Shown: positions 1 to 64,000 of the stretch, in pieces
Layout: each line of letters begins with the position of its first letter
Numbering within the stretch: position 1 is the first letter of the stretch
Assembly (NCBI RefSeq): GCF_026344005.1
Contig: NZ_JAPKNH010000008.1
Coordinates: forward strand, 62,001-126,000
Direction of reading: 5' to 3'
Origin: Kaistia terrae
Lineage (GTDB): Bacteria > Pseudomonadota > Alphaproteobacteria > Rhizobiales > Kaistiaceae
DNA length: 64,000 bases
The notes under the pieces: generated by a model
Database searches by the model: none
What the model saw: only the letters and a program-made list of their open reading frames with translations
What the model was told of the DNA's origin: nothing
Translations under genes and position numbers: made by a program

Positions 1-35
1 GGAGAGGTGAAGAACTCCACGGCGCGACGCTGCCT

Positions 36-1151
36 TTAGGGCCGGAACGGCCGGCGCGGATCGGGCAACAGGAATTCCAGGAACGGCATCGCCGCGATCC
101 CCAGCAGGACCGCGTCCTGCGCGAGGGAGCCGCGCGCGATTTCGGGCAGCCAATAGGGCTGCGTCGGCTCGACCATGCGTTCCTGCCGGCCCGCGCCCAG
201 CCGCTGCACCAGCGCGTCGATCCATCCGGGCGGCAGACGGCCGCCGACATAGATATCGCGCGGCGCGATGAAGGCGGAGATGGCGATGATCGAATCCATC
301 AGATGGGCGCTGGTCTCCTCGATCCAGTTCGCGACCACGGGATGATCCGCGCCCTCCCCCTCCAGCCCCCGCAGAACCGCTGTCGAGGCGGCCTGATCCA
401 GCAGGCGCCCGTCCTCGCCCGTCCGCATGGAACCAACACGGCCCGCCTTCTGGTCGACACCGTTGAAGACGGAGCCGCCGATGATCATGCCGGCGCGTGT
501 CGAGGCGCCCAGCAGGATGTAGACGAAGCTGTCGCCGGCCTCGGCAACGCCGAACTGTCGCTCGCCTAGCGCGGCCGCGATGGTGTCGGGCTCGACGATG
601 ACCGGTAGCGGCGCCAGCGACGCGCGGACGGCATCCGCGCAATCCAACGCCGTAATCCCGACGCCCATGACACGCGCAGTCGTCTGATCCGCCAGCCGCT
701 CCAGCGCCTCGGACGCCATATCAATCACCGTCGACGCCGCATCCCCGGCCTCGACGGGGTGCTCCTTGCGGAAAAGGACATGGCCGGCGAGATCGATGGC
801 GATGAGGCGCGCCATGTCGTCGGTAACGTCGATGCCGAGCGCCACCGCCCCTTCCGCCACCATGCCGAAGCGGTTCGCGCGGGATGATTCGGCCGTTCCC
901 TCGCGAACCAGGCCATCGGCAACAAGCTTGCGGACGATGTTGGTGATGCCGGGAACGGTGAGCCCGGTCAGCTTGGCCAGCTCCAGCCGGCTCATCGCCC
1001 CTGTGCGACGCAACCCCTCCAGCGTGACGCGCAGATTGTGGTCGGCGGCATGGACGAGGTTTTGCCCGGCAGGCGAATAACCCGCCCGCTCGGACGACGC
1101 TTCCGGCGCGGGATAGGGCTGCGGGGACGAGGTAGGTTCGGTCGTCATCAT
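36..1151 (-). CDS. ROK-family transcriptional repressor
   Basis: Likely sugar-responsive repressor of the divergent transporter operon that starts at 1592. The 371-residue product has an N-terminal winged helix-turn-helix (about residues 54-77, SRLELAKLTGL then ITNIVRKL) followed by a ROK domain (about 95-360). The ROK sugar/zinc signature is eroded: where the family has ExGH and a CxCGxxGC cluster, this protein has AGRVGSM and GEDGRLLDQA, so the catalytic histidine and the zinc cysteines are missing. I chose the ATG pair at 1148-1151 because AGCAGG lies just upstream; an in-frame ATG at 1238 would add a low-complexity Arg-rich leader. Family assignment is firm; target and ligand are inferred from position. 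Confidence 0.85.
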   Translation of the reverse strand: MMTTEPTSSPQPYPAPEASSERAGYSPAGQNLVHAADHNLRVTLEGLRRTGAMSRLELAKLTGLTVPGITNIVRKLVADGLVREGTAESSRANRFGMVAEGAVALGIDVTDDMARLIAIDLAGHVLFRKEHPVEAGDAASTVIDMASEALERLADQTTARVMGVGITALDCADAVRASLAPLPVIVEPDTIAAALGERQFGVAEAGDSFVYILLGASTRAGMIIGGSVFNGVDQKAGRVGSMRTGEDGRLLDQAASTAVLRGLEGEGADHPVVANWIEETSAHLMDSIIAISAFIAPRDIYVGGRLPPGWIDALVQRLGAGRQERMVEPTQPYWLPEIARGSLAQDAVLLGIAAMPFLEFLLPDPRRPFRP

Positions 1152-1459
1152 CCTGCTTCCACGGCGATGCAACGCCCCATCGGGCCGCCCTTTGCGAGAA
1201 TTCGTCAAGGCCCCGCCCCTGCGGTCGAATCGATCCACCCGCGAAATCCGGCCCGGCCACCGGCGCGGGACCGGCTGCCCTCTTTTAGTGCATTTGGGAT
1301 CTTGCCGCTTGCTTGACTTGCCCCGCGCCGAGAGGGCGGCGCAACATTTTCAAGATGGCTGATTGACCAAGACGTTAGCTCGATCCGCCTTGGCGGTTTT
1401 AGCCGGTATCAAGCAAATATATGGCGGTGCAGCGTAGATAATCAGATGGTTCGGATGCG

Positions 1460-1488
1460 TTGACACATTAATATGTTCATCTTAGAAA
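1460..1488 (+). promoter_or_regulatory. Candidate sigma-70 promoter of the first sugar operon
   Basis: TTGACA at 1460-1465 is followed after 17 bp by TAGAAA at 1483-1488 (4 of 6 to the -10 consensus), about 100 bp before the binding-protein start. An imperfect ACAT-N4-ATGT dyad lies in the spacer and could be the repressor site. The rest of the 440-bp gap between the ROK gene and 1592 shows no gene, repeat or terminator that I recognise. Confidence 0.4.
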
Positions 1489-1591
1489 AAAAGAGGCGTC
1501 AGATCGCGGGGAAATGAACTGAAAGCCACAAAAAACAAGTAACCGCGCAAACCGGTCGCAAGTATCGGGCGGACCATCCAGGGAGAGAACC

Positions 1592-2857
1592 ATGACATTC
1601 GCATTGAAGGCGAGCGCTGGTCTATTGACCTTTGCCCTCCTGAGCGGGACGGCGATCGCCGAGCCCAAAACGAATTTGCTGCACCAATGGGCGACCGGCT
1701 CCGATGCCGCCGCCGTCGCCAAGCTGGGCGAGATGTTCACCGCCGCCGGCGGCAAATGGGAACAGACCTCGATCGCCGGCCACACGGCCAACACCCTTGC
1801 CAAGCTCCGCGCCGACGTGATCGCCGGCAATGCCCCGCCCGCTGTCCAGCTCAAGGGTCCCGAGATCGTCGAGTGGAACGCGACGGGCATGACCGCCAAT
1901 CTCGATGAGCTTGCCGCGGCCGAAGGCTGGGAAAAGGTCGTCGCGCCCGAACTGATCTCCGTGATGAAGCCGACCGGCAACTGGGTTGCCGCGCCGATGA
2001 ACATCCACCGCATCAACTGGCTGTGGTCGTCGCCGAAGGTACTCAAGGAAGCCGGCGTCGACGCTGTGCCGAAGACCTGGGCCGAGTTCAATGCGGCCTG
2101 CGAGAAGGTCGTCGCGGCGGGCAAGATCTGCATCGCCCATTCGACCGCCGACTGGACCGATTCGACCGTGTTCGAAGTGGTCGTCTACGGCCAGGACATC
2201 GATCTCTACAAGAAGGCCTTCGTCGAGGGCGACGTCGATGCCCTGCGTAGCGAAGGTATGGTCAAGGCCCTGACCCAGCTTCGCCTGATGACGTCGAAAT
2301 ACATGGATCCCGGCATGGTTGGGCGCGATTGGGACACCATGTCGGCCATGGTCGGCAAGGGCGACGCCGCCTTCCACATCATGGGCGACTGGACCATCGG
2401 CCTCTTGACCGCGGCCGGCTTCAAGGAAGGCACCGACTACACCTGCAGCCAGGCGCCGACCGACTGGGGCAAGCCGGGCTTCATCCTGAACGCCGACTCG
2501 GTCGTGTTCTTCACCCAGAAGGACCCGGACTACGTCTCCGGCCAGCAACTGCTCGCCAAGACGATCCTGTCGCCGGAATTCCAGACCGCCTTCAACCAGG
2601 CCAAGGGTTCGATCCCGGCCCGGATGGACGTCGACCTGTCGTCCGGCTTCAACCCCTGCCAGCAGCTGTCCCAGAAGGATCTGCAGGCATCGATCGATGG
2701 CGGCACGCTGGTCCGCTCGATGGCCCACAACATGACGATCCCGCAGAAGTACCGCGGCGCGATCATGGACACGGTCACCGAGTTCGTGAACACGCCCGCC
2801 ATGACGCCGGAACAGGCGGCCACCGCGATCGCGGATGCCGTCGAGGCCCAGATGTAA
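1592..2857 (+). CDS. CUT1 sugar ABC transporter, periplasmic binding protein (GtsA-like)
   Basis: Captures a sugar in the periplasm and delivers it to the permease pair encoded next. The 421-residue protein begins with a signal peptide (basic start, hydrophobic core, cleavage expected after AIA near residue 23) and matches the extracellular solute-binding family 1, closest in feel to glucose/mannose binding proteins of the GtsA type (LHQWATGSD start, MNIHRINWLW and GDWTIG segments). Four cysteines in the second half could form disulfides. GGGAGAG at 1581-1587 supports the start. It heads an operon of binding protein, two permeases, ATPase, SDR, isomerase and SDR; substrate is probably an aldose, by inference from the xylose-dehydrogenase-like SDR downstream. 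Confidence 0.88.
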   Translation: MTFALKASAGLLTFALLSGTAIAEPKTNLLHQWATGSDAAAVAKLGEMFTAAGGKWEQTSIAGHTANTLAKLRADVIAGNAPPAVQLKGPEIVEWNATGMTANLDELAAAEGWEKVVAPELISVMKPTGNWVAAPMNIHRINWLWSSPKVLKEAGVDAVPKTWAEFNAACEKVVAAGKICIAHSTADWTDSTVFEVVVYGQDIDLYKKAFVEGDVDALRSEGMVKALTQLRLMTSKYMDPGMVGRDWDTMSAMVGKGDAAFHIMGDWTIGLLTAAGFKEGTDYTCSQAPTDWGKPGFILNADSVVFFTQKDPDYVSGQQLLAKTILSPEFQTAFNQAKGSIPARMDVDLSSGFNPCQQLSQKDLQASIDGGTLVRSMAHNMTIPQKYRGAIMDTVTEFVNTPAMTPEQAATAIADAVEAQM

Positions 2858-2940
2858 CGACGTCTCCGGGCGCGATGCCTCGGCGTCGCGCCCGATCCTT
2901 CGTTGCATCAAGTCACATCGATCTTGAAACACCAGCGCCA

Positions 2941-3070
2941 TTCTCACCGCTCGCCTCACGGGAGAGGTCGACGCACGCAGGGCGGCGGGTGAGGGTTTAC
3001 GGCCTCACCGGATGGTTCCCTAAACCCTCACCCGGCTCTTCGAGCCGACCTCTCCCGCCGGGAGAGGTGA
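2941..3070. repeat. Intergenic palindromic repeat, family 'CTCACC' copy 1
   Basis: About 130 bp containing inverted arms built on ctcacc...ggtgag and cctctcccg...cgggagagg. It closely matches the copy at 7965-8093 (both contain CCCTAAACCCTCACCCGG and end GGAGAGGTGA). It fills the gap between the binding-protein and permease genes of one operon, so it is probably transcribed and could stabilise the upstream mRNA or attenuate read-through. The first ten bases of the window (ggagaggtga) are the end of another copy. Confidence 0.75.
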
Positions 3071-3119
3071 TAGCCAGATTCACCAAGGTGGATACGGCTC
3101 ACAACGGACAGGGCCAGTA

Positions 3120-4067
3120 ATGTCGAGCATCGATACGGATGTCGGCCGGAGAACCGGGCAGGCCAATCCGGGACCCTCATGGCGCGAGCGCCTGACCAAG
3201 GCCTTGCCTATCTTCGTTCTCGTACCGTCGCTCGCGGCGTCGTTTGTCTACATCTTCGTCTTCACGAGCTGGACGCTGTACATCTCGCTGTCCAATTCGT
3301 CGCTGTTGCCGAGCTATGGCTTTGTCGGTCTCGACAATTACGCCTCGCTCTGGAGCAACCGGCGCTGGAACATCGCCTACAGCAACCTGTTCTTCTTCTC
3401 CGCCTTCTACATTGTCGGCGCCATGGCGATCGGCCTGGCCCTCGCCATCCTGATCGACCAGCGCGTGCGCGGCGAGGCGATGTGGCGGACGATCTTCCTC
3501 TATCCGCTCGCCGTCTCGTTCATCGTCACCGGCACGGTCTGGAGCTGGCTCTATAATCCCGTCGACGGCATCCAGATGCTGGTCAGGAGCCTCGGCTGGA
3601 CGAATTTCAACTTCGCCCTCGCCTCCGACCGCAACACGGCCATCTACGCGATCATCATCACCGGAATATGGCAAAGCTCCGGCTTCGCCATGGCGCTGTT
3701 TCTCGCCGGATTGCGCTCAGTCGACCAGGACCTGATCAAGGCGGCGCAGATCGACGGCGCGTCGACCTTCCGCACCTATCGCAAGGTGATCCTGCCGGTG
3801 ATTGCGCCGATCTTCCTCGCGGTCGCGGTGATCCAGATCCAGTTCGCCATCAAGACCTTCGATCTCGTCGCGGCGCTGACGCGAGGCGGCCCGGGCATCT
3901 CGACCACCTTCCCGGCGATCTATGTCTACGACCTGATGTTCCAGCGCGGCCAGATCGGCGAAGGCGCCGCCGCCGCCATGATGATGCTGGCCGCCCTTGC
4001 CGTCGTGCTGGTGCCCTACTCGTTCTACGTCGTCTGGCGTCACCGCAAGGAGAGCCGTCATGGCTGA
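3120..4067 (+). CDS. CUT1 sugar ABC transporter permease 1
   Basis: Inner-membrane subunit (MalF/UgpA type, 315 residues) forming the translocation channel with the product of the next gene. After a soluble N-terminus there are about six hydrophobic segments, the first at about residues 28-48. The cytoplasmic EAA loop that docks on the ATPase is visible at about residues 205-230 (IKAAQIDGAS then VILPVIAP). The gene lies behind a repeat-filled gap after the binding protein, and its last codons overlap the next permease by 8 bp (ATGGCTGA), which implies translational coupling. Confidence 0.9.
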   Translation: MSSIDTDVGRRTGQANPGPSWRERLTKALPIFVLVPSLAASFVYIFVFTSWTLYISLSNSSLLPSYGFVGLDNYASLWSNRRWNIAYSNLFFFSAFYIVGAMAIGLALAILIDQRVRGEAMWRTIFLYPLAVSFIVTGTVWSWLYNPVDGIQMLVRSLGWTNFNFALASDRNTAIYAIIITGIWQSSGFAMALFLAGLRSVDQDLIKAAQIDGASTFRTYRKVILPVIAPIFLAVAVIQIQFAIKTFDLVAALTRGGPGISTTFPAIYVYDLMFQRGQIGEGAAAAMMMLAALAVVLVPYSFYVVWRHRKESRHG

Positions 4068-4962
4068 TGTCGCGCTCGACCGGGCCCATGACCGCGAGGC
4101 CACGATGGCCGGCCGGCGGCATTTTGCCAGCCGCGTGATCATCTATGCGCTGCTGACCATTTTCGCGGTCATCTACCTCGTGCCGTTGCTGATCCTCGTC
4201 TTCAACTCGTTTCGCGAGCAGCCGGAGATCGCCCGCAACGGCCTGATCGCCTTCCCCCGCAGCTTCCAGCTCACCGCCTGGGCCGACGCCTGGAGCACCT
4301 ATTGCATAGGCGGCACCTGCGAGGGCATGCGCCGCAATTTCATGAACTCGCTCTGGATGGCGATCCCGGCGACAATCATCTCGACCATGCTCGGCGCCAT
4401 GAACGGCTACGTACTGTCAAAATGGCGTTTTCGCGGATCGGATGTGCTTTTCACGCTGATGCTGCTCGGCGTCTTCATGCCGGGCCAGATCGCGCTGATG
4501 CCCTGGGCCTTCATCCTCGGCAAGCTCGGCCTGACCAACTCGACCTACGGGCTGATCCTCGTCCACGTCGTGCAGGGCATCTCATTCACCACCCTGTTCT
4601 GCCGCAACTACTACGTCTCGATCCCGGACGACCTGATCAAGGCGGCGCGCATCGACGGCGCCGGCTTCTGGCGGATCTTCCGCAAGATCATCCTGCCGCT
4701 GTCGCCGCCGATCCTGATCGTCACCGTGATCTGGCAGTTCACCGGCATCTGGAACGAATATCTGTTCGGCGTCGTGTTCACCTCGGGCCGCGAACAGCCG
4801 ATCACCGCCGCCCTCGTGGCGCTGACCGCGAGCGGCACCAATGTCCGCGCCTATGACGTGATGAGCGCCGCCGTGCTGATCGGCGCCCTGCCGCCGCTGC
4901 TCGTCTACTTCCTCGGCGGCAAATATTTCGTCCGTGGCCTGACCCAAGGCGCGATCAAATGA
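4060..4962 (+). CDS. CUT1 sugar ABC transporter permease 2
   Basis: Second channel subunit (MalG/UgpE type, 300 residues). It has six predicted membrane segments, starting about residue 27, and an EAA loop (IKAARIDGAG then IILPLSPP, about residues 193-220). The start at 4060 is chosen because it gives the 8-bp overlap with the upstream permease stop and removes 21 residues of non-hydrophobic, out-of-frame-looking leader. The C-terminus FVRGLTQGAIK is typical of this subunit. The ATPase gene follows 61 bp later. Confidence 0.9.
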   Translation: MADVALDRAHDREATMAGRRHFASRVIIYALLTIFAVIYLVPLLILVFNSFREQPEIARNGLIAFPRSFQLTAWADAWSTYCIGGTCEGMRRNFMNSLWMAIPATIISTMLGAMNGYVLSKWRFRGSDVLFTLMLLGVFMPGQIALMPWAFILGKLGLTNSTYGLILVHVVQGISFTTLFCRNYYVSIPDDLIKAARIDGAGFWRIFRKIILPLSPPILIVTVIWQFTGIWNEYLFGVVFTSGREQPITAALVALTASGTNVRAYDVMSAAVLIGALPPLLVYFLGGKYFVRGLTQGAIK

Positions 4963-5023
4963 GGCGCGATCCAGTGATCCGCGCGAAGCAAGACCCGGTC
5001 GCGACCCAATCGATGAGGCCTGC

Positions 5024-6133
5024 ATGTCGTCCCTGACCATCCGCAATCTGCGCAAGAGCTTTGGGGCCGTCGAGGTCCTGAAGGGCATCAACATCGAGGC
5101 GCAAGCGGGCGAATTCATTGCGCTGGTTGGTCCGTCCGGCTGCGGAAAATCGACCCTGCTCGCCATGATCGCCGGGCTCGAAACAGTGTCTGAGGGCGAG
5201 ATCCGCATCGGCGACCGGCTGGTCAATTCGGTCGCGCCGAAAGACCGCGACATCGCCATGGTGTTCCAGTCCTACGCGCTCTACCCCACCATGACCGTGC
5301 GCGAAAACATCACCTTCGGCATGGAAAGCCGGGGCGTGCCGAAGCCGCAGCGCGACGAGGCAGTGAAGCGGGTCTCCGCCCTGCTGCAGATCGAGCCGCT
5401 GCTCGGTCGCAAGCCCGGCCAGCTTTCCGGCGGCCAGCGCCAGCGCGTCGCCATGGGCCGCGCGCTGGTGCGCGACCCAAAGCTGTTCCTGTTCGACGAG
5501 CCGCTTTCCAACCTCGACGCCAAGCTTCGCGTCGATATGCGCACCGAGATCAAGAAGCTGCACCACCGCGTCGGCAAGACCACGGTCTATGTCACGCATG
5601 ACCAGGTCGAAGCGATGACCCTCGCCTCGCGCATCGCCGTGATGCACCAGGGCCAGGTGCAGCAATTCGACGAGCCACAGACGGTCTATGACCGGCCGGC
5701 CAACATGTTCGTCGCCGGCTTCATGGGCTCGCCTGCAATGAACTTCATTCCCGCCGAAGTCGGCACAGACACGGATGGCAAGCCCGCCGTCTCGATCAAG
5801 ACGGCAGGCGCCAGCACGACGATGCTGGCGCTGCATGAGGGTGTCAGCGGGATCTCCACCCGCAACGTCATCCTCGGCGTCAGGCCCGAGCACATCTTCC
5901 GCTACTCGCCGGAACTGAAGGCAGCGAAACCCTCCATCGCCAAGGTCGACGCTCCCGTCGAAATGGTGGAGCCGACCGGGGCCGAGACGATCGGCTTCAT
6001 GCGCTTCGGCGATCTGGAGGTTGTCGGGAGATTCGACCCGGACGAAGCGCCGCGCATGGGCGAGACGATCACGCTCGGCATCGACATGTCCCATGCCTGC
6101 CTGTTCGACCCGATCACCAAGAAGCTCCTCTGA
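5024..6133 (+). CDS. CUT1 sugar ABC transporter ATPase (MalK/UgpC type)
   Basis: Energises uptake through the preceding permeases. The 369-residue protein carries Walker A GPSGCGKST (residues 36-44), the signature LSGGQRQRV (about 132-140), Walker B LFLFDEP, a D-loop SNLDA and a THD switch histidine, followed by the C-terminal regulatory OB/TOBE domain normal for MalK-like proteins. It lies between the permeases and an SDR gene, all on one strand with short gaps. It is one of only two CUT1-type ATPases in the window, whereas there are four CUT1 permease pairs, so it may also serve the ATPase-less systems; that is inference. Confidence 0.93.
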   Translation: MSSLTIRNLRKSFGAVEVLKGINIEAQAGEFIALVGPSGCGKSTLLAMIAGLETVSEGEIRIGDRLVNSVAPKDRDIAMVFQSYALYPTMTVRENITFGMESRGVPKPQRDEAVKRVSALLQIEPLLGRKPGQLSGGQRQRVAMGRALVRDPKLFLFDEPLSNLDAKLRVDMRTEIKKLHHRVGKTTVYVTHDQVEAMTLASRIAVMHQGQVQQFDEPQTVYDRPANMFVAGFMGSPAMNFIPAEVGTDTDGKPAVSIKTAGASTTMLALHEGVSGISTRNVILGVRPEHIFRYSPELKAAKPSIAKVDAPVEMVEPTGAETIGFMRFGDLEVVGRFDPDEAPRMGETITLGIDMSHACLFDPITKKLL

Positions 6134-6158
6134 GACCCCACCGGACAGGCCAGCCTCC

Positions 6159-6923
6159 ATGACTTTTGCCAACTACCCCAGTCTCTCCGGGCGCGTCGTC
6201 TTTGTGACCGGCGGCGCCTCCGGCATCGGAGCCGACATCGTTCGCGCCTTTACCGGATCGGGGGCCAAAGTCGCCTTCGTCGATATCCAGGAAGAAGCCG
6301 GCCAGGCGCTCGCCGCCGACCTCGCCGGCGCGGAACATGGCCCACGTTTCTTCCGCTGCGATCTCACCGACATCGAGGCGACACGGGCCATCATCGCCGA
6401 AGTGGGTCGCCAGTTGGGGCCGATCGGCGTGCTCGTCAACAACGCCGCGAATGACGACCGGCACGAGATCGACGATGTGACGCCCGAATATTGGGACTGG
6501 TCGCAGTCGATCAACCTTCGCCCGCAATTCTTTACAGCCCAGGCCGTGCGACCGCAGATGCAGGCGCTTGGCGGTGGCTCGATCATCAATTTCTCGTCGA
6601 TCGCCTGGCGCGGCGGCGCGCCAAACATGCCTTCCTACACCACGGCCAAGGCGGCGGTGCTCGGCCTGACGCGCAGCCTGGCGCGCGCTTTTGGGGCCGA
6701 CAACATCCGCGTCAACGCGATCGAGCCCGGCGCCGTGATGACCGAAAAGCAGCACGCGCTCTGGTATCCGACGCCGGAAAGCGTCGAGGCCATGGTCAGC
6801 CGCCAATGTATCCGCACCGTCCTTCTCGGCGAGGAGATCGCGCGCACCGCGCTCTTCCTCGGCGCCGATGACAGCCGGATGATCACCAAGCAATCCATCA
6901 CCGTCGATGGCGGCCTCCGCTAA
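6159..6923 (+). CDS. SDR-family aldose 1-dehydrogenase, XylB (Caulobacter)-like
   Basis: Probable NAD-dependent oxidation of an aldose to its lactone. This 254-residue short-chain dehydrogenase has the TGGASGIG nucleotide-binding turn, the NNA motif (VLVNNAANDDRH), the catalytic Ser (INFSSIAW) and Tyr-x3-Lys (YTTAK). From memory, the line of motifs YPSLxG, CDLTDIEATRA, NNAxNDDRH, YWD, INFxSIxW and the WY.TPE stretch closely resembles the D-xylose 1-dehydrogenase of Caulobacter. The start at 6159 follows the ATPase by 25 bp and begins at the family's YPSL segment. The link to pentose oxidation fits the upstream sugar transporter but the exact substrate is not provable here. Confidence 0.8.
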   Translation: MTFANYPSLSGRVVFVTGGASGIGADIVRAFTGSGAKVAFVDIQEEAGQALAADLAGAEHGPRFFRCDLTDIEATRAIIAEVGRQLGPIGVLVNNAANDDRHEIDDVTPEYWDWSQSINLRPQFFTAQAVRPQMQALGGGSIINFSSIAWRGGAPNMPSYTTAKAAVLGLTRSLARAFGADNIRVNAIEPGAVMTEKQHALWYPTPESVEAMVSRQCIRTVLLGEEIARTALFLGADDSRMITKQSITVDGGLR

Positions 6924-6966
6924 GTCGCACCGCCCGAAAGCATCCCTTCGCCAGATCGGAATCGCC

Positions 6967-7950
6967 ATGCTGCAAGTCGGACTGAACCCGTACGGATTGA
7001 CCTACTATCTCGGCCTGCAGGGTCACGGTACGCCGCGAGCCAACCCGGACGGGCGCGGGCTCGACGGGTTTGTCGACCTTGCCGAAGAGCTGGGTGCGAA
7101 AACGCTGGAGATCTTCGAGCCCTGGATCGCGCGCCTCGACGACAGCGAAGTCGCGGCGCTGAAGGCCCGGCTTGCCGCGCTCGGCATGACGCCGGTGATC
7201 AGCAGCGGCCTGAACCACGGCCCGCTCGACAGCGCGTTTCACTCCGCTGAAAGGCTGGATGCCAAGCTGATCCGCGTCTGCCTGACCTCGGTGCTCTGCG
7301 GCGACCGCAACGCCTGGGGCGAGAAATGGCATGAGCTGGTGCGCGGCGTGCATGCGTCGCTGGCGCTCTATGCCCCGCGCGCGGAGGCCGAGGGCCGTAC
7401 GATGGTGATCGAAAACCATCAGGATTTCACCAGCGATGAACTGGTCGGGCTTTGCGAGGAAGCGGGACCCAGTGTCGGCATCTGCTACGACACCGGCAAC
7501 ACGCTGCCGGTCGGCGAGGCGCCGCTCGATTTTACCCGACGCATCGCGCCCTGGGTCCGGCACGTGCACCTCAAGGACTACAACGCCCAGTTCACCGACG
7601 AGGGCTTTCGCCTGGTCCGCTGCGCCATCGGCGACGGCGCGGTGCCGTTTCGCGACGTGCTGGCGATTCTGGCCGAGCATCATCCGAAATTGACCGCCGT
7701 GCTGGAGCCCGGCGCGCTCGATGTCCGCAATGTGCGGCTGCTGACGCCGGACTGGTGGAACGGCTATGCGCCGCGCGCCGCCCGCTCGCTCGCCGCCTGC
7801 CTTCTGGCTGCCCGGCGAAACCGTCTCGCCGACGACGCCGACTATCGCACCCCCTGGGAGCGCGGCGAGGACGGCGCTCTCGTCGAATACGAACTCGCCA
7901 TGATCCGCAAGAGCGTCGCCAACATGCAGGCGCTAGGCGTCATGGGCTGA
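6967..7950 (+). CDS. TIM-barrel sugar (phosphate) isomerase/epimerase
   Basis: Member of the AP-endonuclease-2/xylose-isomerase-like TIM-barrel superfamily, 327 residues, likely acting on a sugar or keto-sugar produced in this operon. The metal-ligand set is visible in order: Glu in VIENH, Asp in CYDTGN, His in HVHLKD and Glu in VLEPGA. The start ATG at 6967 begins the first barrel strand (LQVGLNPYG); the longer reading from 6907 would overlap the upstream SDR by 17 bp and add a basic leader. The reaction is unknown; many relatives are annotated only as sugar phosphate isomerase/epimerase. Confidence 0.75.
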   Translation: MLQVGLNPYGLTYYLGLQGHGTPRANPDGRGLDGFVDLAEELGAKTLEIFEPWIARLDDSEVAALKARLAALGMTPVISSGLNHGPLDSAFHSAERLDAKLIRVCLTSVLCGDRNAWGEKWHELVRGVHASLALYAPRAEAEGRTMVIENHQDFTSDELVGLCEEAGPSVGICYDTGNTLPVGEAPLDFTRRIAPWVRHVHLKDYNAQFTDEGFRLVRCAIGDGAVPFRDVLAILAEHHPKLTAVLEPGALDVRNVRLLTPDWWNGYAPRAARSLAACLLAARRNRLADDADYRTPWERGEDGALVEYELAMIRKSVANMQALGVMG

Positions 7951-7964
7951 ACCACGGGGAGGTC

Positions 7965-8093
7965 TTACACCGCTCGCCTCGCGGAAGAGGTCGACGGCCG
8001 CAGGCCGGCGGGTGAGGGTTTAGGGCCTCACCGGAGAATTCCCTAAACCCTCACCCGGAGCTTCGCTCCGACCTCTCCTTCAGGGAGAGGTGA
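7965..8093. repeat. Intergenic palindromic repeat, family 'CTCACC' copy 2
   Basis: Near-copy of the element at 2941-3070, again placed inside the same operon, between the isomerase stop and the next SDR. It contains the inverted pair CTCACCCGGAG...CTCC and ends GGGAGAGGTGA. The shared core in the two copies is CCCTAAACCCTCACCCGG. Either copy would form a stable RNA hairpin if transcribed. Confidence 0.75.
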
Positions 8094-8128
8094 CGAACAG
8101 AACCCTCGCACATAACAGGAGCTCGCCA

Positions 8129-8938
8129 ATGAGCAAGGAACTCGCCGGAAAAGTCATCTTCGTCACCGGCTCGGGTCGCGGCCTCGGCCGCACCATGGCC
8201 GAGAAATTGGCCAGCCTCGGCGCCGACGTCGCCATCCATGATCTCGAATGGACAGGCCCGGCCAAGTATGGCGAGGCGAAGGACATGGGCGAAGTCGCCG
8301 AGCAGATCGCCAAGCACGGCGTCCGCACCGTCGCCGTCACCGGCAATATCGGCGATCCGGAAGCCGTGAAGAAGATGAAGGCGGAGATCGAGGCCAAGCT
8401 CGGCACCGTCAACGTGCTGGTCAATTGCGCCGGCGGCGACATCGGCGCTTCCGGCAACAAGCCGAAGCCGAACGACGCGCTCAATATCTCGTTCGAGGAC
8501 ATCCAGGTCCTGACCAACAACAATTTGATCGGCACCATGCTGGTCTGCCAGGCGTTCGTGCCGGCGATGGTGGCGGCGGGCAGCGGCTCGGTCATCAACA
8601 TCGCCTCGGCGGCGGCGCATATGGGGTGCTCGCCGGAAGTGGTCTATTCGACGCTGAAGGCGGCCGTCGTGCATTACACGCGCTGCCTCGCCAAGGAGCT
8701 CTATGAGCAGGGCGTACGGATCAACGCCGTCAGCCCCGGTCCGACCAAGTCGGCCCGCTTCCAGGCAACGCGCGTCGTCGATCCGGCCAAGATGGATTCG
8801 TCAGGCGTTTCGTTCAACCGCTACGCGGAACCGTCCGAAATCGCCGACGCGGTCGCGTTCCTCGCCGGACCCGGCTCAAAATTCATCAACGGCCAGGTGA
8901 TCCGCGTCGACGGCGGTCTGACGCTGTTCCCGGGGTAA
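8129..8938 (+). CDS. SDR-family oxidoreductase
   Basis: NAD(P)-dependent short-chain dehydrogenase of 269 residues. It shows TGSGRGLG near the N-terminus, the NCAGG equivalent of the NNAG motif, a catalytic Ser in INIASAA and Tyr-x3-Lys in YSTLK, and a C-terminal VIRVDGGLTLFPG. ATG at 8129 has AGGAG 10 bp upstream; the extra 13 residues upstream lie in the repeat. It ends the first sugar operon and is the second SDR in it, so it may act on a later pathway intermediate; the substrate is unknown. Confidence 0.8.
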   Translation: MSKELAGKVIFVTGSGRGLGRTMAEKLASLGADVAIHDLEWTGPAKYGEAKDMGEVAEQIAKHGVRTVAVTGNIGDPEAVKKMKAEIEAKLGTVNVLVNCAGGDIGASGNKPKPNDALNISFEDIQVLTNNNLIGTMLVCQAFVPAMVAAGSGSVINIASAAAHMGCSPEVVYSTLKAAVVHYTRCLAKELYEQGVRINAVSPGPTKSARFQATRVVDPAKMDSSGVSFNRYAEPSEIADAVAFLAGPGSKFINGQVIRVDGGLTLFPG

Positions 8939-9025
8939 GGGTTTCGCTTTGGGGCGGAGGGTGGCCCCGGAAGGGTCACCCTTTCGATTGACCGGTGTCT
9001 TGCTCGACGCTAGCCCCGCGCTCGG

Positions 9026-9130
9026 CGTCATCCCGGCCCCCGAGCCGGGATCCATTCAGCCGGAGCCCCATTCCACGCGGACCTCCCGATGGCTCAGCGG
9101 CATGGATCCCTGCTTTCGCAGGGATGACGG
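9026..9130. repeat. Intergenic repeat of the 'CGTCATCC' family
   Basis: A roughly 105-bp unit bounded by CGTCATCCC and GGGATGACGG, with internal ggatcc-containing arms (gagccgggatcc and catggatccctgc). Related units occur at 54946-55039, 59542-59643 and in the 59745-60215 tandem array. It fills most of the gap (8939-9230) between the convergent SDR and TamB genes; bases 9177-9227 hold a degenerate piece of the cctctcccg palindrome. No gene is seen in the gap. Confidence 0.7.
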
Positions 9131-9230
9131 CGGAGGGTGGGAATAGGTGGCAGGCCTGGCCGGTGAGGCCATAAATCCTCTCCCGCCGGCCTGCGGCCGT
9201 TGACCTCTCAGGGGAAGGCGACGACGTCGC

Positions 9231-12200
9231 TTAATAATCCCACTGCGCGCCGATGCCGATTTCGTTCGAGCCATCCGCGCCCGCCGCGCCCTGGATGCGG
9301 ATGTTGCGGGTCAGGTCGACGTCGACCGTGACCTTGCTCGAATCCGGCGAAGTGCCTTGCTGGACGCCGACATAGATCTTGTCGTTCAAGCGCTTGCCGG
9401 CGCCGATCTGGCCGCCCTTGCCGGTCTCATCCGTGCCGATGCTCAGCGTATCGACGCCGAGCGAGCGACGGACGGCATCGACCACGCCGGGACCGCCGCC
9501 TGAGAACTGCGCCACCGTCTGCGCCACCTGCAGCGCCTGACCGGCGGTCAGCGTGCTGATCGAGCGTCCGAACAGCAGCCGGGCGATCACTTCGTCCTGC
9601 GGCAGGGTCGGCGTCGAGGTGAAGCTCACCTCCGGCGCCGAGGCATTGCCGGAAATGATGATGCTGGCAACGACATCGCCGCCAGACGTATCGGCCTTGA
9701 AGTTCAGTTCCGGATCGAGGCTGCCATTGAACGTGATCGTCCCTTCCGTGAAGGTGAGCTGGCGTCCGACGACACTGAACCGGCCGCGCTTCAGGTTGAA
9801 GCCGCCCAAGGTCACCATGTCTGCCGTCGTGCCGCGCAGGGTCAGATCGCCGCCAAATTCGGCGTCCATGCCCATGCCGCGCACGAACACGCCGTTCGGC
9901 GCCGAGACCTTCAAGTCGAGATCGGCGACAAAGGCGCTCGGTGGCGTCGCCTTCTTCTTGGCTGTCGCGCTGGCGCGCGCCTGCGCCTGGGCGCGCATGC
10001 CGCCCTTGACGGCCGTCGACTTGCCCTTGCCCGTATTGACGTGGCGGACGTCGAGCGGATCGAGACCGCCCGAAATCTTGTCGGCGATGTTGATGTCGAG
10101 GCTGCGGACGTTGATCTGGCCGGCGATCTTCGGCCGGGTCGCGACCGGACCCTGGATGTTGATCTTGCCATCGGCGACGAGGCGCATCAGGTCGCTGGAA
10201 ACCAGCGTCGCCTTCTGCAGCGTCATCTCGATCGCGGCGGGAAAACCCTGAGCCGGGTCGAGCGCGACATTGCCCTTGCCGACAATCCGGCCCCCCTGCA
10301 CCGTCTGGGCCGAGAAGGACGAGACGTTGATGGCGCGGTCGGAACCGGTCAGCACCGTCTCGATGTTCGAGAGCGCGATGCCGTTCAGCGAGTCGTTGTA
10401 GCTAGCACCGGAGACACGCACCGTGCCGGAGGCCCGCGGCGCCGAGGTCGGACCGCCGAGCGCCGCATCGATCACCGCCTTGCCACGCACATTGCCGCCC
10501 GAGGTGGCGAGCGCCGTGTTGGCGATGGCGAGGTCGATCGCACCCTTGATCTTCAGGTCCATGTCGCCGCTAGCGATCGGCACCGAGCCGTTGATCGTCA
10601 GGCCGGAGACGGAAGGCGCCTTGATGGTCGCCTCGACGCCGACGCGGCCGCCGCCGAGCTTGCCTCTGGCTGTGATGTCGAACGGGCCGAGGCCGGCCTT
10701 GGCAATATCGCCATTGGTGAGCTTTGCCACCCTGAGATCATAGTCGCCCGCCGGCGCGGAAGCCTTGCCGGTGACGCGCGCGGTGCCGCTCAGCGTGCCC
10801 TTCATGTCGAGCGTCGGCGCGACAAGCGAGGCCAGCGACAGCGGCAGGTTGCGCAGGTCGACATTGAGATCCAGCGTCTCGCCGGCCTTGCCGCTGATAT
10901 TGGCGCGGCCGTCGCCGGTCGCCAGAGCCAGCTTGTCAATCGAGACACCGCCCTTGGCGATGGTGATGTTGGACGGCGCGGACAGCGTCACATTGGTGCC
11001 GGAGCGGGCGATCCTGAGCGTATCGAGGCGCACATTGGTCGCCTCGCCGGCCGGGGAGATCCGCGCCTTCGCGTCGATATCGGCGCCGAGCAGCGCCGTA
11101 TCGAGCGTCACGTCAGTGGAAGTGCCGGCGCTCTTCGCCGTCACGGTCGCCGTCTGGATGACCTGACCGCCGGCCCGGACGCCCGCCAGGACCGCCTTGC
11201 CGTCGATAACAGGCGTGCCGAAGAGATCGGCGATGCGGGCGTTGATGTCGGCCTTGTCGACGCGGTTTCCGGCGACTTCAACGCCTTGCGCATTGGCATC
11301 GACCGCAACACGCTGCGCGCCGTTCGAAGCGTCGAGCACGATGGTCGCGTCAAGCTTGCCGGCGATATCGGTCAGGATCAACGCCGACAGATCGGCGAGG
11401 TTGGAAGCCGCGATGGTGATCTTGCCGTCGATCAGGCCGGTTGAGGCAAGAGCCGCTGCGCCCTTGGCGCGAACGCTGCCGATGGCAAGATCGAGATTGT
11501 CGAGACGGCGGCCGCCATCGGCGAGCGAGGTCAGTTTCGCGCCGCCCTTGGCGGGCTTGCCGGCCAGCTTGCCATCGAGCGCGAACGTGCCACCCGGAAG
11601 GCGGGTGAGATCGGTCAGGTCGACGGTCAGCGCCAGATTCTCGATCTTCTGGTCCATCGCCATGCCGGCAGGAATCGCGACCTTGCCGGTGAGGCCGAGC
11701 GCGTCGAGGCCGCCGGTAAAGCGGAGATCGGCGCTGGCGGCGCCCGAAACGCGAGGGTCGAGCTGCTTCAGATCGGCCAGCTTTACGCGAGCAGTCAAAT
11801 CGGCGGCTGATTTCTCGATGCCGCCATCGATGGCGACGTCGAGGCCCTTGGCGGCGAGCGTCAGGCCGTTGACGGCGATGCGGCCATCCTCGGCCAGCGA
11901 CACCGCGCCCTTGACCCGGCTTTCGTCAGCAAAGAAATCATCGACCTGCTTGATGCCGGTGGTGATCGCCTTCGACGTGCCATCGAGATCGACCGCGATA
12001 CGGCGCGTCGACGGATCGGCGTCGATCTTGGCGTCGAGCACGGCGCTGCCGGAAAGCGGCCTTCCGGCGAGGCCGGAGAAGGCAGCGAGATTGAGACGTT
12101 CCAGCCGCAATGCGCCCTGGACGGATTTTGGCGCGGCGCTGCCAGCGAACGAGAGGTCGAGCGGCTCCAGCGTTACCTTGGCGTCGGTCAGCACGGGACC

Positions 12201-13544
12201 TGCGTCGCCGAGCGAGCCGGCGGCGGTCAGCTTCGCAGATTGGCCAAGTGCTGCCGAAACCTGCGGATCGGCGGCGGAAAGACCGGCTGCGCTGCCATCG
12301 ACTGTGAAGGCTAGCCCGCCGCCATTGGCCGGCGTGGTCTTGGCGACGATTTGCAGATCCTTGGCGCCGTAACCTGCGCCGGCAAGATCTTGCGCGGAAA
12401 GCGTCGCATCAACGGACGGGGCGGAAAAGGCGCCATTGACGGCGGCGTTCAGGCGCCAGCCCGACCAGGTGACACCGGGCGCGAGCGCGGCGAAATGGGA
12501 GGGATCGCCGCCGACCAGGTCGAGCTTCAGATCGGCGGTCTTTGCCGTCGTGTCGAGCTTGCCGACCAGCGCCAGCCCGAAGCCGGAGGCGGTAGCGTTC
12601 AGCCCCTCGATGGCGATATGGCCTTGCTGTCCGACGACGGCCGAGCCGATCAGTGTCGTTTGCTCGGCAAAGAGCGGACGCACGGTGGCCGGAACCAGCC
12701 CGGCGATCTCGCCAGCGAGATCGAGCATGATGCGGCGGCCGTCCTCGACCTGCTTGACGGCGGCGGTGCCACCCAGATGGCCGGCAGCGCCCGCGTCGAG
12801 CGCGATCTGGCCGTCCCAATTGTCGAGTGGGGCATTGCCCTTGACGGAAAGCGACAGCGCCGGCAGACCCTCGATCTGCGCCAGCCGGGCGACGAGGCCG
12901 CCGGCCGGCTCGCTGGCCGTCACGTCGAGATAGAGCGAATCCGTGCCGTTGCCGGGCGCATAGCGGGCGCGGCCCTTGATCTCGCCGGGCGCATCCTCGC
13001 GCACCAGCGCGAAATCGAGCGACAGGCCCTCGGCCAGATCGACGAGACGGGCCGATGCCTGGAGATTGAGCGTCGCTGCCATGCCGAGCACCGGCTCGCC
13101 GAGCTCGATCTTGGCAATGTCGAGCCGGTCGAGCGCCACGCGGATGAACGGAATTCCGCCGCCGCTGGACGTGCTGGGCGGCGAAGGCGGCAAGACAGGC
13201 TTGCGCGAAACCGCGACACGGTCGGCGGCGAGATCGGTGATGGCGACCTTGCCGGAAATCAGCGACAGCGGATGCCAGGCGAGGTGCAGGTTTTCAACCT
13301 GCGCAAACGGACCGGTGGTGTCGGCGACGTCGATGCGCGCGATGCGCATGTTCGAAGGCACGAAGCCGGAGATGCCATCGATCTTGACCGTCAGGCCGTC
13401 GCTGCTGGCGAGCTTGCTGCCGAGGTTGGCGAGCGTGCGCAGGCCGGGACCCGTCTGCAGGAAGCCGAACAGGGCTACGAGCGCGATCAGGACGGCGAGG
13501 AAACCGACGCCGAACCAGCGCAGAATGGTAAGGGCGCGAGACAT
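9231..13544 (-). CDS. tamB: TamB, inner-membrane component of the translocation and assembly module
   Basis: Large (1437-residue) periplasm-spanning protein that works with TamA in outer-membrane protein assembly and, in current views, phospholipid transfer between membranes. A single N-terminal anchor (about residues 7-28, hydrophobic, after MSRALTILRW) is followed by a very long beta-rich repetitive body of alternating Gly/Asp/Ala motifs, and the conserved TamB (DUF490) C-terminal domain (VGGFNLKRGRFSVVG... to the aromatic C-terminus ending IGAQWDY). Its ATG shares one base with the TGA of tamA (TGATG), so the two are translationally coupled. Length is in the range of alphaproteobacterial TamB. 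Confidence 0.93.
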   Translation of the reverse strand: MSRALTILRWFGVGFLAVLIALVALFGFLQTGPGLRTLANLGSKLASSDGLTVKIDGISGFVPSNMRIARIDVADTTGPFAQVENLHLAWHPLSLISGKVAITDLAADRVAVSRKPVLPPSPPSTSSGGGIPFIRVALDRLDIAKIELGEPVLGMAATLNLQASARLVDLAEGLSLDFALVREDAPGEIKGRARYAPGNGTDSLYLDVTASEPAGGLVARLAQIEGLPALSLSVKGNAPLDNWDGQIALDAGAAGHLGGTAAVKQVEDGRRIMLDLAGEIAGLVPATVRPLFAEQTTLIGSAVVGQQGHIAIEGLNATASGFGLALVGKLDTTAKTADLKLDLVGGDPSHFAALAPGVTWSGWRLNAAVNGAFSAPSVDATLSAQDLAGAGYGAKDLQIVAKTTPANGGGLAFTVDGSAAGLSAADPQVSAALGQSAKLTAAGSLGDAGPVLTDAKVTLEPLDLSFAGSAAPKSVQGALRLERLNLAAFSGLAGRPLSGSAVLDAKIDADPSTRRIAVDLDGTSKAITTGIKQVDDFFADESRVKGAVSLAEDGRIAVNGLTLAAKGLDVAIDGGIEKSAADLTARVKLADLKQLDPRVSGAASADLRFTGGLDALGLTGKVAIPAGMAMDQKIENLALTVDLTDLTRLPGGTFALDGKLAGKPAKGGAKLTSLADGGRRLDNLDLAIGSVRAKGAAALASTGLIDGKITIAASNLADLSALILTDIAGKLDATIVLDASNGAQRVAVDANAQGVEVAGNRVDKADINARIADLFGTPVIDGKAVLAGVRAGGQVIQTATVTAKSAGTSTDVTLDTALLGADIDAKARISPAGEATNVRLDTLRIARSGTNVTLSAPSNITIAKGGVSIDKLALATGDGRANISGKAGETLDLNVDLRNLPLSLASLVAPTLDMKGTLSGTARVTGKASAPAGDYDLRVAKLTNGDIAKAGLGPFDITARGKLGGGRVGVEATIKAPSVSGLTINGSVPIASGDMDLKIKGAIDLAIANTALATSGGNVRGKAVIDAALGGPTSAPRASGTVRVSGASYNDSLNGIALSNIETVLTGSDRAINVSSFSAQTVQGGRIVGKGNVALDPAQGFPAAIEMTLQKATLVSSDLMRLVADGKINIQGPVATRPKIAGQINVRSLDINIADKISGGLDPLDVRHVNTGKGKSTAVKGGMRAQAQARASATAKKKATPPSAFVADLDLKVSAPNGVFVRGMGMDAEFGGDLTLRGTTADMVTLGGFNLKRGRFSVVGRQLTFTEGTITFNGSLDPELNFKADTSGGDVVASIIISGNASAPEVSFTSTPTLPQDEVIARLLFGRSISTLTAGQALQVAQTVAQFSGGGPGVVDAVRRSLGVDTLSIGTDETGKGGQIGAGKRLNDKIYVGVQQGTSPDSSKVTVDVDLTRNIRIQGAAGADGSNEIGIGAQWDY

Positions 13545-15532
13545 CAGAACGACTGTCCAAGGCTGATATAGACGCCATAGCCGGCATCGTCTGGCTCAGG
13601 GTTGAGCGGGATCGCCACATCGAGCCGGACAGGGCCGATGGCGGTATAGTAGCGCAAACCGAGACCCGCGGCATAGCGCAGGTCGCCCAGATCGGGAACC
13701 GAACCCTCCGAGGCGGAGCCGATATCGAAGAAGGGCACGACGCCGATCGTATCGGTCACCTTGATACGCGCCTCGACCGAAGCGGTGACAAAACTCAGGC
13801 CGCCGATGATATCGCCATCGGCATTGCGCGGGCTGGCCGACTGGTAGTTGTAGCCGCGCAGCGAGCCGCCACCGCCGACATAGAAGCGGCGCTGCGGCGG
13901 CACGTCGAGCAGGTCGGCGCCAAAGATCGTTCCGGCCGAGATCTTGCCGGCGAGAATGTAGCGCTTGTCCTCGTCGAAGGCGCGGTAGCTCGACAGCGAA
14001 CCCTTGAACATCATCGGGCCGGCGCTGGCCTGGCCGAGATAGGCGAAGGGTTCGAACGTGCCGCTGGCGCGTATGCCGGACGAGGGATCCAGCGCATTGT
14101 CGGTGGTGTCATAGGCGACGTCGATCGGCACGCCGACGATGGTGTCGTCGCGCGAACCATTGGCGTCCTGGACATGCGACTGCTCGAGATCGAGACCGAC
14201 CTGCACGGAAAACTGGTCGGAATAGTTGCGCCGGATGCCGGCCGTCAGGGTGGCCGCCTCGCGGACATAGGCGTCGGTAACCTCACGCAAGATCGCCGCC
14301 TGGGCGACGAGATCGTCGATCGGCGTCAGAATGCCGGGCTTGCCGAAGGTCGCAGCGAATCGATAGCCGAGCGGATTGGCGTCGGGAACCGCCTCGGACT
14401 TGCCGCCGAACCACGAAACCTGTCCGTCGAGGCGCAGCGTCTCGGCGCCGCCGAACAGATTGCGATGGCCCCAGAAGGCGTTGATCGACGAGCCGTCGGT
14501 CGACGAATACTTGGCGCCGAAGCCGACATAGCGCGGCTTGCGCTCCGTCACCTCGACATCGATCGGCAGGCGGCCATCGGCGTCGAGCTTGTCGCCTTCG
14601 CGGATGCGGACGCCCGAAAACGCCTCGTAGCGCAGCAGTGATTTGCGCGTGTCGGCGAGGCGCTGCGGCGAGAACATCTCGCCCGGAATGATGCGGACCC
14701 GTTCCGCGACGAAGGACGGGCGGACCTTTTCCGTGCCGGAAACGGTCACCTGGCCAAAGGCCACGGCGGGACCGGGACTGACGACATAGGTGACGTTGAC
14801 GAGGTTGGCCGCGTGATCGGCGACCACGTCCTTGTCGACAACCTTGGCGAAGGCATAGCCTTCCTTGCGGTAGAAGTCGGAGATCCGGCCCTCGGCGTCG
14901 AGGATGGTCGACGACTTCGCCTCGTCGCCCGGCAGGATGCGCAGGCTCTTCAGCGTCGGCGCCAGCGGCAACGGCCGGTGATGCTCGGCATCGACCAGCG
15001 TGATCTCGCCGAAATGGAAAAGCGGGCCGGTGGTGACATCGACCTGAATGGGAACCGGGCCCGCGGGCCGCGCCGCCTCGATCACCTGCAGAATGTCGGG
15101 CGCATCGAGATCGCGGCCGGCGATGGTGATGCGGATCGTACCGGCATAATAGCCGTTGGTGTAAAGCGCGGCGGTGATCTGGTCGATGTCGGAGCGCGCA
15201 CGGCGCAGCAGGCCGGCCGCACCCGATGGCGGCGACTTTCGCATCGATTGCAGATTGGAAGCAGCGGTGATCGATTTACGCAACGCACGCGGCGCGTCGA
15301 TTACGTTGATGGTCGTCTTGTAGGGCACCGCGTCGGCGACCGGCTCTTCCTTGGTCTTGCCGAAAAACGACCGGACGCCGTCGAAAAAGCCGCCATCCTG
15401 CGCGTAGCTCGCAGTGGAGCCAACCATGATCATGACAAGCGCCGAAGCGAGGGTCTGCTTCAACCGGCGCCGCAAGCGAACTTCGCGCGGCTGGAGGAGA
15501 GGGACTTTCAACGGCACTACACCCATACACAT
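13544..15532 (-). CDS. tamA: TamA, Omp85-family outer-membrane protein
   Basis: Outer-membrane partner of TamB, 662 residues. An N-terminal export signal ends near ASYAQ (about residue 45), then come POTRA repeats (about 60-330), then the 16-strand Omp85 barrel (about 340-662), finishing in the expected C-terminal Phe (GYGVYISLGQSF). GSLRGY in the barrel matches the conserved (V/I)RGY lid motif of Omp85 proteins. The start is uncertain: ATG at 15532 gives a long 45-residue signal region, and a shorter start inside it is possible. It is the first gene of the tamA-tamB pair. Confidence 0.92.
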   Translation of the reverse strand: MCMGVVPLKVPLLQPREVRLRRRLKQTLASALVMIMVGSTASYAQDGGFFDGVRSFFGKTKEEPVADAVPYKTTINVIDAPRALRKSITAASNLQSMRKSPPSGAAGLLRRARSDIDQITAALYTNGYYAGTIRITIAGRDLDAPDILQVIEAARPAGPVPIQVDVTTGPLFHFGEITLVDAEHHRPLPLAPTLKSLRILPGDEAKSSTILDAEGRISDFYRKEGYAFAKVVDKDVVADHAANLVNVTYVVSPGPAVAFGQVTVSGTEKVRPSFVAERVRIIPGEMFSPQRLADTRKSLLRYEAFSGVRIREGDKLDADGRLPIDVEVTERKPRYVGFGAKYSSTDGSSINAFWGHRNLFGGAETLRLDGQVSWFGGKSEAVPDANPLGYRFAATFGKPGILTPIDDLVAQAAILREVTDAYVREAATLTAGIRRNYSDQFSVQVGLDLEQSHVQDANGSRDDTIVGVPIDVAYDTTDNALDPSSGIRASGTFEPFAYLGQASAGPMMFKGSLSSYRAFDEDKRYILAGKISAGTIFGADLLDVPPQRRFYVGGGGSLRGYNYQSASPRNADGDIIGGLSFVTASVEARIKVTDTIGVVPFFDIGSASEGSVPDLGDLRYAAGLGLRYYTAIGPVRLDVAIPLNPEPDDAGYGVYISLGQSF

Positions 15533-15684
15533 CGCCGGCTACGCTACTTCGGCTACTACACTCCTGTCTCTATGAGACTATCCTTAACATTTACCATACA
15601 GGAGCCTGGCGCCACCACCGCCCGTTCGTAGAATCCTCTCTCTGCAACCATGCGTAACGAGAGGAAAGCGTCTCCGCGGCGACG

Positions 15685-17061
15685 TCAGGCGGGGCGGAAC
15701 TCGGCAAGCAGCGTCGGCAGAAGCTCCGAAACGGTCGGGTGGATATGAACGCCACGGCGCACCTGTTCGAACGGCCGCTTGGCATACATGACGTCGATCA
15801 GCGAGTGGACGGCCTCGTCGCAACCGGTGCCCAGCAGAGCCGCGCCAAGGATTTCGCCGCTGTCGGCGTCGGCGACAACCTTCATGAAGCCCTGCGTCTC
15901 GCCCTTCTCGATCGCCCGGCTGACACGCGTCATCGGCCGGGTCGAAACGAGGATGTTCTTGCCGGTTTTCTTGGCTTCCGTCTCGGTCAGGCCGACCCTT
16001 CCGAGCGGCGGATCGATATAGAGCGCATAGACGGGAATACGATCGCTGACGCGCCGGGGATCGTTGTCGAGCAGGTTGGCGGCGACGATCTCGAAGTCGT
16101 TATAGGCGGTGTGGGTGAAGGCGCCTTTGCCGTTGCAGTCGCCCAACGCCCATATGCCGTCGACATTGGTCTTCAGGGCGTCGTCGACGATGATGGTGCC
16201 ATGTGCATCGAGCGCGATACCGGCCTTGTCAGCGTCGAGGTCGTCGGTGTTGGGCCGGCGGCCGGTGGCGACCAGGAGATGCGAGCCGGTGACGGTCTTG
16301 AGGCCATTGGAACCGTCATGGCTGACCGCGATGCCGCCATTCGCCGCCTTGGCCACGGCGAGGTTTACCGCGCTGACGACGATATCGATGCCCTCCGCCG
16401 TCAGGATGTCCGACACCGCCTGCGAGATATCCTCATCCTCGCGACGGATCAGGTGCGGGCCGGGTTCGAAGACTGTGACCTTTGCGCCAAACCGGCGATA
16501 GATCTGCGCGAATTCGAGCCCGATGTAACTGCCGCCGAGAATCAGCAGGTGTTCGGGCACGGCATCGAGATCGAGGATCGTGCTGTTGGTGAGATGCGGC
16601 ACGTCCGCGAGGCCCGGTATCTCCGGCAGGATCGCGCGGCCGCCGACATTGATGAAGATTTTTCCCGCCGTCAGAACCTCATCGCCTACCTGGACGCGCT
16701 TCGCATCCAGAAAGCGCGCATGGCCGCGAAAGACGGTGCAGTTCTCCATGCCGCCCAGCCAGTTGCCTATTCCATCGCGGGAGGCGCCCGAGACGGCGTC
16801 GGCGCGTGCCTTGACCTTCTTCATGTCGATCTTGACGGGACCATCCAGCACGACGCCGTAATCGGCAGCGCGACGGGCCAGATGGGCGGCATAGGCGCTG
16901 GCGACGAGGGTTTTCGTCGGCGTGCAGCCGGTGTTGACGCAGGTGCCGCCAAAGAGGTTTCGCTCGATGATGGCGACCTTCATGCCGGCGGCGGTCAGCC
17001 GGCCGGCAAGCGGCGATCCGGCCTGGCCGGTGCCGATGATGATGGCATCGAAAGAGGGCAT
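15685..17061 (-). CDS. Class I pyridine nucleotide-disulfide oxidoreductase (MerA/Lpd-like, substrate unknown)
   Basis: FAD- and NAD(P)H-binding enzyme of 458 residues. It has the FAD-binding GTGQAGSPLAG (residues 10-20), a redox-active C41-x4-C46 pair in GGTCVNTGC, a GGSYIGLE NAD-binding turn, the second FAD motif (GIWALGDCNG) and a C-terminal HIHPT base. It lacks the C-terminal vicinal cysteines and heavy-metal domain of mercuric reductase, and no 2-oxoacid dehydrogenase E2 gene is nearby, so neither MerA nor a dedicated dihydrolipoamide dehydrogenase is supported. The acetyltransferase gene lies 22 bp upstream on the same strand. Confidence 0.8.
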   Translation of the reverse strand: MPSFDAIIIGTGQAGSPLAGRLTAAGMKVAIIERNLFGGTCVNTGCTPTKTLVASAYAAHLARRAADYGVVLDGPVKIDMKKVKARADAVSGASRDGIGNWLGGMENCTVFRGHARFLDAKRVQVGDEVLTAGKIFINVGGRAILPEIPGLADVPHLTNSTILDLDAVPEHLLILGGSYIGLEFAQIYRRFGAKVTVFEPGPHLIRREDEDISQAVSDILTAEGIDIVVSAVNLAVAKAANGGIAVSHDGSNGLKTVTGSHLLVATGRRPNTDDLDADKAGIALDAHGTIIVDDALKTNVDGIWALGDCNGKGAFTHTAYNDFEIVAANLLDNDPRRVSDRIPVYALYIDPPLGRVGLTETEAKKTGKNILVSTRPMTRVSRAIEKGETQGFMKVVADADSGEILGAALLGTGCDEAVHSLIDVMYAKRPFEQVRRGVHIHPTVSELLPTLLAEFRPA

Positions 17062-17083
17062 GCGTATCTCCGGTCAGCTGGAT

Positions 17084-17362
17084 TCAGTCGGTGACGAGAT
17101 CGGCATATTCGGGGTGGCGGACGATATAGGCGTGCACGAAGGGGCAGAGCGGATGCAGCTTGGCGCCCCGGCCGCGGATGTTGTCGAGCACGGCGCGCAC
17201 CAGCTTGGTTCCGACACCGCGGCCAGCGAGTTCCGCCGGCACTTCGGTGTGGACGAGTTCGATGACGTCGCCCTGCATCCGGTAGAGGATGAAGGCGACA
17301 TGCCCGTCGACCTCCATCTCAAACCGCGTCGGCGTGATCAAAAGGTCCGGCTTGTCGCTCAT
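17084..17362 (-). CDS. Small GNAT-family N-acetyltransferase (YjdJ/COG2388 type)
   Basis: 92-residue single-domain protein. It matches the short GNAT-like family found across bacteria: FEMEVDGHVAFILY strand, HTEVPAELAGRGVGTKLV, which contains the acetyl-CoA pyrophosphate loop Q/RGxGxG/K, and HPLCPFVHAYIVRHPEY, the usual C-terminal signature. Such proteins bind acetyl-CoA; their physiological substrate is mostly unknown. It lies just upstream of the flavin oxidoreductase on the same strand and probably is co-transcribed. Confidence 0.85.
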   Translation of the reverse strand: MSDKPDLLITPTRFEMEVDGHVAFILYRMQGDVIELVHTEVPAELAGRGVGTKLVRAVLDNIRGRGAKLHPLCPFVHAYIVRHPEYADLVTD

Positions 17363-17547
17363 GCTCGCCCCGCCCGGCGCAAAATGCGCGCAGTGAGGCT
17401 AGCAGGTCATAGCCCCGGCAAGAAGCCGCAGAATCGCGCAGTTTTGCCGGCTTAGCCGGAATTTTGTGCTCGCCGATGCCGACACCGCAGGGTTGTGGAA
17501 CGCATCGCCGTGCCCAAACAGGCATCAATCTGCCGAATTTACGGCTC

Positions 17548-17592
17548 TTGACGAAACGTCGCACTTGTAGAAATGATCAGATGTCAGACCAA
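17548..17592 (+). promoter_or_regulatory. Candidate promoter and FadR-type operator before 17688
   Basis: TTGACG (17548-17553) and AATGAT (17572-17577) form a weak -35/-10 pair with an 18-bp spacer. Just downstream, ATGTCAGACCA (17581-17591) contains GTC-N-GAC, the dyad core often seen for FadR-subfamily GntR proteins, so autoregulation of the gene at 17688 is plausible. The rest of the 325-bp gap between 17363 and 17687 shows no gene. Confidence 0.35.
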
Positions 17593-17687
17593 TTCTAGGC
17601 GCCTTCGGGCATGCAACGGGACGATCGCGTGATCCAGGCGAGCCGGTTTCTTGACGCTGCGAACGACGCATCCCGCGGGGTGCGGGC

Positions 17688-18434
17688 GTGACGCTTTCCG
17701 TTCCCGGCCTGTCGCCGCTCCCCGCTTCCGATCGCGCCGGCACCGTCATGAAGGCGCTGGCCGACTACATCGCCCAGTCCAACCTGCGGCCGGGCGAGCG
17801 CCTGCCGACCGAGCGCGAGCTGATGCAATCGCTAGCCGTCGGCCGTTCGACGGTGCGCGAGGTCATCCGCCAGTTCCAGGCGCTCGGCGTCGTCGAATCG
17901 CGAAAAGGCAGCGGCACGTATCTGCTGCGCGGCATCTCCTCCGACACCATCCACATGCCGCTTTCGATTGATGCCGGCACGCTGCGCGAGGGCCTGCTGG
18001 CGACGCTCGACATCCGGCGCGGGCTGGAAGCGGAAGCCGGCGCGCTGGCGGCGCTGCGGCGGACCCAGGCAGATCTCGACATCATCGAGGAGAAGCTCGA
18101 GGCGATGGAGAAGGTCCATCTCGCCGAAGGCACCTCGGGCAAGTACGACCTCGCCTTCCACCTCTCGGTCTATGACGCCTCGCACAACCCGATGTTCGGG
18201 CAGTTGCTGGAGCAGATGCGCGAGGCGTTCGAGCGGTTCTGGACCAAGCCGTTCGACCGGCCGGATTTCGCCGGTCGCTCCTTTCCCTTCCACCGCACGC
18301 TGTTCGAAGCGATCGCGGCCCAGGATCCCGAGCGTGCGCGCCGGGAAACACTGACCATCCTCGAAATCGTCGAGGAAGACATTCGGGAGATGTCGCAGGA
18401 CACCGCCCGGCATTCCGACAAGGTAGAGACATGA
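17688..18434 (+). CDS. FadR-subfamily GntR transcriptional regulator
   Basis: 248-residue regulator with an N-terminal winged helix (about residues 20-85: LRPGERLPTERELMQSLAV then RSTVREVIRQF) and a C-terminal all-helical FCD ligand domain (about 95-235) whose metal-site residues are recognisable (DLAFHLSVYDAS and HRTLFEAI). It starts the second transporter operon and overlaps the next gene by 4 bp (ATGA at 18431-18434), so regulator and PLP enzyme are translationally coupled. FCD regulators usually bind organic acids or amino-acid-like effectors, which matters for the guess about substrate. Confidence 0.88.
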   Translation: MTLSVPGLSPLPASDRAGTVMKALADYIAQSNLRPGERLPTERELMQSLAVGRSTVREVIRQFQALGVVESRKGSGTYLLRGISSDTIHMPLSIDAGTLREGLLATLDIRRGLEAEAGALAALRRTQADLDIIEEKLEAMEKVHLAEGTSGKYDLAFHLSVYDASHNPMFGQLLEQMREAFERFWTKPFDRPDFAGRSFPFHRTLFEAIAAQDPERARRETLTILEIVEEDIREMSQDTARHSDKVET

Positions 18435-19606
18435 ACGACTTCACCGCGGCCTTCGAGCACGCCTCCCTCATCGCCGCCCATGACGACGTCAACGCCTATG
18501 ACGCGGTGGTGCCGCCGATCGTGCAGACTTCGCTCTTCACCTTCTCGTCCTATGCCGAGATGGAAGAGACCTACAAGGGCAACAAGGTCCGCCCGGTCTA
18601 CAGCCGCGGCCTGAACCCCACCGTCCGCATCTTCGAGGAGAAGGTCGCCGCGATGGAAGGCGCCGAGGACGGCCTCGCCTTCGGCAGCGGCATGGCGGCG
18701 ATCTCGTCGACCGTGATCACCTTCGTCAAGCCGGGCGACCGCGTCGTCTGCGTGCGCCACGTCTATCCCGACGCCTACCGCCTGTTCGAGACGCTGCTGT
18801 CGCGCTACGGCGTTGCCGTCACCTATGTCGACGGCCGCGACGAGGCGGCGGTCGAGGCAGCGCTGCCGGGCGCCACGCTTTTCTACATGGAAAGCCCGAC
18901 CAGCTGGACGATGGAGACGCATGACGTCCAGGCGCTGGCGGCGATGGCGAAGCGCCACGGCGTCATCACCGCGATCGACAACAGCTGGGCCTCGCCGGTG
19001 TTCCAGCAGCCGATCAAGCTCGGCGTCGACCTGGTGCTGCACTCGGCCTCGAAGTATCTGGGTGGACACAGCGACGTCGTCGCCGGCGTCGTCGTCGGAT
19101 CGAAGGAACTGATCGGCAAGATCCGCTCCGGCACGCTGCCCTATCTCGGCGGCAAGCTGTCGCCCTTCGACGCCTGGCTGCTGATCCGCGGCCTGCGCAC
19201 CCTGCCGATCCGCATGAAGGCGCATGAAGCCGCCGCCCTGCATGTCGCGCGCCGCCTGCTCGACCACGACACCGTCGCCTCGGTCGAGCATCCCGGCCTC
19301 GGCAACGCGCTGCCGGCCGGCCTTTCCGGCACGTCGGGGCTGTTCTCGTTCACCTTCCGCGAAGGCGCCGTCGACATCGCCAAGTTCACCGACGCGCTCG
19401 GCCTGTTCAAGATCGGCGTCAGCTGGGGCGGCCATGAGAGCCTGGTGGTGCCGGCGCAGGTCGTCCGCGTCCAGGCAGCCGGCCCCAATTCGGCAATCGA
19501 CTTTGGCGTCAGCGCCAACATGGTCCGCCTGCATGTCGGCCTCGAGGGGGCCGACGCGCTCTGGAACGATCTCGCCGCGGCCATAGATACGGCCCGGCGC
19601 GCATAG
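18431..19606 (+). CDS. PLP-dependent Cys/Met metabolism enzyme (cystathionine lyase/gamma-synthase family)
   Basis: Fold-type I PLP enzyme, 391 residues. It has the substrate/PLP Tyr-Arg pair (PVYSRGLNPT), the AFGSGMAAISS phosphate-binding turn, AIDNSWASPVFQQP carrying the PLP Asp, and the Schiff-base lysine in SASKYLGGHSD (around residue 203). The C-terminal part (VRLHVGLE) is standard. Reaction choice within the family (beta-lyase, gamma-lyase, gamma-synthase) cannot be read from sequence alone. Its location between a FadR-type regulator and a carbohydrate-type ABC transporter is unusual; the imported compound may contain an amino acid or sulfur moiety. Confidence 0.85.
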   Translation: MNDFTAAFEHASLIAAHDDVNAYDAVVPPIVQTSLFTFSSYAEMEETYKGNKVRPVYSRGLNPTVRIFEEKVAAMEGAEDGLAFGSGMAAISSTVITFVKPGDRVVCVRHVYPDAYRLFETLLSRYGVAVTYVDGRDEAAVEAALPGATLFYMESPTSWTMETHDVQALAAMAKRHGVITAIDNSWASPVFQQPIKLGVDLVLHSASKYLGGHSDVVAGVVVGSKELIGKIRSGTLPYLGGKLSPFDAWLLIRGLRTLPIRMKAHEAAALHVARRLLDHDTVASVEHPGLGNALPAGLSGTSGLFSFTFREGAVDIAKFTDALGLFKIGVSWGGHESLVVPAQVVRVQAAGPNSAIDFGVSANMVRLHVGLEGADALWNDLAAAIDTARRA

Positions 19607-19638
19607 CACTGCAGTCAACAAAAAGAGGGAGACAACCA

Positions 19639-20901
19639 ATGTTCAGGAAGATCGCCGCAGCCGCCGTCATGACGGCGCTGCTCGCAGGCTCGGCGCTCGC
19701 CGACACCAAGCTGAAGCTCGTCGAGGTCATCACGAGCCCCGAGCGCACCGAGACGCTGAAGGGCATCGTCAAGACCTTCGAGGCCGCCAATCCCGGCACG
19801 ACGGTCGAGATCATCTCGCTGCCCTGGGGCCAGGCCTTCGAGAAGTTCGCGACCATGGTCGCCGCCGGCGAGACGCCCGACGTCATGGAGATGCCGGACA
19901 CCTGGCTGTCGCTCTATGCCAATCGCGGCATGCTCGAAAACCTCGAGCCCTACATCGCCAAGTGGGACGAGGCTTCCGACCTGAACGACCGCGCGCTTGA
20001 GCTCGGCCGCTCGGTCAAGGACACCGCCTACATGCTGCCTTACGGCTTCTATCTGCGCGCGATGTTCTACAACAAGAAGCTGTTCGCGGAAGCCGGCGTC
20101 ACCGAAGTTCCGAAGACGCTGGTTGAGTTCGAAGAGGCCGCCAAGAAGGTCTCGGCACTGCCGGGCAAGGCCGGCTACTGCCTGCGCGGCGGCCCCGGCG
20201 GCCTGAATGGCTGGGTCATGTTCGGCGCGATCGCCAATGGCGACAACACCTTCTTCAAGGAAGACGGCACGTCGACCTTCGCCGATGCCGGCTGGGTCAA
20301 GGGTCTGACCTTCGTCACCGACATGTACAAGAAGGGCTATGCCCCGAAGGACAGCGTCAACTGGGGCTTTAACGAGATCGTCGCCGGCTTCTATTCCGGC
20401 ACCTGCGCGATGCTCGACCAGGACCCGGACGCTCTGATCGCCATCGCCGAGCGGATGAAGCCGGAAGACTACGGCATCATGACCATGCCGAAGGGTGAGA
20501 ACGGCAAGACCTTCCCGACCATCGGCTATGCTGGCTGGTCGATGTTCTCGACGAGCCAGGACAAGGAAGCCTCCTGGAAGCTGCTCGCGGCGCTCGAAGG
20601 CAAGGAAGGCAACATCGCCTGGAACAAGAAGACGGGCGCGCTCCCGGCCCGCAAGTCGGCCGAGACGGACCCCTTCTACGCCAGCGAGCAGTTCAAGGGC
20701 TGGTTCGCCGAACTCTCCGACAAGGACGTCGTCCCGACCGTGATGCCGACCTACCTGCCCGAGTTCGCCTTCTTCAAGGACTCGCTGGTCATCAAGTCGA
20801 GCCAGCAGGCGCTGCTCGGCGAGATCACGCCGGAAGAGCTTGGCCAGGAGTGGGCCGACTACCTGACCAAGAGCCAGCAGAAGTTCCTCGCCACCAAGTA
20901 A
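19639..20901 (+). CDS. CUT1-type ABC transporter, periplasmic binding protein
   Basis: 420-residue solute-binding protein of family 1. Signal peptide with cleavage expected after ALA near residue 21, then typical motifs FEAANPGTTVEI, GETPDVMEMPD and LPYGFYLRAMFYNKKLF. GAGGGAG just upstream supports the start. It follows the PLP enzyme by 32 bp and is separated from its permeases by a 219-bp gap that contains strong hairpins. The substrate is unknown; family members bind oligosaccharides, sugar alcohols or glycerol phosphates. Confidence 0.88.
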   Translation: MFRKIAAAAVMTALLAGSALADTKLKLVEVITSPERTETLKGIVKTFEAANPGTTVEIISLPWGQAFEKFATMVAAGETPDVMEMPDTWLSLYANRGMLENLEPYIAKWDEASDLNDRALELGRSVKDTAYMLPYGFYLRAMFYNKKLFAEAGVTEVPKTLVEFEEAAKKVSALPGKAGYCLRGGPGGLNGWVMFGAIANGDNTFFKEDGTSTFADAGWVKGLTFVTDMYKKGYAPKDSVNWGFNEIVAGFYSGTCAMLDQDPDALIAIAERMKPEDYGIMTMPKGENGKTFPTIGYAGWSMFSTSQDKEASWKLLAALEGKEGNIAWNKKTGALPARKSAETDPFYASEQFKGWFAELSDKDVVPTVMPTYLPEFAFFKDSLVIKSSQQALLGEITPEELGQEWADYLTKSQQKFLATK

Positions 20902-20957
20902 GCCCTGGCTGCGAGTTACCGAGCTGCGCCTGAGCTTCGGCCCGGGCCACCGTCGGA

Positions 20958-21042
20958 CCGGCCCTCCCCATGCGGGGGGCCGGGACCCGGCAGAAACGGT
21001 TGCGGGAGGGGAACGCCCCTCGACGGGGCTACAGCGCCTCCC
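20958..21042 (+). promoter_or_regulatory. Hairpin region between binding-protein and permease genes
   Basis: Two stem-loops follow the binding-protein stop. The first pairs CCGGCCCTCC (20958-20967) with GGGGGGCCGG (20974-20983). The second is GAGGGG-AACG-CCCCTC (21006-21021), nested inside CGGGAGG...CCTCCCG (21003-21042). There is no T-run, so this looks like an mRNA-stabilising or attenuating structure rather than a full terminator. Confidence 0.6.
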
Positions 21043-21120
21043 GAAACCAAGTTCCGCGACTGCGACCTCCGCCAAGAGAGGTTTTAACAGCTGCGAAGAG
21101 ACCAAAGGGATCGACTTCCG

Positions 21121-22053
21121 ATGACAGAGGCCGTGAGCGCCCAATATGGGCGAGATCGACGACCGTTCTTGCGGCGACTCGCCATTGCGAGCGAGCCCTA
21201 TCTTTACTCCGCCCCGGCGCTGATCCTGATCGTCACGGTGATGCTGGTGCCGCTCGCGATCGGCATTTCCTACGCCTTCCGCGACATGACGCTGCTCGAT
21301 CCGTTCTCCGGCGGGTTCATCGGCCTCGACCATTTCCGCGCCATCGCCAAGGACAAGACCTTCTGGCTGGCGCTGAAGAATACCGTCTACTGGACGGGCT
21401 ATTCGGTGGCGCTCCAGTTCGCCTTCGGCCTGATCCTGGCGCTGCTGCTCGACAAGCCCTTTTACGGCCGTGGCCTCGCCCAGGCGCTCTGCTTCCTGCC
21501 CTGGGCCGTGCCGAGCTTCCTGTCCGGCCTGAACTGGGCCTGGATGTTCAACCCGGTCGTCGGCCCGATCCCGCATTGGCTGTATGGCATCGGCCTGATG
21601 AGCGCGCCGGACAACATCCTGTCCGACCCGGATCTCGCCATGTGGGGGCCGATCATCGCCAATGTCTGGTGGGGCATCCCGTTCTTCGCCATCACGCTGC
21701 TGGCGGCCCTGCAGTCGATCCCGCGCGACCTCTATGAGGCGGCCGCCATCGACGGTGCGACGCCGTTCCAGCGCTTCCGCTCGATCACCCTGCCCTTCCT
21801 GGCGCCGACGATCGCCATCACCGTCATGCTGCGCACGATCTGGATCGCCAATTTCGCCGATCTGATCGTCGTGATGACCAATGGCGGCCCTGCCGACAAG
21901 ACGCAGATCGTCGCCAGCTACATCTTCACCCAGGCCTTCCGCAGGCTCGATTTCGGCTACGCCTCGGCAATCGCAATGGTGCTTCTGTTGCTGCTGATGG
22001 TCTACTCGCTGCTGATCGTGTTCCTGCGCCAGACGCTGCTCAAGGAACGCTAG
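21121..22053 (+). CDS. CUT1-type ABC transporter permease 1
   Basis: 310-residue MalF/UgpA-type membrane subunit. The first hydrophobic segment lies at about residues 28-50 (YLYSAPALILIVTVML), and the EAA loop at about 200-228 reads YEAAAIDGAT then ITLPFLAPTI. It follows the hairpin-rich gap and precedes the second permease by 3 bp, so the two are surely co-translated. Together with 22057-23979 it makes a complete importer with its own ATPase. Confidence 0.9.
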   Translation: MTEAVSAQYGRDRRPFLRRLAIASEPYLYSAPALILIVTVMLVPLAIGISYAFRDMTLLDPFSGGFIGLDHFRAIAKDKTFWLALKNTVYWTGYSVALQFAFGLILALLLDKPFYGRGLAQALCFLPWAVPSFLSGLNWAWMFNPVVGPIPHWLYGIGLMSAPDNILSDPDLAMWGPIIANVWWGIPFFAITLLAALQSIPRDLYEAAAIDGATPFQRFRSITLPFLAPTIAITVMLRTIWIANFADLIVVMTNGGPADKTQIVASYIFTQAFRRLDFGYASAIAMVLLLLLMVYSLLIVFLRQTLLKER

Positions 22054-22056
22054 ACC

Positions 22057-22893
22057 ATGATCCGACCCAAGCGCCTTGGCATGACGATCGCCCACCGGGC
22101 AGCCATCCTCGTCTACGTCGCCTTCGCCCTGTTCCCGCTCTACTGGCTGGTCAAGGTCTCGGTGACGCCGAACGACCTCCTCTATTCCGAGGGCGTCAAG
22201 ATGTGGCCGTCGCGCGCCACGCTCGACCACTTCGCCTTCGTGCTGGAACACAGCGACTTCCCGCTGTTCTTCCGCAATTCGATGATCGTTTCCGTCTCGA
22301 CGGCGTTCATCGTCACCATCCTGTCCTCGATCGGCGGCTATGCGCTGTCGCGCTTCACCTTCCGGGGCAAGTTCTGGATCGTCGGGCTGATGCTGCTGAC
22401 GCAGATGTTCCCGCTGGTGATGCTGATCGCGCCGATCTTCAAGATGCTGTCGCCGCTCGGCCTGACCAACAGCCTCTCGGGCCTGATCCTGGTCTATGTC
22501 GCCTTCAACGTGCCGTTCGCGACCTTCCTTATGCAGTCCTTCTTCGACGGCATCCCGAAGGATCTCGAAGAAGCCGCGATGATCGACGGTGCCACCCGCT
22601 TCATGGCGTTCCGGCAGATCATCCTGCCGCTGACGCTGCCGGGCATGGCGGCGACGCTCGGCTTCGTCTTCACGGCGGCGTGGAGCGAGCTCTTGTTCGC
22701 GCTGATGCTGATCTCCGGCGTCGACGCCAGCACCTTCCCGGTCGGCCTCCTGAGCTTCGTCTCGAAGTTCTCGGTCGATTTCGGACAGATGATGGCAGCC
22801 GGCGTGCTCGCGCTGATCCCCGCCTGTATCTTCTTCCTTCTCATCCAGCGCTACCTCGTGCAGGGCCTCACGGCCGGCGCGGTCAAGGGCTGA
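22057..22893 (+). CDS. CUT1-type ABC transporter permease 2
   Basis: 278-residue MalG/UgpE-type membrane subunit. It has six hydrophobic segments, beginning at about residue 13 (AAILVYVAFALFPLYWLV), an EAA loop EEAAMIDGAT then IILPLTLPG at about 175-205, and the standard C-terminal LVQGLTAGAVKG. The start is 3 bp after the upstream permease stop and 12 bp separate its stop from the ATPase start. Assignment is firm; substrate is not readable. Confidence 0.9.
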   Translation: MIRPKRLGMTIAHRAAILVYVAFALFPLYWLVKVSVTPNDLLYSEGVKMWPSRATLDHFAFVLEHSDFPLFFRNSMIVSVSTAFIVTILSSIGGYALSRFTFRGKFWIVGLMLLTQMFPLVMLIAPIFKMLSPLGLTNSLSGLILVYVAFNVPFATFLMQSFFDGIPKDLEEAAMIDGATRFMAFRQIILPLTLPGMAATLGFVFTAAWSELLFALMLISGVDASTFPVGLLSFVSKFSVDFGQMMAAGVLALIPACIFFLLIQRYLVQGLTAGAVKG

Positions 22894-22905
22894 CGGAGCA
22901 TCGCA

Positions 22906-23979
22906 ATGGCATCCATCGATATCACCGACGTCCGCAAGGCCTATGGCAGCACCAAGATCCTGCATGGCGTCGACCTGACCATCAAGGACGGCGAATTCGT
23001 CGTGCTGGTCGGCCCGTCCGGCTGCGGCAAGTCCACTTTGCTGCGGATGATCGCCGGCCTGGAGGACATCTCGTCCGGCGAGATCCGCATCGGCGGCAGG
23101 ATCGTCAACGACCTCGACCCGAAGGACCGCGACATCGCCATGGTGTTCCAGTCCTATGCGCTCTATCCGCATATGACGGTCGCCGACAACATGAGCTACA
23201 GCCTGCGCCTCCGGAAAACGGCGAAGGAGAAGATCGCCTCCGCCATTTCGGGTGCCGCCGCCAAGCTCAGCCTGACGCCGCTGATGGAGCGGCGCCCCAA
23301 GGCGCTCTCCGGCGGCCAGCGCCAGCGCGTCGCCATGGGCCGCGCCATCGTGCGTTCGCCCAAGGCGTTCCTGTTCGACGAGCCGCTTTCCAACCTGGAC
23401 GCCCGCCTGCGCGAGCACATGCGCGGCGAGATCAAGAAGCTGCACCAGGACCTCGGCGCCACCTCGATCTACGTCACCCACGACCAGATCGAGGCGATGA
23501 CGCTGGCAGACCGCATCGTTGCGATGAATGCCGGTCTCGTGCAGCAGGTCGGCAGCCCGCTCGATCTCTATGACCGGCCGGCCAATCTGTTCGTCGCCGG
23601 CTTCATGGGTTCGCCGGCCATGAACATGTTCGAGGGCACCTACCGCGCCGCCAATGGCGGCACCGTCGAACTGGCGCAGGGCGTCGTCGTGCCGCTCGCC
23701 GGCCCGGCCCCGACCGCCGACGGCACCAAGCTCACGCTCGGCATCCGCCCGGAGCATGTCCTTGTCGGCAAGACCGGGCTGGAAGGCATCCAGGCGCTGA
23801 TCGACCTGGTCGAGCCGACCGGCTTCGGCACCATCCTGCATGCCAGCGCCTTCGGAGCCGACGTCAAGGCGTTCTCGCTGGAGCGCGGCGTCGCCGTGCG
23901 CGGCGATACGGTCAGCGTGTCGTTCCCGGTCGAGCGCATCCATCTGTTCGATACCGCGACGGGCTCGCGCATCGGCTGA
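22906..23979 (+). CDS. CUT1-type ABC transporter ATPase (MalK/UgpC type)
   Basis: 357-residue nucleotide-binding subunit with Walker A GPSGCGKST (residues 37-45), signature LSGGQRQRV, Walker B FLFDEP followed by LSNLDA, the switch His in VTHDQ and a C-terminal TOBE-type regulatory domain (about 235-355). It completes the second CUT1 system. Its ATPase core is very like that at 5024. As one of only two such ATPases here it is a candidate shared energiser for the two ATPase-less CUT1 systems at 44.9-48.0 kb and 53.2-56.3 kb. Confidence 0.93.
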   Translation: MASIDITDVRKAYGSTKILHGVDLTIKDGEFVVLVGPSGCGKSTLLRMIAGLEDISSGEIRIGGRIVNDLDPKDRDIAMVFQSYALYPHMTVADNMSYSLRLRKTAKEKIASAISGAAAKLSLTPLMERRPKALSGGQRQRVAMGRAIVRSPKAFLFDEPLSNLDARLREHMRGEIKKLHQDLGATSIYVTHDQIEAMTLADRIVAMNAGLVQQVGSPLDLYDRPANLFVAGFMGSPAMNMFEGTYRAANGGTVELAQGVVVPLAGPAPTADGTKLTLGIRPEHVLVGKTGLEGIQALIDLVEPTGFGTILHASAFGADVKAFSLERGVAVRGDTVSVSFPVERIHLFDTATGSRIG

Positions 23980-24018
23980 GGCAAGATCAGCAGGGATGGA
24001 TCCGCCATCCCCGCTCCC

Positions 24019-24160
24019 CATCATCCTGAGGTGCTTCGCGTGAGCGAAGCCTCGAAGGAGGGTCCAGCGAAGCTCCTCGCGAGCGTCGGTCCAGACGGAC
24101 GCAAGGAGCCGTCTGGCCCCTCCTTCGAGGCCCGGCTGCGCCGGGCGCCTCAGGATGATG
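24019..24160. repeat. Long inverted-repeat element, 'CATCATCCTGAGG' family copy 1
   Basis: 142-bp near-palindrome starting CATCATCCTGAGGTGC and ending with the inverse CAGGATGATG, with internal arms CCTCGAAGGAGGG and CCTCCTTCGAGG. Sister copies lie at 26751-26875, 32665-32770 and 48127-48270. The four copies share ends and arm sequence but differ in the centre and contain no ORF. They look like non-autonomous palindromic elements dispersed between genes. Confidence 0.8.
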
Positions 24161-24249
24161 TTCGTGCGGTTTGCAGCTAGCGACACGATGCTGGACCGGG
24201 CGTCGCGCCCGGTTCATTCTTGATTGATGGATCGATGGAGGATCGTCCC

Positions 24250-26685
24250 GTGAGTTCGCCCAGCACCACCTCTCCGGCTTCCGACCGCCTCGCCCTTCTG
24301 GCGGAGCTCGAAAAGAAGATCCTCTGGCTGGCGGCGTGGACCATCCACAACGCCAACCACCTCCGCGACAATGCGGAAGGGATCAAGGTCGGCGGCCACC
24401 AGGCCTCGTCCGCCTCGCTCGCCACCATCATGACGGCGCTCTATCTCGACGTGCTGCGCCCGCAGGACCGCGTCGCGGTCAAGCCGCATGCGAGCCCGAT
24501 CTTCCACGCGATCCAGTACCTTCTTGGCCGCCAGACCCGCGAAAAGCTCGAAAACTTCCGCGGTTACAAGGGCGCGCAGAGCTACCCCTCGCGCACCAAG
24601 GACATTGACGGCGTCGACTTCTCGACCGGCTCGGTCGGCCTCGGCGTGGCGCAGACGCTCTTCTCCTCGCTTGTGCAGGACTATGTCCGCGCCAAGGGCT
24701 GGAGCGGCGAGCATCCCGAAGGCAGGATGATCGCGCTCGTCGGCGACGCCGAGATGGACGAGGGCAACATCTTCGAGGCACTGCTTGAAGGCTGGAAGCA
24801 CGGCCTGCGCAACACATGGTGGATCGTCGACTACAACCGCCAGAGCCTCGATGCCGTCGTCCGCGAGGGGCTCTGGCAGCGCTTTGAAGCGATCTTCCAG
24901 AACTTTGGCTGGGACGTCGTCGTCCTCAAATACGGCGTGCTGCTGGAAGCGGCCTTCCAGGAGCCGGGCGGCGAACGCCTGCGTGACTGGATCGACAATT
25001 GCCCGAACCAGCTCTATTCGGCGCTTTGCTTCCAGGGCGGCGCGGCTTGGCGCAAGCGCCTTCTCGACGAGATCGGCGACCAGGGCGAGGTGACGAAGCT
25101 GGTCGAGGCGCGTTCGGACGAGGAACTGGCCAAGCTGATGACCAACCTTGCCGGCCACGACCTGCCGACGCTGCTCGACGCCTTCGCCAAGGCAGGCCAG
25201 CATGACCGGCCGACCTGCTTCATCGCCTACACGATCAAGGGTTTTGGCCTGCCGCTCGCCGGCCACAAGGATAACCATGCCGGGTTGATGAACCCGACCC
25301 AGATGGACGCCTTCCGCACCGCGATGAACGTCCGTCCCGGCCATGAATGGGAAAATTTTGAAGGTCTTTCGGCCAAGCCGGACAGGCTTCAGGCCTTCCT
25401 CGACGCCGTGCCGTTCAACAAGCGCGAGAAGGCGGCGGTCTCGCCGCATATCGACGTTCCCGCCGTGCTGCCGACACCCGGCGTCGCCGGCAAGGAGCTT
25501 TCGACCCAGGCGGGCTTCGGCCAGATCCTGAACGAGATCTCGCGCGAGGATTCCGACTTTGCCAACCGCATCGTCACCACCTCGCCGGATGTCACCGTCT
25601 CGACCAATCTCGGCCCCTGGGTCAACCGGCGCGGCCTGTTCGCGCTCGAAAGCATGGCCGACACCTTCAAGTCGGAGCGCATTCCCTCGACCTTCAACTG
25701 GGAATTCTCGCCCTCGGGCCAGCATCTCGAACTCGGCATCGCCGAGATGAACCTCTTTCTCATGCTCTCGGCGCTGGGGCTTAGTCACTCCATCAATGGC
25801 GAACGGTTGCTGCCGATCGGCACGCTCTACGACCCGTTCATCTATCGCGGTGCCGATGCCCTCAACTATGCCTGCTACCAGGATGCACGCTTCATCCTCG
25901 TCGCCACCCCGTCCGGCATCACGCTGGCGCCGGAAGGCGGCGCGCACCAGTCGATCGGCACGCCGCTGATCGGCATGGCGCAGGACGGCCTCGCCGCCTT
26001 CGAGCCGGCCTTCGTCGACGAACTCGCCACCATCCTCCGCTTCGGCTTCGACTACATCCAGCGCAATGGCGAAGGCGACCCGGACGAACGGACCTGGCTG
26101 CGCGACCAGACCGGCGGTTCGATCTATCTGCGCCTCTCGACCCGGCCGCTCGAACAGCCTGCCCGCACCATCGACGACGAGTTGTCACGCGCCATCGTCG
26201 ATGGGGCTTACTGGCTGCGGAAGCCCGGCCCGAATGCCGAGGTGGTCATCGCCTATACCGGCGCGGTGGCGCCCGAGGCAATCGAGGCGACCGGCCTGCT
26301 GGCCGAGGACCGCCGCGATATCGGCCTGCTCGCCATCACCTCGGCCGACCGGCTAAATGCCGGCTGGACCGCGGCGGGACGGGCCCGCGAGCGCGGCCTC
26401 GTGCACGCGCAGTCACATGTCGAACGACTGTTCGCCGACCTGCCGCATCATTGCAGCCTTGTGACCGTGCTCGACGGCCATCCGGCGACGCTGGGCTGGC
26501 TTGGCTCGGTCGGCGGCCACCGCACCCGTTCGCTCGGCGTTGAGCATTTCGGCCAGACCGGCACGATCGCCGATCTCTATCGCCACCACGGCATCGACGC
26601 CCAGGCGATTGTACGCGCGGCGCTGGCGTTGGCGCCGGAACGCCCGGTCCGCTATCTGCGCGAGGCGTCTGGACCGGGGGTTTAG
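24250..26685 (+). CDS. AceE-like ThDP-dependent E1 (pyruvate dehydrogenase/transketolase superfamily)
   Basis: 811-residue thiamin-diphosphate enzyme. The domain order is that of the single-chain E1 of AceE type: N-terminal ThDP domain with GDAEMDEGNIFEAL...VDYNRQSLD (the GDG-x-NN type cofactor motif, about residues 170-205), a middle Pyr domain (ELGIAEMNLFL, about 500) and a transketolase C-terminal domain. It is somewhat shorter than E. coli AceE (887), and no E2 or E3 gene is next to it, so the reaction is open: 2-oxoacid decarboxylation or a ketol transfer. The GTG start at 24250 is preferred because GGAGG lies 8 bp upstream; ATG at 24235 is the alternative. Confidence 0.75.
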   Translation: MSSPSTTSPASDRLALLAELEKKILWLAAWTIHNANHLRDNAEGIKVGGHQASSASLATIMTALYLDVLRPQDRVAVKPHASPIFHAIQYLLGRQTREKLENFRGYKGAQSYPSRTKDIDGVDFSTGSVGLGVAQTLFSSLVQDYVRAKGWSGEHPEGRMIALVGDAEMDEGNIFEALLEGWKHGLRNTWWIVDYNRQSLDAVVREGLWQRFEAIFQNFGWDVVVLKYGVLLEAAFQEPGGERLRDWIDNCPNQLYSALCFQGGAAWRKRLLDEIGDQGEVTKLVEARSDEELAKLMTNLAGHDLPTLLDAFAKAGQHDRPTCFIAYTIKGFGLPLAGHKDNHAGLMNPTQMDAFRTAMNVRPGHEWENFEGLSAKPDRLQAFLDAVPFNKREKAAVSPHIDVPAVLPTPGVAGKELSTQAGFGQILNEISREDSDFANRIVTTSPDVTVSTNLGPWVNRRGLFALESMADTFKSERIPSTFNWEFSPSGQHLELGIAEMNLFLMLSALGLSHSINGERLLPIGTLYDPFIYRGADALNYACYQDARFILVATPSGITLAPEGGAHQSIGTPLIGMAQDGLAAFEPAFVDELATILRFGFDYIQRNGEGDPDERTWLRDQTGGSIYLRLSTRPLEQPARTIDDELSRAIVDGAYWLRKPGPNAEVVIAYTGAVAPEAIEATGLLAEDRRDIGLLAITSADRLNAGWTAAGRARERGLVHAQSHVERLFADLPHHCSLVTVLDGHPATLGWLGSVGGHRTRSLGVEHFGQTGTIADLYRHHGIDAQAIVRAALALAPERPVRYLREASGPGV

Positions 26686-26750
26686 GGAGGTCGAGCCCTC
26701 CTCTCGCATCCCTTGGAGAGGCTGAAGGGAAGGCATGTTCGAAACGCGAT

Positions 26751-26875
26751 CATCATCCTGAGGTGCCCGGCAAGGCCGGGCCTCGAAGGAGGGTTCAGAA
26801 GGTACGTCTGTACGCGACAGCACCCACTGGATCCTCCTTCGAGGCTTCGCTCACGCGAAGCACCTCAGGATGATG
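26751..26875. repeat. Long inverted-repeat element, 'CATCATCCTGAGG' family copy 2
   Basis: 125-bp near-palindrome with the same ends as the copy at 24019 (CATCATCCTGAGGTGC and its inverse) and arms GCCTCGAAGGAGGG and CCTCCTTCGAGGC. It lies between the convergent E1 and inositol-phosphatase-like genes, where a transcribed hairpin could act as a two-way terminator. Confidence 0.8.
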
Positions 26876-26912
26876 GTGGAGCGGTTCGATCTACCATGAA
26901 GGCTCGACCGCC

Positions 26913-27764
26913 TCAGACGATCGTCTCGGTCGAGGCGCCGGCCTTTTCCAGCAGCGCGACCAGGCCTGCCTTCATCTGCGGTGCGCCGCCGGCGATGCGG
27001 TTGCCCTCCAGCATGCCTTCGCCGGCGAGGAAATCGTTGTGCCAGCCGCCGGCTTCCTTGATCAGGCAGAGGCCGGCCAGGCAATCCCACGAATTGATGT
27101 GCTGCTCGTAATAGCCGACGAGCCGTCCGCAGGCGACATAGGCGAGCATCAGCGCGCCGGAACCGTTGCGATAGAACATGCCGCCGGCTTCCAACAGCAC
27201 GGTGACGAAGCGGCCGACATCTTCCGGCGGGATGCGGTGGTTGCTGCCGAAGCCGAGCAGGCCGTCCTCGATGGTGCGCGACGGGGCAACCGTGATCGGC
27301 ACGCCGTTCAGGAAGGCGCCGAGGCCCTTGGCGCCGGCGAAGAACTCGTCGCTGACCGGGGCGAAGATGACGCCGATCTCGGCCTCGCCTTCGACCGCGA
27401 CGGCGATCGACACGCACCAGTGCGACAGGCCGTTCAGGAACGGGCTGGTGCCATCGATCGGATCGACGACCCAGAGCACGCCGGACTTGCCCTCGACCAG
27501 GCCATCTTCTTCGCCAAGCACGCCATCTTCCGGGAATTTTTCCGCGATGCGGGCGCGGATCAGAACCTCGACCTCCCGATCGGCGATGCTGACGACGTCC
27601 TGGCCACCATGCTTGAATTCAACGGCGAGCGTCGAAAGCCGCTCGAAATAACCGAGCGCCAGCGCTCCCGCCTCGCGCGCGATCTCCTGGGCCAGGGTGA
27701 AACGGGCGGTGCGGTCTTCGATCGAAAGGGTCACGAGTTTTCCATTCAGGCAGGGTTGCGCCAC
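26913..27764 (-). CDS. Inositol monophosphatase-family phosphatase
   Basis: 283-residue Mg-dependent sugar-phosphate phosphatase of the IMPase/histidinol-phosphatase/FBPase superfamily. Metal-site motifs are intact: GEEDG (about residue 80), WVVDPIDGTSPF (about 98-109) and INSWDCLAG (about 225). Substrate may be inositol phosphate, histidinol phosphate or another sugar phosphate. The start is not certain; the ATG at 27764 has no clear ribosome-binding site and the GTG ten codons later is an alternative. It is convergent with the E1 gene and downstream of the histidine kinase gene on the same strand. Confidence 0.85.
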   Translation of the reverse strand: MAQPCLNGKLVTLSIEDRTARFTLAQEIAREAGALALGYFERLSTLAVEFKHGGQDVVSIADREVEVLIRARIAEKFPEDGVLGEEDGLVEGKSGVLWVVDPIDGTSPFLNGLSHWCVSIAVAVEGEAEIGVIFAPVSDEFFAGAKGLGAFLNGVPITVAPSRTIEDGLLGFGSNHRIPPEDVGRFVTVLLEAGGMFYRNGSGALMLAYVACGRLVGYYEQHINSWDCLAGLCLIKEAGGWHNDFLAGEGMLEGNRIAGGAPQMKAGLVALLEKAGASTETIV

Positions 27765-27773
27765 GACACTAGA

Positions 27774-27819
27774 GCGTTTTTGGCGCGATGTGGGTAGCAG
27801 TTCGCGTGAAGAAAAACGC
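27774..27819 (-). terminator. Stem-loop between kinase gene and phosphatase gene
   Basis: GCGTTTTT (27774-27781) is mirrored by AAAAACGC (27812-27819), extended inwards by GGCGCG and CGCG. Read on the minus strand it follows the histidine-kinase stop by about 70 bp and would form a hairpin flanked by A/T tracts. It is a plausible terminator, but the loop is long. Confidence 0.4.
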
Positions 27820-27888
27820 GACGCGGCAAGCCGCTAGCACGACAGCATGACGGCGATGCAACGGTCGGACGTCTCCAGCCGGATGGTT

Positions 27889-29223
27889 TCACGTGGCACG
27901 GAAAGCGTCGGGCTCATCGGCCACCGGTTCAACCGGCGTAGCTGCCAGCGGCAGGGTGATTTCCTGAACGAGGCCACCTTCCGCGCCGTTGCGCATGATG
28001 ATCTGCCCGCCGAGACGCTCGACGATCTCCTTGGCAATGGCAAGGCCGAGACCCGCGCCGGGCACGGACTGGCGTCGCGCCGGATCGACCCGGAAGAACG
28101 GCTCGAAAGCGCGCTCGATCATGGCCTGGGGGATGCCCGGCCCCTGATCGACGATGCGGATCACGGCGACGTCGCCCTCGCGCGAAAGGCTGACGGTGCC
28201 GCCGCCGCCATGGGTGGCGGCGTTGATCATCAAATTACGCAGCGCCCGGCTCAGCGCCAATGGCGCGGCGGACACGTGTACGGGTTCAAGCGCCCCCGCA
28301 TCGATCTGGCGGCCCTGCGCCGCCAGCTCCGTCGTCAGGCGGCGGACCAGCACGTCGAGCTGCACCGGCTCGCGCTCGCCTGCCTCCACTTCCTCGCGCA
28401 CGAGGCGGATGGCGCTGTCTGCAATCCGGTCGAGCTCGTCGAGATCGTTCAGCCAGTTCTGCCGCTCGCCCTCATCGAGGAATTCGGCGCGAAGCCGCAT
28501 CCGCGTCATCGGCGTGCGAAGGTCGTGGCCGGCGGCGGCGACGAGGCGCATCCGGCTTTCCATCGCGCTTTTCAGACGCGCCGACAGGCGGTTGAGCGCG
28601 CCTGCGGTGGCGCGTGTCTCGGCCGATCCGGTTTCCGGCAATGCCGGAAGCACGCCATCGGCGCCGACCGAGGCAATCGCCGCCTCGATCATCTGCAGCG
28701 GCTTGGTCAGCCGGTTGGCGATCACCAGCGCGATGCCGGCCGCGCCCAGGATGATCGCCAGCATCCAGCCGATCAGGATGACCCAGCCGGCCTGGGGCGG
28801 GGTCGTGTTGGATAGCGGCACGGCGATGTAGCCGAGATTGTTGATCGGGATCGACACGATGGGCGGAGCATGGGGTCGCGGCTGGGTGACGACGACATCG
28901 CGCGGACGGCCGACATGCTCGAGCACTTCGCGCAGCGCCTCGGTCAGATCTTCATGCACGGGACCGCGCGCCGGCTTATCGCGGATGCGGATTCCGAGAT
29001 CCTTGCCGCGCATCGAGCCGCGCAGCACCTCGCCATCGCGAAAATCTTCGGGATGGCGTTCGACGAGCTGGGCGATCAGGTCGATCTGGATGGCGGCGGG
29101 GCCGATCAGCCGGCGCGGTCCAGGCTCGCCGATAATGCTGACGGCAGCCAGGGTAGCGAGCCCGACCACAGCGACGATCGCGCTGATGACCAGCAGGCCG
29201 ATCTTGAGGCGGAGCGAGTTCAC
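27889..29223 (-). CDS. Sensor histidine kinase (EnvZ-like)
   Basis: 444-residue membrane kinase partnered with the response regulator gene just upstream. It has an N-terminal membrane segment (about residues 7-28), a periplasmic domain of about 110 residues, a second membrane segment (about 145-167) leading into a HAMP linker (NRLTKPLQMIE), the phosphoacceptor box AAGHDLRTPMTRMRL (about 230), an N-box (LRNLMINAATHGG), DQGPGIP and GAGLGLAIAKEIVE. GTG start: its GTGA overlaps the regulator stop by 4 bp. The short HATPase and RTPMTRM H-box are EnvZ/OmpR-subfamily features. Confidence 0.9.
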   Translation of the reverse strand: MNSLRLKIGLLVISAIVAVVGLATLAAVSIIGEPGPRRLIGPAAIQIDLIAQLVERHPEDFRDGEVLRGSMRGKDLGIRIRDKPARGPVHEDLTEALREVLEHVGRPRDVVVTQPRPHAPPIVSIPINNLGYIAVPLSNTTPPQAGWVILIGWMLAIILGAAGIALVIANRLTKPLQMIEAAIASVGADGVLPALPETGSAETRATAGALNRLSARLKSAMESRMRLVAAAGHDLRTPMTRMRLRAEFLDEGERQNWLNDLDELDRIADSAIRLVREEVEAGEREPVQLDVLVRRLTTELAAQGRQIDAGALEPVHVSAAPLALSRALRNLMINAATHGGGGTVSLSREGDVAVIRIVDQGPGIPQAMIERAFEPFFRVDPARRQSVPGAGLGLAIAKEIVERLGGQIIMRNGAEGGLVQEITLPLAATPVEPVADEPDAFRAT

Positions 29224-29942
29224 GCCTGCCCCTCCGTCTCGACCTTCACGGCCAGCTGATAGCCGCCATTTCGCACCGTCTTGAAGATCTGGAACTTGCC
29301 GTCATCGCCGAGCTTGCGACGCAACCGGCTCATCAGCACGTCGATCGAGCGGTCGAGCGGGTCGGCCTCGCGGCCCTGGGTCAAATCGAGCAACTGTTCG
29401 CGCGATAGTACGCGGCCGGGACGGTCGAGAAAAACGATCAGCAGGTCGAATTCGGCACCGGTCAGCACGATCGCGTCGCCTTCGGGATCGATCAGCGAAC
29501 GCGTATCCGGCGCGGCGACGAAGCCGGCAAACCGATAACTCGTCGTGGCGGGCGGCGCCTCGGCCACATCGGCGGAGCGACGCAGCACGGCGCGGATGCG
29601 GGCGACCAGTTCGCGCGGGTTGAACGGCTTGCCGAGATAATCGTCGGCGCCGATCTCCAGCCCGATGATACGGTCGACATCCTCCTTCAGCGCGGTCAGC
29701 AGGATGATCGGGATGTGCGGACGGCGATCGCGCAGTTGGCGGCAGATGTCGAGGCCCGACCCGTCCGGCAGCATGACGTCCAGCACGATCAGGTCGATCT
29801 GCTGGGTCGCCAGCTTCTCCTCCAGCTCGCGCTTGTCGGCGGCGAGCGTGACACGCAGGCCCTGGCCATCGAGATAGCGGCCGAGCAGCCGGCGGATTTC
29901 CAGATCGTCATCGACAACCAGTATGTGCGGCGCGTTGGGCAT
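29220..29942 (-). CDS. OmpR-family response regulator
   Basis: 240-residue DNA-binding response regulator. The receiver domain (1-120) has acidic pocket DDD (11-13), the phospho-acceptor Asp55 in LIVLDVMLP and Lys in GKPFNPREL; the C-terminal winged helix (about 140-235) shows the OmpR pattern FDLLIVFLDRPGRVLSREQL and DRSIDVLMSRLRRKL. Start at 29942 begins the receiver fold directly; the longer reading from 30005 adds 21 unrelated residues. It is transcribed away from the Spy-like gene at 30205, and a tandem GAAAC motif sits between them. Confidence 0.92.
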   Translation of the reverse strand: MPNAPHILVVDDDLEIRRLLGRYLDGQGLRVTLAADKRELEEKLATQQIDLIVLDVMLPDGSGLDICRQLRDRRPHIPIILLTALKEDVDRIIGLEIGADDYLGKPFNPRELVARIRAVLRRSADVAEAPPATTSYRFAGFVAAPDTRSLIDPEGDAIVLTGAEFDLLIVFLDRPGRVLSREQLLDLTQGREADPLDRSIDVLMSRLRRKLGDDGKFQIFKTVRNGGYQLAVKVETEGQA

Positions 29943-30086
29943 CAGTAACTCGGCCTCTTGAACCTTATTGGAAGGCGGTCGGCGGAAATTCTCCGACCAC
30001 CGCACTAGATCGTAGTCAAAGCTCTACCCGCTCAACTTCCTGCCGGGGCGGTTTTTTCGTAACCGAGCGTCTCAAAACGACCGATG

Positions 30087-30101
30087 GAAACATTTCGAAA
30101 C
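30087..30101. promoter_or_regulatory. Candidate response-regulator box GAAAC-N5-GAAAC
   Basis: GAAAC at 30087-30091 and 30097-30101 form a direct repeat with a 10-bp period, the arrangement recognised by OmpR/CpxR-type dimers (compare GTAAA-N5-GTAAA for CpxR). It lies between the divergent regulator and Spy-like genes, about 100 bp from the latter. Binding is inferred. Confidence 0.5.
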
Positions 30102-30204
30102 AAAATCGTTGATCGCAGACACGCTGGGAAACGAACCGACCTACCGAGGAAACAGCCGCTCCCTAGCTTCGGATTGTGTCCAGCGTAGCCATTGGAGATT
30201 TTCG

Positions 30205-30900
30205 ATGAAGCGTACTCTCGCAGCTCTCGCCATCCTCTCTCTCGCCAGCGTCTCGGCCGTCGCCGTCGCTCCGGCGTTTGCCAAGTCCGAAGCCAGCGCC
30301 GAAGCCTCGACCCAGAGCGGCGACCGCGGCGAAATGAAACGCGGCCCGCATGGCGGCAAGCACGCCGGCAAGCATGAAGGCCGCGGCCAGATGCGCGGCC
30401 ATGGTCCGCACGGCCCCCGCGGCGAACGCATGCAGATGTGGCTCGCCCAGAACCTGAATGCCGCCGAGACCCTGATCGGCATTCGCGCCGACCAGCACGA
30501 TGCATGGCGCGACTACACCAATGCCCTGCTCGCCATGTTCCAGCCGCCGGCACGCCCGGCGCCGCCGGCCGCCGGCGCTGCACCGGAAGCCAAGCCCGCT
30601 CCGCAGGCCTTTGCCCGCGAAGAGCGACTGGTCCAGCGCGCCACCGAGCGCGCCGCCAAGGCTGCCGAGCTTTCCAAGGCGATTGACGCGTTGAAGGCCA
30701 AGCTGACGCCGGAGCAACTCGAGAAGCTGGCCCAGGCCGACCTGCGCTTCGGTCCGCCGATGGGTCCGCGCGGACACGGTCGCGACCGGGGTCCCGGCCA
30801 TGGCCCGGAGCGTGGCCAGCAGGAACAGGGCCAGCAGGACAACGGACCGCAGGATGGCGCGGCAGCGCCGGACGACGGTGACGCCCCGCAGGCCGAGTAG
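30205..30900 (+). CDS. Spy/CpxP-like periplasmic protein, His-rich
   Basis: 231-residue exported protein. Signal peptide with cleavage expected after AFA near residue 25. A basic His/Gly-rich segment (about residues 45-75, HGGKHAGKHEG and RGHGPHG) could bind metal, followed by a helical core with an LTPEQ motif matching the LTxxQ of Spy/CpxP/ZraP proteins, and a disordered Gln/Gly/Pro tail. GGAGA at 30194-30198 supports the start. Divergence from an OmpR-type regulator recalls cpxP-cpxRA and zraP, so it is probably the target and perhaps a feedback partner of the two-component system. Confidence 0.75.
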   Translation: MKRTLAALAILSLASVSAVAVAPAFAKSEASAEASTQSGDRGEMKRGPHGGKHAGKHEGRGQMRGHGPHGPRGERMQMWLAQNLNAAETLIGIRADQHDAWRDYTNALLAMFQPPARPAPPAAGAAPEAKPAPQAFAREERLVQRATERAAKAAELSKAIDALKAKLTPEQLEKLAQADLRFGPPMGPRGHGRDRGPGHGPERGQQEQGQQDNGPQDGAAAPDDGDAPQAE

Positions 30901-30934
30901 ACGCTGAAGCCTCCGCTTCACCGGTAGCGCAACA

Positions 30935-30958
30935 AGGCGAACCACTTGTGGTTCGCCT
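30935..30958 (+). terminator. Hairpin after the Spy-like gene
   Basis: AGGCGAACCAC (30935-30945) pairs perfectly with GTGGTTCGCCT (30948-30958) around a two-base loop, 35 bp after the stop. No T-run follows, so it may act as a weak or protein-assisted terminator or as an mRNA end-stabiliser before the DUF1344 gene. Confidence 0.55.
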
Positions 30959-31003
30959 CCCCTCTCAACACAGGGTCGAACCCATCGACCGGGAGACAGT
31001 AAA

Positions 31004-31261
31004 ATGCGTAACCTCATCCTTGCCGCCGCATCCGTAGCCTTCCTCGCCTCGGGCGCCGCTGCGATCGCAGCCGAAGAGACCGAAGGCACCGTGACGAACG
31101 TCAATGTCTCGACGGGCACGCTGACCTTGCAGGACGGCCATACCTACAAATTCGCGAACGGCAACCAGCTTCTCGGCGTCCTTCCGGGCCAGGTCGTTGG
31201 CGTCTCGCATCAGGGCAATACAGGCATCGCTGCCTTCAACCCCCACCCCACCGACGACTGA
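31004..31261 (+). CDS. DUF1344 periplasmic protein
   Basis: 85-residue small exported protein. N-terminal signal peptide (about residues 1-21, cleavage after AIA), then one compact beta-rich DUF1344 domain: EGTVTNVNVSTGTLTLQDGHTY followed by LGVLPGQVVGVSH. GGGAGA upstream supports the start. The family is common in Rhizobiales and has no assigned function; the fold resembles a small OB-like barrel. It stands as a single gene between two hairpins. Confidence 0.8.
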   Translation: MRNLILAAASVAFLASGAAAIAAEETEGTVTNVNVSTGTLTLQDGHTYKFANGNQLLGVLPGQVVGVSHQGNTGIAAFNPHPTDD

Positions 31262-31412
31262 TCTGCCCTAACCGTTGCATCCTCGCCCGACCGGAAGCGT
31301 TCAAAAAAAGGGCGCCCGGTTCAAAGGACGGGAACCTTCGGCTTCCTCCCACATTGACCAACCAGACCTCACTTGTTCTTGAATAAGTTCTGACTTCTGA
31401 CCCCCCAAATAC

Positions 31413-31448
31413 GGCCCCGCCCTGAACCCCAGGGGCGGGGCCTTTTTT
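31413..31448 (+). terminator. Rho-independent terminator
   Basis: GGCCCCGCC (31413-31421) pairs with GGCGGGGCC (31434-31442) and is followed directly by six T residues. It lies 152 bp downstream of the DUF1344 gene and before the next operon. Confidence 0.85.
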
Positions 31449-31567
31449 GTTGCCTGTGAGCCAGTCGCCCGCAACGTATATTGCACGCGATATGCGTTCG
31501 TGCTTACATCTCCTTCGCGAACGTCGGACTGGTGGAGCAGGCCGCGTTGTCGCTGAGGGAGGACATC

Positions 31568-32611
31568 ATGAATCACCGCCACCATGGCGCGCGCTTGCGC
31601 GCCCTGCCGTTGCTTGCTGCCGCTTTGTTCGGACTGGCCGGCGCCGCGCACGCATCCGACAACAAGATCGCGCTCATTCCGGGCGGCCCGCATCCGTATT
31701 TCGCCCCCTGGGAACAGGCCGGCAAGGACGCGGCGAAGGACTTCGGTATCGCCGCCGTCGACTTCAAGGTTCCGGCGGAATGGAAGCTCAACCTGCAGAC
31801 CGAGCTCGTCGAGAGCCTCGTGACCCAGGGCTACACCGCCTTCGGCATCTTCCCTGGCGATGCTGTCGGCATCAATTCGACCGTCGAGGAACTGACGGCC
31901 AACAACATCCCGTCGCTGGCGCTCGCCGGCTGCGCGCAGGACCCGACCAAGGTCTCGTTCTGCTTCGGCACCGACGTCTATAATTCCGCTTATCTCGGCA
32001 CCAAGGCGCTGATCGAAGCGCTCGGCGGCAAGGGCAAGATCGTCCATCTGGCCGGCCTGCTCGTCGATCCGAACACCAAGCTGCGCATGGATGCCGTCGA
32101 AAAGGCAGCCTCCGAGACCAACGGCGCGGTGACGGTTGTCCAGCACATCACCGATACCGATGCGCAGGAAGCGGCCGACCAGAAGATCAACGCCCTGCTC
32201 GGCGCCCAGAAGGACGAGATCGACGGCCTGATCTCGACCGCCTACATCCCGTCCGTCGTCGCGGCCAAGTCGCTGCGCAATCTCGGCGACAAGCGCATCA
32301 AGCTGGTCGGCATCGACGACGACCAGATCGTTCTCGACGCCATCAAGGACGGCTTCGCAGCCGGCACGATGGCGCAGAACCCCTACGGCCAGGGCTATGT
32401 CGGCGCCTACGCGCTCGACCTGCTCGCCAGCGGCACCTGCACGGTCAAGGCCGATGCTCCCTTCGTGAAGACGCCGCAGACCGAGCGCTTCATCGATTCG
32501 GGCACGCTCCTGATCAGCAATGCCAACGCAGCGACCTACAAGGACGATCTGAAGAAGATCACGACCGAGATCCAGACGTCCTTCAAGGACAAGTATCTCG
32601 ACTGCAAATAA
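31568..32611 (+). CDS. CUT2 (ribose-type) sugar ABC transporter, periplasmic binding protein
   Basis: 347-residue RbsB-like protein of the periplasmic-binding family 4. Signal peptide with cleavage expected after AHA near residue 28; the first strand KIALIPGGPHPYFAPW and later motifs VESLVTQGYTAFGIFPGD and LVGIDDDQIVLDAIKDG mark the fold. ATG at 31568 follows a strong GAGGGAGG; the earlier in-frame ATG would destroy the signal peptide. It heads a binding protein, permease, permease, ATPase, GntR operon. Sugar identity is unknown. Confidence 0.88.
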   Translation: MNHRHHGARLRALPLLAAALFGLAGAAHASDNKIALIPGGPHPYFAPWEQAGKDAAKDFGIAAVDFKVPAEWKLNLQTELVESLVTQGYTAFGIFPGDAVGINSTVEELTANNIPSLALAGCAQDPTKVSFCFGTDVYNSAYLGTKALIEALGGKGKIVHLAGLLVDPNTKLRMDAVEKAASETNGAVTVVQHITDTDAQEAADQKINALLGAQKDEIDGLISTAYIPSVVAAKSLRNLGDKRIKLVGIDDDQIVLDAIKDGFAAGTMAQNPYGQGYVGAYALDLLASGTCTVKADAPFVKTPQTERFIDSGTLLISNANAATYKDDLKKITTEIQTSFKDKYLDCK

Positions 32612-32664
32612 GCGGTAGTCGCTTAATCTGCATTCTTGGGATGATGGCGGATATCAAACGCCGC

Positions 32665-32770
32665 CATCATCCTGAAATGCCGCGCAGCGGCCTCGAAGGA
32701 GGCTTCCGCCTGCCGAAACCTCTGGATCACCCTTCGAGGCTTCGCTGACGCGAAGCACCTCAGGATGATG
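32665..32770. repeat. Long inverted-repeat element, 'CATCATCCTGAGG' family copy 3
   Basis: 106-bp shortened copy with ends CATCATCCTGAAATGC and CAGGATGATG and arms GCCTCGAAGGAGG and CCTTCGAGGC. It sits inside an operon, between the CUT2 binding-protein gene and its first permease, so it is likely transcribed. Confidence 0.8.
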
Positions 32771-32833
32771 CCGGTAAAAATCCGGTCAAGGCGCCGTCTG
32801 CCGCGTCTCGCCATCCTCACACATGGCTTCACC

Positions 32834-33865
32834 ATGACCCCATCCTCCGATTCCCGTGCGCGGCCTTCCTGGCTGGCGGAACAGTCGAATTTGATCGGCC
32901 TCGCGGCCATCATCATCCTGTTCTGGTTCCTGTTCACCAGCCTCGCCCCCGGCTTCGTCTCGTCGTTCAACCTGTTCGCCCTGTCGCGCTCGCTCGCCGT
33001 CGACATCGTGATCGGCTTCTCGACCATGGTCGTGCTGGCGACCGGCGGCATGAACCTCGCCATCGGCTCGATCGGCGTCTGCGCCGTGATGGCGTCGGGC
33101 TATCTGATGCAGACCATCGGCCTGCCGATCCCCGTCGCCATGGCGCTGGCATTGTTGCTCGGCGCGTTCCTGGGCTGGCTGAACGGCTTCGTCATCGTCC
33201 GCTCCGGCGTCAATTCCTTCATCATCACACTCGCCAGCGCCAGCCTGTTCCTCGGCGGCATGCTCATCCTCTCCAAGGCGCAGACGTTCAACGCGCTGCC
33301 GCCGGAGATCGCCGCCTTCGGACGCATGCGCTGGGGAGGCTTCGTGTCGCCGCTCCTGCTGGTGGCGCTTGCCATCGGCGCCGCGCTCGTCGTGCTGTTC
33401 CGCTTCACGGCGCTGGGCCGCGAGATCCTCGCCGCCGGCGCCAATCCGCGCGCCGCAGAGCTTTCCGGCGTGCCGGTCGGCCGCGCCATCATCATCGCCC
33501 ATACGCTTTCCGGCGCGTTGGCGGCTTCCGCAGGGCTAATGCTGGTGTTCCGGCTCGGCGCCGCCATGCCGTCGATCGGCCAGGACTGGCTTCTGCCGTC
33601 CTTCCTCGCCCCCGTGCTCGGCGGCACGCTGCTGGCGGGCGGTTTCGTCTCCGTCGTCGGCACCATTTTGGGCGCGCTTCTCGTGACGACGCTGCGTTCG
33701 GGCCTGCTCGTGATGCAGATCGGCAATTTCTGGCTGCAACTTTTCCTCGGCCTGATCCTGCTCGCCGCCGTCATGATCGATCGCTATCGCGGCGTCTACG
33801 CCGAGCGCCGCAGCCTGGGCCGCAAGACGAACCTTGGTCGCAAAGAGTCAGGACGCCGCGCATGA
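32834..33865 (+). CDS. CUT2 sugar ABC transporter permease 1 (RbsC-like)
   Basis: 343-residue hydrophobic permease with eight to ten predicted membrane segments and the family marks GGMNLAIGSIG, GVNSFIITLASASLF and GRAIIIAHTLSGALAA. The start at 32834 is chosen because the earlier in-frame ATGs (from 32765) lie in the repeat. The last four bases overlap the next permease (ATGA), so the pair is coupled. CUT2 systems often use one permease as a homodimer; two different permease genes here suggest a heterodimer. Confidence 0.88.
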   Translation: MTPSSDSRARPSWLAEQSNLIGLAAIIILFWFLFTSLAPGFVSSFNLFALSRSLAVDIVIGFSTMVVLATGGMNLAIGSIGVCAVMASGYLMQTIGLPIPVAMALALLLGAFLGWLNGFVIVRSGVNSFIITLASASLFLGGMLILSKAQTFNALPPEIAAFGRMRWGGFVSPLLLVALAIGAALVVLFRFTALGREILAAGANPRAAELSGVPVGRAIIIAHTLSGALAASAGLMLVFRLGAAMPSIGQDWLLPSFLAPVLGGTLLAGGFVSVVGTILGALLVTTLRSGLLVMQIGNFWLQLFLGLILLAAVMIDRYRGVYAERRSLGRKTNLGRKESGRRA

Positions 33866-34833
33866 GCCAGAACCGCAACCTGACATTCGGCCAGCGTTTT
33901 CTCGCCAATGAATGGTCGGCGCTCGCCGTCGCCATCGTCATCGGTCTTGTCACGCTGGCGACGCTGTCATCGGCCTTCCTGACCGAGTTCAATCTCTATG
34001 TGATGCTGCGCTCGTTCTGCGTCGTGCTAATCGTCGCCTTCGCGCAGATGCTGACGCTCGCCGTCGGCCAGATGAACCTTTCGGTCGGCGCGCTCGGCGG
34101 CCTCGTCGCCATCGCCGTCGGCGGCATGATGGAAAAATGGGGCTTTCCGGTCCCGGTCGCGATCCTTTGCGGCCTCGCCATCGGCGCCGGCGGCGGGTTG
34201 ATCAACGGCCTGCTGACCGTGCGCACCGGCATTAACGGCTTCATCATCACGCTGGCGACGGCCTCCGCCTTTACCGGCATCAATCTCGGCATTACCGAGT
34301 CGATCCCCTTCTACAACCTGCCGGCAAGCTTCGTTGCCTTCGGCACCGGCCGCATTTCGGCCCTGCCCTATCTGCTGCTGCCGCCAGTCCTGATCGCCAT
34401 CGCGCTCGCCTTCTTCCTGGCTCGCACCGTGCCCGGACGGCAATTGCTTGCCGTCGGCGGCAATCCGCAGGCAGCCGAGCTTTCCGGCATCCCGCGCGAC
34501 GGCGTGATCGTCATGGCGCATACGCTGTCGGGCCTGCTCGCAGGCGCCGCCGCCATCCTCGCCGTCGCCCAGCTCGGCTCGGCCCAGCCGTCGATCGGCG
34601 TCGACTGGCTGCTGATGTCGTTCGCCGCCCCGATCATCGGGGGCGCGGCACTCGCCGGCGGCCATATCTCGGTCGCCGCCACGGCGCTCGCCGTCGTGCT
34701 GATCGTCATCATCCAGAACGGCATGGTGCTGGCCAAGGTCGACCCTTACTGGGTGCAGTTCCTGCTCGGCGCACTGATCCTCGCCGCCGTCGGCTTGAAC
34801 CGGCTGCGTGCCGTCCGCGCGGGAGGCGCCTGA
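33862..34833 (+). CDS. CUT2 sugar ABC transporter permease 2 (RbsC-like)
   Basis: 323-residue paralogue of the preceding permease, with the same hallmarks (VGQMNLSVGALGGL, TGINGFIITLATASAF, DGVIVMAHTLSGLLAG) and about nine hydrophobic segments. The two probably form a heterodimeric channel. It begins in a 4-bp overlap with the upstream gene and ends 2 bp before the ATPase gene. Confidence 0.9.
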   Translation: MSQNRNLTFGQRFLANEWSALAVAIVIGLVTLATLSSAFLTEFNLYVMLRSFCVVLIVAFAQMLTLAVGQMNLSVGALGGLVAIAVGGMMEKWGFPVPVAILCGLAIGAGGGLINGLLTVRTGINGFIITLATASAFTGINLGITESIPFYNLPASFVAFGTGRISALPYLLLPPVLIAIALAFFLARTVPGRQLLAVGGNPQAAELSGIPRDGVIVMAHTLSGLLAGAAAILAVAQLGSAQPSIGVDWLLMSFAAPIIGGAALAGGHISVAATALAVVLIVIIQNGMVLAKVDPYWVQFLLGALILAAVGLNRLRAVRAGGA

Positions 34834-34835
34834 TC

Positions 34836-36371
34836 ATGCGGCTCACCATTGAAGGCATCGGCAAGGATTTTCCCGGCGTCACGGCGCTTGACGACGTCTC
34901 GTTCGAGATCCTGCCCGGCGAAACCCATGCCCTGATGGGCGAGAACGGCGCCGGCAAGTCGACGCTGATCAAGATCATCACCGGCCTCTATCGGCCGGAT
35001 CGCGGCCGGCTGCTTGTCGACGGCAAGCCCGTCGACTTCACCTCGCCGCGCGACGCGATCGCCGCCGGCATCTCGGCCGTGCACCAGGAGCGCAACCTGA
35101 TACCGCGCTTCACGGTCGGCGAGAACATCATGATCGAGCGGCCGCCGACGCGGAACGGCGTCATCGACTTCGACAAGGTGCATTCCGAAGCGCGGCGATT
35201 CCTCGACATGATCGATCCGACGATCGACACCCGGACGGAAGTCCGGCACCTGTCGGTGGCGCAGATGCAGATCGTCGAGATCGCCAAGGCGCTGTCGCTG
35301 GAAGCCCGCGTGCTGCTGCTCGATGAGCCGACCGCCTCGATCACCGGCCATGAGGCCGACGCGCTGTTCGCCGTCGTCCGCCGCCTGCGCGACGAGGGCA
35401 AGGCGATCGTCTTCGTCTCCCACAAGCTCGAAGAAGTGATGGCGATTTCGGACCGCGTCACCGTGCTGCGCGACGGCCGCATCGCGGCCGCCGGCCAGCC
35501 GATCGCCCAGATGGATCGCGGCAAGATCGTCACCGCCATGATCGGCCGCGAAGAGCGCGTCGCCGAGATGGGGACGCGCAGCGTCGACCGCACGAAGACC
35601 GTGATGGAGGCGCGCAACGTCGCCACCTCGCTCGGCCACAAGAATGTAAGCTTCCAGCTGCACAAGGGCGAGATTCTCGGCCTGTACGGCCTCGTCGGCG
35701 CCGGCCGCACGGAGCTGGCGCGCGCGCTGATCGGCGACGCCAGGATCGTCTCGGGCGAACTGCGCCTGAACGGCAATCCGGTCACGATCCCGGACGTGCC
35801 GACGGCGATCCGCCGCCACCGACTTGGCTACATCTCCGAGGATCGCAAGGCCGAGGGCCTGATCCTCACCCATCCGATCCGCTCCAACATTGCCATCTCG
35901 GTCTGGCGGCGCATTGCCTCGGCGCTCGGCCTGATCACCCGCGCCGACGAGCGGCGCATCGCTCATCCGCTCGTCGAAAAGCTCGAAGTGAAGACGCCGT
36001 CGATCGAACAGGCGGTGGGCAAGCTTTCGGGCGGCAACCAGCAAAAGGTGTCGATCGCCAAATGGCTGGCGGCGGGCGTCGAGATCCTGATCATCGACGA
36101 ACCGACCGTCGGCATCGACATCAAGACCAAGACGGCGATCCACGAGCTGATCGGCGAGATCACGCGGGAGGGACTTTCCGTCCTGCTGATCTCCAGCGAC
36201 ATGCCGGAGATGATCACGCTCGCCGACCGGATCCTGGTGATGCGCGACTTCGCCATCGCCGGCACGATCGAAAATACGCGCCGCTATGAGCCGATGAGCC
36301 GCGAGATCATGGGCCTGATCCATGCCGGCAGCGCCGACGCTGCCCCGGCCGCCGAGACGGCGCATGGCTGA
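34836..36371 (+). CDS. CUT2 sugar ABC transporter ATPase with two nucleotide-binding domains (RbsA-like)
   Basis: 511-residue tandem ATPase, the normal RbsA/MglA length. The N-terminal half has GENGAGKST (Walker A, about residues 38-46), a degenerate signature LSVAQMQ and LLLDEPTAS; the C-terminal half has a degenerate Walker A (GLVGAGRTEL), a proper LSGGNQQKV signature and LIIDEPTVGID. The asymmetry is usual for the family. It follows the permeases by 2 bp and is followed by the tandem-domain GntR regulator. Confidence 0.93.
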   Translation: MRLTIEGIGKDFPGVTALDDVSFEILPGETHALMGENGAGKSTLIKIITGLYRPDRGRLLVDGKPVDFTSPRDAIAAGISAVHQERNLIPRFTVGENIMIERPPTRNGVIDFDKVHSEARRFLDMIDPTIDTRTEVRHLSVAQMQIVEIAKALSLEARVLLLDEPTASITGHEADALFAVVRRLRDEGKAIVFVSHKLEEVMAISDRVTVLRDGRIAAAGQPIAQMDRGKIVTAMIGREERVAEMGTRSVDRTKTVMEARNVATSLGHKNVSFQLHKGEILGLYGLVGAGRTELARALIGDARIVSGELRLNGNPVTIPDVPTAIRRHRLGYISEDRKAEGLILTHPIRSNIAISVWRRIASALGLITRADERRIAHPLVEKLEVKTPSIEQAVGKLSGGNQQKVSIAKWLAAGVEILIIDEPTVGIDIKTKTAIHELIGEITREGLSVLLISSDMPEMITLADRILVMRDFAIAGTIENTRRYEPMSREIMGLIHAGSADAAPAAETAHG

Positions 36372-36446
36372 GACGCTGCCGACCAGGGCCGCCGCCATTT
36401 CGGGTGACGGCTTCGGTTCGGCTGGCCGTGAGGAGAACACGTCGCG

Positions 36447-37448
36447 ATGAGCGCGGTTTCCGAGACCGGCGATGCCGGGCTGCCGCTCTATGAGGTGATC
36501 TATCGCGTGTTGCGGCAGCACATTGTCGACGGCGTCTTGCCGGATGGGCTCGTCGTCGGCGAGACAGCGCTAGCACGCGCCTTCCAGTCGAGCCGCATCC
36601 CGGCCGGTGCCGCGCTAAAACGGCTGGAGGACGAAGGACTCGTCACCCGTTTCGGCGGACGCGGGCTGATGATCGGCGGCGATGCCACGGCGCCGCCGCT
36701 GCGCCTGGACCTGATCGACGCCGGGCTGACGCTGCCACGGACGCGGATGCTGGAGCCGAAGACCCGCAACCGCCGCGCCGCGATCTATCCCGAGATCGAG
36801 CATATCGTCGCCTGCTGCCTGCCCTATGGCCGCTTCCAGCTGAACGAGAGCCTGCTGGCCGACTATTACGGCGTCAGCCGCACGGTCGCGCATGAGGTGC
36901 TCACGCGCCTCGACCGCGCCGGCCTTGTCACCCAGGACGTCAATCAGCGCTGGTATGCCGGCCCCCTGACGCCGGAACTGCTGCGCGAACATTTCGAAGT
37001 GCGCTGGCTGCTTGAGCCGATCGCGCTGGAACAGGCGCTGCCGCATCTCGACCAGGCCGACCTGCGCGTCCGGCACGAGCGGATCCGGCGCGTGCAGGCG
37101 GGAACGCGCACGCCGGCCGGGCTGGAGCAACTCGAAAACGACCTGCATGTCGAAACCGTGCTCCGTTGCAGCAACAGCCAGCTTCGCGATGCGATCCGTC
37201 GCAGCCAGTTGCCCCTGATCGCCATGCACGAGACATTTCAACGACACCGCGACACCGACGAGATCGAGATCATGCTGGGCGAGCATCTGGAGGTGTTCGA
37301 ACAGTTGCTGGCCGGGCGGCCGGCGCTGGCGCAGCAGGCGCTTGCCGGCCACCTGAAGCGCTCGGTCATCTCCAACCTCGAACGATTGACGAAGCTTGAC
37401 CTGCAGGGGCGCCGGCACCGCGTTCCCTTCCTGATCGCCGTCGGCTGA
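36447..37448 (+). CDS. GntR-family regulator with two winged-helix domains and an FCD domain
   Basis: 333-residue regulator, about 90 residues longer than usual. The first winged helix is at about residues 12-75 (LYEVIYRVLRQHIVDGVL, GETALARAFQ, LKRLEDEGLV), and a second GntR-like winged helix at about 112-165 (YPEIEHIVACCLPYGRFQLN, ESLLADYYGVSRTVAHEVL, LDRAGLV). A helical FCD-like domain follows (about 168-320). Two DNA-binding modules in one chain could recognise a tandem site or bridge sites. It is downstream of the CUT2 transporter genes and likely regulates them; effector unknown. Confidence 0.82.
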   Translation: MSAVSETGDAGLPLYEVIYRVLRQHIVDGVLPDGLVVGETALARAFQSSRIPAGAALKRLEDEGLVTRFGGRGLMIGGDATAPPLRLDLIDAGLTLPRTRMLEPKTRNRRAAIYPEIEHIVACCLPYGRFQLNESLLADYYGVSRTVAHEVLTRLDRAGLVTQDVNQRWYAGPLTPELLREHFEVRWLLEPIALEQALPHLDQADLRVRHERIRRVQAGTRTPAGLEQLENDLHVETVLRCSNSQLRDAIRRSQLPLIAMHETFQRHRDTDEIEIMLGEHLEVFEQLLAGRPALAQQALAGHLKRSVISNLERLTKLDLQGRRHRVPFLIAVG

Positions 37449-37521
37449 GACAATCACGATCCCGCTGGAACCGAACTCGCACGGGCGTGTTTTCTCGATG
37501 AGACACTCGAGGAGACGCAGC

Positions 37522-37698
37522 ATGTCGACGCCTTATGACAAGGAAAAGCCCGGCGGCAACAGCAGCTTTGGCAATCCCAACCGGCCCGCTGACATCCAGG
37601 GCGACAAGCCCGACAAGCAGGCCGAGCCGCACGACCCGGCGAAGCCACCGGCTCCGACCGACAAGACGCCGCCCGGCGTTCCGCGCCAGGATGGCTGA
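37522..37698 (+). CDS. Small proline/lysine/aspartate-rich hypothetical protein
   Basis: 58-residue hydrophilic protein with no signal peptide, membrane segment or recognised domain; rich in Pro, Lys, Asp and Gly (for example PADIQGDKPDKQAEPHDP) and almost certainly disordered. A GGAGA about 10 bp upstream of ATG 37522 is the main argument that it is translated. It lies alone between the GntR regulator and an SDR gene. Function unknown. Confidence 0.55.
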   Translation: MSTPYDKEKPGGNSSFGNPNRPADIQGDKPDKQAEPHDPAKPPAPTDKTPPGVPRQDG

Positions 37699-37967
37699 TC
37701 ACTGACGCCTGACACAGTTTCGGCCGATGCGCAGTCTGACCCGTCGGCCCGAAGGCGACGGGCCCGAATTCTCCCCCGATTCCGGCCCGTCGCCATCTGT
37801 ATCGCGCGTGCTCGCTGAAATCAGCCCGAGCCCGGAGCGTCCATCCCCTTGAGAACCTGCGTGAAAACATCCGGATTCGTCGCCTGAGCGGCGCATCCTT
37901 CGTGACGGCAAGGGTATCCTTGGCTAGATTGCCGCCACCGCAAGCGCAGGTTCTCAGGAGGAACGGC

Positions 37968-38741
37968 ATGTATCTCGAAAAGCTCCGTCTGGACGGCAAG
38001 GTTGCTCTCGTGACGGGTGGCGGCCAGGCCATCGGCCTTGCCAGCGTCGAGGCCCTCGCCGAGGCGGGCGCGAAGGTCATCATCGCCGATCGCGACGGCG
38101 CCATCGCCGAGACCGGCCGCGACAGCCTGAAGGCCAAGGGCTACGACGTCGACATCGCGATCATGGACGTGACCAATTCGGCGCGCGTCAACGAGGTTGC
38201 CGACGAAGTCATCGCCAAGCACGGCCATATCGATGTCCTGGTCAACAATGCCGGCATCGCCCGCAGCATGACCCCGGCCGAGACCGTCACGGACGAGCAT
38301 TGGCTGAACGTCATCGACGTCAATCTGAACGGCACGTTCTGGTGCTGCCGCGCCTTCGGCAACCACATGTTGAAGGCGGGCCGCGGCTCGATCGTCAACA
38401 TCGGCTCGATGTCCGGCTTCATCGTCAACAAGCCGCAGGAGCAGGCCTTCTACAATGCCTCCAAGGCCGGCGTGCACCATCTGACCAAGTCTCTGGCGGC
38501 CGAATGGGGCGCACGTGGCGTCCGCGTCAACGCCGTCGCGCCGACCTATATCAACACGCCGCTCAACGCCTTCGTGAAGACCGACGCGAAGATGTATGAC
38601 GCCTGGATCGGCGGCACGCCGATGGCGCGCATGGGAGAAGTCGAGGAAATCGCCTCGGTCGTTCTGTTCCTCGCCGGCGACGCCGCCAGCCTGATGACCG
38701 GATCGGTCGTCGTCGTCGATGGCGGCTATACCTGCTGGTAG
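37968..38741 (+). CDS. SDR-family oxidoreductase (polyol/sugar dehydrogenase-like)
   Basis: 257-residue short-chain dehydrogenase with TGGGQAIG cofactor turn, DVLVNNAGIA, catalytic Ser (IVNIGSMSG) and Tyr-x3-Lys (YNASK), and C-terminus VVVDGGYTCW, which is common in polyol and sugar dehydrogenases of this family. CAGGAGGAA lies 8 bp before ATG 37968; the 270-bp gap upstream otherwise holds no gene or repeat that I recognise. It probably works with the CUT2 sugar system upstream but is separately transcribed. Confidence 0.82.
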   Translation: MYLEKLRLDGKVALVTGGGQAIGLASVEALAEAGAKVIIADRDGAIAETGRDSLKAKGYDVDIAIMDVTNSARVNEVADEVIAKHGHIDVLVNNAGIARSMTPAETVTDEHWLNVIDVNLNGTFWCCRAFGNHMLKAGRGSIVNIGSMSGFIVNKPQEQAFYNASKAGVHHLTKSLAAEWGARGVRVNAVAPTYINTPLNAFVKTDAKMYDAWIGGTPMARMGEVEEIASVVLFLAGDAASLMTGSVVVVDGGYTCW

Positions 38742-40190
38742 TCAGGCCGCGTTGGCGAACGCGGCCACCCGCCGCAGATCCTCGAGAAAGCGCGCGTGCT
38801 CGCGCGCTTTCATCGCCTCGTCCGGCAGCCGCAGCAGGTAGGACGGATGAATCGTCGCCAGCAGCGGCGCACCCTCCAGCGTTTCCAGCCTTCGCTGCCG
38901 CGCCACTTCCAGCGTCATTGGCTGTCCCGTCAGGCTTCGCACCGCCGTCAGGCCCAGCGCCACCACCAGACGCGGCCGGAGAATGTCCAGCTCCTGTTTC
39001 AACCACCAGCGGCAGGCCTGGATTTCCGAGACATTCGGCTTCTGGTGCAGGCGTCTTTTGCCGCGCGGCACGAATTTGAAGTGCTTCACCGCATTGGTGA
39101 CATAGACGCGGCCGCGATCGATGCCGACCTCTTCCAGCGCCGCGTCAAACACCTTGCCGGCGGGGCCGACGAAGGGCCGCCCGGCCAGATCTTCCTGATC
39201 GCCCGGCTGCTCGCCGACAAAGACGATCCCGGCGTCCTCCGGCCCTTCGCCGAATACGGTTTGAGTCGCCGGCACCCCCAGCGGACAGCGCCGGCATCCG
39301 GATGCGGCCTCGCGCAATGCCTGGATCGAGCCCAGAGGCTCCACCACCGATGCGACGGGAATTTCGACCCGCGTCCGCTGCGGGCGGGGGTTCGGCGCGG
39401 TGGCCGCGAGAGCAACCATATCGACGCTTCGGCGCTCCGCCTGGTCGATCAGCGGCTTGATGAGCGAGGCTTCCGGCAGATTGCGCCAGTATTTTTTCGG
39501 CATCTCCGACATCATCGCCTGCACCTTGAGCCGGGCCGGATTGAAGATCGCCGCGTAATAGCGCCGCCAGAGATCTTCCAGCTTGTCCTCGGTCGGCGCT
39601 TCGCTGCGCTCGACGCCCTCCGACAGTCGGAGAATCTCGCCGTCCCAGTGGACGCTGCGCTCCGGCGTCAGGATCGACCAGCGCATCGACGCGAACCGGC
39701 GCGCGAAGAACGGCGCCGCCGCCTCGACGATATGGTGTTCCGGCTCGAACCAGGCGACGAAGCACTCGCCCGCCTCGGTCTCCACAGTTCGAAAGCGCAC
39801 GAAGGCGTGCATCTTGTGAATGTCGCGCCGGACTGACCTTGCAAGACCATTTAGCCGGACGACCAAGGGATCCACGCTATCCTCAAGTGCGTCATGATTA
39901 TCCTTGAGCCGGCAAATCATCTGGTAGAGCAGCGCGAAGCGTTCGGGATCGCGGTGCAGGATGACCGTTTCGGCGAGACCCAGAAAGGCTCGCGGCACGG
40001 AAAAGGCCGGGCCTTCCGGAGCGGACGACGCCTGCGGCGAGGCAGGCAACCCGCCGAAAAGATCCGACTCGGCCGCGCCCTCGACCACCCAGGCGATATC
40101 GGCGGGATCGACATCTTGCCGCGCCAGCCGCCGGGCCGCCTCGCGCCACCCCCGGATGTTGGTCGGCCCTGTGAGCGCGATCCGGTGCAT
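38742..40190 (-). CDS. udgX: DUF4130-UdgX fusion, uracil-DNA-binding glycosylase-superfamily protein
   Basis: 482-residue two-domain protein. The N-terminal part (about 1-230) is the DUF4130 module that accompanies radical-SAM DNA-repair candidates; the C-terminal part (about 270-475) is UdgX: GEQPGDQEDLAGRPFVGPAG uracil-site motif, and the diagnostic R-loop KRRLHQKP whose His forms a covalent bond with the abasic deoxyribose after uracil excision in the mycobacterial enzyme, plus ATIHPSYLLR. The radical-SAM gene lies 2 bp upstream. It is convergent with, and directly abuts, the SDR at 38741. Role in DNA repair follows from the family; the joint pathway is not established. Confidence 0.9.
   Translation of the reverse strand: MHRIALTGPTNIRGWREAARRLARQDVDPADIAWVVEGAAESDLFGGLPASPQASSAPEGPAFSVPRAFLGLAETVILHRDPERFALLYQMICRLKDNHDALEDSVDPLVVRLNGLARSVRRDIHKMHAFVRFRTVETEAGECFVAWFEPEHHIVEAAAPFFARRFASMRWSILTPERSVHWDGEILRLSEGVERSEAPTEDKLEDLWRRYYAAIFNPARLKVQAMMSEMPKKYWRNLPEASLIKPLIDQAERRSVDMVALAATAPNPRPQRTRVEIPVASVVEPLGSIQALREAASGCRRCPLGVPATQTVFGEGPEDAGIVFVGEQPGDQEDLAGRPFVGPAGKVFDAALEEVGIDRGRVYVTNAVKHFKFVPRGKRRLHQKPNVSEIQACRWWLKQELDILRPRLVVALGLTAVRSLTGQPMTLEVARQRRLETLEGAPLLATIHPSYLLRLPDEAMKAREHARFLEDLRRVAAFANAA
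38745..38766. terminator. Hairpin shared by convergent genes
   Basis: GGCCGCGTT (38745-38753) pairs perfectly with AACGCGGCC (38758-38766) around GGCG. It begins 3 bases after the SDR stop and lies within the last codons of the udgX gene on the other strand. It could end SDR transcription; there is no T-run. Confidence 0.45.
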
Positions 40191-40192
40191 CG

Positions 40193-41413
40193 CTAGAACG
40201 GCAATTGCATCTGCGTCGGCTTCGGCCGCAGCAAGGCGGAGAGGCGCTCGGAATCGAGCAGGCCGGACGGCTTGTGATCGCCGAGCACGACGAAGGGCAT
40301 CAGCTTGGCGAGCGGCAGGCGCAGTTGCACCAGATCGTCGCTGCGGATCGTCCGGTAGCGACGCGCCGAAATCAGCCGCTCGACCGTCTTCGACCCGAGC
40401 CCCGGCACGCGCAAAAGTTCTTCGCGGGGAGCGCGGTTGAGATCGACGGGAAAGCGGTCGCGATTGGCCAGGGCCCAGGCGAGCTTCGGGTCGATGTCGA
40501 GATCGAGCATGCCGCCCTTACCGCCGATTTCCGAGACCTGGAAGCCGTAGAAGCGCAGCAGCCAGTCGGCCTGATACAGCCGATGCTCCCGCATCAGCGG
40601 CGGCGCCTTGGGCGGCAATTTAAGGCTTGAATCCGGGATCGGGCTGAAGGCCGAATAATAGACCCGCTTCAGCCGGTACGAGCCATAGAGATTGGCCGAG
40701 AGATCGAGGATCGACCGATCGGTCGAGGCGTCGGCGCCGATGATCATCTGCGTGCTCTGCCCGGCCGGCGCGAAGCGGCGGGCGTGCTTCAGGTGCTTTT
40801 CCGACTTCGCCTCATCCAGCTTGAGACGTAAACGGCCCATCGTGCGGCGAATCGAGGGAATGCTCTTTTCCGGCGCAAGGGCCGTCAACGCCGCCTCGGT
40901 CGGCAATTCGACATTGATCGACAGGCGATCGGCATAGAGCCCCGCTTCGGTGATCAACGCCTCGCTCGCCTCGGGGATCGTCTTCAGGTGGATGTAGCCG
41001 TGAAAGCCGTGATCGAGCCGCAGCGATTTCGCCACCGCCACCACCTGCTCCATCGTGTAGTCGGGGTTTCGGATGATGCCCGACGAGAGGAACAGCCCCT
41101 CGATATAATTGCGGCGGTAGAAATCCAGCGTCAGCTTGACGATTTCGGCGACCGTGAAGCGGGCGCGCGGCACGTTGGACGAGGCTCGGTTGACGCAATA
41201 GAGGCAATCGAAATTGCAGGCATTGGTCAGCAGCACTTTCAGCAGCGAGATGCAGCGGCCGTCGGGCGCATAGGAATGGCAGATGCCCATGCCTTCGGTC
41301 GAGCCGATGCCCTTGCCGGCGGCGGCATGTTTCTTGTCGGTGCCGCTAGAGGCGCAGGACGCATCATACTTGGCGGCATCCGCCAGGATCCCAAGCTTTT
41401 CCAGCATATCCAT
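40193..41413 (-). CDS. Radical SAM protein paired with UdgX (putative DNA modification/repair)
   Basis: 406-residue radical S-adenosylmethionine enzyme. The 4Fe-4S motif is CNFDCLYC (C-x3-C-x2-C) at about residue 72, and a C-terminal helix-hairpin-helix (LLRVPGLGSKTVERLISARR, about 340-360) suggests DNA contact. Families of this type are consistently linked to UdgX/DUF4130 genes, as here with a 2-bp gap. The chemistry on DNA is not known; it has been proposed as a repair enzyme. It is the first gene of the two-gene operon. Confidence 0.88.
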   Translation of the reverse strand: MDMLEKLGILADAAKYDASCASSGTDKKHAAAGKGIGSTEGMGICHSYAPDGRCISLLKVLLTNACNFDCLYCVNRASSNVPRARFTVAEIVKLTLDFYRRNYIEGLFLSSGIIRNPDYTMEQVVAVAKSLRLDHGFHGYIHLKTIPEASEALITEAGLYADRLSINVELPTEAALTALAPEKSIPSIRRTMGRLRLKLDEAKSEKHLKHARRFAPAGQSTQMIIGADASTDRSILDLSANLYGSYRLKRVYYSAFSPIPDSSLKLPPKAPPLMREHRLYQADWLLRFYGFQVSEIGGKGGMLDLDIDPKLAWALANRDRFPVDLNRAPREELLRVPGLGSKTVERLISARRYRTIRSDDLVQLRLPLAKLMPFVVLGDHKPSGLLDSERLSALLRPKPTQMQLPF

Positions 41414-41512
41414 CGTCGCGCACCCTCATAGTGTTCACGATATGTTCTAGGGCTATCAAGCGATGACGACAAGGGCCTGCCGGTTGCAACGGCGGCAAGC
41501 CGGGCGCGAGTT

Positions 41513-42562
41513 TCAGGGTTGCAGCGGCGGGTCGCTTTCGCCGGGGACCAGTTCCATCGGCCAGATCTTCTGCACCACGCCCTGCGGATAAAGATCCTTG
41601 TAGGCCGGCATGGTGGCGAGCAGGGATTGCGCCAGTTCCACGCCGACGTCGTGCAGCGACAACCGGTGACAGGTTAGCGTCGGCGACAGGAAGCGGGCTT
41701 GCGGGCTCTGGCGGAGACCGATGATCGCCATGTCCCGGCCCGGCATCAGCCCGGCGTCATGCAGGCGGCGATAAATCCCGATCGCGAGGCTCTCATTGAC
41801 GAGCACGACCGCCGTCGGACGGTCCGGCAAGGCCAGCAGCTTGTCGCAGATGGCGTAGCCGCCGCGCTCGGTAATCTCGCCGCGAATGACGATGTCCGGA
41901 TCATAGGCAATGCCATGCTCGGCCAGGGCGCGGCGGTACGAATCCTCGAAAATGTAGCTCAGATTGATGCCGCTCGCCGTGTTGGCGAGTGCGATTCGGC
42001 GATGGCCGCGCGCCACCAGCCGCGCCACCGCCCCCGTGGCGACGCTATCGAAATCCATGTCGATCCAGGAGTGTTCGCCGCCCGACTGGCTGCGTCCGAG
42101 AGTGACGAACGGAATGCCGCGCTCGATCAGGAAATCGATCCGCGGGTCGATGCGCTGGGTCGCCGAAATGATCAGCCCATCGGCGAACTGGCGCGAGACG
42201 ACGCGGCGGACATGGTCGAACGGATCGTCTTCCGACGAACAGGGCAGCACCACCAGGTCGAGCTTGTGGCGGGCGAAGACGGCCTGCACGCCATCGAACA
42301 CGCTCATGAAGAACGTGTCGCCCTGCGACTTGGTCTCGACATTGGTCTCGATGGTGAAACCGATGACGTTGGTTGTTCCCTGGCGCAGGCTGCGGCCGGA
42401 CTGATTGGCAACATAGCCCATGGCCTCCGCCGCGGCGAGAACGCGCTTGCGGGTCTCGGGATTGACATCGGCACGCCCGTTCAGCGCCCGCGACACGGTG
42501 CCGATCGAGACGTTCAGATGCTGCGCCAGTTCCTTGATGCTCAACGGAGCGTCTCCTCCCAT
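41513..42562 (-). CDS. LacI-family transcriptional regulator
   Basis: 349-residue regulator: N-terminal LacI helix-turn-helix with hinge (about residues 7-60: SIKELAQHLNVSIGTVSRAL, NPETRKRVLAAAEAMGY) and a periplasmic-binding-like sugar domain (about 65-340). Divergent from the Gfo/Idh gene at 42781. Two near-identical 14-bp palindromes in the intergenic region match the AANCGNTT core (here AAACGTTT) of LacI-family operators, so it very likely represses the divergent uptake operon and perhaps itself. Confidence 0.92.
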   Translation of the reverse strand: MGGDAPLSIKELAQHLNVSIGTVSRALNGRADVNPETRKRVLAAAEAMGYVANQSGRSLRQGTTNVIGFTIETNVETKSQGDTFFMSVFDGVQAVFARHKLDLVVLPCSSEDDPFDHVRRVVSRQFADGLIISATQRIDPRIDFLIERGIPFVTLGRSQSGGEHSWIDMDFDSVATGAVARLVARGHRRIALANTASGINLSYIFEDSYRRALAEHGIAYDPDIVIRGEITERGGYAICDKLLALPDRPTAVVLVNESLAIGIYRRLHDAGLMPGRDMAIIGLRQSPQARFLSPTLTCHRLSLHDVGVELAQSLLATMPAYKDLYPQGVVQKIWPMELVPGESDPPLQP

Positions 42563-42666
42563 CGCCAGGCCGACCTGCCGAAGCGGAACGCCTTGCGTAC
42601 ATCATTTTCAGCGGGGCGTGCACCCAGCCAGCACACATCGACCGCAGGTTGCTTCGTTCCCCACAC

Positions 42667-42744
42667 TTGACAAGCGTACCTCAATTTGGTGTCATCGTAA
42701 ACGTTTACGGCCTTGTTGCACCGCACCGTAAACGTTTGCGGTGC
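42667..42744 (+). promoter_or_regulatory. Promoter with two LacI-type operators
   Basis: TTGACA (42667-42672), 17 bp, TGTCAT (42690-42695) is a good promoter for the operon at 42781. CGTAAACGTTTACG (42696-42709) is a perfect 14-bp palindrome placed directly on the expected start point; CGTAAACGTTTGCG (42727-42740), the centre of a 22-bp dyad (42723-42744), is a second site. Centres are 31 bp apart, about three helical turns, so two repressor dimers can bind one face. Confidence 0.8.
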
Positions 42745-42780
42745 AACGATTGAGGAATTGGCCGTGGGAGGAAAATCGGA

Positions 42781-43803
42781 ATGCAACGTGCCGTATTGAT
42801 CGGTTGCGGAGCGATGAGCCGCGCCTGGCTCGCCGCCGCCAAGACCATCGACAATCTCCAGATCGTCGGCCTCGCCGACATCAACCCCGACGCGGCCCGT
42901 GCCCGCGCGGCGGAGTTCGAGCTTGGCGATATCGTCATCGCCACCAACATCGAAGACCTGATCGCCGAGGCCAAGCCGGATGTCGTCTTCGACGTCGTCA
43001 TCCCCGGCGCCCGCCATCACATCGTCTCGACTGCGCTCGCCGCCGGTTGCCATGTCCTCTCCGAAAAGCCGATGGCCGAGACCCTCGACCAGGCGCGCGA
43101 CCTGATCGCCCGCGCCAAGGAAGCCGGCAAGCTGCATGTCGTCGTGCAGAACCGCCGCTATCTCGAAGGCGTTCGCCGCATCCGCAACGCCATCGACCAG
43201 GGCGCCATCGGCGACGTCACCTCGATCCATTGCGACTTCTTCCTCGCGCCGCATTTCGGCGGATTTCGCGAGGAAATGGACCATGTGCTGCTGCTCGACA
43301 TGGCCATCCACACCTTCGACGCCGCCCGCTTCATGTCGGCCAACGTGCCGGAAGCCGTCTATTGCCGCGAATGGAACCCGAAGAACTCCTGGTACAAGCA
43401 GGGCTCCTCGGCCGCGGCGATCTTCGAGTTCGGCGAGGGCGTGATCTTCAACTACCGCGGCAGCTGGTGCGCCGACGGGCTGATGACGAGCTGGGAATCA
43501 GCCTGGCGCATCGTCGGCACCAAGGGAACGCTCGTCTGGGACGGGCACCAGGACATTCGCGCCGAGATCGCCGGCAAGGCGATCGACGGCCTCTTCTCTG
43601 AGGTGGCTGCCAGCGAGATCCCTCCACTCGCAGAGTCCGACCGGACCGGTGGCCACCTCGGGGTCATGCAGGATTTCATCGCCGCAACGCGCGGCGGGCC
43701 GGAGCCGGAAACGGTCGGCCACCAGAACATCAACAGCCTCGCCATGGTCTTCGGTGCGATCGAAAGCGCCGAGACCGGACGTCGCGTCGAAATCACGATC
43801 TGA
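42781..43803 (+). CDS. Gfo/Idh/MocA-family oxidoreductase
   Basis: 340-residue NAD(P)-dependent dehydrogenase of sugars or inositol-like polyols. N-terminal Rossmann fold (LIGCGAMSRAW, about residues 6-16), the conserved catalytic Lys in SEKPMAET (about residue 97) and a C-terminal alpha/beta domain with DMAIHTFDAARF carrying the active-site Asp/His. GGGAGGAA lies 10 bp before the start. First gene of the LacI-controlled operon: oxidoreductase, TIM-barrel isomerase, binding protein, two permeases. Substrate unknown, likely the imported sugar or a derivative. Confidence 0.88.
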   Translation: MQRAVLIGCGAMSRAWLAAAKTIDNLQIVGLADINPDAARARAAEFELGDIVIATNIEDLIAEAKPDVVFDVVIPGARHHIVSTALAAGCHVLSEKPMAETLDQARDLIARAKEAGKLHVVVQNRRYLEGVRRIRNAIDQGAIGDVTSIHCDFFLAPHFGGFREEMDHVLLLDMAIHTFDAARFMSANVPEAVYCREWNPKNSWYKQGSSAAAIFEFGEGVIFNYRGSWCADGLMTSWESAWRIVGTKGTLVWDGHQDIRAEIAGKAIDGLFSEVAASEIPPLAESDRTGGHLGVMQDFIAATRGGPEPETVGHQNINSLAMVFGAIESAETGRRVEITI

Positions 43804-43877
43804 CCCTTTGCCGGGTCGCGTCTTGTTGACGCGAACCGCACCGCACTTCGCCCGAAAACGTTCTAGGGAATGATGTT

Positions 43878-44783
43878 TTGACCAATCCGCTTCTCGACAT
43901 CCGCATCGGCACGATGATCAAGGGGAACATCCCCGATCCGGCCGCCTACGTTAAGCAGATCCTGCCGCTCGGCTTCGAGTCGATCGAGCCCTTCTTCTGG
44001 CAGACCATCGGCGGCAAGGACATTCCGAAGCTCGCGGCCGAGCTCAAGGAAGCGATCGGCGACGCCGACGTGAAGATCGACACACTCGGCATGTTCGGCA
44101 ACCCGCTCGAGACCACCGACATCGACCAGCAGACGCTGGAAGGCTGGAAGACGCTGATCGACAACGCGCATCTGTTCGGCGCCAAGACGATCGCCGGCTT
44201 CACCGGCCGTATCCGCGGCAAGTCGATCGAAGAGAGCCTGCCGCGCTACAAGGAGGTCTGGAGCGAACTGGCCAAGCGCGCCGCCGACAAGGGCGTCCGC
44301 CTCGCATTCGAAAACTGCGCCATGGACGGCAACTGGGCGACCGGCGACTGGAACATCGCCCACAACCCGGACGCCTGGGAGCTGATCTTCAACGAGACGC
44401 CGGACGACAATATCGGCCTCGAGTGGGAGCCGTGCCATCAGATGGTCTATCTGATCGACCCGATCCCGCAGATCCGCAAATGGGCGCCGAAGATTTTCCA
44501 CGTCCACGGCAAGGACGCGACCATCCGCTGGGACGTCATCCGCGAAAGCGGCGTGTTCGGCAAGCATCCCTTCGTGCAGATGCGTTCGCCAGGCTTCGGC
44601 GACAGCGACTGGACGCGTGTCATCAGCGAGCTGCGCCTCGCCGGCTACAAGGGCTGCATCGACATCGAAGGCTGGCATGACCCGGTCTACCGCAACGAGC
44701 TGGAGATCACTGGCCAGGTCAAGTCGCTGAACTATCTGAAGGAAGCCCGTGGCGGCATGTCCTTCATCGCGAACCCGACCTGA
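43878..44783 (+). CDS. TIM-barrel sugar phosphate isomerase/epimerase
   Basis: 301-residue member of the xylose-isomerase-like TIM-barrel superfamily. Metal-ligand motifs are present: Glu in LAFENCAM, Glu/His around LEWEPCHQM, His in FHVHGKD and Glu in IDIEGWHD. It uses a TTG start: AGGGA ends 8 bp upstream and the nearby ATGs at 43870 and 43873 are out of frame and stop at once. Often paired with Gfo/Idh enzymes in sugar or inositol catabolism, as here. The reaction is not identifiable. Confidence 0.78.
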   Translation: MTNPLLDIRIGTMIKGNIPDPAAYVKQILPLGFESIEPFFWQTIGGKDIPKLAAELKEAIGDADVKIDTLGMFGNPLETTDIDQQTLEGWKTLIDNAHLFGAKTIAGFTGRIRGKSIEESLPRYKEVWSELAKRAADKGVRLAFENCAMDGNWATGDWNIAHNPDAWELIFNETPDDNIGLEWEPCHQMVYLIDPIPQIRKWAPKIFHVHGKDATIRWDVIRESGVFGKHPFVQMRSPGFGDSDWTRVISELRLAGYKGCIDIEGWHDPVYRNELEITGQVKSLNYLKEARGGMSFIANPT

Positions 44784-44820
44784 TCCCAAGGGGCTGTATC
44801 CCCCGGATCGGACATGAATA

Positions 44821-44842
44821 CCCCGCCGGATTGCCGGCGGGG
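44821..44842 (+). promoter_or_regulatory. GC-rich hairpin before the binding-protein gene
   Basis: CCCCGCCGG (44821-44829) pairs with CCGGCGGGG (44834-44842) around ATTG, 37 bp after the isomerase stop and 72 bp before the binding-protein start. No T-run follows. It may set relative expression of enzymes and transporter in the operon. Confidence 0.5.
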
Positions 44843-44914
44843 ACTGCCGGGGCCCTGCCCCACGCCACGCGGAGGAGCGTGGGTTTGATTTGCTCGCCAC
44901 CAAGGAGGAAACCG

Positions 44915-46138
44915 ATGGCGAATTTCACCAAGACCCTGTTGCTGGGCGCCGCTGGCGTACTGGCCATGACCGCCGCCGCTACGGCGGAGCCCGTCGAGTT
45001 GAACGTCTGGACGATCGATCGCCAGGCTGACCCGGGCTACAATTACGTGATGGCGGATGAGTTCATGAAGCTCCATCCGGAAATCAAGATCAACATCAAG
45101 CGCGTCGAGTTCGCCGATTGGGCGAATGATGTCATGCGCGCGGTTGCAACGGGCACGACGCCCGACGTCGCCTATGTCGACAATCCCAACACGCCGTTCC
45201 TGTCGGCCAAGGGCGCGCTGCTCGACCTGACGCCGTATCTGGCTGAATCGAAGATCGTCGACACCTCGAAGATCTTCCCGGGCCCGCTCTCTTCCGTCAC
45301 CTGGGACGGCAAGATCTACGGCCTGCCGCGCGGCTCCAACACCATCGCGCTCTACTACAACGCCGACATGTTCAAGGCCGCCGGCCTCGATCCCGAGAAG
45401 CCGCCGCAGACCTGGGCCGAACTCTACGAGACGGCCAAGAAGCTGACCGACCCGGCGAAGAACGTCTACGGTCTCGCCTTCTCGGCCAATTCGAACGAGG
45501 AAGGCACCTTCCAGTTCCTTCCCTGGGCCCAGTCGACCGGCGCCGATTTCGATCACATCGCCGATGACGGCGCCGTCCGCGCGCTGGAAGTCTGGCAGAA
45601 GATCATCGACGAGAAGCTCGCTTCTCCCGACACGCTGATCCGCGGCCAGTACGATTCGATGGCTTCGTTCAACGCACAGAACGCCGCCATGGGCATTTCC
45701 GGCCCGTGGGAATTGCCGCGCATGTCGAAGGACGCCAAGTTCGACTTCCGCGTCGCGCTGCTGCCGACCGAGAAGGCCGGCGACACCCGCGCCTCGGCGC
45801 TGGGCGAAGGCAACAACGTGATCTTCGCCAAGTCGAAGCACCCAAAGGAAGCCTTCCTGTATCTCGAGTACATGTACTCGCAGATGCCGCGCGTCTGGAA
45901 CGAGTTCGGCTTCCTGCCGTCCTATCCGGTCGAGGCCAAGGATCCGAAGTGGGCCGATCAGTACGCGGTCTTCGCGGAATCGATGAAGTATGCCCGCGTC
46001 CGTGGTCCGTCGCCGGATTGGGCGAAGATCTCCAAGGCGATCTCGACCGGCATCCAGCAGGCGCTGACGCACCAGGCTGACGCCAAGACCGCGCTGACCA
46101 CCGCGCAGACGACGATCGACGGCATCGTCAAGAAGTAA
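44915..46138 (+). CDS. CUT1-type ABC transporter, periplasmic binding protein (system without ATPase)
   Basis: 407-residue family 1 solute-binding protein. Signal peptide with cleavage expected after ATA near residue 23; typical VELNVWTIDRQADPGYNYVM start, GTTPDVAYVDNP, LPRGSNTIALYYNADMF. AAGGAGGA at 44902-44909 supports the start. Two permease genes follow after a strong hairpin, then a terminator; no ATPase gene is in this operon. Substrate is unknown. Confidence 0.88.
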   Translation: MANFTKTLLLGAAGVLAMTAAATAEPVELNVWTIDRQADPGYNYVMADEFMKLHPEIKINIKRVEFADWANDVMRAVATGTTPDVAYVDNPNTPFLSAKGALLDLTPYLAESKIVDTSKIFPGPLSSVTWDGKIYGLPRGSNTIALYYNADMFKAAGLDPEKPPQTWAELYETAKKLTDPAKNVYGLAFSANSNEEGTFQFLPWAQSTGADFDHIADDGAVRALEVWQKIIDEKLASPDTLIRGQYDSMASFNAQNAAMGISGPWELPRMSKDAKFDFRVALLPTEKAGDTRASALGEGNNVIFAKSKHPKEAFLYLEYMYSQMPRVWNEFGFLPSYPVEAKDPKWADQYAVFAESMKYARVRGPSPDWAKISKAISTGIQQALTHQADAKTALTTAQTTIDGIVKK

Positions 46139-46157
46139 GCGCCCTCCCAAGCGCACC

Positions 46158-46199
46158 GCCGGCACGCTGCCTCCCCCTCCCTCGGGGCGGCGTGCCGGC
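46158..46199 (+). promoter_or_regulatory. Strong hairpin between binding-protein and permease genes
   Basis: A 14-pair stem links 46158-46171 (GCCGGCACGCTGCC) with 46186-46199 (GGCGGCGTGCCGGC), one G-T pair included, 20 bp after the binding-protein stop. There is no T-run. This is the expected place for a structure protecting the abundant binding-protein message or reducing read-through to the permeases. Confidence 0.7.
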
Positions 46200-46316
46200 C
46201 TCTCCAATTGGTCAAGGCCGCGCTTGCGCCGCCATGCCAATGGCGACAATCCTCACCTCATCGGCAGCATGCGAACGCGCGCACCCCTCGCCCGTTCCAG
46301 ATCCTGGAGATAGCCA

Positions 46317-47219
46317 ATGTCGGCGCTTCTGCGCAGCCTACGCGATGGACGCGGTTTCGACGTGGCACTGGCCGCTCTCGCGCTCGCCTACCTGCTCGTC
46401 TTCTCGGCCTTCCCGCTCATCTACAACATCGCCATGTCCTTCCAGGAAGTGGACATGTTCTCGCTCGGCGACCTGGTTCGGCCGTTCGTCGGCCTCGCCA
46501 ATTACCGGACGCTGTTCGCGACGCCGGAATTCTGGTCGATCATGAGCAACACGGCGATCTTCGTCATTCTCTGCATCGTCTTCCAGCTCGCCATCGGCTT
46601 CGGCCTGGCTCTGTTCTTCCAGCAGGATTTCATTGGCGCCAGCTATCTGCGCGGCCTGTTCCTGGCAGCCTGGATCATCCCGGCGCTGGTCGCCGGCGCG
46701 ATCTGGAAGTGGATCTTCGCCGGCGATTTCGGCGTGCTCAACTACATGCTGATGTCGACCGGCATCATCGACGAAAAGATCTTCTGGCTGTCGACGCCGG
46801 CGATCTCGCTCTATTCCGTCATCATCGCCAATATCTGGCTCGGCATCCCGTTCAACATGATCCTGCTCTCGGTCGGCCTCGCCGGCATTCCGAAGGACAT
46901 GTATGAGGCGGCCGCCCTCGACGGCGCCGGACCCTGGGGCCGCTTCTGGCACATGACTCTGCCGATGATGCGCTCGACGATCGGCGCGGTGACCTGTCTC
47001 GGCGTCATATTCACGCTGCAGCAGTTCGACCTGTTCGCCTCGCTGACGCAGGGCGGCCCGGCCAATTCCTCCAACGTGGCGCAATACTGGTCCTGGCAGC
47101 TTTCGTTCCAGAACTACGACATCGCCACCGGCAGCGCCGTCTCGGTGCTGATGCTGGGCTTCGTCATCGTCGTTGCGTTCTTCTACGTCCGCTCGACCCG
47201 CCAAGAATACCAGGCCTGA
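46317..47219 (+). CDS. CUT1-type ABC transporter permease 1
   Basis: 300-residue MalF/UgpA-type membrane subunit. The first hydrophobic segment spans about residues 15-38 (VALAALALAYLLVFSAFPLI); the EAA loop is YEAAALDGAG then MTLPMMRSTI at about 195-222. GGAGA upstream of ATG 46317 supports the start. Ten bases separate it from the next permease. No dedicated ATPase follows. Confidence 0.9.
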   Translation: MSALLRSLRDGRGFDVALAALALAYLLVFSAFPLIYNIAMSFQEVDMFSLGDLVRPFVGLANYRTLFATPEFWSIMSNTAIFVILCIVFQLAIGFGLALFFQQDFIGASYLRGLFLAAWIIPALVAGAIWKWIFAGDFGVLNYMLMSTGIIDEKIFWLSTPAISLYSVIIANIWLGIPFNMILLSVGLAGIPKDMYEAAALDGAGPWGRFWHMTLPMMRSTIGAVTCLGVIFTLQQFDLFASLTQGGPANSSNVAQYWSWQLSFQNYDIATGSAVSVLMLGFVIVVAFFYVRSTRQEYQA

Positions 47220-47229
47220 GGAGCGCAAC

Positions 47230-48042
47230 ATGAAACGCTATGTCCTGCTCGTCGTCGCGCTGTGCTTCCTGGCGATCTACCTGTTCCCGCTCTACTGGAT
47301 GTATCTGACCGCCTTCAAGCCGTCGTCGGAGACCTTCACCTATCCGCCGACCTTCTGGCCGGCCGATCCGCAGTTCAACTTCCTGCAGGTGTTCGTCGAC
47401 AAGAAGATGGACGTCTATCTGTGGAACTCGCTGGTGGTGGCCTGCGGCACCACGGTGATCGCCGCGCTGATCGGCACGGGTTGCGCCTATGCGCTGGCCC
47501 GCGTCCGCAATGTCTGGATGGATGTCGTTCTGTTCCTGATCCTGATGATGCAGGTGCTGCCGCCGTCGCTCATGGCGACACCGATCTTCGTGCTGTTCAA
47601 CCAGATCGGCCTGATCGCAACGCCGCGCTTCGCCGTCATCCTGGCGCAGACGGCCAAGGTGCTGCCGCTCTACATCGTACTCTGCCGGACCTCGTTCATG
47701 CAGATCCCGAAGGAGCTCGAGGAGGCCGCGCGCGTCGACGGCGCCTCGCGCATCACCGCCTTCTTCCGCATCATCGTGCCGCTGGCGCGCAACGGCATCC
47801 TCGTCACCTCGGTGCTGATCTTCCTGCAGTCGTTCGGTGAGTACGTCTACTCGCGCACGCTGATCTCGCAGGAAGATCTGCAGACGGCGACGGTGGGCCT
47901 GATGAACTTCATGGGTCCGAACACGACCGACTGGAACGGTATCATGACCTATGCCGTGATCTATGTGACGCCGATCGTGCTCGTCTTCATGCTCCTGCAG
48001 CGCAAGATCGTCAGTGGTTTGACGGCCGGCGCACTGAAGTAG
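47230..48042 (+). CDS. CUT1-type ABC transporter permease 2
   Basis: 270-residue MalG/UgpE-type membrane subunit with a very early first membrane segment (about residues 4-24, YVLLVVALCFLAIYLFPLYW), an EAA loop EEAARVDGAS then IIVPLARNG at about 170-198 and the C-terminal IVSGLTAGALK. Start chosen at 47230, where GAGGAGC lies 6 bp upstream. A textbook terminator follows 15 bp after the stop, so the operon ends here without an ATPase gene. Confidence 0.9.
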   Translation: MKRYVLLVVALCFLAIYLFPLYWMYLTAFKPSSETFTYPPTFWPADPQFNFLQVFVDKKMDVYLWNSLVVACGTTVIAALIGTGCAYALARVRNVWMDVVLFLILMMQVLPPSLMATPIFVLFNQIGLIATPRFAVILAQTAKVLPLYIVLCRTSFMQIPKELEEAARVDGASRITAFFRIIVPLARNGILVTSVLIFLQSFGEYVYSRTLISQEDLQTATVGLMNFMGPNTTDWNGIMTYAVIYVTPIVLVFMLLQRKIVSGLTAGALK

Positions 48043-48056
48043 GCGGCTGAAAGCAA

Positions 48057-48085
48057 AAGGCCCCGCTTCGGCGGGGCCTTTTTTT
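48057..48085 (+). terminator. Rho-independent terminator
   Basis: GGCCCCGC (48059-48066), TTCG loop, GCGGGGCC (48071-48078), then seven T residues (48079-48085), 16 bp after the permease stop. A strong intrinsic terminator that ends the LacI-controlled operon. Confidence 0.95.
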
Positions 48086-48126
48086 GTATGCTCTGCATGG
48101 CACAGCCCCACCGCGTACCCCCCGAC

Positions 48127-48270
48127 CATCATCCTGAGGTGCCCGGCAAAGCCGGGCCTCGAAGGAGGGTCCAGGAGACGCGCTTGCTCGATCGGGACCG
48201 GACTGAAAGTTGCGGTGCTCCGCTGGAACCTCCTTCGAGGCTTCGCTGCGCGAAGCACCTCAGGATGATG
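48127..48270. repeat. Long inverted-repeat element, 'CATCATCCTGAGG' family copy 4
   Basis: 144-bp near-palindrome with ends CATCATCCTGAGGTGC and CAGGATGATG and arms GCCTCGAAGGAGGG and CCTCCTTCGAGGC. It lies between two convergent operons (terminator at 48085 on the left, CoA-transferase stop at 48304 on the right). No ORF inside. Confidence 0.8.
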
Positions 48271-48303
48271 GCGGAGCGGGTGGATGAGCCAGGAAGGCCG
48301 CCC

Positions 48304-49509
48304 CTACTTCACCTCGGCCACGGATCCCTTCGCGACCCAGCCATCCACCGTTTCGGCGTCAAAGCCGAACTCGCCGAGGATCTCTCGCGAATGCTCGCCG
48401 ATGCGCGGCGCCGGGCGCTCGATCTCGGACGGCGTTTTCGACATCTTCACCGCCGGCGCCACCACCTTGACCGTGCCGGCGGTCGGGTGCTCGTAGCTGG
48501 TGATCGCGCCGATATGCTTTACCTGCGGATCCTGTTCGGCTTGGAGATGCGTCTTCACCTCGCCGCACCAGATGTCGACGGCCAGCAGCGCGTTCATCAG
48601 GTCGGCCGTCGTCCAGCCCTTGGTCAGCGCCGCGAGCTTTTCCCAGACCTCGTCACGCTTGTCGAACAGGTCCTTCGGATTGTCATAGACGAGCAGGCTG
48701 TCGTCGCCGAGCACGCCGACGAAGCGCTTGAACGGGCTCATCGCCACCGTCACCCAGCCATCCGAGGTCGGATAGACGCCGAAGGGCGCATCCATGCCGG
48801 GATGGCCGATGCCGGAGTTCGGCCGCACGAAATCCTGCTGGAAGTTCATCGCCATCAGCATTTCCTGGCCCTGATGCGCCAGCATGGCCGAGAGCAGGTC
48901 GACCTTGATCTCCTGCCCCTCGCCGGAGCGCTCGCGCCAGTAGAGCGCCGAGAGGATGCCATAGACCATGTTCATGGCGCCGACCTGGTCGGAGAAGCCG
49001 GAGCCGACCGGCACCGGCGGGCCATCGCCGCGGCCGGTCGCCGCCGCGATGCCGGTCAGGCCTTGGATCAGCATGTCCTGGCCGGGACGCGCGAGATACG
49101 GCCCGCTGTCGCCATAGCCGGAGCCCGAGCAATAGATGATGCGCGGATTGACCTTGGCGAAGTCGGCATAGCCGAAGCCGAGCCGCTCCAGCACGCCGGG
49201 GCGGAAATTCTGCACCACGACATCGGCCGTCTCGGCGATCTTGTAGAGGATTTCCTTCGCTTCCGGCGCCTTCAGATCCAGCGCCAGAGACCGCTTGTTG
49301 CGGTTCCAGGCGAGGAAGTTCGGGCTCTCCGCGCCGCCGACCCAGCGATTGTTGAAGGTCAGCGTGCGGAACAGGTCGCCCTGCCCCGGTCGCTCGACCT
49401 TGATGACATTCGCGCCCATGTCGGCAAGCAACTGGGTGGCGAAAGGGCCCTGCAGGAGATGGCTCAGATCGAGGACGGTGACGTCCTTCAGAGCCTTGGC
49501 GGCGGTCAT
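48304..49509 (-). CDS. CaiB/BaiF (class III) CoA-transferase
   Basis: 401-residue family III CoA-transferase, which moves CoA between carboxylic acids with an Asp-linked intermediate. Visible hallmarks are VTVLDLSHLLQGPFATQLLADMGA, IKVERPGQGD, NRNKRSLALDLK, VVVQNFRPGVLERLG and the catalytic Asp in GFSDQVGAM (about residue 170). ATG at 49509 begins the usual domain; the frame stays open far upstream but that part belongs to the next gene in another frame. Last gene of the nine-gene operon; it implies that a pathway acid is activated to a CoA ester. Confidence 0.92.
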   Translation of the reverse strand: MTAAKALKDVTVLDLSHLLQGPFATQLLADMGANVIKVERPGQGDLFRTLTFNNRWVGGAESPNFLAWNRNKRSLALDLKAPEAKEILYKIAETADVVVQNFRPGVLERLGFGYADFAKVNPRIIYCSGSGYGDSGPYLARPGQDMLIQGLTGIAAATGRGDGPPVPVGSGFSDQVGAMNMVYGILSALYWRERSGEGQEIKVDLLSAMLAHQGQEMLMAMNFQQDFVRPNSGIGHPGMDAPFGVYPTSDGWVTVAMSPFKRFVGVLGDDSLLVYDNPKDLFDKRDEVWEKLAALTKGWTTADLMNALLAVDIWCGEVKTHLQAEQDPQVKHIGAITSYEHPTAGTVKVVAPAVKMSKTPSEIERPAPRIGEHSREILGEFGFDAETVDGWVAKGSVAEVK

Positions 49510-49567
49510 GGTCGGTTCCTCACACTCATCTTGGCGAGCGGCCCGCCTGGCGGACCGCCCTGGTTGT

Positions 49568-50476
49568 CTAGTCCTGGGTGGTCTGGGTCTGCCGCCAGAG
49601 CGGCGTGCCCGTCGTGTCCGTGTCGATCTTCGTGACGTGCCAGCGGCCGAGATTGGCCGTGAAAAGGGCCGCGCCATCGAAGGCGATATTGGTCGGATGG
49701 GCCAGCAGATGCGCCGTCGCATCCTCGATGTAGATCTCGGACGAACCACCGCCGGCCGGGATGCGCAGCACGCGCGACGGCTCGTAGCAGCCGACGAACA
49801 GCGCGCCGGAATCATCAAACGCGAGGCCATCCGGTAGACCCGGCAGATCGTCCGACCAGGTGGTCGCCTCGCCGGCCGAGCCGTCCGCCGAGATCGCGAT
49901 CCGGGTGATGCGCCGGGCAAACGTCTCGCAAAGGAACAGCGCATCGCCCTCGGGGGCGAGCGCCATGCCATTGGCATGATCGAACGGCCCGCCATGCCAG
50001 ATTTTTCCAGCGCCGCTTTCGAGGTCATACTGCCAGATCGACGGGCCGGGATCGCTCGGCGCCCGCGTGTCGGAGACATAGAGCCGGCCACGAGCGCGGT
50101 CGACAACCGCGTAGTTCGGCACCTCGATGCCCGGCGCGGTGAAGCGTTTGAGCGAACGGTCCGCGAGGTCGAGGCGGAATACGGCGCTAGCCCTGGAATC
50201 GCAGACGAACAGGGCCCGGTCGCCATCAAAGGCGAGGCCGAGCAGGAAGCCGCCCGTCGAGGCGACCTCCTCGATCTCGGACCCGTCCGGCGCAATCCGC
50301 AGGATCTGGCCGTTTTCGCTGCCGGCCCAGACCCAGCCGTCCGGACCAACCGCGACACCCTCGGGGTGCTGCAGGCGCGGGGCGGAAAAGTTGCCGTCGA
50401 ACAGGACGGATGCGCGTTCGGCCGGCAGGACCGTTGTCCCGCCGGTTGAAAAAGCGTGATGGATGGCTCCCGACAT
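49568..50476 (-). CDS. SMP-30/gluconolactonase-family lactonase
   Basis: 302-residue six-bladed propeller hydrolase that opens sugar lactones. Metal-site motifs are present: Glu in QHPEGVAVGPDG, Asn in DHANGMALAPEG and Asp in PDGLAFDDSGALFVG. Start at 50476 shares one base with the upstream stop (TGATG). In the operon it would follow the SDR: aldose or uronate oxidation to a lactone, then hydrolysis to the sugar acid. Confidence 0.85.
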   Translation of the reverse strand: MSGAIHHAFSTGGTTVLPAERASVLFDGNFSAPRLQHPEGVAVGPDGWVWAGSENGQILRIAPDGSEIEEVASTGGFLLGLAFDGDRALFVCDSRASAVFRLDLADRSLKRFTAPGIEVPNYAVVDRARGRLYVSDTRAPSDPGPSIWQYDLESGAGKIWHGGPFDHANGMALAPEGDALFLCETFARRITRIAISADGSAGEATTWSDDLPGLPDGLAFDDSGALFVGCYEPSRVLRIPAGGGSSEIYIEDATAHLLAHPTNIAFDGAALFTANLGRWHVTKIDTDTTGTPLWRQTQTTQD

Positions 50477-51591
50477 CAGGCGCCCCGCGTCAGGAAGTTG
50501 GCGTCGTAGGGCACCGTCGCCTTGCCGCCGGCCTCGTCGGAAAGCGCTAGTTCGGATGCCCCCGCCTCGACCGACGCGACCCGGGTCCAACCTGCCGGCA
50601 GCGCGACGCCGCCGATGACGTTGCGGACTTCCACTTCGCCGGCCGGATCGAGCGTCAGCGCCGTCGGGATACCCTCTTCGGTCCACGGGTTCGGGTTGAT
50701 CGACGCCTTGTGGCCAAGACCTGCATAGGTGCGACCTTCCTCGAGACCGAGCACGCCGACATGGCGGCCATTCCACGGCGCGTAATCACGGCCGCCATTC
50801 GAGAACCACATCATGGTGATCGGGTAATCGGCCGGGTTCTTCAGCGTCAGGAAGATGTCGCGCTTGTCCGGACGAACGGCGGCGGCCCAACCGAGCGAAT
50901 TCTTCGGATCTTCGATCAGCGACAGGAAATCCTCATGGCTCGAACCGAACGGATAGCTGGTCAGGTCCGCCGTGCTGCCATCGGCGCGCGGCGCCTTGAT
51001 CAAGTCGGTGAAGCGCGAGGGATAGGCCAGCAGCGAACGGCCCTTGGCCGGGTCGGGCTCGATTGCGGTCGCCGGCGTGGTGGCAAACAGCTTTGGCGAG
51101 AAGGACAGCCGACCGCCGGCATCGAAGCGGGTCATGCCGTGATTGGCAACGGGGATCGCGCCCTCGCCGCCAACGAAAATGTGGCGCTGATAGAGGAAGG
51201 GATGGCCGTCGCGGACGGTGAATTCCTTGATCAAGGTGGCGCCGAGAACCCGCTTGTCGAGCTCGTAGCGGGCGGTCTGGCCGCCCTCGGCATGGGGTTC
51301 GACGCCGAGCAGCGTCCAGCGCGAATTGCCGGGCCAGCCATGCGGCGGCGCGGGTTCGACGTCGCTGGCGGAAAACGGCGCGCAGAAGAAATCACCGGAC
51401 AGGAAGCGGAGATTGGCGTCGAGGCTCTCGTCCTCGTAGATCGCCTTGTCCTCGACCCAGGGAGCGGTATGCAACGGCTCGATCGTGCGGCCGTCCTGCT
51501 CGGTCGCAAAGACACGCACGTGTCCGCCGCGCAGGTCGAGCGTCGCACGGACGCCCTTGGCCTCGATCGTATGAAAATCGCTCTCGTTCAT
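50476..51591 (-). CDS. Galactose-mutarotase-like (aldose 1-epimerase superfamily) protein
   Basis: 371-residue protein of all-beta character (LDLRGGHVRVF, VANHGMTRFD, WNGRHVGVLGLEEG, AGLGHKASINP) that best fits the galactose-mutarotase-like fold, perhaps the DUF4432 branch. Sugar anomer or epimer interconversion is a reasonable role given its SDR and lactonase neighbours, but I cannot identify the conserved catalytic His/Glu pair with confidence. AAGGAAG upstream of ATG 51591 supports the start; the longer open frame to 51738 adds no domain. Stop overlaps the lactonase start by one base. Confidence 0.6.
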   Translation of the reverse strand: MNESDFHTIEAKGVRATLDLRGGHVRVFATEQDGRTIEPLHTAPWVEDKAIYEDESLDANLRFLSGDFFCAPFSASDVEPAPPHGWPGNSRWTLLGVEPHAEGGQTARYELDKRVLGATLIKEFTVRDGHPFLYQRHIFVGGEGAIPVANHGMTRFDAGGRLSFSPKLFATTPATAIEPDPAKGRSLLAYPSRFTDLIKAPRADGSTADLTSYPFGSSHEDFLSLIEDPKNSLGWAAAVRPDKRDIFLTLKNPADYPITMMWFSNGGRDYAPWNGRHVGVLGLEEGRTYAGLGHKASINPNPWTEEGIPTALTLDPAGEVEVRNVIGGVALPAGWTRVASVEAGASELALSDEAGGKATVPYDANFLTRGA

Positions 51592-51622
51592 TCCGCTTCC
51601 TTCCCGTGATGATTGCCGCGCG

Positions 51623-52405
51623 TTACTCGCCCCTGACGACCAGGCCGCCATCGACGCGCAGGATTTCTCCCGTGATGAAGGAAGCCCGATCGCTCGCCAG
51701 GAACAAGACCGCTTCGCCAACTTCCGGCGCTTCTCCAAAGCGGCCGAGCGGATGGGCGTTGTTCCAGCTCGAAATCAGGCCCTGCGGATCGGGATGGGTG
51801 GCAAAGATCTTTTCGTTGAGCGGCGTCATGATCGTGCCGGGCGCCACCGCGTTGACGCGGATGCCGTGCGGGGCGAGGTCGATCGCCGCCTGCTGGGTCA
51901 GCGAATTGATGCCGCCCTTGGCAGCCGCATAGGCGGCCCAGCCCTTGAAGCCGGCGAGCGACTGCACCGACGACATGTTGACGACGGCGCCCTTGCCGCG
52001 CTTGCGCATTTCGGGGACGCAGACGCGCATGCCGCGCCAGACGCTGGACAGGTTGGTCGAAATGACCGTGTTCCAGCTATCCTCGTCGATCTCGTCGACG
52101 ACGCCGCCAATGGCGCGGGCCGCATTGTTGACGAGGATGTCGATGCCGCCAAAGGCCTTTACCGCCGCCGCCGCCATCGCTTCCATGTCGGCCATCACCG
52201 AAACGTCGGTGCGCACGAAGATCGCCTCGGCGCCGGTGGCGCGCAATTCTTCCGTCGTATTGGCGCCGGCTTCGGCGTCAAAATCGGCAACGACGATCGA
52301 TGCGCCTTCCCGCGCCAGCGCTTCGGCCGAGGCGCGGCCGATGCCCATGGCAGCGCCGGTGACGACGGCAACCCGTCCCAAAAGTTCGCTTCCGCGCATC
52401 GTCAT
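51623..52405 (-). CDS. SDR-family oxidoreductase
   Basis: 260-residue short-chain dehydrogenase. TGAAMGIG cofactor turn, ILVNNAARA, catalytic Ser in VNMSSVQS and Tyr-x3-Lys in YAAAK, C-terminal ILRVDGG. It begins in a 4-bp ATGA overlap with the enoyl-CoA hydratase stop, so translation is coupled; ATG 52399 is an alternative start two codons later. Likely oxidises the imported sugar or a derivative; substrate unknown. Confidence 0.85.
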   Translation of the reverse strand: MTMRGSELLGRVAVVTGAAMGIGRASAEALAREGASIVVADFDAEAGANTTEELRATGAEAIFVRTDVSVMADMEAMAAAAVKAFGGIDILVNNAARAIGGVVDEIDEDSWNTVISTNLSSVWRGMRVCVPEMRKRGKGAVVNMSSVQSLAGFKGWAAYAAAKGGINSLTQQAAIDLAPHGIRVNAVAPGTIMTPLNEKIFATHPDPQGLISSWNNAHPLGRFGEAPEVGEAVLFLASDRASFITGEILRVDGGLVVRGE

Positions 52406-53187
52406 ATTCCCTTGAACACCGGATCACGTTTGTCGAGGAAGGCGTCGATGCCTTCCTGGCCGTCCGCCGTGCCGTAGAGGCGGAACAGCACTTCCTGCTC
52501 GAAACCCTGCGCCACCGGCAGCGCCGCATCGGGCCCCTGCCGGATCAGCCGCTTCATCTCGGCCTGCGCCAGCGGCGCGACCTTCAGCATGGCACGGGCG
52601 CGGCCGAGCACGGTTTCCGCCAGCGCCTCGTCGGCGACGCATTCGGCCGCGAGGCCGAGCCCAAAGGCGCGCTCGCCGGTGATGCGGCGCGCCGCCAGCA
52701 TCATGTCGGAAGCGATGATGCGACCGACGGCCCGGGTCAGGCGCTGCGTGCCGCCGCCGCCGGGCGACAGGCCGAGCAGCCCTTCCGGCAGGCCGAGCCG
52801 GGCGCTGGTGGCGCAAAGGATGACATCGCAGCAGAGCGCGATTTCAAAACCGCCGCCGAGCGCATAGCCACGGATCGCCGCGATGGTCGGCTTGGGGAGG
52901 GCTTCGAGCTTGTCGAAGACGCGCCGGCTTTCGAGCTGGTAGGCGATGAACGCGGCCTGGCGGTTGCCGCGATATTCGGCGATGTCGGCGCCGGCGACAA
53001 AGGCCTTTTCACCCGCGCCTGCCAGGACGACGACCCGCACGGCTGGGTCGATGGCGATCGCATCCAGATGCGCCTCGAATTGCTGCATCAGCGGCGTCGA
53101 CAGCGCGTTCAGCTTGTCGGGCCGGTTGAAGGTAAGCCGGACGATGCCGGGCTCGATCTCTTCGCGGATGACGAGGGGTTCGGACAT
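52402..53187 (-). CDS. Enoyl-CoA hydratase/isomerase-family protein
   Basis: 261-residue crotonase-fold enzyme. Oxyanion-hole segments AGADIAEY and GYALGGGFE are present, and both catalytic glutamates of true hydratases are conserved (GGGFE and LPEGLLG), so hydration of an enoyl-CoA is plausible rather than a degenerate homologue. It lies 3 bp after the permease stop in transcription order and overlaps the SDR by 4 bp. Its presence inside a sugar-transport operon with a CoA-transferase is the main oddity. Confidence 0.88.
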   Translation of the reverse strand: MSEPLVIREEIEPGIVRLTFNRPDKLNALSTPLMQQFEAHLDAIAIDPAVRVVVLAGAGEKAFVAGADIAEYRGNRQAAFIAYQLESRRVFDKLEALPKPTIAAIRGYALGGGFEIALCCDVILCATSARLGLPEGLLGLSPGGGGTQRLTRAVGRIIASDMMLAARRITGERAFGLGLAAECVADEALAETVLGRARAMLKVAPLAQAEMKRLIRQGPDAALPVAQGFEQEVLFRLYGTADGQEGIDAFLDKRDPVFKGI

Positions 53188-53190
53188 CGA

Positions 53191-54024
53191 TCAGCCTTTC
53201 ACGGCGCCGGCGGTGAGGCCGGCCACGAACTGGCGTTGCAGGAGGAAGAAGATCGCGATCACAGGTACGGAGATCAGCACCGAGCTTGCCATCAGCTCGC
53301 CGTAGCGGATGCCGTACTGGCCGATGAAATCGTTCATGCCGACGGGAAGCGTGCGCATGTCCTTGGTCGAGGTGAAGGAGAGCGCGAACAGGAACTCCTG
53401 CCAGGTGACGATCAGCACGAACACCGAGGTGGCGACGATGCCCGGCTTGCACAGCGGCAGGATGATCAGGAAGAAGATCTTGAACGGCCCGGCGCCGTCG
53501 ATCGCCGCCGCCTCTTCCAGCGCCACCGGCAAGCGGGTGAGGAAGCCGCGCAGCATCCAGATCGCCACAGGCAGCGTCACCGTCACATAGGCGAGGATCA
53601 GCGAGGTGTAGGTGTTCAAGAGGTTCGCCGACTTCATCATCTTGTAGATCGGGATGATGATGGCGCTGGCCGGGAACATCTGCGCCACGATGACCAACAC
53701 CATCAGCACCGAAATGGCGCGCATCTGCGTGCGGGTGAACGAATAGGCGGCGAACAGCGCCAGCGTCACGGTGATCACCACCGTCGACAGCGACACGACG
53801 ACCGAATTGAAGAAATAGGTGCGGAATTCCGGCCGGAACGCCGTGACGTAGTTTTCCAGCGTCGGGTTATCCGGCCAGAGCCGGGCCGGAATGGCGAAGG
53901 GCTCGGCGGCCGGCTTCAGCGAGACCGAGACCATCCAGAAGAACGGCAGCAGGATCACGATGCAGAGGCCGAACTGCAGCAGCATCAGGCCGAAGCGGGA
54001 GGTTTTGGAGGGAGCGACGCTCAT
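53191..54024 (-). CDS. CUT1-type ABC transporter permease 2 (system without ATPase)
   Basis: 277-residue MalG/UgpE-type membrane subunit. First hydrophobic segment at about residues 12-33 (LMLLQFGLCIVILLPFFW), EAA loop EEAAAIDGAG then IILPLCKPG at about 175-205, C-terminus VAGLTAGAVKG. The start at 54024 gives a 4-bp ATGA overlap with the other permease; the much longer open frame upstream is another gene's shadow. The following gene in the operon is an enoyl-CoA hydratase, not an ATPase. Confidence 0.9.
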   Translation of the reverse strand: MSVAPSKTSRFGLMLLQFGLCIVILLPFFWMVSVSLKPAAEPFAIPARLWPDNPTLENYVTAFRPEFRTYFFNSVVVSLSTVVITVTLALFAAYSFTRTQMRAISVLMVLVIVAQMFPASAIIIPIYKMMKSANLLNTYTSLILAYVTVTLPVAIWMLRGFLTRLPVALEEAAAIDGAGPFKIFFLIILPLCKPGIVATSVFVLIVTWQEFLFALSFTSTKDMRTLPVGMNDFIGQYGIRYGELMASSVLISVPVIAIFFLLQRQFVAGLTAGAVKG

Positions 54025-54902
54025 GATGCAGCCTTTCGACCCGAGCCCTGGGCCAGGAAATAGAGCGTGATCAGGAGGGCGAGGATCACGATCGAGACGA
54101 CGCCGTAGCCGGCCGCCTCGCCGAAGCGGAACTGGCCGAAGCCGAGCTCGTAGATCTTGGTCGGGAAGATATGCGTCGAGTTCTGCGGCCCGCCGCGGGT
54201 CAGGACCCAGATCATGTCGAAATAGTTGAAGGTCAGGATGGTGGTCAGGATGAAGTTGATGGCGATCACCTCCTTCATCGACGGCAGCACGATGTGCCAG
54301 AGCCGGCGAACCGCGCCGGCACCGTCGATGCGGGCCGCTTCCATCTGCTCTTCCTCGACGTTCTGCAGCGCCGCCAGATAGACGATGGTGCAGAAGGGAA
54401 AGCCCTTCCAGACGGCGGCGATGACGACGGCGGCCATGGCGGTGGATGAGTCGGCAAGCCAGGCGAGGCCCTGATCGCCGAAGCCGGCGCTGATCAAGAA
54501 CGAATTGATGAGGCCGAGCTGCGGGTCGTACATGAAGCGCCACAGGATGGCGGCGACGACGCCTGGCAGCACCCAGGGCAGCAGGATCAGCGACCGCATC
54601 AGGCCCTGGCCGGGAAGTTTCTGGTTGAGCAGCAGCGCGCAGAAGAAGCCGAAGACGTTCTGCAGCGCCACGACGGCCAGCGTCCAGACGCAGGAATTCC
54701 AGACGATCTGCAAGAAATCGGCGCTGCCGAAGATCTTCTGGTAGACGGCGAGGCCGACGAATTTCGGCGTCGGGTTGATGAACGAGGTCGAGTAGAAGCT
54801 CTCGATGACCGTTCCGATCATCGGATAATACATCATGACCGCGACCAGCAGGACGGCGGGCGTCACGAAGATCCAGGTGAGCCAGCGATCGCGTTTCAGC
54901 AT
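54021..54902 (-). CDS. CUT1-type ABC transporter permease 1 (system without ATPase)
   Basis: 293-residue MalF/UgpA-type membrane subunit: first membrane segment at about residues 9-28 (LTWIFVTPAVLLVAVMMYYP), EAA loop MEAARIDGAG then IVLPSMKEVI at about 190-215. It is followed with a 4-bp overlap by the second permease, and preceded by the binding-protein gene across a gap holding two palindromic repeats. Confidence 0.9.
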   Translation of the reverse strand: MLKRDRWLTWIFVTPAVLLVAVMMYYPMIGTVIESFYSTSFINPTPKFVGLAVYQKIFGSADFLQIVWNSCVWTLAVVALQNVFGFFCALLLNQKLPGQGLMRSLILLPWVLPGVVAAILWRFMYDPQLGLINSFLISAGFGDQGLAWLADSSTAMAAVVIAAVWKGFPFCTIVYLAALQNVEEEQMEAARIDGAGAVRRLWHIVLPSMKEVIAINFILTTILTFNYFDMIWVLTRGGPQNSTHIFPTKIYELGFGQFRFGEAAGYGVVSIVILALLITLYFLAQGSGRKAAS

Positions 54903-54945
54903 GAGATCTAGTTCTTTTCAAAAGGGACGCCGCACGTCGTATTGG

Positions 54946-55039
54946 CGTCATCCCGGACGCAGCGAAGCGGAGATCCGGGATCCATGCAGCCTGAGGCGTT
55001 TCAGACCTTGATGGATCCCCGCTTTCGCGGGGATGACGG
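54946..55039. repeat. Intergenic repeat of the 'CGTCATCC' family
   Basis: Unit bounded by CGTCATCCCGG and CGGGGATGACGG, with ggatccatgcagcc inside, closely related to those at 9026 and 59542-60215. It lies inside the operon, between binding-protein and permease genes, next to the short palindrome at 55057-55080. Confidence 0.7.
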
Positions 55040-55056
55040 AAGAGGCCCTCACCCAA

Positions 55057-55080
55057 CCCTCTCCCGCAGGCGGGAGAGGG
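55057..55080. repeat. Short perfect palindrome CCCTCTCCCGC-NN-GCGGGAGAGGG
   Basis: 11-bp perfect arms around AG, 13 bp after the binding-protein stop on the minus strand. The same palindrome occurs at 59449-59472 (one mismatch) and 60261-60284. A transcript hairpin here would protect or attenuate the binding-protein message. Confidence 0.75.
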
Positions 55081-55093
55081 CAAGGGCTTAGGT

Positions 55094-56311
55094 TTAGTTC
55101 AGGCCGTCGATGGCGGCGCAGGCCTTGGCGGCGGCCTCGGCGGCGTTGGCGCCGGAATAGACGTCCTGGGCGAGTGTCACCTGGATGTCGGAGACTTCGA
55201 GGTAGCGGGCCGAGAGCGGACGCGGCTGGGCGTTTTCCAGATGCGTCATGATCTTGTCGGCGCCCTTGCGGTTCGCTTCCAGGAAGGTCTTGGCCGCCTT
55301 GACGTTGGCCGGGATCAGATCGACGACCGCGCCATTGACGTCTTCACGCGTCAGGAACTGGATGAGCTTCCAAGCCGCGTCCTGGTGCGGCGACGACTTG
55401 TAGACGACGAGGTTCCAGCCGCCATAGGTGCCGACCGGGGTCTTGCCGGCGGGCGCGGTGCCGTTCTCGAAGCCCCAGTCGATCTTCGACTTCTGCAGCG
55501 TCGGCTGCTCCAGCGCCGGCCAGAACTCGACACCGAGCGAGCCGTTCAGGAACAGTTCGCGCATGTCGCCCGACGAGGCGTTGAGGATGCCCTTCGGCGC
55601 AAACGGCACCAGCGTCTGCAGGTATTCGAGCGCGCCGACCGCCTCGGGGCTGGTCAGGGCGCACTTGCCGTTCTCGTCCAGCACCTTGCCGCCATTCGAG
55701 AATATGAAGCTGTCGAGCACGGCGACGGTATCTTCGCCCTTGTGGCCGAACAGGCCGACGCCATACTTGCCCTTGGCCGGATCGGTCAGCTTTTCCGCCG
55801 CTGCCTTCAGGCCTTCGAAGGTCGAGATCGAGGCCGGGTCGATGCCGGCTTCCTTGAACAGCGCATTGTTCAGGAACGAGAACTGCCAGACGTCGACATT
55901 GAACGGCACGCCGTACAGCTTGCCGTTGTAGTTGGCCGAGTCCCAGGCGCCCTTGAAGAAGCCGTCCTTGGTCAGGCCGGCAGCCTTGGCCTGCTCGTCC
56001 AGCTCCACGATCGCGCCGGCTTCGGCGAAAGCGCCCTGCCAGATCTGGTCGACGGTCGAAATGTCAGGCGCGTTGCCGCCCTGCACGGCGGTCAGCAGGC
56101 GCTGCTGGAATTCCGGGTAGGGAATGGTCGTGACTTCGATCTTGATGCCGGGATTCTCGGCCTCGAAGCGCTTGACCGCTTCCTGCTGGTACTGGCTCAG
56201 GCCGGATTCGGTCTGCTGGTTGTCCCAGAACTTCAGCGTGATGGTCTCCTGCGCGAATGCGGCAGGCGTCAGTCCCGCGAGCATCGTCGCGGCGAGAAGC
56301 AGTTTCTTCAT
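55094..56311 (-). CDS. CUT1-type ABC transporter, periplasmic binding protein (system without ATPase)
   Basis: 405-residue family 1 solute-binding protein. Signal peptide with cleavage expected after AFA near residue 20, then ITLKFWDNQQTESG, FEAENPGIKIEV, GNAPDISTVDQI and LPYG-equivalent LYGVPFNVD. GGGAGGG precedes the start. It follows the DeoR-like regulator gene by 45 bp on the same strand, so regulator and transporter are probably one transcript. Substrate unknown. Confidence 0.88.
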   Translation of the reverse strand: MKKLLLAATMLAGLTPAAFAQETITLKFWDNQQTESGLSQYQQEAVKRFEAENPGIKIEVTTIPYPEFQQRLLTAVQGGNAPDISTVDQIWQGAFAEAGAIVELDEQAKAAGLTKDGFFKGAWDSANYNGKLYGVPFNVDVWQFSFLNNALFKEAGIDPASISTFEGLKAAAEKLTDPAKGKYGVGLFGHKGEDTVAVLDSFIFSNGGKVLDENGKCALTSPEAVGALEYLQTLVPFAPKGILNASSGDMRELFLNGSLGVEFWPALEQPTLQKSKIDWGFENGTAPAGKTPVGTYGGWNLVVYKSSPHQDAAWKLIQFLTREDVNGAVVDLIPANVKAAKTFLEANRKGADKIMTHLENAQPRPLSARYLEVSDIQVTLAQDVYSGANAAEAAAKACAAIDGLN

Positions 56312-56356
56312 GGTACCCTCCCAGTTCTTCTTCAGTTTCTGTAAGTGTCCGGCCGA

Positions 56357-58117
56357 TCAGGCCTTCCGTCTGTCCGCCACGGACCCTCCGGTCCGGGGCG
56401 CCGCCATCTCCTCCGGCTCCTCGTCGGCCAGCGTGATGCGCGTGGCCATCGAGGCAAAGGCGAGCCGATCCGCCGGCAGCGAGGCGGAATCCGTGATCAA
56501 ATCGTCGATCGAGCCGAGCGCCACGATGCGGTGGCTGGCCTCGACCCCGACCAGCGAATGGTCGGCCATGACGACAACCTCGCGCGAGGCGTCGACGAAG
56601 CGCTTGGCGGCAAGCGCCAGCCGCTCGTCCGTCGCCGAGGCGCCGAAATGCGGCGAGATGCCATCGACCGACAGGAAAGCGCGATCGACCCGCATCGTCT
56701 CGAACAGCGCGCCAAGGCTGGGGCCGACCAGGCAGCGATCCTTCAGCTGATATTCGCCGCTCGTCATGATCAGCTTCAGACCCGGCCGGCCGGAAAGCCG
56801 CTCCATCACATCGACCGCGTTGGTGACGATGGTGATGTTGGCGCGGGTCATCAGTTCGTCGGCCAGAAGCGTGGAAAGGGTGCCGCTGTTGATCAGGATG
56901 GTGTCGCCATCGCGCACCAACCGGGCGGCGCTTTTCGCGATCAAGCGGCGGATCGCCGCGATCTCCCGGGCAATGCCCGATTGCGGCGCCGCGATCTTCA
57001 GCTCGAAGCCAAGCGCCTCGGCCCGCTCGCGCATGGCGCGCGCCATGTTGCGATACCAGTCATGCGCCGGATAATGCGGCACGAAGCCGATGGCGCGGCG
57101 CGGCCCGACCGAACGCACGAAGGCCGGCCGCTCGGTCGCGCCAAGGATCGACGCCTCCGCTTCGGGCGCCAGGCCCCAGCCCGCGCCGGATCTCCGATAA
57201 TATTGGTCGAGCGTGTCGGGGGTGATGACGACATGCGGCGTGCGGATTTCGTCCGGCATGGCGCTGCCATGCAGGGCGCCCGCCAGCGTCTCGACCGCGC
57301 GGATGCCGACGATTTCCGGAAACAGCGCGCTCGCCGCCTTCAGTTTTCCGCGTGAAGCAAGGGCGTCGAACAAGACGCCGCCCTCGCCGCCGACGGAGAA
57401 GGCGCTGACTTCGGCGACGCCCGCCGTATCGGAGGCCTCGATTGCTGCCAGCACGGAGTGATCATTGACGCCGAAGATCACATTGATGTCGGGATAGGCG
57501 GCGAATGCATCCAGGCTTGCGCGCAAGGCAATGCGAAAACTGCCCTGCCCATCGACGCGCCAGGGGCGAACCGTGCCGCGAAACGTCTCGCCAAATCCCT
57601 TGATGAAGCCGTCGCAGCGGGCGCGGGTGTTCGGCAGCGTCTCCAGCGAGACCAGCAGCACGCGCGCCTCGTCGATCGCGCCGGACATCATGCGGCCGGC
57701 GGCGCGGCCCAGTTCGCGCCCGGCGGTGAAATTATCCGGTCCCAGATAGACGCCGCCTTCCTGCGGCGAGGATTCGGCCAGGAATGGAATATGCCGGCGC
57801 TTCGCCAGCATGCGCAGCGTATCCGCGCCGCGCCCGCCGATCGGCGGCAGCACGATGGCGTCGACGCCCTCGATCTCGTCCTGCAACGCGCTGTCGCGCG
57901 ATGCCGGAGGCTCGTCCCCCTGGGCCGAGGTCGCCTGCACCAGCGCCCCGCCATGCGTGCGCTCGACCCGGCCCTCCTCGGCCAGCCGAACGATGTCGCG
58001 CCGGATGGTGACGCTGGAGACGCGGCCGATGCGCTGCGCGATTTCCAGCACGGAGACTTCCTCGCCCGCCTGGGCCAGAATCTCGATAATGCGCTGTTCG
58101 CGTTGCGATTTGATCAT
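56357..58117 (-). CDS. DeoR-type regulator with an inserted, apparently permuted sugar-binding domain
   Basis: 586-residue protein, over twice the DeoR family norm of about 250. Residues 1-58 are a DeoR helix-turn-helix (REQRIIEILAQAGE, SSVTIRRDIVRLAEEG, VERTHGGAL). Residues 85-310 look like the second half of a periplasmic sugar-binding fold (VDAIVLPPIGG, YLGPDNFTAGRELGR, PHVVITPDTLDQYY). Residues 342-378 (IGFVPHYPAHDWYRNMARAM) look like the first strand and helix of the same fold, out of order. Residues 392-560 are the DeoR sensor (AKSAARLVRDGDTILINSGT). Start 58117 begins at the HTH; ATG 58147 is possible. It heads the operon to 48304 and diverges from the nucleoside hydrolase gene. Confidence 0.8.
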   Translation of the reverse strand: MIKSQREQRIIEILAQAGEEVSVLEIAQRIGRVSSVTIRRDIVRLAEEGRVERTHGGALVQATSAQGDEPPASRDSALQDEIEGVDAIVLPPIGGRGADTLRMLAKRRHIPFLAESSPQEGGVYLGPDNFTAGRELGRAAGRMMSGAIDEARVLLVSLETLPNTRARCDGFIKGFGETFRGTVRPWRVDGQGSFRIALRASLDAFAAYPDINVIFGVNDHSVLAAIEASDTAGVAEVSAFSVGGEGGVLFDALASRGKLKAASALFPEIVGIRAVETLAGALHGSAMPDEIRTPHVVITPDTLDQYYRRSGAGWGLAPEAEASILGATERPAFVRSVGPRRAIGFVPHYPAHDWYRNMARAMRERAEALGFELKIAAPQSGIAREIAAIRRLIAKSAARLVRDGDTILINSGTLSTLLADELMTRANITIVTNAVDVMERLSGRPGLKLIMTSGEYQLKDRCLVGPSLGALFETMRVDRAFLSVDGISPHFGASATDERLALAAKRFVDASREVVVMADHSLVGVEASHRIVALGSIDDLITDSASLPADRLAFASMATRITLADEEPEEMAAPRTGGSVADRRKA

Positions 58118-58213
58118 ATTGATCGCTTTTCCTGATGTGCTGGTCATTATCCAGAACGGCTTTTAGCAAGCAAGTCTGCAAACTCGCATCAGGAATATTG
58201 ATCAAGTTGATCG
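58110..58213. promoter_or_regulatory. Two copies of TTGATCANNTTGATCG, candidate operators
   Basis: TTGATCATATTGATCG (58110-58125) covers the start codon of the DeoR-like regulator; TTGATCAAGTTGATCG (58198-58213) lies in the gap towards the nucleoside hydrolase gene, 88 bp away. Each is a direct repeat of TTGATC with a 9-bp period, a layout common for DeoR-family operators. The remaining part of the 301-bp gap (58214-58418) shows no gene or repeat that I recognise. Confidence 0.6.
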
Positions 58214-58418
58214 AAATGGACTTAAGATGCTTGCCGATCGATCGCCTTGACCATTATCTGGCAGGTCTTCGAGGGGCAGCGGAAAAGCGGCGACGAAAGC
58301 CGCGCCCCCTGTTCAGATCGGCAAATCTGTCCGATCTTGCCGGCCCCTCCGGGCGCCGATCGCCCGAGGCAGAAGAACGGGACGACTTGCCGGCCCGCCA
58401 GAACGATCAGGACCCAGA

Positions 58419-59411
58419 ATGACAAGCCCGAGCACCGCCCCCATCAAGGTGATCTACGACACAGACCCCGGCATCGACGACGCCATGGCGCTGCTGTTCC
58501 TGGAATATGCGCCGGAGATCGACCTCGTCGGCATCACCACCGTGCTCGGCAATGCCTCGATCGACACGACGACCCACAATGCGCTCTACCTGAAGCAGTT
58601 GTTCGACATCGCCGCGCCGGTGGCGCGCGGCGCGGGCAAGCCGCTGGTCGTGCCGATGGTCGAGGAGCCGCATTTCGTGCACGGCCGGAACGGCCTCGGC
58701 GAAGTTCCTATCCCCGACACGCTGTCGGTCAAGGAACATGAACTGCCGGCGCATCGCTTCATCATCGACATGGTGCGCAAGCACCCGCACGAGATCGTCA
58801 TCGTCGCCGTCGGCCGCATGACCAACCTGGCGCTGGCGCTGCGCGAAGATCCCGGCATCGCCGAGTTGGTCAAGGAAGTCGTCATCATGGGCGGCGCGTT
58901 CGGCTTCTACGGTCATTCCGGCAATGTGACGCCGGTGGCCGAAGCCAACATCATCGGCGACCCGCACGCCGCCGACGAGATGTTCGCAGCCCCGTGGCCT
59001 GTCGTCGCCGTTGGCCTCGACGTGACGCAGGAATGTGTGATGACCACCGCCTACATGGCAGAGCTGCGCGAGAAGGGCGGCAAGGCCGGCCAGTTCTTCT
59101 GGGATATCTCGCGCTTCTACGAGGACTTCTACCGCCGCGCGACTGGCATCGACGGCATCTTCGTGCACGATTCCTCGGCGGTCGCCTATCTGCTCGATCC
59201 GACCCTGTTCAAGACCCGTCCCGGCCCGATCAAGGTGGTGACCGAAGGCATCGCGATCGGCCAGACGATCCAGCAGCCGACGACCCGCTCGTTCCCACCG
59301 ACGCCCTGGGACGGCTTGCCGAACCAGAAGATCTGCATCGCCGTCGACGGTCCGCGCTTCCTCGACCTCTACTTCAAGGTCATCGTCGAAGGCGCCGCCG
59401 CACGGGCGTGA
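58419..59411 (+). CDS. Inosine-uridine preferring nucleoside hydrolase family protein
   Basis: 330-residue nucleoside hydrolase that cleaves the N-glycosidic bond of ribonucleosides. The calcium-binding motif DTDPGIDDA (residues 14-22) is intact, as are IVIVAVGRMTNLALAL, VIMGGAFG, EANIIGDPHAADEMF and the HDSSAVAYLLDP segment. It diverges from the DeoR-like regulator and is followed by a short palindrome and a 1-kb repeat region. Product ribose or base could feed the deo-like genes downstream; that link is inference. Confidence 0.9.
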   Translation: MTSPSTAPIKVIYDTDPGIDDAMALLFLEYAPEIDLVGITTVLGNASIDTTTHNALYLKQLFDIAAPVARGAGKPLVVPMVEEPHFVHGRNGLGEVPIPDTLSVKEHELPAHRFIIDMVRKHPHEIVIVAVGRMTNLALALREDPGIAELVKEVVIMGGAFGFYGHSGNVTPVAEANIIGDPHAADEMFAAPWPVVAVGLDVTQECVMTTAYMAELREKGGKAGQFFWDISRFYEDFYRRATGIDGIFVHDSSAVAYLLDPTLFKTRPGPIKVVTEGIAIGQTIQQPTTRSFPPTPWDGLPNQKICIAVDGPRFLDLYFKVIVEGAAARA

Positions 59412-60412
59412 GGCGTCTGGGTCGGGCGCCGGCAAGGCCCTCACCCTACCCTCTCCCGCAAGCGGGAGGGGGTTCCGGCCGGTGCTCGCCATCAATGACG
59501 ACAAGCAGTCGAGATCCCCCTCTCCCGCGCCCCACACTTGGCGTCATCCTCGCGAAGGCGAGGACCCATTCCGCTGGGTTTTCGGGCGTTTCACCCGGAA
59601 AAACCTCGGCTGAATGGGTCCCGGGTCAAGCCCGGGATGACGGCGAGCGTGGACTGACGCCGGAGGTAAGATTGGGAGCAAAGTTGGGTTGGAGGTGGAG
59701 GTGAAGCTGGCGCCGGCGCCGACGAACAACTCCCTCGTCAGAACTCTCCGTTTCCCCACCCTCCCCGTCATCCCTGCGAAAGCAGGGATCCATGCAGCCG
59801 AAGGCTCCCCGTTTGAGCCCCTCGCTCCCGCCTCCTACACACGGGCGTCATCCTCGCGCAGACGAGGATCCATGCAGCCGGGTTTTGGGGCGTGCAAACC
59901 TCACCACGCTACCGCTGAATGGATCCCGGCTCGGGGGCCGGGATGACGACGAGCGTGAGCAGATGCCGGAGAGCAACTTCGGCAGCCGGACCTCTCCGTT
60001 TCCCCACCCTCCCCGTCATCCCTGCGAAAGCAGGGATCCATGCCGCCGAAGGCTCCCCGTTTGAGCCCCTCGCTCCCGCCTCCCACACCCGGCGTCATCC
60101 TCGCGCAGACAAGGATCCATGCAGCCGGGTTCTGGGGCGCGCGAACCTCCCCACGTTACCGCTGAATGGGTCCCGGATCTTCGCCCGGGATGACGGCGAG
60201 GGTGGGGTGCGGCCGGCGCTCCTCATCGTCGAAGAGGCGAGCCGCGAATGCAGCCGCGCACCCTCTCCCGCTCGCGGGAGAGGGTTGGGGTGAGGGGCTT
60301 GCACGCCTCGCATGACCCTCAGATCGAACCTTTGGCAACCACCCCCACTCCGCCTTGACTCTTCCCCAGCGACAGCCTATCCATTTCACATAAGTGATCG
60401 CGCCTCACATTT
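59412..60412. repeat. 1-kb gene-free region made of intergenic repeats
   Basis: From left to right: palindrome CCCTCTCCCGC...GCGGGAGGGGG (59449-59472) shortly after the hydrolase stop; one CGTCATCC-family unit (59542-59643); a 248-bp unit (59745-59992) followed by a near-identical second copy (59993-60215); the palindrome CCCTCTCCCGC-TC-GCGGGAGAGGG (60261-60284). Each 248-bp unit holds two CGTCATCC elements and the shared text CGAAGGCTCCCCGTTTGAGC. No convincing ORF. Confidence 0.75.
59745..60215. repeat. Tandem duplication with 248-bp period
   Basis: TCTCCGTTTCCCCACCCTCC recurs at 59745 and 59993, and most of the 248 bp after each is the same, with about a dozen scattered differences (for example ATGCAGCC versus ATGCCGCC, GACGAGG versus GACAAGG). 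This is a recent tandem copy of a composite CGTCATCC repeat; the divergence is in point changes, not indels, over most of its length. Confidence 0.75.
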
Positions 60413-60424
60413 GTGAAAGCCATG
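60355..60424 (+). promoter_or_regulatory. Promoter and paired TCAC-N4-GTGA operators of the deo-like operon
   Basis: TTGACT (60355-60360), 17 bp, TATCCA (60378-60383) form a promoter whose start point falls near 60390. Two identical-type dyads, TCACATAAGTGA (60386-60397) and TCACATTTGTGA (60405-60416), lie on the start region 19 bp apart. The likely start codon of the SorC-type regulator (ATG 60422) comes only about 30 bp after the expected transcript start and lacks a clear ribosome-binding site. Confidence 0.6.
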
Positions 60425-61444
60425 CCGAGCGTCGCCACACCAGCGCCACCGACCCGTGATGAGCAGCGCGAGCACCGCATGGTGCAGGTCGCGAAGCTCT
60501 ATTACGACCTCGAGCGCACCCAGAGCGAGATCGCCGAGGAAGTCGGCCTGACCCGCTGGCAGGTGAGCCGGTTGCTGCGCGATGCGCGTGAAACCGGCAT
60601 CGTCCGCATCGCCATCGTGCCCCGAGCGCAACGCCTGCCGGCGCTGGAATCCCGGCTGCAGAAGGCGTTCGACTTGCGCGAGGCGATCGTCGTGCCCTCG
60701 ATGGGCGATGGCGACGTGGCGCAGGACGCGGTCGCGCAGGCGGCCGGACAGTATCTGGCCAGCCTCAGCCCGCGCCCCGGCCTTATTGGCGTCTCCTGGG
60801 GCCGGACCATGGCCTCCGTGGCGCACTGGCTGGCGCCCGGCTGGAACGATGGCGTCCGGATCGTGCTGATGAACGGCGCCACCAATCTGAAATCCGCGAC
60901 TCTGAAGACCAACACCGTCGCCGAACGTTTCGCCGAGGCCGGCAATGGCACGGCGACTCTGCTGCCGGTGCCCGCTATCGTCGGACGCGCCGAGACGCGC
61001 AACGTCATCGAGGAAGACCCGGTCATCGCAAGCGTGCTGACGCTGGCCGGCGAGGCCCCCGTCGCCTGCTTCGGGCTGGGCGGCATGGCGGGATCGGTGC
61101 ATGTCGAATCCGGCTACCTGACCGCCGAGGACGTCGACGGCCTCGCAGCCAAGAACGCCGTCGGCGACGTGCTCGGCCGCTTCATCGACGCGGACGGCGC
61201 CATTGCCGACCCGGCTCTCGATGCCCGCACCATCGGCCTCGCGCCCGAGAGACTGCGCGACAAGACTCATTCGATCGGCGTCGCCTCCGGCAAGGCAAAG
61301 CACGCCGTCGTCCTCGCCGCCCTGAAGGCGCGTTACGTCAACGTCCTCGTCACCGACGAGGCGACCGCGCTTCATGCCTTGTCCGACTACGCCACCAACG
61401 AAAAAACCCTTTCCGAAGACCGGGAGAAAACCCATGCCGGCTGA
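60422..61444 (+). CDS. SorC/DeoR(Bacillus)-type sugar-binding transcriptional regulator
   Basis: 340-residue SorC-family regulator: N-terminal helix-turn-helix (about residues 20-55, QVAKLYYDLERTQSEIAEEV then WQVSRLLRDARETG) and a C-terminal sugar-phosphate-binding domain (about 65-330) with GVSWGRTMASV, the usual phosphate-site turn. The neighbouring deoxyribose-phosphate aldolase makes deoxyribose-5-phosphate or a relative the probable effector. The alternative start GTG 60413 lies inside an operator, so ATG 60422 is preferred. It overlaps deoC by 11 bp. Confidence 0.88.
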   Translation: MPSVATPAPPTRDEQREHRMVQVAKLYYDLERTQSEIAEEVGLTRWQVSRLLRDARETGIVRIAIVPRAQRLPALESRLQKAFDLREAIVVPSMGDGDVAQDAVAQAAGQYLASLSPRPGLIGVSWGRTMASVAHWLAPGWNDGVRIVLMNGATNLKSATLKTNTVAERFAEAGNGTATLLPVPAIVGRAETRNVIEEDPVIASVLTLAGEAPVACFGLGGMAGSVHVESGYLTAEDVDGLAAKNAVGDVLGRFIDADGAIADPALDARTIGLAPERLRDKTHSIGVASGKAKHAVVLAALKARYVNVLVTDEATALHALSDYATNEKTLSEDREKTHAG

Positions 61445-62450
61445 CGGCTCCACGGAGCGCAAGACTCCGTCCACATCGAATGCGCCGCCGCTATCCAACG
61501 CCCTGAAGCGCAATGACGGCACGCCGTTGCAGGTTGACTGGTTCGAAAGCGCCCAGGTCAACACCTCGGCCGCCGAACGCCGCGCCGCGACGCTTTCCAC
61601 AAGGCGGACGGTGAAGAAGGAATATCAGGCGGCCTGGCTGATCAAGGCCGTGACGCTGATGGACCTGACGACGCTCGCAGGCGACGATACGCCCGCCCGC
61701 GTCCACCGGCTCTGCATGAAGGCGCGCCGGCCGTTCCGCGAGGACCTGGTCGAGGCGCTCGGGCTCCAGGCCAATCCGCCAAAAGTCGGCGCCGTCTGTG
61801 TCTATCCGACGATGGTCGCGCCCGCCGTCAAGGCGCTGGAAGGCTCGGGCATTCCCGTCGCCTCGGTCGCCACCGGCTTCCCGGCCGGCCTGACCCCTCT
61901 GAAGCAGCGGCTGGAGGAGATCCACTACGCCGTCGGCGAGGGCGCGCATGAGATCGACATCGTCATCACCCGCGCCCATGTGCTGAACGCCGACTGGCAG
62001 GCGCTCTATGACGAAGTCGCCGCCATGCGCGAGGCCTGCGGCGAGGCGCATCTGAAGGCGATCCTCGCGACCGGCGATCTGAAGACACTGCGCAATGTCT
62101 ACAAGGCGTCGATGGTCGCCATGCAGGCCGGCGCCGACTTCATCAAGACCTCGACCGGCAAGGAAGACGTCAATGCGACGCTGCCGGTCAGCCTGGTGAT
62201 GTGCCGCGCCATCCGCGACTACGAAGCGCTGACCGGCTTCAAGATCGGCTTCAAGCCCGCCGGCGGTCTCAAGACCGCCAAGGACGCCATGTCCTGGCTG
62301 ATCCTGATGAAGGAAGAGTTGGGTAATGCCTGGCTCGAGCCGGACCTGTTCCGCATCGGCGCCAGTTCGCTGCTCGCCGACATCGAGCGGCAGATCGAGC
62401 ATTTCGTCACCGGCCGCTATTCGTCCACCATCCGTCACGCGCTCGCCTGA
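61434..62450 (+). CDS. deoC: Deoxyribose-phosphate aldolase
   Basis: 338-residue class I aldolase that splits 2-deoxy-D-ribose 5-phosphate to glyceraldehyde 3-phosphate and acetaldehyde. The barrel core (about 80-320) contains VGAVCVYPTMVAPA, AHEIDIVI, LKAILATGDL, the Schiff-base Lys in GADFIKTSTGK and FKPAGGLK. An N-terminal extension of about 75 residues, longer than in E. coli DeoC (259 residues), fits the long DeoC form. Start at 61434 overlaps the regulator by 11 bp. The following aldehyde dehydrogenase could oxidise the acetaldehyde. Confidence 0.93.
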   Translation: MPADGSTERKTPSTSNAPPLSNALKRNDGTPLQVDWFESAQVNTSAAERRAATLSTRRTVKKEYQAAWLIKAVTLMDLTTLAGDDTPARVHRLCMKARRPFREDLVEALGLQANPPKVGAVCVYPTMVAPAVKALEGSGIPVASVATGFPAGLTPLKQRLEEIHYAVGEGAHEIDIVITRAHVLNADWQALYDEVAAMREACGEAHLKAILATGDLKTLRNVYKASMVAMQAGADFIKTSTGKEDVNATLPVSLVMCRAIRDYEALTGFKIGFKPAGGLKTAKDAMSWLILMKEELGNAWLEPDLFRIGASSLLADIERQIEHFVTGRYSSTIRHALA

Positions 62451-62461
62451 GGAAAACGAAC

Positions 62462-64000
62462 ATGGCACTCGTCAAGGACATCCTCGTGAGCATGGATTAC
62501 GGCCCCGCTCCGGAAGTGAACGAACCCGTCGTCGGCTGGCTCGACCAGCACAAGGACGGCTTCAACCATTTCATCGACGGCAAGTTCGTCGCGCCGTCGG
62601 AAGGCAAGCGCTTCCCGGTGTTCAACCCGGCCTATGAGACCGAGCTGGCGCAGGTCGCCCAGGGCAACGCCGCCGACGTCGACAAGGCCGTCAAGGCCGC
62701 GCGCAAGGCGTTCAAGTCGTGGTCGGCACTCACCGGCCATGATCGCGCCGTCTATCTCTACGCCATCGCCCGCCACATCCAGAAGCGCGAGCGCTTCCTC
62801 TCCGTGCTGGAGACGATGGACAATGGCAAGCCGATCCGCGAAACGCGCGACATCGACATTCCCCTCGTCGCCCGCCACTTCTACCACCACGCCGGCTGGG
62901 CCGAACTGATCGAGAGCGAGTTCCCCGGCGAAGGACCGGTCGGTGTCTGCGGCCAGATCATTCCGTGGAACTTCCCGCTGCTGATGCTGGCCTGGAAGAT
63001 CGCCCCGGCGCTGGCCGCCGGCAACACGGTCGTGCTGAAGCCGGCCGAATACACGCCGCTGACGGCGCTTGCCTTTGCCGAGATCTGCCGCGAGGTCGGT
63101 CTGCCGGCCGGCGTCGTCAACATCGTCACCGGCGACGGCGTCACGGGTAATGCCATCGTCGAGCATCCGGACGTCGACAAGATCGCCTTCACCGGCTCGA
63201 CCGAGGTCGGCCGCATCATCCGCGAGAAGACGGCGGGCTCCGGCAAGAAGCTGTCGCTGGAGCTTGGCGGCAAATCGCCCTTCATCATCTTCGAGGACGC
63301 CGACCTCGATGGCGCCGTCGAAGGTGTGGTCGATGCGATCTGGTTCAACCAGGGCCAGGTCTGCTGCGCCGGCTCCCGCCTGCTGGTGCAGGAGGGCGTC
63401 GCCGAAGCCGTCTATGCCAAGCTGCGCACCCGCATGGCCAATCTTCGCGTCGGCGATCCGCTCGACAAGTCGATCGACATGGGCGCCATCGTCGACCCGG
63501 TCCAGCTGAAGCGGATCAAGGAGCTGGTCGCCAAGGGCGAAGCCGAGGGCGCGACGCTCTTCCAGGTTAACAAAGGGTTACCAGCGAAGGGCTGTTTCTT
63601 CCCGCCGTCGCTGTTCACCAATGTCGCGCCGGCATCGACCATCGCCGAGGTCGAGATCTTCGGACCCGTGCTGGTCGGCATGACCTTCCGCACCCCCGAC
63701 GAGGCGGTGGCGATCGCCAACAACAGCCGTTTCGGCCTCGCCGCTTCGGTCTGGTCGGAAAACGTCAATGTCACGCTCGACATCGCAGCCAAGCTGAAGG
63801 CCGGCGTGGTCTGGATCAACTCGACCAACATGTTCGACGCCGCCTCCGGCTTCGGCGGTTATCGCGAGAGCGGTTTTGGCCGCGAAGGCGGGCGCGAGGG
63901 CATGGCTGAATATCTGAAGCCGGTCACCGACAAGCCCTTGAAGGCAGACGAGAAAGTCGCTGCCAAGCTGTCGCCGCTGCCGGTCGCCGATGACGAGATA
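62462..64000 (+). CDS. Aldehyde dehydrogenase (runs off the right edge)
   Basis: At least 513 codons are open to the window end with no stop. The ALDH core is complete: IIPWNFPLLM, LKPAEYTPL, FTGSTEVGR, the general-base Glu in LELGGKSP and the nucleophile in FNQGQVCCAGS (Cys301, with Cys302 next), then EIFGPVLVG. The frame continues past the normal ALDH end (KPVTDKPLKADEKVAAKL), so it may be a longer two-domain form. It starts 11 bp after deoC with GAGG upstream and probably oxidises acetaldehyde from deoxyribose-phosphate cleavage. Confidence 0.9.
   Translation, partial: MALVKDILVSMDYGPAPEVNEPVVGWLDQHKDGFNHFIDGKFVAPSEGKRFPVFNPAYETELAQVAQGNAADVDKAVKAARKAFKSWSALTGHDRAVYLYAIARHIQKRERFLSVLETMDNGKPIRETRDIDIPLVARHFYHHAGWAELIESEFPGEGPVGVCGQIIPWNFPLLMLAWKIAPALAAGNTVVLKPAEYTPLTALAFAEICREVGLPAGVVNIVTGDGVTGNAIVEHPDVDKIAFTGSTEVGRIIREKTAGSGKKLSLELGGKSPFIIFEDADLDGAVEGVVDAIWFNQGQVCCAGSRLLVQEGVAEAVYAKLRTRMANLRVGDPLDKSIDMGAIVDPVQLKRIKELVAKGEAEGATLFQVNKGLPAKGCFFPPSLFTNVAPASTIAEVEIFGPVLVGMTFRTPDEAVAIANNSRFGLAASVWSENVNVTLDIAAKLKAGVVWINSTNMFDAASGFGGYRESGFGREGGREGMAEYLKPVTDKPLKADEKVAAKLSPLPVADDEI

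Follow-up and report, generated by a model that had tools for sequence, protein, structure and literature searches.

A DeoR-family regulator of Kaistia terrae with a circularly permuted periplasmic-binding-protein domain and a lost sugar-phosphate lysine: a probable case of sensor replacement

The stretch of DNA analysed in this work (the window, 64,000 nucleotides from Kaistia terrae) carries on its minus strand an operon headed by a regulator gene, which is one open frame with its ATG at 58117 and its stop at 56357–56359. The gene and the parts of its product, which include the two pieces of a periplasmic-binding-protein (PBP) domain, are as follows.

56357–58117, minus strand: permuted regulator gene, 586 aa, in the order HTH_DeoR, PBP body, PBP N-terminal piece, DeoRC
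57938–58102, minus strand: DeoR-type helix-turn-helix (HTH), residues 6–60 (Pfam HTH_DeoR, E 8.5e-12)
57188–57880, minus strand: type I PBP body from strand 3 to the natural C-terminus, residues 80–310 (hhalign; Foldseek to RbsB and relatives)
57107–57187, minus strand: variable linker between the former C-terminus and the former N-terminus, residues 311–337 (low identity)
56927–57106, minus strand: relocated PBP N-terminal piece (strand 1, helix 1, strand 2, helix 2), residues 338–397 (hhalign, Pfam)
56486–56950, minus strand: DeoRC sensor domain, residues 390–544 (Pfam E 1.2e-38; Foldseek to E. coli DeoR, 7l6l)

A DeoR-type HTH (PF08220) is present at the N-terminus on residues 6–60, with 45.1 bits against a cut-off of 21, and a DeoRC domain (PF00455) at the C-terminus on residues 390–544, with 133 bits against a cut-off of 31.8. 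The HTH is not joined directly to the sensor, as about 330 residues lie between them, and Peripla_BP_4 was matched in two stretches (whole-protein E 1.9e-21), the best of which covers residues 64–284 on profile positions 36–256. The start of DeoRC overlaps with helix 2 of the PBP domain. A LacI-type HTH was absent among the 8 Pfam families found at E up to 1, and HTH_DeoR was at the top of the HTH models. The initial annotation, which was made from the sequence, had placed the HTH at 1–58, two pieces of a sugar-binding fold at 85–310 and 342–378, and the DeoR sensor at 392–560; the first three pairs of limits agree with those of Pfam and the profiles within a few residues, and the last agrees with the Pfam DeoRC domain within about 16 residues at the end of DeoRC.

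The domain order is kept in homologues of 40–93% identity from isolates, MAGs, and plasmids, and an assembly artefact or a chance open frame was therefore rejected. The nearest named full-length homologues are those of Kaistia granuli, K. adipata, and K. defluvii (89–92%), and the hosts include Kaistia, Bauldia, Rhizobium, Microvirga, Afifellaceae, and Acetobacteraceae, the last as MAGs. Because the genome scans scored at most three candidates per genome, misses are possible and the following counts are lower bounds: matches at E ≤ 1e-40 were found in at least 12 of 397 genomes of the order, in 6 of 141 genera with five family labels (one of the 12 matching genomes, G514, contributes a fragment), and within the window's genus 6 of the 12 genomes listed match; at 1e-60, one of 385 genomes from the class and one of 398 from the phylum matched, and in both cases this was the window's own genome. 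From the species collection came 13 loci, of which one is a fragment and one is cut at a contig end, and plasmids gave three records at a coverage of at least 80%, from Sinorhizobium mexicanum, S. chiapasense, and Shinella sp. HZN7. This sparse distribution, together with the plasmid location, suggests that the operon has spread by transfer. The Shinella homologue (L034, NZ_CP015737.1 403861–405621) carries no annotation beyond that of a substrate-binding domain-containing protein, an example of how annotation can hide this regulator family. For comparisons within the family, we used a set of 21 proteins, which omits the fragments L013 and L032, the window's own copy found again (L014), L023, and four loci (L022, L024, L025, and L026) that gave the same matches as L003, L001, L002, and L012; L008 and L009 are near-identical and were both counted. 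The set of 21 upstream regions includes L023 and leaves out L010, which has no upstream DNA and an incomplete N-terminus.

The block order is identical in all 21 family members, the window's copy included. The canonical PBP order from strand 1 was not found; the profile is tiled in swapped order. We compared the profile of the 21 members with that of 29 canonical PBPs from the same genome (29 of 30 fetched loci, L087 being left out, from 69 matches in all) using hhalign. Residues 80–307 aligned to canonical positions 61–308 (E 1.1e-21, probability 99) and residues 338–397 to canonical positions 6–66 (E 4.1e-6, probability 87), the next alternative alignment of the fragment being no better than noise (E 0.1). 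The cut falls where helix 2 ends; the alignment reaches the end of the canonical proteins by residue 307, after which a variable linker runs back to strand 1. When searched alone, residues 63–323 matched Peripla_BP_4 positions 45–256 (E 4.2e-15), and the fragment 335–400 matched positions 1–55 (E 6.3e-6; 26.4 bits, where the curated cut-off is 35.1); in four divergent homologues, the corresponding fragment was matched weakly by Pfam in three cases (E 0.0018, 0.073, and 0.083) and not at all in the fourth. Re-ordering the chain canonically in silico gave a Peripla_BP_4 match to positions 1–256 in a single stretch with 81.8 bits (76.7 bits when the junction was chosen differently), and the native order scores 77.2 bits; this gain is small, so the argument for permutation rests on the profile positions. 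At the level of sequence, these results support the view that the PBP domain is circularly permuted, with the break where helix 2 ends.

The stretch 72–398, in which the HTH was omitted and DeoRC was omitted but for its first few residues, was predicted by AlphaFold2 as a single compact domain (mean pLDDT 86.1, pTM 0.85) with strands at 342–345 and 372–375. In the folded stretch these strands have no partner other than the PBP domain, and strand 1 would be packed in the PBP sheet. Helix 2 was poorly predicted in the isolated stretch (pLDDT about 47–53 for 382–398), and in the full-length model (pLDDT 77.7, pTM 0.57) residues 378–384 are below 50. In a Foldseek search with 72–398, sugar-type binding proteins came out on top: by sequence-order alignment, RbsB reached a TMt of 0.72 (rmsd 2.7, 229 columns), and the highest TMt, best among the 50 matches listed, was 0.73. 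The matches of the full-length model include both PBPs and E. coli DeoR (7l6l). The initial annotation had read the permutation from the order of motifs, taking 85–310 as part of a sugar-binding fold and 342–378 as the start of that fold; the profile alignment of both pieces, the four-part order found in 21 of 21 members, the predicted RbsB-like fold, and the compact prediction of 72–398 all speak for this reading.

Nine residues of RbsB are listed as binding ribose (PMC3676853), and a second contact table gives the same nine plus F164 (PMC2630998). By the first of these lists, eight of the nine contact positions are invariant in all 21 members (hypergeometric p 5.2e-6, with 48 invariant among 266 PBP positions). 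The RbsB–regulator pairs are N13–H352, F15–W354, F16–Y355, D89–E115, R90–S116, R141–R167, N190–N218, and D215–E245, of which the first three were placed through a weak match (E 0.24) of the fragment to the Thermotoga ribose-binding protein (2fn9), HDWY to NPWF, and the remaining ones through a phmmer match to 1dbp. The RbsB residue itself is kept only at R141 and N190, and the position of Q235 is Leu or Phe in the family members. H352, W354, and Y355 are all carried by the relocated piece (residues 338–397), and the pocket would be formed by both PBP pieces. The relocated loop 345–358, a short stretch that was picked after the alignment was seen, has a mean pairwise identity of 0.81 among 16 non-redundant members, the highest of the stretches compared, which include the PBP body with 0.51 and residues 311–340 with 0.21.

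The DeoRC domain differs from that of ordinary DeoR proteins at the following sites.

56552–56554, minus strand: lost sugar-phosphate Lys site, Leu522 in the Kaistia protein (K in 0 of 21 members)
56873–56884, minus strand: altered GT(T/S)T stretch in DeoRC, residues 412–415 (counts at position 413)

Sugar-phosphate binding by LacR and UlaR is described as requiring an Asp and, three residues further along, a Lys (PMC10991401). We compared the family with 32 ordinary DeoR proteins, which are the unique sequences of 34 frames at 37 loci in the same and related genomes and include many orthologues within one genus; the members of each set are interrelated, so the counts below are not independent. 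The Asp of the D-x-x-K motif is retained in 21 of 21 members, and the Lys position holds L in 13, V in 3, A in 3, and I in 2 of them, against K in 32 of the 32 ordinary proteins; E. coli DeoR (7l6l) reads DHSK there. Position 413 is T in only 2 of 21 members and takes six residue types in the family, whereas T stands there in 29 of the 32 ordinary proteins and S in the remaining 3, positions 413 and 414 both being T or S in these proteins. DeoRC is otherwise conserved (its mean pairwise identity is 0.54 and that of the PBP body 0.51), which indicates that the domain is not decaying as a whole. The family also has residues of its own: P466 is found in 21 of 21 members against 2 of 32 ordinary proteins, E498 in 20 of 21 against 0 of 32, and F491 (21 of 21) and C462 (19 of 21) are rare or unseen at these positions in the 32. 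Two long frames outside the family, found among 21 related genomes (in G774 and G701), were considered as evolutionary intermediates and rejected, as they are ordinary DeoR proteins whose frame extends upstream.

The genes that follow the regulator are these.

55097–56311, minus strand: operon gene 2, extracellular solute-binding protein (SBP_bac_1; Pfam, synteny)
53194–54902, minus strand: operon genes 3–4, two ABC permeases (Pfam BPD_transp_1, synteny)
51626–53187, minus strand: operon genes 5–6, enoyl-CoA hydratase-like protein and SDR dehydrogenase (Pfam, synteny)
48307–51591, minus strand: operon genes 7–9, protein of unknown family, SMP-30/gluconolactonase-like protein, and class III CoA-transferase (Pfam; same gene kinds in the Shinella operon)

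In 25 of the 27 homologous loci compared, the gene after the regulator is the one for the solute-binding protein (L032 ends within the regulator). The loci L001–L012 share the order regulator, solute-binding gene, two permeases, enoyl-CoA hydratase-like gene, and SDR dehydrogenase, with the hydratase-like gene absent at its usual place in L012. A diverged copy in the same genus (L027, G774:C1:2785336-2790039) is followed at once by the hydratase and dehydrogenase genes, the transporter genes being absent, and it reads HSWY where the family has HDWY. In the Shinella operon, 11 consecutive annotated genes are of these kinds and include genes for an ABC ATPase and another solute-binding protein. 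No gene recognisable as a sugar kinase was found among the other 8 operon genes of the window that were scanned, one of which belongs to no known family, or among the 11 annotated Shinella genes. The idea that the PBP domain derives from the operon's own solute-binding protein was not supported, since the latter belongs to SBP_bac_1 and the former to Peripla_BP_4. The region 48307–53187 joins sugar-type transport, SDR, and lactonase-like genes with hydratase-like and class III CoA-transferase genes, and the operon possibly encodes a CoA-dependent route for a sugar or sugar acid. The 371 aa protein at 50479–51591 has relatives in 10 of the 27 homologous loci, many of which end before it, and gave no Pfam or NCBIfam match at 1e-5.

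Repeated GATC half-sites were found upstream of the regulator, and we predict two operators.

58111–58124, minus strand: predicted proximal operator GATCAATATGATCA, overlapping the start codon
58199–58212, minus strand: predicted distal operator GATCAACTTGATCA, farther upstream than the proximal one by 88 bp

At both places, tandem GATC half-sites are 9 bp apart. All 21 copies examined are preceded by GATC pairs spaced 9–10 bp apart, where local shuffling gives an expectation of 0.000–0.016 per sequence; the upstream regions are related, so this count shows conservation and not independent origin. Both a distal cluster (−130 to −70) and a proximal cluster overlapping the start codon occur in just 10 of the 21. 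The pattern GATCANNNTGATCA is found twice in the window, both times upstream of the regulator, and 0 of 100 shuffles had two; over the 5.6 Mb of the genome it matches 11 times in forward and 11 times in reverse orientation, and two of these matches are at the regulator operon, so it is not exclusive and the exact pattern defines no regulon. We consider that the repeats may serve as operators. The protein start MIK, which is seen in many homologues, is partly the GATC repeat read as codons. A scan of the window found no sigma-70 promoter between the repeats; a TTG-N-(A/G)ATAAT pattern lies at the same place in five Kaistia sequences, but it is only suggestive, as the level seen was reached by at most 2% of shuffles in two of the five.

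The best explanation, to which we assign a probability of about 0.6, is that one sensor has replaced another in a DeoR-family operon regulator: the permuted PBP domain would sense an unphosphorylated ligand and would have taken over from the disabled sugar-phosphate site. Such a replacement accounts for the constraint on the PBP pocket as well as for the loss of the phosphate Lys. We propose that a ribose-type (type I) PBP, lying between HTH and DeoRC, became the effector sensor of a presumably cytoplasmic and oligomeric protein. Its ligand would be sugar-like, would be imported by the operon's own ABC transporter, and would be unphosphorylated because the route has no kinase. Binding would close the PBP domain on a pocket built from both pieces, and closure would pass through the helix 380–399, which would be at once the end of the relocated PBP piece and the start of DeoRC. 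The DeoRC assembly, no longer a sensor of sugar phosphates, would relay closure to the HTHs, which would leave the tandem GATC operators, one lying near −90 and the other across the start codon, and this release would induce the catabolic operon without a kinase. More tentatively, and at odds that we put a little short of even, a permuted transporter-type PBP was spliced into a DeoR regulator in such a way that its helix 2 is also helix 1 of DeoRC, DeoRC being now a ligand-free allosteric relay; the permutation would put both chain connections on one lobe and make the coupling rigid. Several observations go against sensor replacement: helix 2 is weakly predicted, the Q235 position holds Leu or Phe, only 10 of 21 copies have both operator clusters, and the promoter evidence is weak. 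In addition, DeoRC is as conserved as the PBP body, which is more than a passive relay may need, and DeoRC may bind something else.

The conservation of DeoRC leads to an alternative that we regard as rather unlikely, in which the PBP domain senses one ligand while a re-tooled DeoRC pocket binds a second, which is unphosphorylated or otherwise different, for example a pathway intermediate. Because DeoRC is well conserved, its P466, E498, F491, and C462 included, there is room for such a ligand; however, the Lys is lost throughout the family, the variety of residues at position 413 looks like relaxed constraint, and the conserved DeoRC loops could be interfaces. The more specific proposal of the initial annotation, that the protein integrates a free sugar and a sugar phosphate, is not supported, given the lost Lys, the changed GT(T/S)T stretch, and the lack of a recognised operon kinase, and it was dropped as the first choice on the lost Lys. 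In another arrangement, which seems improbable, residues 338–378 would complete the PBP domain of a neighbouring subunit, so that two-lobe sensors would exist only in the oligomer. The linker 311–340 is variable and about 30 residues long, and segment swapping has been reported for an engineered permuted lobe of the ribose-binding protein (PMC9815098), but the single chain 72–398 is predicted as one compact domain, a monomer prediction being by its nature unable to show a swap. That the PBP domain is a remnant deaf to ligand within an ordinary DeoR repressor of sugar phosphates is very improbable, since its pocket is highly constrained and the sugar-phosphate site is the very part that changed, even though Pfam gives a full DeoRC and an ordinary HTH.

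Sensor replacement would set this regulator apart from several known systems that it partly resembles. Like members of the DeoR/GlpR family (AgaR, UlaR, LacR, and E. coli DeoR), it has HTH_DeoR and DeoRC and stands beside a sugar-transport operon, but it has a PBP domain between HTH and sensor and has lost the D-x-x-K Lys and the GT(T/S)T stretch. It shares sequence family, predicted fold, and ligand-contact positions with ribose-type ABC solute-binding proteins (Peripla_BP_4; RbsB, 1dbp/2dri), whereas its PBP domain is permuted at the end of helix 2 and embedded behind an HTH. As in LacI/GalR, an HTH is followed by a type I PBP effector domain that would likewise sense a free sugar; unlike LacI/GalR, the HTH is of the DeoR type, the PBP domain is permuted and closer to Peripla_BP_4 (77 bits) than to Peripla_BP_1 (31 bits), and there is an additional DeoRC. 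Engineered permuted lobes of the Thermotoga ribose-binding protein are reported to stay folded and to be able to swap segments (PMC9815098); these are single-lobe laboratory constructs, whereas the domain described here is a natural one with two lobes. Among the open-access papers listed in literature searches, none describes an architecture of HTH, permuted PBP, and DeoRC in its title or the start of its abstract. Both domains and both modes of sensing are already known, and the combination, the permutation, and the disabled phosphate site are undescribed in the open-access literature matches listed. Protein engineers permute and insert binding proteins to make sensors, and this regulator looks like evolution doing likewise, with a plausible metabolic reason, namely that a route free of kinases leaves a sugar-phosphate sensor nothing to sense. 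It makes the replacement of one sensor by another open to test, and it comes with a predicted operator.

Two further observations concern the surroundings of the operon. Inverted repeats lie at 54970–55026, in the gap between the solute-binding and permease genes, and at 59432–60307, downstream of a nucleoside hydrolase gene; we take them to resemble the intergenic palindromic repeats of the host's order, and a guessed pattern for a rhizobial palindromic repeat gave no match. The region 58419–62447 beside the operon, which is kept in L001–L003, contains this nucleoside hydrolase gene, a gene for a SorC-type sugar-binding regulator, and a gene that reads by eye as a deoxyribose-phosphate aldolase.
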